Of a DNA stretch of 36,801 nt, positions 1 to 36,801 are shown piece after piece. Made by a program: the position numbers and the translations under genes. The stretch is from assembly GCA_001430745.1 (NCBI GenBank), contig KQ481938.1, positions 2,081,575-2,118,375 of the forward strand, given 5' to 3'. The notes under the pieces are model-generated. The model saw nothing but the letters and a program-made list of their open reading frames with translations, had not been told where the DNA came from and ran no database searches. Source of the stretch: Auxenochlorella pyrenoidosa (lineage: Eukaryota > Chlorophyta > Trebouxiophyceae > Chlorellales > Chlorellaceae). Numbering within the stretch: the stretch's first letter is position 1; the number at the start of each line of letters is the position of its first letter.

Positions 1-211
1 CGCAGCTGGCGGCCTGCAGGGGCGGATCCCCAGCGTGCACAGCGAGGCGGGGTGGGAGCCATGCGGCTGCTGGGGCGCATGCTCCGCGGGACAGCTTGAC
101 AAGCATCTCAGGCAGGCCGGGACGTGGGCGGCCAGCTGTACCAACCCCCTGGGCCGTCGCGGCATCCCTCGTGCGCCGCCCACGCCTGGCTCGCCTGCAC
201 ACCGCCCGCAG

Positions 212-1229
212 GACTTTGAGGGCGGCAGCCTGTACGGCCTGGAGAAGCTGTGGGCCTTCCACCACTACACCGGCTTCCCCAGGGACCAGCCCAGCCTGGA
301 GATGCACCCACAGGTGGGCGGCCCCGGGGGCTGGCACCCCGCGCCTGCGCGCACCGCGCAGCCACCGCATGCCGCTGCACTTGGCTCTGGCACTGCACTC
401 TGTGCCCCCCCCGTTGCACAGCCTGCCCGGTGCATGCCCGCGAGCTGCCGCCGCATGCATTTGGCCGCCCTGGGACCGCTGATGTTCACATTCCATGCTA
501 ATACCGACGCCCGTATGGCGGTGTGGAAAGCAAACCTTCTCACCAAGATCTGTTCTGAGGTCCCCGCCCCCGGCTCGCCAACATGCTGCACCACGCTGCA
601 TCTTGCCCCACACCCCCTGTGGCGCATGCCACCCGGGCAGCGCCGGCTTGGGCATGTCGAGCGGCGGATGCACAGACTGGGCTCCTTGCCTGCAAGCTGC
701 CGCCGCACCCCCCCTTCACCCTCCCCTGCTGCTTGCCCCCGCCCCACCGCAGCTCAAGAAGCTGCTGGAGCAGGACTTCCGCACCCTGGACGACTTCAAG
801 GCCAAGGCCAGCCAGGTGGGTGGGGGTGGTGGCAGGGAAGGAGGATGCAGAGGGCAGCCGCCCCCTCGAAGGAAGGCGGCGTGGAAAAGCCCTCCCAAGC
901 CCTCCAGGCCGTGCTCCAGGCTGTGCAGCGGGGCTGCTGGCCCTGGGCAACCCAGCTCGAGCACGCTGCCCTCCACCCCCCGCCCTGTGCAGTACAAGCC
1001 GCACAACCAGACGCAGCACTCGGACAAGGGCCACAAGCAGCAGCACCACAAGGGGGGCAAGCCACACGGGCACGGGCACGGCAAGGGCGCCGCTGTCAAC
1101 GGCGCGGCCCCGCACAAGGGCGCCAAGCCCGACAAGGCAGCGGCCGCCGACAAGGCAGTGCATGCAGACGCGCCCGCAGCAGCCAACGGCAGCCCCGCTG
1201 TCGAGCCGGTGGTGGCGGCGTCCAGCTGA
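212..1229 (+). CDS. LARP1: La-related protein 1 (LARP1)-like, C-terminal DM15 region (partial, 5' end outside window)
   Basis: Three exons are clear: 212-313, 753-815 and 993-1229 (TGA). Each is bounded by CAG acceptors and GTGGG donors and all are in phase. The first carries LYGLEKLWAFHHYTGF and the second LKKLLEQDFRTLDDFKAKA. Together they match the DM15 repeats at the C-terminus of LARP1, which in other eukaryotes bind the mRNA cap and the 5'TOP motif and regulate translation of ribosomal-protein mRNAs in the cytoplasm. The La motif and RRM-like region would lie upstream of this window. The last exon adds a tail rich in His, Gly and Lys, then Ala, and ends VVAASS. Bases 1-211 may hold an earlier exon (an open stretch at about 1-50 after a cag), but I cannot fix its edges. 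Family assignment is by recognition of the DM15 signature; no search was run. Confidence 0.8.
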
Positions 1230-2125
1230 GCCCCCGCTCAGACACCAGCCGGGGCGCGTAGTCTGGCGGTGGCAGCCAACCCCAGTTGAGAATCCTCGCG
1301 CAACAGCAGTGCTAAGGGTGGCCACGCAGGCCCCGCCTCCGCGCCGCCGCCCCAGCTGCACCTGCCGGCGCCGCTGCCCTACGGCATCTGTACACTGTTC
1401 TCTGCCGCGGCAGAGCGGGCACCCAGCACGTGCCGCCCAGCCGTTTGGCCGGCCCGCTGGGCGCCTGCTGCGCTGCGGCCCAGCCCCGCTTGCCTAGCGT
1501 GCCGCGACACTACCCCATCTTGTTCCCCGCTGCCCTCTCCCCCGCAACAGTGTGTGCTCCCCCTCCGTCTAAAGTGAGTGCACTGCGTCCCCCCGCCCCA
1601 TCCCCTCCCTTGTTTTTGCCGCTCGCACCCGGCCTGCGCCGCTCTTGTCTCTGGCCAGCAGCTGCGACCGCCTGCCACCCCGTACCCTGCTGTGGCTGCT
1701 GCTAGCTGCTTCCCAGCCACACTAGATGCGCCCCGCTATGGCTCTGTTCCCACCCTCTTTTGCACCACCATTTTATTGTTTTCGCTGCACGGGCACCGAT
1801 CTGTCGCCTGCCTACCCCCCCGCAGCTCGCCCCTGTTCCTCTTTTGCTTGCTCGATGCAATTTAAGCGCAGGGCCGCACCCTCCGCACCCATCTGTGTAG
1901 AGTGCCCCGCCCCCAGCACTGTCGATCCACACATGCATGCGCCACACACGCACACACACGACCCATGTTGATAGGTGCACAGCCTCCCCTGCTACTCACC
2001 TTGCTTCTGTTCTGATCCCCTGCTTGCTGTGGCTTACCTCCGCAGAAAAATCCCAAAAAAATGCTGCTCCTTTGTCCACTGTCCCGACTCCTTTTTTCAT
2101 GCTGTAACTGCTTGTTCTGAGATCC
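1230..2125 (+). other. Long 3' untranslated region of the LARP1-like gene with TGTAA poly(A) signal
   Basis: About 900 C/T-rich bases with no coding-like open frame follow the LARP1 stop. A TGTAA pentamer, the usual chlorophyte poly(A) signal, lies at 2103-2107. The transcript probably ends 10-25 bases later. A short CA/CG microsatellite sits at about 1943-1960. Confidence 0.5.
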
Positions 2126-2442
2126 TCAGCACATTCACAAGAGCGAGCAACATCAGGGCTTGTTAGAACCGGAGCGACGTGCCGGTGCCAGCGCCAGCGG
2201 CATCAGGTGGAGGGCAGCAGCTCTCCCTCGTGGTGACCATTTCCAGAAAGACATTTGCCTTTTTCCTGCACTTTGTAGTTGCAAAAGTTTTCAGCCTCCC
2301 TCTGCCTAAGCAGGCAGCAAGCAGGCTTAGCACAGCACGCTTTGTTCACGCAGCCTCCATCCTGCCCCACGTAAAACCCCTTGTTCAGCCTCCATTCACT
2401 CAGAAAACAGCAGCTGGTGCCTGCCGAAACCGCCCGGCTGGT

Positions 2443-3247
2443 ATGGCCGGAAAAGGACTGCGTCCTGAGCACGACACCTGGCCAGTGGCCGGGGTGGGCG
2501 GAGTGCGGGGTCTTGGGGAAGGTAAGCTAAAGGCGTGCCGGCAAGCGCCCTCGCTCTTTGTCCGCTGCGCAGCGCCCGCCTGCCCGCCCGCTCCCCACCC
2601 CCAACCCACCCCCAGAGGAGCTTGCGCTTCCATCTCCGTACTCGACCGGTCCCACCACTGCTCAGTCGTTGGGCCCTGCAGTGTGGGACCTTCCCACCTT
2701 CCCCCGGGCTTACGGCCTGTGGCCCCCCCTCAACCCCCGCAGCTCCCCAGTTCACAGCAGGCGGGTACGGCTCTGCAGGCTGCTCCGGCTGCATGCCGCT
2801 TGGATGCTTTGAGATGAAGACTGTGCCGCCGCAGAGCCCGAGTTTCTTCGCAGAAGCCCTGGCCAAAGACTTCCTCGCGCTTGCGCCCGCCAAGAGTGAG
2901 TGGGCGTGTTTGGGCTGTGGGGTCGCAGCAAAGGGCCACGGCATGCCGAGCGCGCCGGTGCGGCATCCCACCGTTCGTGCCGGTTTCCACCGAGTGCATT
3001 GCCATGTGCAGGGGAGCTTTCGAAGGCAAACCTGGTCTGGCGGAGGGTCCGGTCCAACATGTTGTCATAGCTTGAGCTGCAGCCACGATCGGCCTGCTGC
3101 TCCGCTTCCGCCTATCGGTCCCGTGCAGGCATGGAGGATTCGTCCCCCAAAAGCGTGGTCGGCTGTGACTTTGAGGCGGAGCTGAAGGAGGAGGAGGACC
3201 TTGAGGTGGACCAGGCGGCATGGCAGCAGAGCGTCCACACCGACTGA
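2443..3247 (+). CDS. Small uncharacterised protein, about 116 residues, three exons
   Basis: Exons 2443-2521, 2743-2895 and 3129-3247 join in phase (79+153+119 = 351 bases) from ATG to TGA. The donors GTAAGC and GTGAGT are strong and the acceptors are CGCAG and GTGCAG. The N-terminal part reads MAGKGLRPEHDTWPV and is followed by a Gly/Cys stretch (GCSGCMPLGC). A helix-like segment FFAEALAKDFLALAPAK comes next, and the C-terminus is acidic (ELKEEEDLEVD). I recognise no family, signal peptide or membrane segment. The frame is open upstream to 2179, but ATG 2443 is the first start leading directly into this exon chain and the preceding bases look like 5' leader. An alternative terminal exon at 3012-3070 would replace the acidic tail with a basic one. 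The function is unknown. Confidence 0.5.
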
Positions 3248-4670
3248 TCGGCCGGCAGAGCAGACCACTTGGCTGACTGCGCTGCCATTCACATCGAGTG
3301 CTGCCAACCGCTGTGCTCTGGCTGTGCCATGGCTTCCCCGTCAACCCTGCACCCGCTCATGGTCCATTTTTCATGCGTTTACTCCCGCCTGTTTTACGCT
3401 GCGACTTCTTTTCTCTCCCTCTCCCTCCCATTAAAAGGGTCATCTGCTTTTGTCCCACTGGCCCTCTTGTTGACACACCGCCCAGACCTCAAGTGTGCAG
3501 GCCGCTTTTCAACTGTTGTGCGTCGGTGCAAAGCCAAACCAACGCATTTCTGCTTTTGGATCTTCATTCTCTGCCCCGGGTGCTCTCCTGGCTTCAATTC
3601 TCAGCGAGCCCTTCTGGTCCCAGCGCCTGCCGCACACTGTCTCCCTGCATGCTTTCCACGTCTGACTGCATTAGAGCCTTGCCCTCTGGACGGCCCTACT
3701 GCCCTTGCCTTGCACTCTGCTCTCTGCATGCCCCGGCTTTCCTGCCCTGCTCACTAGCTTGTCCTGCACCCTCCCTTCCTCACGCACCTGCAACTCCTGG
3801 CTGGGCCATCGTCTGTAGGTGTTGGCAGAACAGTAAGCAAACGGGCCTGCCTCACATCCTTGCATGTGTGCAGTTACAGGAAGGCGTCGCATCCAAGGTG
3901 GGTCTGCCAAGCGTTCGAAGCGGCATGGCATAGGCATCATACAGAGGGGAAACGGCTCGCGAGGGTCGGGACCAGGGAGCGGGCAAGGATAGGGGCCAAA
4001 GTGTCAGCAAGGTTATAAATGTCTGCGCGTGTGTGAGTCATGGGGTGGAGACCTGGGCCTCAGGCTGGCGGCGGGGAGATGTGCGGCATAAAGCAGGGGG
4101 GGAGGATAAAAAAAAAGGGGGAAACACCGGGGGGACACCGCTGCGAAATTAAATGGGGGTTGAGAGCTAGGAAGAGGGAGACAGCCAGAGGCGGAGGTCG
4201 AGTACAGGCGCACGTGCATGCAGTGGAGAAAAAAAAGGAAGGGTTTGCATGGCCCAAGGCAGTACGTGTTGTGCATTGTGCAGAAAGAAGGGCGGTGGCA
4301 TCAGTGGCTCGCAACTCTGGCCACACGAGCGGTTTGGGGGCCACCAAGCCGGGAGTCAGTGCGGGAGATGCGCGCTGCAGAGTGCACGGTCGCATTAGTG
4401 CCATTGCTTCAGAAGCAGCTGCCGCCCCAGTGGCAGAGGGCGGGGGTTGACGGACGAGCTGCCGCAGAGTGGCAGTGGTTGCGGGCTACGCTCAGCACTG
4501 AGCTGCCCAGCTGTGCACTGCAGCACGCGCAGGTGCCGCTGCCAGCCGGGCCTGATCTGCAGGGCTTGCCGGGCAGCATGCTGTCCACTGCAGCATCATC
4601 AGTGGACAGGGTGCGGGAGGGCGAGCGCCTCCCACGGGGGCGCGGCTGCACACGGCGCCGCCCTCCCTCG
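3248..4670. other. Convergent 3' regions of the small gene (+) and the RING gene (-)
   Basis: No convincing coding exon lies in these 1.4 kb. The left part is C/T-rich on the plus strand, as expected for a plus-strand 3' UTR. The right part is purine-rich (for example the A/G runs at 4096-4130), as expected for a minus-strand 3' UTR. TTACA at 3874-3878 is TGTAA on the minus strand and is a plausible poly(A) signal for the RING gene, which would give it a 3' UTR of about 800 bases. Confidence 0.45.
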
Positions 4671-7082
4671 CTACCGATGCATGATGAGCGCCTGGAAGCC
4701 GGTGACGGCGCAGTTGCAGGCGGGGCAGCTGGGGCTGGTGGCGCAGTGCCGCTTGAAGCACGAGTCGCAGTAGAGGAAGTGCAGGCAGGGCAGCACCACG
4801 CAGTTGCGCTGCACCTGCGGGGCGGCAGGGGTGGGCAGGCGGGCACGCAGGCAGGCATGTGAGGGTAGGAGGCGGCGTTGCACGGGGCTGGTCTGGTTTG
4901 CAGCATTTCTGCTGGCAGCACGGAAGCAAACCTGCTCTGAGCGCGCAGCATTCTGCGCATGCCACACCCTCCTGCAGCCCAGCGCGCCTGCCCTGGCAGC
5001 CTGCGCACGCCGACCCATCCCCGCCAGGCGACCCCCTGCGGCGCCATGCACGCGCACCCAGCCCGGCCCGCGCAGCCGCCGGCCCGCCTCACCGCGCGGC
5101 AGATCTTGCACTGCACCGCCTCCTGGAACTCCCGGCACTTGTCCTCCAGCTGGCGCACCTGCTGGCGCAGGCCCTCGCGCTCCTGCGGGCCCACATTGCA
5201 GGGCAGGGCAGCGGGGGCCGCGCGCGTCTGCTTCCTGGGACACCAGCCGCCCGTGCGCACCTCAAGCATGCTGTGCAGGCCAGGGCATGTCCTGCACCGC
5301 CCGCTGACCACCTCCAGCGAGCCCCTGGCAGCGGCAGCACGCCGCCCGCGTGCAGGCCCACCTGAATGGCTGAGAAGAGCTGGCGCTTCTTGTCCTGCAG
5401 CTGCGCCTGCAGCTCGTTGGCCCTCTGGGTCTGGCCGTCGCGCTCCGACAGCGCCGTCCTCAGCTGGCGCTTGATGGAGCTGCGGGGGATGGGTTGGTGG
5501 GGGCAGGGGTGGGGGTGGGGCCCAGCGGGGGGCTCGCAGGGTGGGGCAGCCGGCCTCGTGCACTCGACGCGTGATGCGTGCGGCTGCGCCCGCTGGCTGG
5601 AGGCGAGGCACCCCTCCCCTATTCCCGCTGCCGAGAACCACGTCCAGCCAGCCCGCCAGCCGACAAGCGGCGCACCTGACTTCCATGGGCTCGTTGCCGC
5701 TGCCTGCCGAGTCCTGGCGCTCCAGCGAGGTGGCCAGCGTGTGCGCCTCGTCGCCCACGCTGCCCTGCCCCTGCTGCCACTCCAGCATCTGGCGCTGCTT
5801 CTGCAGCGCGGCGCGCGAGTCGGGGTCCAGCAGGTGGCTCTGGCTCTCAAACAGCTCCAGGGACGCCTCGTCCAGCATGCCGCCGGGCACCTGGGCGCGG
5901 GGGCGGCAGCGGGAGCAGGGGCGCTGGGTGGGTGGAGTGGGGTGGGGTGGGGGACCCGCGTGCACATGCCCGCCACATGCAGCCGACCGCAGGGTGGCTG
6001 GGTGCGCCGCACTGCGCCCCCTGCACTGTGTTTGGGCGGCCCAACTGCCCGGGTGGCCCTCCAACGACGCCCATAAGGTTGCTGTGGGGGCTAGGGGCCG
6101 GAATTGCACACCTCCCTGCCATGGCGGGCAGCCCACCTCGGCCATGCCGTTGAACCCCGGGTTCATCGAGCCGCTCAGCAGGCCGGGGCGCACCGGCGCG
6201 GAGGCGCCGCCCATGCCGCTGACCACCATGCGGTGGTGCGAGCTGCCGGCGATGGGCCGCCCGCGGCGATGGTCCGACGCGCTGGCGCTGGCCAGGTTGC
6301 CCCAGCGGGGGTCGTCCGAGCTGCCCAGCAGCACCGGCTGCTCGGGCATGGAGGCGGGCTGCCAGGGGCGCCGCCCCGCGTGCCCATACCCCCCGCCAAT
6401 GGGCACGCCTGGCTGCTGCTGCTGCTGCTGGTGCTGAAAGTCGGCAAAGGACTGGCTCCGCCGGCCAAGGGTGGCAGGCCCCTGCTGCGCCGAGAGCAGG
6501 CCGCCAAAGGGGCTCTGCGCACTCCCGCCAAACTGCTGCTGCTGCTGCGCCGCCGCCTGCGCCTGCTGGTGCAGCGCTGTCTGGTAGTGCACGGCCTGCG
6601 CCGCCGTCATGCCGCTCATGGGCGCGGAAATGGAGCGCGTCAGCATGTCCATCGATATGGGGCTGCCCTGTTGCAGCGCCTGCTGCTGCTGCTGCTGCTG
6701 CAACAGCTGCTGCTGCCGCCGGTCGAGCGGCGGCCGGCCGTGCTGGTCGCCCGAGGGCGGCGAGCCGCTGCCGTGCGCGCTCTCCGCCTGCTCCGGCCAC
6801 GGCTGCCCATTGCTCAGCACCGCCCAGCACTGGCGGCACAGGTAGTCGCTGTGTTGGTTGCGCACGCCGCCACCCACCTGCAAGGAAGCAAGGGAGCCTG
6901 GGTGCTCAAGGCAGGGACGGAAGCGGCAGCAGCAGCGGCAGCAAGGAGGCAGCAGGGTTTGCTGCATGCTTCCCCATGCCTGCCAACCCCAAGTCATCGT
7001 TCTCACTCACGGGCGTGTATCTGAGGTCCTGCCGGGCAAAAGTTCGGCTGCAGAGGCTGCAGCGCTGCTGGTCATGGCCCAT
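4671..7082 (-). CDS. RING-finger (C3HC4) protein with N-terminal CxxC pair, poly-Q region and coiled coil; probable E3 ubiquitin ligase
   Basis: Six exons read from high to low coordinate: 7011-7082, 6137-6877, 5676-5890, 5362-5479, 5093-5182 and 4671-4814. They total 1380 bases (459 residues). The start is ATG at 7082; an in-frame stop lies just upstream. Residues 8-11 (CSLC) and 38-41 (CRQC) could form a small zinc-binding unit split by intron 1. Residues 45-270 are Gln/Ala/Ser-rich with several poly-Q runs. Residues about 344-406 are a Glu/Arg/Gln-rich predicted coiled coil. The C-terminus is a complete C3HC4 RING: Cys407, Cys410, Cys422, His424, Cys428, Cys431, Cys442, Cys445, ending ALIMHR. 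RING domains of this class recruit a ubiquitin-charged E2; the coiled coil suggests dimerisation. Substrate and exact family are unknown to me. All junctions have GT-AG signals. Confidence 0.82.
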
Positions 7083-7304
7083 CTCGGTACCAAGGGCCGC
7101 GGCGCCCGCAGCAATAGTCTACAGAGAACAGACGAGACACCAGCAGGCAGTGAGGGAGAGGCCAAAGCACGTGGTGGGTCTGGACGCACACAAGGGCTTG
7201 GGACGCGACAGGGTGGGCTTCAGGGGCCGAGTGCTCAGGAATAATCCGTTCAGTGCGCTCCCGACCCGGCCCACCAGTCACGGCCCACTGTCCCCAGCTC
7301 GCAG

Positions 7305-7526
7305 GCCGTGGGCTTGCAGTTCACTGGGTTCTGTCGAGCGTGCAAGCTGCAGATCCCGCGACTTTCGGACGCGAGCAACGTGTACTTTGTGTACAAGGAG
7401 GGCCAGCGGCACAGCGCTGCGCATGCTGGCCCACGCCCATCACCGCCAGTGGCAGCGTCCCCAGGCAGAAGGAGCTCAGCCAGCAGCAGTTTGTACGGTT
7501 GCACACACCCCCTTGCGATGGGTTGA
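7305..7526 (+). CDS. Candidate terminal exon of a small zinc-finger-like gene (uncertain)
   Basis: After a CGCAG acceptor ending at 7304, one frame stays open to TGA 7524-7526. It begins AVGLQFTGFCRACKLQ and contains a C-x2-C followed by H-x3-H (HSAAH). A TGTAA signal at 7807-7811 would suit a plus-strand transcript ending near 7825. Against it, no ATG lies between 7083 and 7310 on this strand, so a start would have to overlap the RING gene's first exon in antisense. The opposite strand is also open here. I therefore hold this only as a candidate. Confidence 0.22.
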   Translation, partial: AVGLQFTGFCRACKLQIPRLSDASNVYFVYKEGQRHSAAHAGPRPSPPVAASPGRRSSASSSLYGCTHPLAMG

Positions 7527-7806
7527 ACCTCAAAGCTTCTGCAGAGCTGCATGTTCTGCTGTGCTCTGCTCAGGGTAGGGTTTCAGACCCACACAGCCGG
7601 TGCAGTGGGCATGCCAGTTTCAAAGCTGCAGACTGCTGCTGGGCGGGGCAGTTGCAAGCTTCTCATATTCATGTTGAGGAGAAAATTGAAGCTGGAGGCA
7701 CAGCCGGCGAGGCCTTCTTGCGCAGCAAACGTCCATGCAGCCATCAGGCAGGGGGGAAAGCCAGACATTACCATGCTGCAGGCCCTGACAAGCCTGCAGC
7801 ATACTT

Positions 7807-7811
7807 GTAAA
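7807..7811 (+). other. TGTAA poly(A) signal (plus strand)
   Basis: TGTAA within an A/T-rich patch (cttgtaaataaatat) that stands out from the GC-rich surroundings. It suggests that a plus-strand transcript ends shortly after 7811, most likely one covering 7305-7526. Confidence 0.4.
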
Positions 7812-7826
7812 TAAATATTTGTGCGT

Positions 7827-8730
7827 CGTGGTGGATAATGCTGCTTCAAAAGCTCAAACCTGCTCAGTGAGGTCGTCCATCATCCGTCAGGGTCGGTGGC
7901 TAAGTCGTGCTGGCCGTACATGCCGCCTTGGCTCGTGAAGGCACAAGGCCTCACTGCCCTGAAGCTTTGCACCTTTTGGTGACCTCCTGGGGCGGCATGC
8001 TTGGTTGGACACATCGATCCTCTTGGGCTGCTGTCAGTGTGCTTCTGCTGCTTAAGTCGCCCACCCGGCAGCCCAGGATGCCGACGTCCAGAGGTTGACT
8101 ACAGCTCGTGATGAGAACCGCCCCTGTCAAGGGCTGCTCATCCCAGCACAGGTCAAAAGGGCGTGTGGCGTATGGGAGCATCTGTGGGGCTCCACAGGCC
8201 TGCATTGCTTGTCATGAGGGAGACGAGACGCCCGCGCTGCGATGCACGCTGCGCCTGCATCGGGGCTCCTTTCCCTCCCTTGCCCGCCCGCGCCTTTGCA
8301 TTCCTTAGGAATGGAAGTACGGCTCAGGGCGGACTCCAGCAGCCTCAGCGGAGCTCTGAATGCCCCGCCAGCGGGTATGTCAGTCCGCTGGAGCGCCGAC
8401 GGTGGGAAACCACCGCTGGCGGTGCGGGTCAAACAAGGCGCCCCACATCCACGTCTGGCTGCTCTAAAGGCAAGCGCGCAGCCCTCGAGACTGCCGAGTT
8501 CCAGCGGTGGTTGGCGGATCGACATCTGGCGTGGGGCTTGTAGCCCTCCGCTTCTCCCCACCATCCTCCGCCTCGCCGTTGAGGCGATGCACCCTGCTCC
8601 GGAATGTGCCGCGCCACCCCAACGCAGCTTGGCGGCGCCTCACCGCCGCCTTGCCTGCCGCTTGCGCCGGCGCCCTGGTGCTGACCCCGTGTTCGTCACG
8701 TTCGTCCCATTCTTGGGCAACTTACTGCAG
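7827..8730. other. Intergenic / 5' region of the HERC-like gene
   Basis: About 900 bases with no exon I can assign. One frame is open from 8242 through 8809, the same frame as the first supported HERC-like exon. The true start codon (for example ATG 8311, 8374 or 8590) may therefore lie here in one long first exon. The encoded residues before 8731 do not resemble RCC1 repeats, so I leave them out. Confidence 0.35.
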
Positions 8731-11700
8731 GAAGCCACGGAGCAGCTTGATATTAGCCCACACAGCCCGCTTGTGTCCACGGCGCTGGACGAGAATGGCT
8801 GGGTGTGCGGTGAGGCGACTGATCTTCTGGCCGTGCTTGCAGGAGCGCGCAGCGCTCACTCGCAGTGCTGGGACCAGTGCCTGCCGGCTGTGTGCTCCGT
8901 AATTTGAACCCGGTGTGGATTCCTCTTGCAATCATGCAGGAAGCAATAGCAGTGGACAGCTGGGCGTGGGCGGCGCCGCTGATGTGGCTGAGCCGCAGTC
9001 GCTCAAGGTGGCGCGCCGCTGGGCCGCCATCAGTATGGGCAGCAGCCACGCGGCCGGCGTGACAGGGCAGGGAGAGGTGTACACCTGGGGCCTGAATGAC
9101 CGAGCGCAGCTTGGCTCGCCGGCTGGGCCGGGCGAGAGCAAGGACGTTCCCAAGCGCATGGAGCTGCTGGTTGGCTGGAACGTCAAGTGAGTGCGCTGGG
9201 TGGGTGCTGCGTGCCGTAGGGATGCAGCGCAGTTGACAGCCGTGCTGGCCATGGCATGCGTTGGTCACACTCGCTGCTCCATATTCACCGCGGACCCGCT
9301 CTCCTGCGTGCCTGCCCCTGCCTCACTTGCTTGCTGCGCCCCCCCGCTGTTCCCCCTGCCAGGGCCATCTCCTGCGGGGCAGAGCACACAGTGGCCATCA
9401 CTCCCGAGGACGTCATCACCTGGGGGTCCAACGAGTATGGCCAGTGCGGGCACGGGGACAAGAGCGAGACGACGTGGGTGAAGCCGAGGTCGATCAAGAT
9501 GCTACACGAGCAGATGGTCACGCAGGTGGGGCTTCTGCCACCTGCAGTCAGGGTGCAGGTAGTTTTCAGCAGGGGGCTGGGGCCGCAGGCAGGAGGGAAG
9601 CTCAGTATGCGTGGGCCTCTAGGCATCTGTGTGTTCAGACTCAGTTGGCTGGCCTGAACCCAACTCCTCGCGTTGTGACAGGCAAGCCGTCTGCTCCATT
9701 ACCCTGCCCTGCAGGTCATCTGTGGGCAGTACCACACGCTCTGCGTCACCGCCACCTCCCAGGTCTATGCCTGGGGCCGCAACAGCAGCGGGCAGCTGGG
9801 CCTGGGCGACACGACCGACCGGAGGGGCCCCACGCTGGTTGAAGGGCTGTGGGCGCTGCCCGTGCAGCAGCTGGCAGCAGGTGGGCGGGGACGCGGGGGC
9901 TGGGCGAGGGCAAGAAGCAGCAGCGGGGTGGGCGTGCCTGCTGCATCAACGGCATATATGTTGGGCTGTCCTGCCTTCAAGCTGCTTGCTTGGCCCCCCT
10001 CTCACCCCTGCAGGCGCGTCGCACAGCGTGGCGCTGACCAGCAACGGCTTCCTCTTCACCTGGGGCAGCAATGACGCGGGCCAGCTGGGCCTGCCGCACG
10101 CCGCCGAGGTTGCCACACAGATCCAGGCGTCGCGCACGGCCAGCGAGCGCAAGCGCGTCAACCGCCGCGTCAACCAGCGCTTCCTGTCGGCCATGGCCGA
10201 GATGGGCATCCCCTCCGACCAGGCCGAGCTGGCGCTGCACGAGACGGGCAACGTGGGCGTGGAGGTGGCCACCGAGTGGCTCTTCTCGGTGCCACAGGTG
10301 GGCCGCCAGGGGCCAGGGGTGCCTGCCCGCGGTGGCGTGCACGGCAGCAGCTCTGGCCGCCGCAAGCTGTGCAGAAGCTGCGGCCTGCTGTCCGGCCCCC
10401 TTTGCGCGGCAGGATGTGCTGGAGACGCACCTGGCGGGCGAGCCGGGCACGCCACAGGAGGAGGTGGGCGCGGTGCACGACGACGACCGCGTGCTGGTGC
10501 CCAAGCGTGTGGCGCTGCAGGTGGGGCGCAAGCATGGGGCACCCGGGCCCTTGCATGCAGGGAAATGAAGGCATGCCAAGACACAGCAGCAGCTGCTTCA
10601 TCCCTCTGTTGACGCCCTTCCCCTGTGCAACCTTGCTCTGTTGTTCCACTGCCGCAGGGGGTGCGCTTTGTGGCCGCGGGCAGCTTCCACACCGTGGCTC
10701 TGACCGACGAGGAGGTCTACTCCTGGGGCGACAACTCGGCCGGCCAGCTGGGCAACCGCACCTTCCGCTCATCGGCGCTGCCCTCCGAGGTGGTCGACCT
10801 GGCGGGGCGGGGCGTGTGCCAGGTGGCCTGCGGCGCAGCGCATACGCTGTTTGTGTGCCGTGACGGCGAGGTCTATGGCTGCGGCTCCTCGGCGCACGGC
10901 CAGCTGCCGTTGGCAGAGGCCGACCCGGACACCAGCCGACCCGCGCCTGAGGGCGCGGGCCTGCTGCTGGCCACGCCGACGCGGCTGCGCCTGCGCTTCC
11001 TAGACCCAGGCGCCAGCAGCCGGGGCGCCAGCCGAGGCGGCAGCGTGCCCGTGGTCAGCCAGGTGGTGGCTGGCGCGCACTCCTCTGCCTTCCTGACCCG
11101 CGCCGCCGAGGAGCTGCCCGACGAGGCGGCGCCACGGCTCTGGGAGCGGCTCCAGTCGGCGGTGGCGGCGGCGCACGCAGCGCCCAACAACCTGGAGAGC
11201 GACGCGCACGTGCGGCCCATCGCGGCCGCAGTGGAGCGCATCTTCTCCTCTGCCGCCGCCATATCTGCTGCCTTTGGGCTCAAGGACTGCGTGGGCATGG
11301 ATGTGGGCCTGCTGGAGAGCATGCAGCGCACCATCCTGGAGCTGGAGCCGCCGCCGGCGCTCAAGAAGGATGACCCGCAGCCCACGCAGGACAGCCTGTT
11401 CCAGGTGGGGACCCGGTGTGTGTGTGGGTGGGTGGGGGGGTGGGGGGGCTGCAGGCCAGGGCGGATTTTCACCCTTCGGTGTCGTTTTGGACACAGACAG
11501 GGGAAGAGAGAGGAGTGCAGGGCCTGCTGTAGTGCTCAGCACCGAGGCAGCCAAGCCTGCCAGGCACCCTGCCCTGCCCTCCTGCAGGCCTTCCGCAAGG
11601 CCATGGACGTGCTGGTGATGGACCTGGAGCGCAACATCAAGCTGCTGGGCACGCCAGAGCGTGCGCAGGTGCGCTGGATAGGGCAGGCATTGGCATTGTC

Positions 11701-14700
11701 GTAATGTCCAGGCCAGGCTGCAGGGGAGAGCATTGTTGAGACTGCAACTACTTTGAGCCACAAGTCTGTTGACCTCGCGCGAGCTCTTCCATGCTGCAGG
11801 TACTGCTTGCGGCAATGCAGAGCCAGCTGCTGGGCGACTCGCGGGTGGCCAACACCCTCATCCCGCGCGTTTGCAACGCCGTGCTGGCTGCGCCCTCATC
11901 CACCCGCCACGTGAGCTGCCCGCCTGCCAGGGCATGCCTTGGCATCAGCGACGTTTTCGCCCCGAAGTGGCCCTCTGCTCCATCCTGCCTGCGCCCAACC
12001 CTCTCGCCTTTGATCACCCTCCCCTGCTTCCCTGGCGCGCGCAGCTGCTGGTCAAGTGGTGGGCCGAGTACCCGGCAGAGCTGCTGGAGAACCGCGTGGT
12101 CAAGCCGCTGCAGAAGTACCTGACTGATGAGCTGTATGCCACCAAGAAGCTCACCATCAGGTGTGGCACGCGGGCGCCTGGGCAGGAGGGCCAGGGGCAC
12201 AGGCGTGCAGTGCACTGCCTGTCCTGGAGGTGGCAGGCACGAATGGGAGCTTCGCTGCCAGGTCACCACTCACCAGCCTCCCTGGGTTCTCGCTGCCGCT
12301 TGCAGTGTGATGAACGTGATCAAGGTGCTGGCCAAGGTGGAGGAGGCCAACCAGCTTGGGCGGCAGCTGCCGCCAGAGGCCTTCTACAACGAGCTCATCA
12401 GGTGGGGCTGAGGGTGGGGCATGCCTGAACAGCATGGGGGCTGCACGCAGGAAAGGCAATGCACTGCAGCAAGCTTGCCTGGTCCCCTCAAAGCCATGCA
12501 CTGCAACAGGCCTTTTGCCCCCCTTGCTGTCTGCCTGATGCAACCCCACCCCATTGGCCCCCATTTTCCCGCCTTCAGCGAGAAGCTGGATGTGCTGGAC
12601 CACTACGTGGCTTGGCGCCAGACACACGACATGCCGCAGCACGCCTCTGGCTCCGACGGCCCCTTCTCCTTCTGCTCCTACCCCTTCCTGCTCAACCCGC
12701 GCGCCAAGTCCAAGCTGCTGCACACCGAGGCGCGCATCCAGATGGACCAGACCGTGGCACAGAGCCGGCTGGAGCAGCAGTCGGGCGGCGGCAGCAGCGC
12801 GCGGGGCGCACGCAGCGAGGAGGAGTGCGTGGTGCCCAACGAAAAGGCACGCCTGCTGGCGCAGACGCGCGGCGCCAGCGAGGCAGCCGCCGCAGCCGCG
12901 CCCACTCCTCTGCCCACCGGCCGTGGCCCGCCAGGCCGGCGGCGGGCAGGACAGAGCGGCCTGCGCTGGCTGTTCAACTCCCTGCGCACCTCGGACAACG
13001 GCCCCAGCCAGCAGCAGCAGCAGGCCGCGGCCGGCGTCATGGGCAGCAGCAGCAGGGTGGCCGACGACGAGCGGCGCATGATGGTGCGGCAGATCAACGG
13101 CACGAGCGATGGCGTCGGGCAGGCCTCCCTGTGGAAGCAGGGCTCGCTCAACCTGCCGGCGCCCGAGGAGTCGGGCTTCCCGGCCACACACCCCGACATG
13201 TGCATCCTCCGCATCCGCCGCAACCATCTGCTGGAGGTGAGCAGCCGGGCCTTGCAGGGCCCAGGTCAAGAGGCGTGCCTCGTGGGCGCCCAGCCGGTGT
13301 GCGATGCCCTCTCCTCACTCCCAACTCCCCTCCTGCGCCCGACAGGATGCGCTGGATGAGATTGCGCGGCAGAAGCCCAAGGACCTGTTCAAGCCGCTGC
13401 GTGTGCACTTCATCGGGGAGGATGGCATCGATGCAGGTGGGCAGGGCGGGGCTCGGGAGGGCGCAGCCCTGATGTCACCCCAGATGGGCCGACCTGCACC
13501 TGCACAGCAGCTAGCTGCCGGAAACTGCTGCTGCTGCACCATGGAGGCATCACTCCCACCCGGCCATCCTCTCCTCCTCCCACCCGCAGGCGGCGTGAAG
13601 AAGGAGTTCTTTCAGCTGCTGGTGACCGAGCTGCTGTGCCCCGACTACGGTATGCTCATCTACCAGCCCGAGTCGCGCACCTACTGGTTCAACCCCACCA
13701 CCCTAGAGGCGGACGCAGAGTTCATGCTGCTGGGCCTGGTGAGCATGCAGCGGCGGTGGCTGCTTGCATGCTGTGATGTGGAAGTCATGGCCGCTGCCGC
13801 TGGACCCCCTCGCATGCAACCCTCACTCACTGCTCCTGCCACCTGCGCCCCCCCCCCCCCCCCCCCCCACCGGTGCTGGGCCTGGCCATCTACAACGGCG
13901 TGCTGCTCGACTTCCCGCTGCCGCTGGCGCTGTATCGCAAGATCCTGGGGCAGGAGGTGAAGCTGCGGGACCTGGAGGACATGCAGCCCACGCTGGGCAG
14001 GTGGGGCGGCGGGGAACTGGGCGGCTGCCGGTGGCTAAGCAGATGTGACCAGCTGAACATCGGTGGGGGTTCGTGGAGGCGGCAGGAATGTCCTGGACTG
14101 AGGGTGCATGGCGCCTGTACAAATTGCAGGGGCTCGAGCATCCCATGCTGTCCTTCCTGCTGTGCCCCCCCCGGCAGGAGCCTACGCCAGCTGCTGCAGT
14201 ACGAGGGGCCTGGCAGCGTGGAGGATGTGTTCTGCCAGACCTTCACCGTGGAGGTGCCCGGCTTTGGGGACACGCGGGTTGTTCCGCTGCGCGAGGGCGG
14301 CGCTGACATCCCCGTCACAGGCGCGTGCAGGCCCGGGCCGGGAGGGGCAGGCCAGCCCAGCTTGGCAGAGCCGCTATCAAAGCCATCGCTGGGCGCACAG
14401 CCCGATATTCATGCCAGCCCCACTCACGCACCCCCTTCTGCCACTGCGTGCCTGCAGAGGAGAACCGGCGCGAGTTTGTGGAGCTGTACGTCGACTTCTG
14501 GCTCAACCGCTCCATCCACTCCCAGTTCGAGGCCTTTGCCAAGGGCTTCCTGATGCTGTGCGGAGGGCCGGCGCTGCAGGTGGGTGGCATCCCGCCAGAC
14601 TGCCACTGGGTATGGGCAGCCCGTGAGCGCAGCAAGCTTCTGTCGCCAAACCCTGTCGGCACTGACAGCTTGCCGCTCCTCCCTGCCCACCCCTTGCCAC

Positions 14701-15471
14701 CTGCTGCAGCTGTTCAGCGCCACCGAGCTGGAGCGCCTGGTGTGCGGCAACCCCTTCCTGGACTTTGACAGCCTGCAGAAGAATGCGCGGTACGAGGGCG
14801 GCTACTCGGCAGGTGAGCGCTGTTCAGACAAGGGAAGTGGGCGCAGCAGGGGCAGTGTTGGGAGGGCAGCTTGCTGTGCAAGGGCTGCCTGCCCCCAGGC
14901 GTCAGTGCCTCCGACAAATGTGTGCCACTGGGCAGGCATGCAAGCCATGCTGCCTGGAATGGTGCAGTGGGGTGCTCACCCACGCCATGCTGTGGCCGGC
15001 ACCCCGCCCTCCCCCCCTGCAGAGCACCGCGTGGTCCAGTGGCTGTGGCAGGTGGTGGGCGAGCTGACGCAGGAGGAGCGCAAGCTCTTCCTCAAGTTCT
15101 TCACCGGCTCGGACCGCGCGCCCATCGGAGGTCTGGGCAACCTGCGCTGCCTCATCCAAGTGAGGGGGGAAGCTGCAGGGGGGTTCGCCAAGGGCAGGGC
15201 GGGCTGATTCGTTGCTCCGTCTTGCAGGTGCTTCTCGTTCTGCTGTGTCGGGTGTCATGGGCTGCCTAACAACAACCAAAGCTATTTTCCAGTGTTGTGA
15301 AATAAGCCTGTCCCACCTGCCATGCAGCGCGACGGCCCAGACAGCAACCGCCTGCCCACCAGCCACACGTGCTTCAACAGCCTGCTGCTGCCATCGTACC
15401 GCTCCAAGGAAAAGCTGGCAGACCGCCTGCGGCTGGCCATCCTCAACTCAGAGGGCTTTGGCCTGGAGTGA
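8731..15471 (+). CDS. HERC-like E3 ubiquitin-protein ligase: RCC1 propeller with inserted UBA domain, then HECT domain
   Basis: Twenty exons: 8731-8809, 8940-9186, 9363-9525, 9715-9880, 10014-10297, 10413-10520, 10658-11404, 11588-11668, 11800-11910, 12045-12160, 12306-12401, 12579-13236, 13346-13436, 13590-13738, 13873-14000, 14178-14320, 14458-14579, 14710-14812, 15023-15159, 15328-15471. They sum to 3873 bases (1290 residues plus an unresolved N-terminus). About seven RCC1 blades are visible ([29 protein letters not shown]). A UBA domain ([19 protein letters not shown], then WLF) sits between blades at 10134-10297. A helical middle region follows, then a low-complexity insert in exon 12. 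The HECT domain starts near [15 protein letters not shown] and ends EGFGLE. The catalytic Cys is codon 15370-15372 in TSHTCFNS, 33 residues from the end as usual. HECT ligases accept ubiquitin on this Cys before passing it to substrate. Intron 14321-14457 is GC-AG, and the 13873 acceptor lacks AG. The 5' end is uncertain. Confidence 0.88.
13848..13868 (+). repeat. Run of 21 C bases at an intron-exon junction
   Basis: An uninterrupted 21-C homopolymer ends four bases before the exon that continues the HECT domain at 13873. It occupies the polypyrimidine-tract position, but the bases before the exon are ACCG rather than the expected CAG. Homopolymers of this length are prone to sequencing error. 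Confidence 0.85.
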
Positions 15472-16034
15472 GCACGGCGCCGGCCTGGTTGGAGCACGGG
15501 TCCAGCTGCAAATGGTTCCTGGGTGGGCGCGGGCGGGTGGCGGTTGAACAGCCGGCGCGCGCGCCTGCCCAGCCGTCTTTTGTTCTTTTCTGTACATCAC
15601 ACCACAGGGCCACCCCAACCCCTTTTCTGACTGGTAGTGCTCGGCAGTACAATATCACTGCAGTGCCCCAACAAGAACTGCCCTTGTTACCCCGTATTTA
15701 CTCTTTTTCCTTTCCATCTCCTTGCCCGGTGGCACCAGCCCAATCGGCTGCGCACCCTGGGGTCTCCATTCATTGTTCCACACTCCTGAGCTCAATTTTC
15801 TGGCGGCAACACCCTGGCTGCTCCGCCCCTCCTGGCCCTATTCTTGGATGCTCTGCTGTGCTCCCATGACCCCACACTGCCACTCTCCTTGTTCAGCTCC
15901 TCTCCGTGTTGAGAACCCGCGACTCTAGCGCAGGGCAGTTGACAGAAACGCGCGCGGGTGCTCTCAACGCCCCGGCAGCAGTTGGCAAGAGAGCAGCGTC
16001 GGGGTAAACGAGGACAGGGCACGCTGCGGGCGGT
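15472..16034. other. Convergent 3' regions of the HERC-like gene (+) and NC2-beta gene (-)
   Basis: No coding exon is apparent. The plus strand is C/T-rich from 15580 to 15900, typical of a 3' UTR in this genome. I find no TGTAA on either strand in this stretch, so both transcript ends remain undefined. Confidence 0.45.
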
Positions 16035-17250
16035 TCACACCAGCTCGCTGTCCACGTCCCCCACCGTGACGTCATCCAGGTTGTCATCCTCTGCACCACC
16101 GCCCCCCGCTGTCCCTGCTGCTGCCTCGCCTGCTGCCCCACTAGCCTGCTGGGCTGGCTGCGCTGCAGGACTAACACCTGCAAGGGGCGTTGACTGCTGC
16201 TGCTGCTGCTCGAGCTGCTGCCCAGGCTGAACTGCAGCAGGCTGCTGGAGTGCCTGCTGCGGCTGCTGCCCTGCCTGCTGCGCTGCCTGCTGCCCTGTCT
16301 GCTGCTCATTGACGGACTGCTGCAGCGCGGCGGCCCCTGCTGGCTCTGCTTCTTCAGCAGGCTCAGCGGGCACTATGCCCGAAAGCACAGAGGGATCCAG
16401 CGCTAGGCTGGGCAGCGGCCCAGACAGCGTAGCAGCGCGCGCCTCCTCAAACAGCTTGTGCTGCAGCTCAATCAGCTGCTGCTGCGTCATGCCGCCCGCC
16501 GCGGCCAGGCCGCTCTTCCTGTGGACCAGCTTCTGGTGCTGGTGCTCCTTGTTGTCCACCTTCCACTCATCCCAAACTGCGTGGTGGTGGGGGGGAGGGC
16601 GAAGCAGCTCGCTCCCCAGTGATGATGGCCAGCAGTGGGCAGGGTGACAGGGGGCGGGGGCAGAGTGTAGCATGCACCCTTGCCGGCAGGCTACCTATCC
16701 TCCACAAGTCTCGCTGCGCAATCCTTGGCACGTAATGGCAAGAATCCTGATTTGAGAGCAGTTGGAGCGCACGTAGAGAGATTGGGCTGCACCTGAGCAC
16801 CAAGGCTGACGCTTGCCTACAGAAGGCTCAACCCAGGCGGCGCACCTGCTTTGACAGCCTCCACATACTGCTCCCCAAACTCCAGCTCCTCTAGCGCACG
16901 CACCACATCCGCTGGGCTGATGGTTGACCGCTTTTCGCGCTCGCTCACAGCGTTGGCCTGGGAGAGCAGGCGCGGGGGGCGAGGGCGGGTGCGAGGTGGG
17001 AGGCGTGGGCGCTGGGTGGCACGCATCACCAGCTATGGTGCAGGCGCGCAGCCAGGGTGAGGCCCTTATGCCTCCACGCACTGGCGCAGCCCCCTGCTGC
17101 CCCCACCTGGGTTGAGACGAGGTGCACAAACTGGTTGCAGCACTGGACCAGCAGGTCGGATGCGTCGCCCGCGATGCGCATCTCCCCCGGCAGCAGGTCC
17201 TTAATCGCCTTCTGCAGGCTGCTCTTGGGCAGTCCAACATCGTCTGCCAT
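16035..17250 (-). CDS. DR1: Negative cofactor 2 beta (Dr1), TBP-binding histone-fold transcription repressor
   Basis: Three exons, 17107-17250, 16846-16957 and 16035-16576, give 798 bases (265 residues) from ATG 17250 to TGA. Residues about 5-90 form the NC2-beta histone fold: LPKSSLQKAIKDLLP, then CCNQFVHLVSTQANAVSERE and ISPADVVRALEELEFG, followed by a conserved WDEWK-type linker and an ELQHKLFEEAR-like helix. In other eukaryotes NC2-beta pairs with NC2-alpha (DRAP1), clamps TBP on TATA DNA and blocks TFIIA/TFIIB entry. The C-terminal half is a long Gln/Ala/Pro region and an acidic end (EDDNLDDVTVGDVDSELV). It makes the protein clearly longer than the human form of roughly 176 residues. A CGCAG acceptor four bases before the ATG implies an intron in the 5' leader. 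NC2-alpha is not in this window. Confidence 0.9.
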
Positions 17251-17823
17251 TTGCCTGCGAACAACAAGTGCCAGCGTTTCAGGTAGAAAAGCAGGGAGGG
17301 ACAGGCAAGGGGCAGCGGCGGCGGCAGTGGGAGGCGGCAGCAGGGCATACCCCGCGCAGGACCATCGGCCCAACGTGTCGCCCAACTGCTGCACAAGTAA
17401 GTGCAGCAGATCGGTGAGCGAGCCGACAGTCCGCAGCGAGACCTACTTGAGAGAAGGGTGCACCGCAGAGGAACGGTGTCGAAGGGCTGATTAGAGAATC
17501 CTGCGCACAAGGGCTGTGATTTTAAACGGTGGAACGCGCAAGCAGCTTAGTGCAGGTTCGAGCTGGTGGGCGAGTAGGCGCTGGAAGGCTTGCCAGGGGC
17601 GCGTTCAGTCTGTTGTGAAAAGTTTACTGGTTGGGGAATGACGGCCTGAGCGCCGGATGGCCGATTTTGTAGCACCAGCGGCGCCTGCTGGCGCCGCTCC
17701 GACAACGTGCATAGCGCACCTGCCCACAGACGTACTGCCTCCGTCATGTTTTGCTTGGCTGGAGAACAGTCTGGTTGAAGTGCTTTTCATTACAGAGACT
17801 CACACATCAGAACTGCGGCGGCC
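17251..17823 (-). other. Spacer between the dynein-tail gene end and NC2-beta start, with a TGTAA poly(A) signal
   Basis: TTACA at 17790-17794 is TGTAA on the minus strand, only about 30 bases past the dynein-tail stop. It gives that gene a very short 3' UTR. The remaining roughly 500 bases hold the NC2-beta promoter and 5' leader, including a probable leader intron ending in CGCAG at 17255-17259. No further exon of the dynein gene is visible here. Confidence 0.55.
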
Positions 17824-20800
17824 TCAGGCTGCCTGCCGGCTGGGGCGGGGCTTGCCGCCGCCACCCTTGCCCTTGGCCTTGCTCGACGCAGACGAGGCGG
17901 TCGAAGCTAACGAGCCAGCACGCTGGAGCATGCTGCTGCGACTCGCCATCGTTGATCCGCGGCGCCTGCTGCCGCGCGACTCCTCTGCGCTAGCAGCAGT
18001 ACCAGCCTCGCTGACTGCCAGGCTGGGCCGGCGTGCTGGCAGGTTGGCCCTGCAGCTCCTTGCAGATGCTGCAGTCGCCACAAGCTGCTCCCAGGCAAGC
18101 GTCGCCTCTGCGACGCAAGCCAGCTCAGCCTGCATGGCCACCTCATCAGGAGGCACAACATAGGCCCAGCGCATACGGCATCGCTCGGTCAGCTGGGCAC
18201 ACCGGGCTGCAGCCCCCCCTGCCGATGCCTCCGCCTCGGCAACTGCCTGCAACACGCGGTCCACGTCTCCCTCATCCTCGGGCTGCTGCCGCACTGCTGC
18301 CAGCAGTGCAGCAGCCTGCAGTGAAGCAGGAGTAGGGTGTGACCAGATCTGTTGGGCTCATCACAGTAGCATGTAGCAGGGGGCGTTGAGGCAATGGTCG
18401 GGCCCGTGTGCCCTGCCCGGCAGCGCGGGCGGTGCTCCGCAGCCCCAAAATTCCCGGCAGGGCAAGCGCACTCCTAAGGCAACCTGCCCTTGCCTGCTGG
18501 CGGAGCAGCTCCAGCTGGGCTGCATCCGCCTCGGCCATCACCCCCGCGATGCCGCGTACCCAGGCCTGCGCCTCGGCCCGCACCGCAGCTGCCAGCGGCG
18601 CGCATCTGCGCAGGGGTGGGTGGGTGGGTGGGTGGGTGAAGGGGGGAAAGGGGGGGTGGGGTGCCGGCTGGCATCAAGCTGTGCAGTCCGGGCCCTGCAG
18701 TAGCACTCCCAGGTGCATTCTGGTGCCTTCTGTCCCCCGGGATCCCGGCCAGAAGCACGACAGGCACATGCCATGGGTTCCAGCAGTAACTGGCTCACCT
18801 GACGCGCACGAAGTGGACGTCCTGGTCCACCCCGGCAGCCCAGGCATCCTCCCCAACCCGCTGGTACTGCGACAGTTTCTCCTCGGCTGCCGCCCAAGTG
18901 GGCTTCCGCGTCCTGCACCAATGCAGCAGGCGGCCTCCAAACTGTCGGTGTACTGGTGGCTGGAGCTGGGAAGAGCACAACCGTGCCGCGCAACACGACA
19001 GAGCGCACCATGCCACGGGCCGTACCTGAACTTTGCCAGCGCTGCCGCTCGGTCCGTCTTCCAGAGCACCCCAAAGGCGCGCCAGCGCTCGGCCAACTTG
19101 CCCAGCCCCGCCAGCGCCAGCTGGACCTGCAAAGGGAGGCGCGGTGGCAGGAGGCACAGGTGACCCGCTGAATCAGCAATTGGTGCAAGGGACTGCCGCA
19201 CAGGCTGCTGTGCGTTAAGTCGACAAACATGCCGCACAGGGCATGCTGCGCGGGGGCGTAGCTGGCATTTGGGGTGTCACCTCGTGTTGCGCCCCCAGCA
19301 TGGTTTGGATGACAGTGGGGCTCTGCGAGACGTCTGAGAAGAAGGAGAACACAAAGGGCTCTGCATCCTCGCCGTACACAAACCTGCAGAGCAGTAGGGG
19401 CCAAGGGAGGATGGACGTTCAGGTGCTGTGCGATACCGCTCTGCACAGCACAAAAAGCCTTGGGACCTCATCGCTTCTGGTGTTCCCTTCGGCCACTGCA
19501 CACATCCTCATGAGCTGCCCAGCGGTCCCTGACTGCCAGCTAACCCCCGCTCAAGGCACACTCACTGCTCCGGAGCTTCCAGGCAGGTGCCGTCCATCCA
19601 CCTCACAAACGGCTTGGCGCTCTCCACCAGGTTGCGCAACAGGCGGCCCAGCTGGCGACCAACCTCGGCTGAGGAGGGGGACACCACCACTTCAGGGGGC
19701 AGCAGCGAGAGTGCAACCTGCACCAGGGACAGGCAATACACGCTACTGATTGCACAGTGGGCTGTTTCTGGCAGGTACGACTCCCTCCCACAGCTGGCAG
19801 TCCAGGGTAGCGACAGCTTGGCCGGCAAGGACTAGGTGCAGCAGGAGCTGTTGGTGCTGCCGCAGGAGGGAGCATGGCTGGCACTCGATGCTGTGCTAAA
19901 CCGAAAGACCGGCCGCGCCACGTCTCTCGCAAGCCATGCACGCAGGGTGACTCGGCGCTCCCGCCAAGAGCAGGTCCCTCACCCTGAACAGGGGCGGCTT
20001 GGCAGCCGCGGCAGCCTCTTCATCCTCCCCCTTGTGAGGCCCGCCGCCGTGCGGGCGGCAGGCGCGCAGGCGGTCGTGGAAGGCCTGCAGGCCTGCCACC
20101 ACAGTTCCGCACACCGCGGAGAACAGGCGCCGCTCCCAGTAGGCATAGTACCTAGCAAGGGTGGGGGGCAAAGCGGGAATTAGGTAGGGTGTGCCAGACA
20201 GGATGTGCCGGCAGAAGGGGCAGTTCAAAAGGCCATGCTGCACAAGTCGATCCCTTGGGCCGTGTCCCGCCGTGCCCACCACACAGTGAATCGACGACCT
20301 CACCCTCCCACGGTCTCAACCTGCCCGTGCTGTTGGGCTCACCCAGCCAGGCGTGGTGACTTGCCGCTGGCAGTGCCTGCCACCAGCTCCTCCACTTTGA
20401 CAAGCAGGGGGGGCACCGAGCGGTACTGTGCCACCAGGCCGTCGACCACCTGCGGGGAGGGCCAGGCACAGCAAGGCAAGGTGCCATTTGGACAGCAGGT
20501 CACGCTGAAGTTGAGATGTGTGCACTGCATTATCAAGCGCCTTGGGTGGGCCCTTGGGCATCAAGAGATGCAGGAGAAAGCTTTCGCCCAGGCCTTACTG
20601 ACGCCTGCATCCGGCTCTGCTGCCGCCCACAGCGCAAGCAGCGTGGAGCCCTCACCTGCTGCCTGTGCTGCTCAAAGTCCTCGTTAAACTCCTGCAGGTC
20701 GGGCACGTCCGGCTCAGCGGGTGGTCCAGACAAGTGCCCCGCCGCCGCTGCTGGCCCCGCCGCTGCTGCTGGCCCCGCCGCTGGCGCTACCGCAGTCCCC

Positions 20801-23800
20801 TCTGCTGCAGGGCCTTGCTCCCCCGCTGCTGGTGGAGCAGGTGCCACACCTCCAGGCTCTGCTTCTGCGCTGCCCTTGATTAGTGCTGAGCCACCAGGAG
20901 AGATCTGGCCTGGCTGCTGCGCCCCAGCAGCAGGCGCTGTGGAGGCGTGCCCTGTGCCAGGAGCTGCGCTGCCTTCAGTGGTGGCGGGCGGACTTGGAGT
21001 GTCAGGCAGCAGCAGGTGAGCCCGGCTGATGTGGTGGATAACCCTCTCTATCAGAACCGTATTCTTCTGCACCTGCGCTACCAGGGCATTGAACTGGTCC
21101 ACTGCCTGCAGGCGTTGAAGGTGGGGCGCAGCAAACGCAAGCTTCAGAGACAGCGCATGCTGCCGCCAGCCGCTTGCCCGGCTAGTCTGCAGTGTGGTGT
21201 GCTCAGCAGGCATTCATCTTGGTCAACAGCAAGCTGCCCAAGTGAGATAGTAGCATGTGAACAAGGTACTGTCGGGCATCCCCCCACCTTGTTCACTGCC
21301 GCCACAAACTCGGGGATGGTGAGCGAAGTCCAGTTCAAGCGGGTCAACCCCGGCTTCAGGGCTGCCTCAAGCGCCGCCAGCTGCTCTGACAGCAGGGCAC
21401 GCTCCGCGCTGCGCACCGAGGCTGAGGCCGCGGCATGCCGCTCCAGCATGGCGCCCAGCTCCTGGAAGTGGTCCCTGCAGAGAGCCGGGTGCCAGGGTTT
21501 GAGGGCACAAGCGCTGAACACGACGGCATAGACAGCACATCTGCCTGCGCACGGCTCATCATGCCCCATTCAAGTGCTTGGGCCCGCCCTCCGAGGGAAT
21601 GACCCGTGCACGGTCGCCGTACCTGATCTGCCCCTGCTGCAGGGCCAGGTTCACCGCCAGCGGCGGCACCGCCAGGCCCAGCTGGTCCAGGTACTTTGCC
21701 TCCCGCATCAGGCGCAGCAGGGCAGAGGGGAAGTTGATGACCACCCGCGCAGGTCCGTCAGGCCCACTGCCGCCCGCACTCTTTTGCCCGGCACCGGCTG
21801 GAGCAGAAGGCTCGTCGACAGCAGGCCCGCTGTGGTTGCAGTCTGGCGCCTGCGCTGCCTGCGCTGCCAGCAGTGGCTGCTGCAGGCCTGCCGTGATGGC
21901 AGAGTCCACAGTTGAGCACCAGGAGCCGAACCGCGCCTTTTCATACTTGAGCATGTCCCTAGCGAACTCTGTGGTGGGGAGCAGGTGAGGGTTTGAGCAG
22001 CGGACATTGTCAGAAGGCTCCAAAGCAGGAAGCTGCCGCCCGCGCACAGTCATGCGCTTCGCTCATTCCATGTAAAGGCGTGCTGTCCCTCCCAGCCACA
22101 CTCAGCCCGCAGCCACCTGCACCTGTCATTGCTGCCGCAGCTCGCTTCCCCGGGTCAATCGCCTCGAGCTGGGGGCTGAGCGCCTGCAGGCGCAGCCAGG
22201 TGCGCCGCAGGCGCACCAGCAGGCCACGGCACCACTTGATGGCGCCCGCCACGGGCGGCATGTTGCGGGCCAGCGGCGGCTTCTCCTGGCCCTCCTCGAA
22301 GATGCGGCGCACCACTGAGATCTGCGATCGGCAGTTTGCAAAGCAGGGGGTGGCTTGGCATGACAGTAAGCATGCTTGAAAACAGCCAAGGATACGCCTG
22401 CAGAGAGCAGGGGTGCTGCAATGCCGAGACAGAGCGCGAGCCTCCTGATGGCAGCCCCACCTCGCTGATGAAATGCTCCAGAATTGCTGCCAGCTTGTCG
22501 GCCATCTGCTGCTGCATGGCGCCCTGAGTCTGCACTTGGCAGCCGCGGGAAGGGAGGCGGGTTGAGCGCCAGGTGTTTCAAGCATGCTGGCCCCAGTTCG
22601 TGCCGCTGCCAAGCCCCCCAGGCGGCCGCACAGGTCTGAGGGCCCCTGGTCTGCCCTCCCGCCCCGCCCACGTGGATGCGCTGGAAGCTGTGCAGCAGCT
22701 GCACCGCGGCGTCCACGCTGCGCAGCCTGCGGAAGCACGTGTCGATCAGGTCGCGCGTGGCCAGCTTGATGTCGTCGGCGTCCCGCAGGAAGCGCTGGCG
22801 CACGGCGCGCCAGTCGGCGGCGTGGGCTCGGTCAAAAGGGTTGAAGGCCACGCTCTCCACCGGCTCCACCATGGCCTGCCCAGGCAAGGGGGGCCCAAAA
22901 GGGAGCATGTGGGTGTGGGCCAGGGGGAAAAGTTGGCGCGCAGTTGTGGTGCACGCCACGGTGCTGCTGCTCGGCTGGCCTGGGGGTTACGAGGGAGGAG
23001 ACGGTCGCACCCATAGCAGAGCGCTTGCATGTGCACAGCACACCACTGGTGGCACCCAACGTGCCTGCTGGTTATCTCTGTTGCTAACAGCTCATGCAGC
23101 TCACCGTAACCATGATGGACACCTCCTCAATCACGCTGGCGTTGCCGGTCACCGCCTTGAGCTCCAGCCCAAGGAACTGCCTGAAGTCGTCTACAGCGCT
23201 CAGCATGCCCTCCAGCTCGGCGCACACCTGGGCAAGAGCCGGGGCAGCTGGCACTGTGCACCAGAACGTGGCCATTGTTGGCCATGCCATGCATCTCAGC
23301 ATGCTGCACCAGGAAACAGTCGGCATGGAAGCAGCAGCCCGCACACAGAATGATATTCTGGCATATCGCCCACCCTTGATACAGGCCAGCCCTCGACCAC
23401 ACCTCTGCAATATGGTTAGTCTTCTCAAACAACAGCGCCTTGCTGAACTCCCAGCGCGCAGGGTGGCCCGACGCCTCGATCTTTTCTCGCTGAGCCATGT
23501 AGTGCGCCTGCCAGCCCCGTGCCACAGCCAGGCAGGTGCGCACCAGGGCCAGGCTGTCTGCTGCTGGTGCGCCGAAGAGCGTGGCAATGTTGAGCGCGGC
23601 ATCCAGGCGCTCCTGAAGGTGGCAAGCGGCGCATCAGGGATGGTGTGGGCAACAGCCAAGCCATGAGCTGTTGGACCCGCCTTCACAATCAGGCACAGCA
23701 TACATGCTCGTGCCACAGGCTGCTTCTCAGCCCTTTCTGCAAGCATGGGTACGCCCTCCCGCCCCTGCATCAAGGACTGACCTGGATTCCATATGCAATG

Positions 23801-25432
23801 CGCTCCAGCAGATTACTCATGTGCACATCGTCTCCATAGTGCCTTGAGATGACCCAGATCTGCAGCGGGGCTCAAGGTGACGATCACATGCATGTCAAAT
23901 CCAGCAGCAGGATGAACTCAACAAGAAGGACAGGCATTCACTGCTGTCCAGGCAGGCCACAAGCCAAGCCATCATCTGCTCAGCATGCGGCACAGTATCT
24001 TTGCAGCCCACCATGCGCAGGGCGTTGAGCATTGGCTGCACTGCGTCTGCCACAGCGGCCAGACTGCCGTCGGCCAGGGCCTGGAAGTGCCGCTCCAGGG
24101 TGGCCAGGAAGCGCGCATTGTCGCGTGCATCCAGCGCCAGCCGGCCCAGCTCACTGAGCTGGGCCCTGAACGAGGCTGCAAGCACAGTGTCAGTGGAGCC
24201 GCGCTGCAGGATGTCTGCCACAGCCTGCACAGCGGGTACGCTCAGCTGCTCCAGCAGGCCGCCGTACGCCTCAGCCCGGGCCCGCCAGGATTCGAGTTCG
24301 GCCAGCGGACCGCGGCCCTCAGGCTTTGCTGCAGCCTCGCGCTGCAGCGCTGCTGTGGTCAGCAGCACCCACTCCTCCACGCACTGCTCGCAGGCCAGCA
24401 CGGCCTCCTCACTGGCAGCCGCAACCTCGATGTCTGCTAGATCTACCCCAGCTGGCAGCCGCACCGCCACCTCGCTGCGCAGGTGCTTGGACGCAGCTGC
24501 CACCAGCCCTGCAAGCTTGTGTGTGGCAGCTAGCATCTCTGCAGCTGCAGGCAGTGTCGCCTCTGGCACATTTGCAGCTGAGACAGCATCGCCCTGCGAA
24601 GCGCCATTGCTGCCACTCACGGCACGTCCGGCACTGTGAATGTTGGTGCGGGCGGGCCGCTGCTGTCTTCCTGTGCTGGGCTGACTGGACAGGCCGCTGC
24701 CTGGCTGGTACGCTGCCAACCAGGGTGCCACCACGAGCTGAAGCAGCTGGTGAAGGCTTGACAGGGAGGGTCCATCAGGCAGCAGGGTGGCTGACACTTG
24801 CGATGCCAGGCCCTCTTCAGTTGTCAATGCATTGCTGCTACTACTGCCTGTTGCGGAGCGTGCCAGGTAGACTGCTGGGCACCCCGCCAAGTGCGGAGGC
24901 ATTGCGCCTGGGGTGTGCAAGCTCAGCGCACACCCAGCATGATGCGGCCTGCTGCTGCCAGTAGTGCTGCTGCTGCTGCTTGGCGTTGCTGGGTGCTCCA
25001 AGGGCTGCTGAGCAGGCTGCTGCTCTGCAGAGCTCTTTGTTGCCTCAAAGTCCGGCGTCTCTGGCTGTGCTCCCGGCTGACTCGCTGCAATGGCTCCTTG
25101 GCTGCTGCCGTCTGGTGTGCGAGGGAGTGGGCCAGGACTGCCGCACTCCTGGCTGCTTGCCGGCGCTAGCGCTTCTCTAGGCGAGGCGGCTGGCGTCTCT
25201 ACTGGCGCTACGCACACTAGCACACCTTCCAGCCCTGGAGCAGGGTGTGGCGGCCGAAACTGGATCAACCGAGGAGGGAGCGGGGCAGGCAGCTGTCGCC
25301 TCGAAAGCCTAACTCACCTCCCGCGGCCAGTGCATCCAGCAGCTCGTAATTGTTGACCTTGGACGCCAGGCAGCACCCCCTCCAGTCCAGCAACTGGGCC
25401 GCCCGCGCCAGCAGCGAGTCGGCGGGGCGCAT
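17824..25432 (-). CDS. Tail-only dynein heavy chain-like protein (axonemal type DHC N-terminal region), no motor domain
   Basis: Nineteen exons, high to low: 25358-25432, 24012-25259, 23782-23859, 23403-23612, 23105-23227, 22672-22875, 22461-22529, 22123-22321, 21623-21968, 21288-21474, 20656-21105, 20343-20449, 19983-20151, 19566-19717, 19281-19383, 19026-19126, 18799-18912, 18494-18605, 17824-18315. They sum to 4539 bases (1512 residues). Residues about 360-1440 follow the dynein heavy-chain tail: ESWRARAEAYGGLLEQL, IWVISRHYGDD, FNPFDRAHAADW, KYLDQLGLAVPP, LNWTSLTIPEFV, PLFRVALSLLPP, RWRAFGVLWKTDRAAAL. The tail of a normal chain of about 4500 residues holds light/intermediate chains and the docking site. 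Here the match stops before the linker. The protein then ends in a Ser/Arg/Lys-rich stretch and stop, with TGTAA about 30 bases on. Residues 26-330 and 940-1040 are low complexity. Exon 1 and its donor (AAG|GTCAAC) are the least certain part. The intron at 18316-18493 is GC-AG. Confidence 0.85.
18613..18638 (+). repeat. (GGGT)n tract in a dynein-tail intron
   Basis: Six GGG runs each separated by a single T lie directly upstream of exon 18494-18605 in the minus-strand sense, where the run reads ACCC and serves as its pyrimidine tract. On the plus strand the pattern fits G-quadruplex formation. Confidence 0.8.
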
Positions 25433-25684
25433 CCCGAGTCCGCTGGCCCAATGGGTGGCATACAATAAATGTGCAGGCTTGGAGACAGCGGGAGTATCTG
25501 CTGGTAATCAAACGAGACGCCTTGACTTGAGGTGGTCATACCTGCTCTGTCTGCTGCGCTAGGAGAACGCCCGTTCTCTCTCTGTTCACCTTGTGTTGGC
25601 ATCAACCAGCGCCTGCCGATAGGCGATCGCAGCAAAACCAGGGGAGACGCGAATACGCGATCATTCTCAGCGCCTGCTGGCGAC
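25433..25684. promoter_or_regulatory. Bidirectional promoter between the dynein-tail gene (-) and SGT1 (+)
   Basis: Only about 250 bases separate the two start codons, so both promoters must share this space. It is less GC-rich than the genes. It holds a CCAAT box (25448-25452) and a perfect inverted repeat GAGAACG-CC-CGTTCTC at 25563-25578. No TATA box is obvious. Roles for these elements are inferred. Confidence 0.5.
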
Positions 25685-28600
25685 ATGGGCAGCTTGTTGG
25701 AGCAGGCGCAGGCGGCAGTCAAGTCACGGGAGTATGAGCGCGCCTTGGATCTGTACACCCAGGTCTGGCAGGCCAAGCCAACATGTTCCAGAGTTTGGTA
25801 CACTCGCCGCTCTAGCCTCTGCCGTCAATCTTGATGAGCTGACCAAATCGGCAGGCATGGTATGCACCGGTCGCGAGGTCGCCGAGCGCGCCAGAGGAAG
25901 TCCGCCGCCTGCCGCCTCTCCTGCTGCCTGCTGCCTGCTCCACCCGGTGCGCTGCCAACAGAAGCTTCGCGTCCTTTGTCTCTGCAGGCCGTGGATGCCG
26001 AGCCCACAGCGGAGGCTCTGGCAGGCCGTGCTGCAGTGAACAACAAGCTGAGCAACCACATGGAGGCGGCCGCGGATGCCAGCCGAGCAGTGGAGCTGGA
26101 CGGGAGCCTGGCGGCAGCACACCGCGAGAAGGGGTGGGTCCCGCCGCTTCTTGCTTGGGTGCAATGCCGCTGCTGGGTGATTGGCGTCAGCAGCATTGTC
26201 GCATGATGCCGGGTGGGTTCTTGCCTCTCTGCTTCTGCCATGGAAGGCGGGTGGGCTCTTGCCTCTCTGTTGCTGCCATGGAAGTCCCCAGCCCGCCTTC
26301 GCCATGCACTGCCACGCCCCTTCTGCGTCCCTCGCAGCCCCTCCCTGCGGGCATGACATGCCGCCCACGCGCTTCATGCACCCTTTCACCCTGCCGTCTG
26401 CCTGACCTCCGGCTGCAGCCTGGCCTGCTATCACCTGGAGGAGTTTGAGAGTGCCTTGGATGCTTTCCAGCAGGCCTGCTCCCTGGAGCCCTCTAAGAAT
26501 ATCCACCGCCAATGGCTCAACATGTGCCGCGTGCAGCTGGGGGGTGAGCCCTGGCATGCCCGGGCTGCTGCTGGGCTGGGCAGGTGGGGGCTACAGGAGG
26601 GGATGCCGTCTGCCCGTGGGGGAAGATGCTGGGGTGTTGGGGTGACGGGATCTGTCCGTGGCCCGCACCCACCTGCCTGCAGAGGAGCCGGAGCAGCCGG
26701 TACGCAAGTACGAGCTGCCTGACGACGCCCGTGCGCCAGCGCCAGCGGACGAAGGGCCCTCCACCTCTGTCGGCGGCAAGGGCGGCAAGGTCGGCAAGGT
26801 CGGCGACCTCACCCTGCAGGGCGAGCAGCTGCAGGCCTTCCTGCGCGCCGCGCAGGCAGGGCAGCTGCCGGCATCGCTGAGCGGGGCGGCGGGGGCTGCG
26901 CCAGTGATTGAGGAGATAGAGGAGGGCAGCGACAAGCCAGTTCATGCCAAGGTGGGGCGATAGTGAGCGCTGCATGGCAGCCCGCAAGCCGAGCCGAGCT
27001 CGATCATGACGGCCTGTGCAAGCCTGTTGCCTACTGGGTCACTTGCTCATGCTTGATGCTTTGCGCCATGCAGGTGCACTTCCATCCCCTTCCATCCTTG
27101 CCCCTCATGCCCTGCAGGTGGATGACCCGGAGTTCTCCAAGTACTGGAAGGCGCCCATCGCAGGTGCCTGCTGCCGGGGATGGGGGCCAGAGCTAATCAC
27201 AGCACCGGCTGCCCTGGAACAGCTGGTCGGCTGTGGGCAAGCCTGGCTTGCACCCGTTTCCGCGCCTCTCCTCTCCAACTGCCCTTGCACAGCACCAACT
27301 GTCTGGCATGTGGATTCAATCCCGCCCTCCTGCCGCCCATGCTGCAGCCTCGGCGGCTGCCAGCATCCCCGACAAGCCAGCGGGCATCAAGTACCGGCAC
27401 CAGTGGTTCCAGAGCCCAGACCGAGTGGAGGTGGGTTAAAGGGGAAGGGGGCCTGCCAGGCGGGGTCCCCACTCAGCTCACCTGCCCTGTTGTATGAGGC
27501 CTGCAACATGAGCTGGCTGCCCAGCAGGAGTCTGGGCCCCCAAGCGTGCATGGCCCCTGGCCACAGCAGGCGGCGCCGCTGAGCCCGGGCGCTGCGCGGG
27601 GCTCGCCCCGGTGCCTCCGCTGCCTGCCCATGCTCCCGCTGCATCGGCTTCTCCCTGCCGTTGCCGGCAGGTCAACATCCTGGCCAAGGGGCTGAAGAAG
27701 GAGCAGGTGGAGGTGGCCATGGAGGAGCAGCGGCTGCGTGTGGCCACCAGGGACGCAGACGGTGGGTGCGATGGGTGCACCCCGCCGAGGCACCATGCCC
27801 GCCGATGAGCTGTGCGAGGCACGTGTGTGAGCTTCCTGCCTGCGGGACAGTGCCCTGGCTCCCCCAGCTCGCGACCCCTGCCCCAGACCTCGACACCCCT
27901 GGGTCGTCCCTGCCCGGCACCCGCAGGCCAGGAGGACTTCTGCCTGGACCTGCAGCTGCACGCGCCCATTGTGCCCGCGGAGAGCCGGTTCGAGGTGCTG
28001 GGCACCAAGGTGGGGCTGCGTGCAGGTGGTGGGGGGAGGGGCCGGTTGGTGGTGGTGGTGGTGGTGGGGTGTGTGTGGGTGGGTGTGTGTGTTCAGGTGG
28101 GGGCGCACCAGCCTAGGGTGCATGCCCCTATCTGCTGCGCCGCTGCGTTGCTGCGCTGTTGCAGGCATGATGGCAGGCATCGCGCCGCAGGAGGCAGCCC
28201 TGCATGCCTCCGCTGCCCGACCAGCAGCTGACGATGCTGCGTTGCGCCCACCGGTTTGCAGGTTGAGATCAAGCTCAAGAAGGCGCAAACCGGGCGGCAG
28301 TGGCCCGGCCTGGAGGCAGGCAGTGCTGCTGCTACCGCCGCGCCCGCGGCACCCGCTGCGCCCGCCGCACCCGAGCCGCAGGCTGGGGCAGCGCCTGCAG
28401 CCGCCGGGGAGTCGGCTGCTGCGCCGGCTGCGGGGCCTACCTCCGTGTATCCGTACGCTGGGTGAGCAGCTGGGCTGGGTGGGAGCACAGCACCTTGGCA
28501 GGCGGCCCCCCGCAGGCAGACCCGAGGCGCAAGCTGCTGCAGGCACATGTTTGCATCCGATGTTTGTGGTGCGCTAGGCCTCGCCTGCCTAGCCCGTCTT

Positions 28601-29469
28601 CCGTTCTTGTTGCAGAAATGCAGACTGAAACGAGCGAAGTGGCGTCCTGGCCGCAGCTCAGGCCCTGTGGCCAGCGGCCCCATTCCCTCCGCCCACCCAC
28701 TCTGCCCTGCCTTCCCGCCCTGGTGGCTGCAGCAAGAAGGTGGACTGGGACAAGCTGGCGCAGGAGGTGAAGAAGGAAGAGAAGGAGGAGCAGCTGGACG
28801 GCGACGCGGTGAGGCGGCGCCCCGCTGCGCAGCCACTTGCCAAGCGTGGCCCAGCCTGTACGCTGCGCTGCCGCGCAAGGCGGCAGGGGCAGGGAGCGCC
28901 ATCAACTGCCTGGCGCTTATGGGCAGGTGCTGAGGTGCTGAGCGGTGGCCCCTGGTTTCGTGACGCCGCCGCGCCCCCTCCCCCTTGCTGCCCACCGCAG
29001 GGCCTGTGGAAGTTCTTCCGGGAGCTGTACGATGGGGGGGACGAGGACACGCGGCGCGCCATGGTCAAGTCGATGCAGGAGTCGGGTGCGCGCGGGGGGC
29101 GGGGTGGGGTATTACAAGGTATAGGGGGGCTAGGGGCAGGTTGTTGCCGAAGGGGCGCAGGGCTGCAGCTGGGGTGGGGCGGGGGGTGGGACACTAGAAG
29201 CCTGAGGAAGTTTGGCAGCCAAGCCCGGGGCTGCGGCGCAGCGGTTTTGGGCAGCCCAAGGAATCGACTGGGTGCACTCATTTTTTTGGACACGCTGCTT
29301 CGGCATGTTGCCAAAGGGCCCTTGCCTCGCTGCCCACCCCCATGCAGGCGGCACCGCGCTGTCCATGAACTGGGATGATGTGGGCAAGAAGGACTACTCC
29401 AAGAAGGGCAAGGAGGGGGAGGAGGAGGACGAGGACTGGGCGCCCCGCAGCAGGCCCAGCACGGGATGA
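25685..29469 (+). CDS. SGT1: SGT1 co-chaperone (TPR-CS-SGS), HSP90/SCF adaptor
   Basis: Twelve exons: 25685-25762, 25988-26133, 26419-26543, 26683-26951, 27118-27163, 27348-27430, 27671-27761, 27927-28009, 28262-28461, 28733-28808, 29001-29085, 29348-29469. They total 1404 bases (467 residues). Residues 1-116 are TPR repeats (EQAQAAVKSREYERALDLYT, AAADASRAVELDGSLAAAH, LEEFESALDAFQQA). Residues about 230-320 are the CS domain (KYRHQWFQSPDRVEV, FEVLGTKVEIKLKKA), which binds HSP90. Residues about 370-445 are the SGS domain (KVDWDKLAQEVKKEEKEEQL, DEDTRRAMVKSMQESGGTAL, NWDDVG), which contacts client sensor proteins. In plants and yeast SGT1 works with HSP90 in SCF ligase function, kinetochore assembly and immune-receptor stability. 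An Ala/Pro-rich linker separates CS and SGS, and the end is acidic then basic. All splice phases agree. Confidence 0.93.
28027..28095 (+). repeat. G/T-rich microsatellite in an SGT1 intron
   Basis: A GGT repeat followed by GT/GGGT repeats lies just after the donor of the intron at 28010-28261. It is a simple repeat with no coding content. Confidence 0.75.
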
Positions 29470-29736
29470 CCTGGGCCGCCAGCCGGGCTTGGCAGCAGCT
29501 CCTTTTGGGCTGGGGCTGCGCTCGCCCAGGCCCTGGCAGACTCGTCGCGTGCTGAGCAGGCGGCCACGCCAGCCGCGCTTGCACCCCTTGCGCCTTTGCC
29601 CAACCTTGCTTTGATCGGGTCCAGCCCAGCTTGTCTGCGTGCATGCTGCCCTGCATTGCTTGCGCCTTCCTATTCATTGAGTGCCCCACATTGCGTTAGA
29701 TGTGCTTGAGCTTGTACAACGTAAATGGGCGAGATA
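29470..29736. other. Convergent 3' regions of SGT1 (+) and the MATE gene (-)
   Basis: There are 267 bases between the two stop codons. I see no coding frame and no TGTAA on either strand, so the 3' ends may overlap. Confidence 0.5.
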
Positions 29737-32700
29737 TCAGCACGTCTGGCCTTGGCAGATTAACAGTCTCGAGGGGCCATCAGGCACCAGCGAGTCGTGC
29801 GCTGCAGGTCCAGCAGGCTCAGCCAACAGCTGCCCCTGCTCAAGCCTCTCGCACTGCTGGCCCTGCATCAGCAGCGGCTCGGCAAAACCGGCGCCGGCGT
29901 CGGCATGTGCGCCATCGCCCATGGCCGTGCGTGCAACTGCCTTTCGCGCCTCCTTCTCGAAGTCAAAGCGCAGGGCAATGATGGCCATTATTGTGCCCTG
30001 CAGGGTTCGGGGACAGGTGCGGCGGCTGGGCTCAAAGCGAGGGCAAGGAGCAGCGGCAGCTGCGGCTGCGCCCCATACTGTGCTGGTGGCCTCCAGCACC
30101 AGTGGGCGGGCGTGCTTGCTGCACCACTCCATCCCGTGTGCAGCCAGCCCGCGGCACCTGCACCGTGTTGACCAGCACCAGGCCCCACCACAGGCCCGCG
30201 ACGCCCAGGTCCCGCCTGCAGGCAGGGCGGAACAGAGGATGTGCAGGCGAGGCCGGCTGCAAGGCATGCGCCAGGAATGCCTGAGCATCGACGCGGCGAG
30301 CCCTCCTCGGCTTCCTGCCCTCCCTTGGTACTCTCCAGTCCACAATGCACCACAAGGGCAGCTGCGTCGTGCTTGCTGCACGCAGAGCCGAGCCCCTCCT
30401 CGCCTGAATGCAAAGTACGCGGCAGCCGGGATGCCCAGCAGCCAGTAGGAGCACAAGTTGGTGACCGCGCCCGTCTCCTGCCGGCCGCTGCCACGCAGCA
30501 GGCCTTGCAGCGTGGCGTTGGCCCCGTCGCCGGGCAGGGACAGCACGAAGATGGGCAGCAGGCGGGCCGTGAGGTCGCGCACCTCGGGGGAGTCTGGGAA
30601 GGGGGGGGCGGGGTGGGGGGGTGCATGTGTATGTGTCAAAGGGGGGGGTCTGGGGGTTACCAGGGCGCCAGGGCAGCAGCGTCGGGCCGCGGCAGGCGAT
30701 GCAGCAGAACAGGGCGTGCCAGTTGCTGTGCAGGCCGCACACGAGGGCCTGGCATCCCACCTGCCCTGCTGCCCTGCTGTCCTGCCCACCGGCCACACCT
30801 GCGAACAGCAGCGCCCAGTGGTTGCGCAGCGCCAGCATGCCGGCCATGGCGGCCAGCTCCAGGCCCACCGCGATGCCCACGGCCGTCCAGGTGGCGCGCC
30901 GCGCGGTGCGGGGGCAGCCCGCGCCCTGGCACCGAGCAGCAGCACAGCCACTCAAACGACATAGGCCTGCTGCTCAGAAACTTCTTCCATCTGTCAGAAG
31001 GCTCAGCAGGCCACACACAAGCCCTTCGCCCCCACCCCTCCGCCCCATAACACACGCACACACACACACACACGCGCACCAGGGAGTTTGACACGCGTGT
31101 GCTGCAGGCCAGGGCGTAGCCAGACACCCACATCCATATGATGCCTGCAGCTGGGTGCGGAGGGCCCGCCGGGTGTGATGGTGGCAGAGAGGGGCGGTAC
31201 AGCAGGCTGCCGCCAGCAGGGCTGGGAGGTCTGCCGTCGCTGGGTGCTTGCGCAGGGGGCGGCAGCAGCCCCGCACCCGAAGTGTTGACCAGCAGGCCCA
31301 TGACAGCCACCATGATGTCCGGCTGCGCCAGCCAGCCGCTCATCAGGATCATAGCCTCAAAGGTCCACCTGCCAAGCAGGGAAGGCGGGTGGCGGCAGAA
31401 GCACCTGGGGCCTGACGGCGACCAGCGCACGGTGAGCGCCCGCACAGGCGTGCAGACGGCTGACGCTGTGCACGAGACCCGACCTTGCCCCCACGACATG
31501 GCTGAGCCTGCAGTACGCCAGGGCTCACCACTCGCAGCAGATCATGGCCACCGAGGGCAATCCAAACCTGCACACAAACAGTAGGCGGCACACGAGGCTG
31601 GAGAAGGCAGGGAGGTGCGGTCAGGGGGCTGCACAGGCTTGTGTATCTGGGTTTCCAGGCTTGACTGCGACCCCCCTCATCTGCATATCGCTGGCCACAG
31701 CTGCCAGCAGGGGTGGTCGCTGGTGACAGGCTGGGACGCCCAGGCATGCAGGCAGGCAGCAGGCAGGGCTCATGCCAGATGTGCATGCCCCCAGCACGCG
31801 GCGCCGCACCGCAGGTACGCTGGCCAGCCGTGCAGCGCATCCATGCTCCAGCCGTGCCAGGTGGAGTGCGGCAGGCCACGCAGGCCGGCGTCCCGCACCA
31901 CGCAGTACAGGCCCAGCAGCGCCGCCATGGTCAGCTGGGGGGCGGGGGTGGGGTGCGGGGGGGGGGGGGCCGCACGAGCAGTGCGCTAGTGCACCGCAAA
32001 ACATGCAGGCTTGGCAGCGCCTCTGCAGACAGCCAGGGATGGAGGCCGCTACTGGAGCGGAACAGAACCTACTCTTGCACCCGCCGCCACCAGTGCCAGC
32101 TGGATGCCCCCACCCGCCTGCAGGGGCCTGCCCCGCCCTGCGCCCACCTGGATGGCGTCCACAGCGTAGGCGGCGCCGTCCAGCCGCCAGTCCAGCCGGA
32201 AGATGAGGAGCCAGGAATAGAGGGGAGCGAGCGCAAGGCCCACCAGCGTCACGGCAGACTGGGGCCGCACCACGCCCTGCACCGGCGGGCGGGACGTCAG
32301 GTCGGCCCCGTTCCCCGGCAAATCTCGTGCGGTGTGCACAGGGTGCACACACGCACGCTTGCTGCCCAGCCAGCATTGCGGGGCTTGGTCCCAGAGCGTG
32401 TGCCAGCACCGAGCACCACGCCAAGGCACCCGGGGGCCAGCAGGTGCTGTAGGCCAGGGCAGCGGTTGGTGCAGGCCTGTCTGCGGGGGTACGGGTGCCG
32501 GGCCACCGCTGCACCTGGGCCAGCAGGTAGCGCTTGCTGGACTCAAAAACGCCCTGCCCCAGGAGCGCGGGGATGGTGAGCCGCATGTAGCGCGCCGCGG
32601 AGCGGGCAAGCAGCGGGTCCTGCCTGCGGGGAAGGGGATGAGGGGGGTGGCCAGCGAGGCATGGGGCACAGGGCGAGTGGACACGCTCAAGCCATGCCTG

Positions 32701-33808
32701 CACCCAGCCATGCCTGCGGCCAGACGCATGGGGGCGAGTGCGCAAGCAGGCTTGACATCACTTTTAGAATACCCAGGACCCCGGCCCCGGCCCCGGCCCA
32801 GCCCGCCTGAAGAAGAGCAGCAGCGGCTCGGCCTGCGTCCACACCAACGCGATGAGCACCGCCATGGCAGAGGTCAGCAGCAGCGCCCGCTGGTACACAA
32901 CCCCGACCAGCCGGAAGTTCCTCGCACCATAGGCCTGGCTGCGCATGGTGAGAAATTGTATTGAAGGGGGCCCTGAGTGCGAGGCTGCCTCTTGCATGCC
33001 CCAGGTGGGCAGCGCAGCGCCTAGCAAGCGTGCGATAGGCGGGCGGGCAGGCGGGAGGGCGAGCAACGGCAGGCCGGCTGCGCACCCTGCCAGCGTCTCC
33101 ATGGCAGTGGCAAAGCCCATCAGCAGGCTCATGCCTGCGAGTTGGGTGGGTGCAACCAGGACACTGGCACGCACGGCACCGAGGCTGGGAACAGGCGGCG
33201 CGAGGGTGCGGCCCCGTCTCCACCCAGAGCTCCACCCAGGGTTTTCCAAACCTCTGCGCACACGCCACCACGCACGCCAAGACCTGCCCTGGCACCTGTC
33301 CGCTCAAAGTCTATGCACCAATCACGCCTGCAGGCTCACCAGTGACGTTGAAGATCGATGTCCCCAGCACCACTGAGCTGAGCTCAAAGGACCCCAGCCG
33401 ACCGGCGGCAGCCAGCACAACCACGCCAATGGCAAAGGCCGCCAGGTTGGTCACCGACATAGGCAGCGCCAGGGCAGACAGGCTGCACCCACGGGAGGCA
33501 GGAAAGAGGAAACGTTGCGACACCCTCGGCACCGGCAGGTTGCGGCAGCGCCACCTCTCCGCCCTGGCAAGCACCGTCCCGTCGCTCACTTGCGCGCCTC
33601 GTGAGCTACAGAGGCCCAGCGGCCGCCGCCCGCCTCTGCTGCATCTGCCGCCGCGTCGCTGTGGGGTCCCAGGTCGGCGCGCCTGCGGCCGGGCCGCCCG
33701 GGTGATGACAGGGAGCGGCTAAAGGCGGCCGAGCCCAGGGGGGAAGACAGGGCGGCCAGGGGCGACAGCAAGCTCGCCTCCTCGCGTGCCTCTCGCCGAG
33801 GAGAGTTT

Positions 33809-33856
<48 letters not shown>

Positions 33857-34029
33857 CCATGGTTAGGCAAGCCTCCATTTGCATGTTGCTGGAAATCCTC
33901 TTGCTGTGCTCCTGCAGCTGCCGCTGAGGGCAGCGGCGGCGGCGGCGGAGAGCCTGGCACGCGCAGGCGGGGCAGCATCGGCATGGTTGGCATCTGATCC
34001 TCCGCCCGGCCATCTTGCCCTGGGGGCAT
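29737..34029 (-). CDS. MATE-family efflux transporter with poly-Q N-terminal extension
   Basis: Fourteen exons, high to low: 33590-34029, 33340-33482, 33086-33134, 32807-32938, 32515-32623, 32148-32276, 31810-31934, 31529-31567, 31277-31368, 31080-31144, 30799-30925, 30404-30593, 30158-30215, 29737-29997. They total 1959 bases (652 residues). MATE signatures: SLLMGFATAMETLAGQAYGA near residues 195-215, PALLGQGVFESSKRYLLAQ, GLPSVAMICCEWWTFEAMIL, VSGYALACSTRVSNSLGAG at the start of the second half, and GLWWGLVLVN near the end. Many hydrophobic segments fit the usual twelve helices. The family exports organic cations, toxins or citrate in exchange for H+ or Na+, at the plasma membrane or vacuole. 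Residues 1-146 are a Pro/Ser/Arg-rich cytosolic extension with 15 consecutive Gln. The last exon is a hydrophilic tail. Introns at 30216-30403 and 32624-32806 appear to be GC-AG. Substrate and localisation cannot be told from the sequence. Confidence 0.9.
31051..31073. repeat. CA/GT dinucleotide repeat beside a MATE splice donor
   Basis: A CA repeat (one CG interruption) lies within ten bases of the minus-strand donor at 31079. In the transcript the intron therefore begins with GTGCGC and a GT-rich run. Confidence 0.8.
33811..33855. repeat. (CTG)15 / CAG trinucleotide repeat encoding poly-Q in the MATE gene
   Basis: Fifteen perfect CTG units on the plus strand read as CAG (Gln) in the first exon of the MATE gene. 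A pure repeat of this length is likely to vary in length between strains. Confidence 0.95.
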
Positions 34030-34272
34030 GAAGGGCCAGCTCTAGCGAGCTAAGCGGCGGGTCTGACAGACACTAGGGTTTGCACGACGTTTGGCTAGCT
34101 CGGAACCATTCTTTATTCCGCACAGAAAGCAGATGCTTGAATCGCGAGCTGTGGCGTCTCACCGACACTTGCTGAGTTGTGCTGCGCTGCCCGCGAAGCA
34201 GGTTCCGAGCTTGCATGCATGTTCCGAGCCCTCAGATCTGATTTCAACAATCTCTGAGTGCAGCAGGGAGCG
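34030..34272. promoter_or_regulatory. Bidirectional promoter between the MATE gene (-) and the gene starting at 34273 (+)
   Basis: The 243 bases between two divergent start codons must hold both promoters and both 5' leaders. The stretch is more A/T-rich than its surroundings (for example about 34100-34120). No clear TATA box or named motif stands out. Confidence 0.45.
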
Positions 34273-36801
34273 ATGGCGCCGCGCTCAGCCGCGAAGAAAA
34301 AGCCACCGGCAAGGAAGCAGCAGAGACGAGAGGAGAGTGATGCAGTCGATGTTGTGAAGGCGCTAGGAGATCGTCTGGAGCAGCTAGGCCCCCGCAAATG
34401 GAAGGTGCGAGTCACATGCACTCTTTGCAGCCTTGCTTGGCAACGGCAGGGCTCGAAAAGCTGGCATACAGTGGCGGGCAGTGCTGACTATTTAATGCGC
34501 GACCGGGAGCCAAGGGCTCCCAACGCCTTCTGCCGCCAGCCTGCCGCCGCTGCCAGCCGCCAAACGACGTCTTGCTGATTGGCGCCTTGCTCTGCGTTGC
34601 ACCTTGACTGTCGGTGCGCTGCAGCCAGAGGAGCTGGAGGCGGCACTGGCCAAGGCAGTCGCCGGCCTGGCAGATGAGGCGGTGCGGACACACATCCAGG
34701 CCAATTTGCAGAGCTGCGCCGCTGCCCTGCACGAGCGCCTGGCGGCAGCCCAGCCGGCAGATGCGATGGAGGAGGACGAGCAGCCGCCGCCCAGGCAGCA
34801 GCAGCAGCAGCAGGCGGAGCAGCAGCAGCAGGGCCAGGCGGCCAAGCGCGCCAAGCGGGGCAGCAAGAAGGCGGCCGCTGCGACGGGCCCTGGCGCTGAG
34901 GCGCCCGCCGAAGAGGCTGAGCAGCTGGCTGGCGAGGCAGCCGAGCCGCCGACGCTGGCAACTGCTGCCGGCTATGCAGCGCTGGTGGCGGGGCAGGTGG
35001 CGGGCAGGCCAGATGCGCGCTTCTCGCCCGCCGCGCTGCTGCTGGCCAGGCGGCTGCCAGGGGAGGAGCTTGTGAGGGCGCACATGCAGCGCGTGCTGGC
35101 GCCAGCCTTGCTGGAGGCAGGGGGCCCGGCGGCTGCTGTTGCTGCCGCACGCGGTGCGCTGGGGCTGTGTGCAGCGCTGGCCAGCGAGGCGGCCAGTCCC
35201 GAGGAAGCGCTCTGCATGTTTGCCCCCGCGGTCTCCCAGCTTGGGGAGGCAGCGGCCCACCTGGCTTCCGCACAGGCCGGGACAGAGCAGCAGCAGGAGC
35301 ACGCGGGGCTGGCGCGGGAGCTGGTCCAGCTGGCAGGGCGCGCCCTGGCCGCCATGCATGCGGCGCTGCTGCAGCAGCGGCTGGGTCTGCGGAGCAGCGC
35401 TGCTGCCGGCGGCAGCAGCTATTGGCGCACAAACCCACAGGCGCTGCCGCCGGCAGCGGCAGCAGGGGCGGCGTGCGCTGCGGCCGCCGCCGCCTGCAGC
35501 CTGCTCACCGACCTGCGGCTGCAGCAGGCCGGCGGCCAGGTGGGCGGCGCGCGCAGCGGGCGGCAGCAGATAGAGTCACTGGCAGCAGCGGCGTCCGGCG
35601 ACCTGCGCCAGCTGGCACCGTATGCTGCGAGCGGCCTCCTGCTGGAGCTGGCAGGCGCCGCGCAGGATGAGGTGTGCAGCGCCACCAGCGCTGCGTGCCG
35701 CTATCTTGTGCTGTATGGCGGCGCCGCCAAGCAAGGTGGGGGGCAGCATGCCGCGGCGTGCCTGATCGAGTGATGGAAAGGCTGCCAACGCCCCGTGGAC
35801 CCTGCGCTTCTTGCACTGGTTTGCCAGTCTGGGAGTCTTATACGATGCCGACTCTGTTTTTTGCCTGCGTCCACTTTCACAGAGCTCGTTGACGAGCAGG
35901 ATTACCTGGCGCGCCTGATGGCTGCCCGCAAGGCGGGCGCAGCGGCGCGGCACCAAGGGGAGGAGGCGCTGGCTGCATCCATCGTGGCTGAAGGTCTGTC
36001 TCCATGTGTCGAGGGTGGCAGCCATGCTGCACAAAGCCAGTGGACAGGCGACGTGCTGCCCAGCGGGCCTGGGAGGCGCGCATACACTTCAGCGCCCCCC
36101 TGCGCAGGTCCAACCGCTCACGAGTGGCGCGCGCTCACGGCCTCGCTGACTGAGCGCCTGCTTGCCCCCCCCGCTCCAACCTGCCCCGCCCCGCAGCCTG
36201 CTCGATCCCCACCAGCCAGGAGTTTGTGGGCTGGCTGCGGGACCAGCCTCCGAGCAGTATTGTGGCGGCAGCGCTGGATGCTGCGGCCCACGGCCTGGAC
36301 GCGCTCAGGTGGGTGCCTCCAGGCGCGGTGGCTGCGATGCCGTGAAGCGCTGACGCACCTCGCCACCCATCCTGTCCGCCTGGGCCGTGCTGTGTTTGAG
36401 GTGCACCGCGCTGCAGGCGCCATGCAGCCTGCCTAGCAGCCCCTCCCCCCGGGTGTGATGTGGTGGATCTTACACACCCACCCGCCCGGCCCTGCTCCCG
36501 CCCATGCGCAGCAAGCACCTGGTGCAGGAGTGCAGCGAGCGCGCGCTGCAGGGGCTGCTGGCCGCCATGCGGCGCGGCGGCGGCGGCGGCGCGGCGGCCA
36601 ACGGCGGCGCGGCAGCGGCCGGGCCAGGTGCTGAGGGCGAGGCTGGTGCAGCGGGGGATGCGGCCATGGACGACCTGCTCTTCTTTGCGGACACGGAGGG
36701 GGATACCACCATGTTTGGCAGGTGGGGAGGGCGGGGTGGTCGGGGCAGCAGTTGCATGCCTTCCGGGGCGGCGCAGAACTCGCATTTGGGCCGACAGGCC
36801 C
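34273..36801 (+). CDS. Alanine-rich, probably nuclear protein of unknown family (partial, 3' end outside window)
   Basis: Five exons are supported: 34273-34404, 34625-35735, 35883-35993, 36197-36308 and 36512-36721. The last ends at an AG|GTGGGG donor, so the gene continues beyond the window. About 558 residues are visible, in consistent phase. The start is ATG 34273, giving MAPRSAAKKKPPARKQQRRE, a basic segment that looks like a nuclear localisation signal. A second basic cluster (KRAKRGSKK) follows a poly-Q stretch near residue 100. The rest is alpha-helical, Ala/Leu-rich and repetitive, reminiscent of helical-repeat (HEAT-like) scaffolds, with conserved-looking pieces such as ELVDEQDYLARLMAARK and SQEFVGWLRDQP. 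An acidic stretch (MDDLLFFADTEGDTTMFG) ends the visible part. I do not recognise the family. Long antisense open frames across exon 2 reflect GC-rich codons. Confidence 0.65.

Follow-up and report, generated by a model that had tools for sequence, protein, structure and literature searches.

Is a dynein heavy chain that stops before its motor a gene cut short, a relic or a working protein? The question is raised by a minus-strand gene of Auxenochlorella pyrenoidosa, which we analyzed within the whole 36.8-kb stretch of DNA where it lies (the window). We confirmed that the product of this gene (25432..17824) is a dynein heavy-chain tail and nothing more.

A heavy-chain gene without a motor

The gene (17824..25432, minus strand), a tail-only dynein heavy chain of the 1-alpha (DHC1/DNAH10) type, was modeled by splicing the minus strand by hand from 25432 to 17824 and identified by its match to the Chlamydomonas chain 8glv_Cn. 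The model has 19 exons in one phase, a single terminal stop and a coding length of 4554 nt (1517 aa). The initial annotation had proposed a tail-only gene with intact splicing, a view strengthened by three tail-only relatives, a shared neighbor gene and the site-wise constraint (see below). Its one-phase chain of 19 exons also stood and reads through to the stop; the coding length given there was 4539 nt, 15 bases less. Seventeen of the 18 introns have GT-AG borders and intron 18 is GC-AG. A dynamic-programming model of codons and splice sites agreed exactly with the hand-built model in 15 exons; in its output, exons 2, 11, 14 and 19 were split or trimmed and there were three additional micro-exons. 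It was trained on the same hand-built exons and is, therefore, not independent. The window is free of N.

Exon 1 (25318..25432, minus strand like all the exons that follow) carries the start codon and the beginning of the N-terminal, dimerisation-like region, and aligns with the N termini of green-algal 1-alpha chains. The remainder of this region and the start of the DHC_N1 domain are in exon 2 (24012..25234). The DHC_N1 profile, which matched in four of the six open frames tested, was also found in exons 4 (23403..23612), 6 (22672..22875), 8 (22123..22321), 9 (21623..21968) and 10 (21288..21474), where the domain ends and which contains LNWTSLTIPEFV. Exons 3 (23782..23859), 5 (23105..23227) and 7 (22461..22529) were placed by the splice model, as were exon 11 (20656..21105), with an Ala/Pro/Gly-rich insert, and exons 12 (20343..20449), 13 (19983..20151), 14 (19566..19717), 15 (19281..19383), 16 (19026..19126), 17 (18799..18912) and 18 (18494..18605), the last followed by the GC-AG intron. 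The final helices of the tail, aligned to about residue 1446, are in exon 19 (17824..18315), which then turns into a Ser/Arg/Lys-rich end and the stop.

The putative poly(A) signal TGTAA previously placed about 30 bases beyond the stop was found there (17790..17794, minus strand), and is one of four on the minus strand of the whole window. Directly downstream is an NC2-beta-like gene on the same strand (approximately 16035..17250), in which a histone-fold domain (CBFD_NFYB_HMF) was detected. Its ATG at 17250 is only 574 bases beyond the point where the tail gene ends, leaving no room for a motor, as originally noted. NC2-beta also directly follows the tail in Chlorella sorokiniana, where the P0001 gene model continues into it. 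This common gene order argues against an assembly error, and an assembly break was judged unlikely on the grounds of the neighbor shared with C. sorokiniana and of the three other tails.

Ancestry and conservation of the tail

The initial annotation recognized an axonemal-type heavy-chain tail, and bit scores and a tree now sharpen this to the I1/f 1-alpha (DNAH10) class. The protein translated from the spliced exons scored 817 bits against Chlamydomonas 1-alpha (8glv_Cn), the match extending to residue 1436. Two DNAH10-named chains scored 519 and 559 bits and a differently named chain of 4583 aa 577 bits; other classes scored lower (outer-arm gamma, 176 bits; 1-beta, 129 bits). The tree placed the tails inside the 1-alpha group of core chlorophytes (support 96), far from beta. 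As judged from these matches, the tail is orthologous to 1-alpha of the I1/f inner arm, the class of Chlamydomonas 1-alpha and of animal DNAH10. Hallmarks of this class are the partnership with 1-beta and the binding of IC140/IC138. Like the Chlamydomonas chain (P0008, of the same length as PDB 8glv_Cn; 42% identical in the best local alignment) and animal DNAH10, the window protein has an orthologous DHC_N1 domain and the helices that follow it. Unlike P0008, a 4625-aa protein with linker, AAA modules, stalk and C-terminal domain, it stops before the linker: homology ends about 75 residues before it, and DHC_N2 begins at 1383 in Chlamydomonas 1-alpha. A DGPSLSSLHQLL-type stretch is common to the window protein and the N termini of green-algal 1-alpha chains. 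The N-terminal region as a whole aligns with Chlamydomonas at only about 20% identity, and the dimerisation part is, therefore, poorly supported.

Long open tails were identified in three relatives: C. sorokiniana (64% identical to the window tail), C. ohadii (66%) and P0003 (56%). All three stop at the same aligned place as the window tail. The C. sorokiniana protein named "flagellar inner arm dynein 1 heavy chain alpha" (P0001) and the C. ohadii tail (P0002) represent, at 64–66% identity, the same tail-only gene; the database entry for P0001 is apparently wrongly fused to NC2-beta, and that for P0002 is without internal stretches that its relatives have. All four tails fall in a single clade (support 100) with Apatococcus as sister (support 63), and full-length 1-alpha is still present in Trebouxia and Apatococcus. 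Among the 143 proteins retrieved, the three tails scored 1013–1339 bits to the window tail, versus 852 bits for the tail of the best full-length chain. The literature searched, as represented by the excerpts consulted, gave no on-point account of a motor-less or tail-only dynein heavy chain, nor of one in Chlorella.

Sites were classed by their conservation across nine full-length green chains (at least 90%, 60–90% and below 60%) and the tails compared within each class. The window and C. sorokiniana are identical at 173 of 203, 292 of 381 and 308 of 553 sites, respectively; the counts are 163/195, 267/349 and 282/507 with C. ohadii and 159/205, 217/388 and 224/602 with P0003. The sites conserved in full-length chains were, thus, kept after the cut, which indicates that the tail is under selection. 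The tails have also changed faster than the full-length chains of Trebouxia and Apatococcus, as they are farther from Bryopsis in the tree (1.70–1.80) than these (0.85 and 1.50, respectively).

Dynein motors elsewhere in the genome

A search for linker and AAA exons elsewhere, as proposed in the initial annotation, led, in the part of the genome that could be searched, only to the outer-arm alpha and beta loci. Of 19 probes, 6 returned nothing but N; perhaps a third of the genome thus lies outside this part, and a separate gene for the 1-alpha motor, 1-beta or outer-arm gamma could be hidden there. The linker domain DHC_N2 had no match in the window and, in the searched part, only two, at loci C19 and C56. 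The same two loci were the only ones there to match the AAA1 ATPase profile AAA_6 (which also gave below-cut-off matches in 3 of 14 prokaryote controls), the MT stalk and Dynein_C profiles and a 1-alpha motor fragment used as query. C56 encodes an outer-arm beta heavy chain with its motor, and is the sole other DHC_N1 chain found in the searched part. C19 has a motor and no DHC_N1, and was considered as the missing motor half. This was ruled out by the kelch repeats upstream (in four of the four frames tested) and by a best match to outer-arm alpha (7kzm_A, 1569 bits, vs. 577 for 1-alpha). By sequence comparison, both motor loci found are, thus, outer-arm chains, alpha (kelch type) and beta, and neither is the missing half. 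Indeed, the outer-arm alpha heavy chain is described, in a passage of one study, as carrying kelch repeats in place of the usual tail (PMC12338079). Like the window gene, C19 departs from the usual heavy-chain plan, but as the reverse case: it keeps the motor and has its tail replaced.

We also used the 1-alpha motor to search for proteins. The best 120 of 1518 matches included Trebouxia and Apatococcus and no Chlorella-named protein, with many of the 120 having no species name. A motor-only model without DHC_N1 (P0036, 3530 aa) was rejected as the lost motor. Its start already lies within the distal tail and, at 81% identity to Bryopsis, it is an ulvophyte-type fragment.

Roles for a motor-less 1-alpha chain

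We give a probability of about 0.64 to the gene being a natural, conserved tail-only I1/f 1-alpha chain, most likely serving a dynein arm of the axoneme as a structural subunit without motor activity. Sequence comparison supports the loss, in an ancestor common to these Chlorella-type algae, of everything from the linker through the AAA+ ring and stalk to the C-terminal part, whereas the tail exons continued as a functional gene that gained a short basic, Ser-rich end and a 3' end of its own. The tail may pair with that of another heavy chain, bear intermediate and light chains and anchor the complex on the doublet, with force coming from the partner chain or from outer-arm motors. Against this reading weigh the low identity of the N-terminal region to Chlamydomonas, the faster change of the tails, the non-motility described for C. 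vulgaris (PMC6972661) and the lack of a match to an I1-specific partner, IC97/CASC1, in the searched part of the genome. The predicted subunit would most likely sit in a cryptic flagellum. It would be the natural counterpart of Chlamydomonas strains having a heavy chain minus only its motor. Myster et al. reportedly made a similar study of a motor-less 1-alpha transgene in 1999. The strains oda4-s7 and oda2-t, as described in excerpts of two studies, have an outer-arm beta or gamma heavy chain without motor (PMC6249098; PMC11496786). Like the window gene, they make a heavy-chain tail alone; unlike it, they are laboratory mutants of outer-arm chains, whereas the window gene concerns another chain and has become fixed in a lineage.

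It is rather unlikely that, in cells never forming flagella, the tail left the axoneme and became a cytoplasmic or centriolar scaffold that binds, e.g., light chains or the ends of microtubules. A change of function would fit both the newly acquired basic, Ser-rich end and the rapid divergence of the tails, and C. vulgaris is described as non-motile in a passage of one study (PMC6972661). The radial spoke protein RSP4/6 was also unmatched in the searched part of the genome, as was IC97/CASC1, but all 14 control genomes were equally silent for both, leaving the RSP4/6 search with no positive control, and these absences show little. For DRC4, three weak pieces were found, all short of the cut-off, and 4 of 14 prokaryote controls also had below-cut-off matches. 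Set against a scaffold are the continued conservation of sites conserved in axonemal full-length chains and the retention of outer-arm alpha and beta motors and of an IFT46 match. The latter also make doubtful the cell without beating flagella envisaged in the initial annotation.

The usual tail partners are gamma for outer-arm beta and 1-beta for 1-alpha. Outer-arm beta and the 1-alpha tail were kept, whereas outer-arm gamma and 1-beta were not found in the searched part (with 6/19 probes all N). An unlikely arrangement would be a simplified hybrid arm in which the motor-less 1-alpha tail stands in for gamma beside the tail of outer-arm beta, and alpha and beta drive a short-lived gamete flagellum.

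Decay of a gene that lost its motor, the tail being a leftover on its way out, is improbable. The faster change of the tails is consistent with it, as is a fall in distal identity in the three pairs with P0003 (distal/core identity of 0.59–0.60, vs. 0.61–1.01 in 66 full-length pairs). However, the other three tail pairs had no such drop (0.81–0.91) and we do not, therefore, claim that relaxation is concentrated beside the lost motor. Neither frame or splice damage nor lost constraint, the hallmarks of a pseudogene, was found. The open frame across 19 exons, the long open tails of three relatives and the strong site-wise constraint after truncation instead bear out the original argument against simple decay. 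A heavy chain split in two genes, or an assembly or annotation artefact cutting one, is very improbable: the C19 motor without DHC_N1 at first looked a candidate for the other half and perhaps a third of the genome lies outside the search, but C19 is outer-arm alpha, C. sorokiniana has NC2-beta after its tail as well, no N interrupts the window and the best 120 of 1518 motor matches named no Chlorella protein.

With the tail read as a structural arm subunit, algae not known to swim appear to have retained, for structure alone, a protein that ordinarily bears a motor. Dynein heavy chains are generally regarded as motors, and a lineage in which the tail alone is selected shows that the tail by itself can be worth keeping. 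What had been a laboratory question, how a heavy chain functions without its head, becomes a natural experiment. Furthermore, a statement in print, seen in an excerpt, that non-flagellate species, including three Trebouxiophyceae, completely lack DHC1-7 (PMC7455551) is qualified by the DHC1-type tail that remains here. The tail gene also provides a handle on the question of whether Chlorella makes flagellate gametes.

The tail gene and its neighborhood

The gene (25432..17824, minus strand) lies in a window at G000:C2:2081575-2118375 of a 51.6-Mb genome assembled in 65 contigs, and its spliced model has 19 exons encoding 1517 residues with one terminal stop. The window is GC-rich and its closest protein matches are of the Chlorella type. 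The initial annotation of the product as a dynein tail was borne out by the DHC_N1 tail profile, which matched four of the six open frames tested. The whole protein scored 817 bits against the PDB chain 8glv_Cn, which we assign to the Chlamydomonas 1-alpha heavy chain because its length (4625 aa) equals that of P0008, the full-length chain named 1-alpha, and the two scores are nearly equal (817 versus 819). Scores were 559 and 519 bits against chains named DNAH10, 577 bits against a 4583-aa chain carried under another name, 176 bits against outer-arm gamma and 129 bits against 1-beta.

In P0008, the DHC_N1 domain spans residues 311-873 and the linker (DHC_N2) begins at 1383. The window tail can be aligned up to approximately P0008 residue 1306 and continues beyond it as a Ser/Arg/Lys-rich end. 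The TGTAA signal predicted about 30 bases past the stop codon was found at 30 bases (one of four copies on the minus strand of the window), and the start codon of NC2-beta, the downstream minus-strand gene placed about 570 bases further on, lies 574 bases past the tail gene. A gene of the TPR type (plus strand, ATG at 25685, first frame MGSLLEQAQAAVKSREYERALDLY) diverges from the tail gene; 252 bases (25433-25684) separate their start codons, and a promoter in common is possible. The TPR_2 profile matched one later frame of this plus-strand gene weakly, and we take the gene to resemble SGT1. The window also carries a large HERC-like ubiquitin ligase with RCC1 repeats ahead of a HECT domain (9200-15300, plus strand; two frames tested) and a MatE transporter exon identified by profile match (32764-33303, minus strand), with a long Gln run upstream of it near 33900.

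Relatives with the same end point

A search with a length filter of approximately 0.55-1.75 times the query, in which the 7999 candidates with the most shared words were scored, returned seven matches. The best three were tail proteins from C. sorokiniana (P0001, 64% identity to the window tail), C. ohadii (P0002, 66%) and a third relative (P0003, 56%), all ending at an aligned place identical to the window's. The remaining matches comprised a pair of bird proteins under the name DYH10 and a pair of chains that carry linker and AAA1 domains. P0001 runs directly on into NC2-beta and appears to be an automatic fusion of two neighbors, the tail gene and NC2-beta, arranged as in the window. Its public gene model keeps the full motor chain's name, and the database record may need correction. 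The contig that bears P0003 is no longer than 5206 bases and holds it as an unbroken frame of 1307 codons (3921 bases). The contrast with the 18 introns of the window gene suggests that P0003 comes from a cDNA contig.

Widening the search to full-length chains gave 24 proteins, in which P0001 was followed by 1-alpha of Chlamydomonas, Tetrabaena and Selaginella, animal DNAH10 and other chains; none of the 24 was a full-length chain under a Chlorella name. The 1-alpha linker-AAA region matched 1518 of 1520 scored proteins. The best 120 of these 1518 included Trebouxia (74%) and Apatococcus (65%) and no Chlorella-named protein, many of the 120 carrying no species name; a fast-evolving Chlorella motor could possibly rank below them. 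Three of the tails (the window's, that of C. sorokiniana and P0003) were also compared with 143 retrieved proteins. Of the full-length chains in this set, Chlamydomonas 1-alpha came nearest to the window tail (852 bits), and the tails P0001, P0002 and P0003 scored 1013-1339 bits, above every full-length chain. P0036, a 3530-aa 1-alpha chain without DHC_N1 that is 81% identical to Bryopsis and starts near a scaffold edge, is probably a truncated gene model.

Descent and conservation of the tails

In a tree of 20 sequences, the four tails formed one clade (support 100) nested within the core-chlorophyte 1-alpha group (support 96), with Apatococcus as a weakly supported sister (63). The tails are longer-branched, at distances to Bryopsis of 1.70-1.80 (Trebouxia, 0.85; Apatococcus, 1.50). 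The single clade and common end point point to a tail-only common ancestor; if the tails do descend from one, identity per site between them reflects the rate after the cut. We classed sites by their conservation in nine full-length green chains. Identity to the window tail for C. sorokiniana, C. ohadii and P0003, respectively, was 173/203, 163/195 and 159/205 at sites conserved at ≥90%, 292/381, 267/349 and 217/388 at 60-90%, and 308/553, 282/507 and 224/602 at <60%. The conserved classes thus stay most identical between tails, which argues from the alignments that the tail fold stayed under selection once the motor was lost. Conservation between the window and C. sorokiniana tails was 0.34 over residues 1-250, 0.69-0.75 in four segments between 262 and 1250, 0.60 over 1250-1436 and 0.27 in the new end. 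The distal/core ratio fell below the range of 66 full-length pairs only in the three pairs with P0003. As far as sequence can tell, these data support an intact and conserved tail-only 1-alpha gene with a truncation point common to its relatives.

Remaining dyneins and the predicted role of the tail

Six of 19 probes of 100 bases were all N, so about one-third of the genome may lie outside the searches and absences are provisional. In the searched part, DHC_N1 matched only at C2, in the window, and at C56. Linker and AAA exons do occur elsewhere, with DHC_N2, AAA_6, MT and Dynein_C matches only at C56 and C19, but both loci encode outer-arm chains rather than 1-alpha; a 1-alpha motor piece likewise matched only these two in the searched part. 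C56:543000-573600 holds a full-length outer-arm beta chain (7kzm_B, 2472 bits) and C19:112000-146000 an outer-arm alpha (kelch) chain with full motor (7kzm_A, 1569 bits), whose upstream kelch repeats were matched in all four frames tested. In rough models, each chain begins with its N-terminal parts, includes the P-loops and reaches the C-terminal domain. The C56 model merges with an upstream gene, presumably DnaJ-like. The kelch repeats at C19 and the 143-protein comparison agree with a conserved tail-only 1-alpha.

Searches without a positive control found no match to RSP4/6 or IC97 in the searched part of the genome, where the DRC4 profile gave weak pieces. An IFT46 match above the family cut-off (C53:109102-109607; one stop within its first piece, which may be an intron) stands despite the report that intraflagellar transport genes are largely or entirely missing from Chlorella variabilis (PMC12633428). 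A study of C. vulgaris reports 114 of 195 CiliaCut genes and suggests gametes with motile flagella (PMC6972661), and non-flagellate species, including three Trebouxiophyceae, are said in another study to lack DHC1-7 completely (PMC7455551). The Chlamydomonas mutants oda4-s7 and oda2-t have an outer-arm beta or gamma chain without motor (PMC6249098, PMC11496786). A kelch-type third outer-arm chain is described in PMC12338079, from whose main text the word Chlorella is absent. Titles and abstract openings among the matches listed held no description of a natural tail-only dynein heavy chain.

The tail protein would keep the work of the 1-alpha tail without making force: it would associate with the tail of a second heavy chain, bear the intermediate and light chains and attach to the doublet. 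If 1-beta sits in the unsearched part of the genome, it could be the partner, giving a one-headed I1. If the genome really lacks both gamma and 1-beta, the partner could be outer-arm beta in a hybrid arm.
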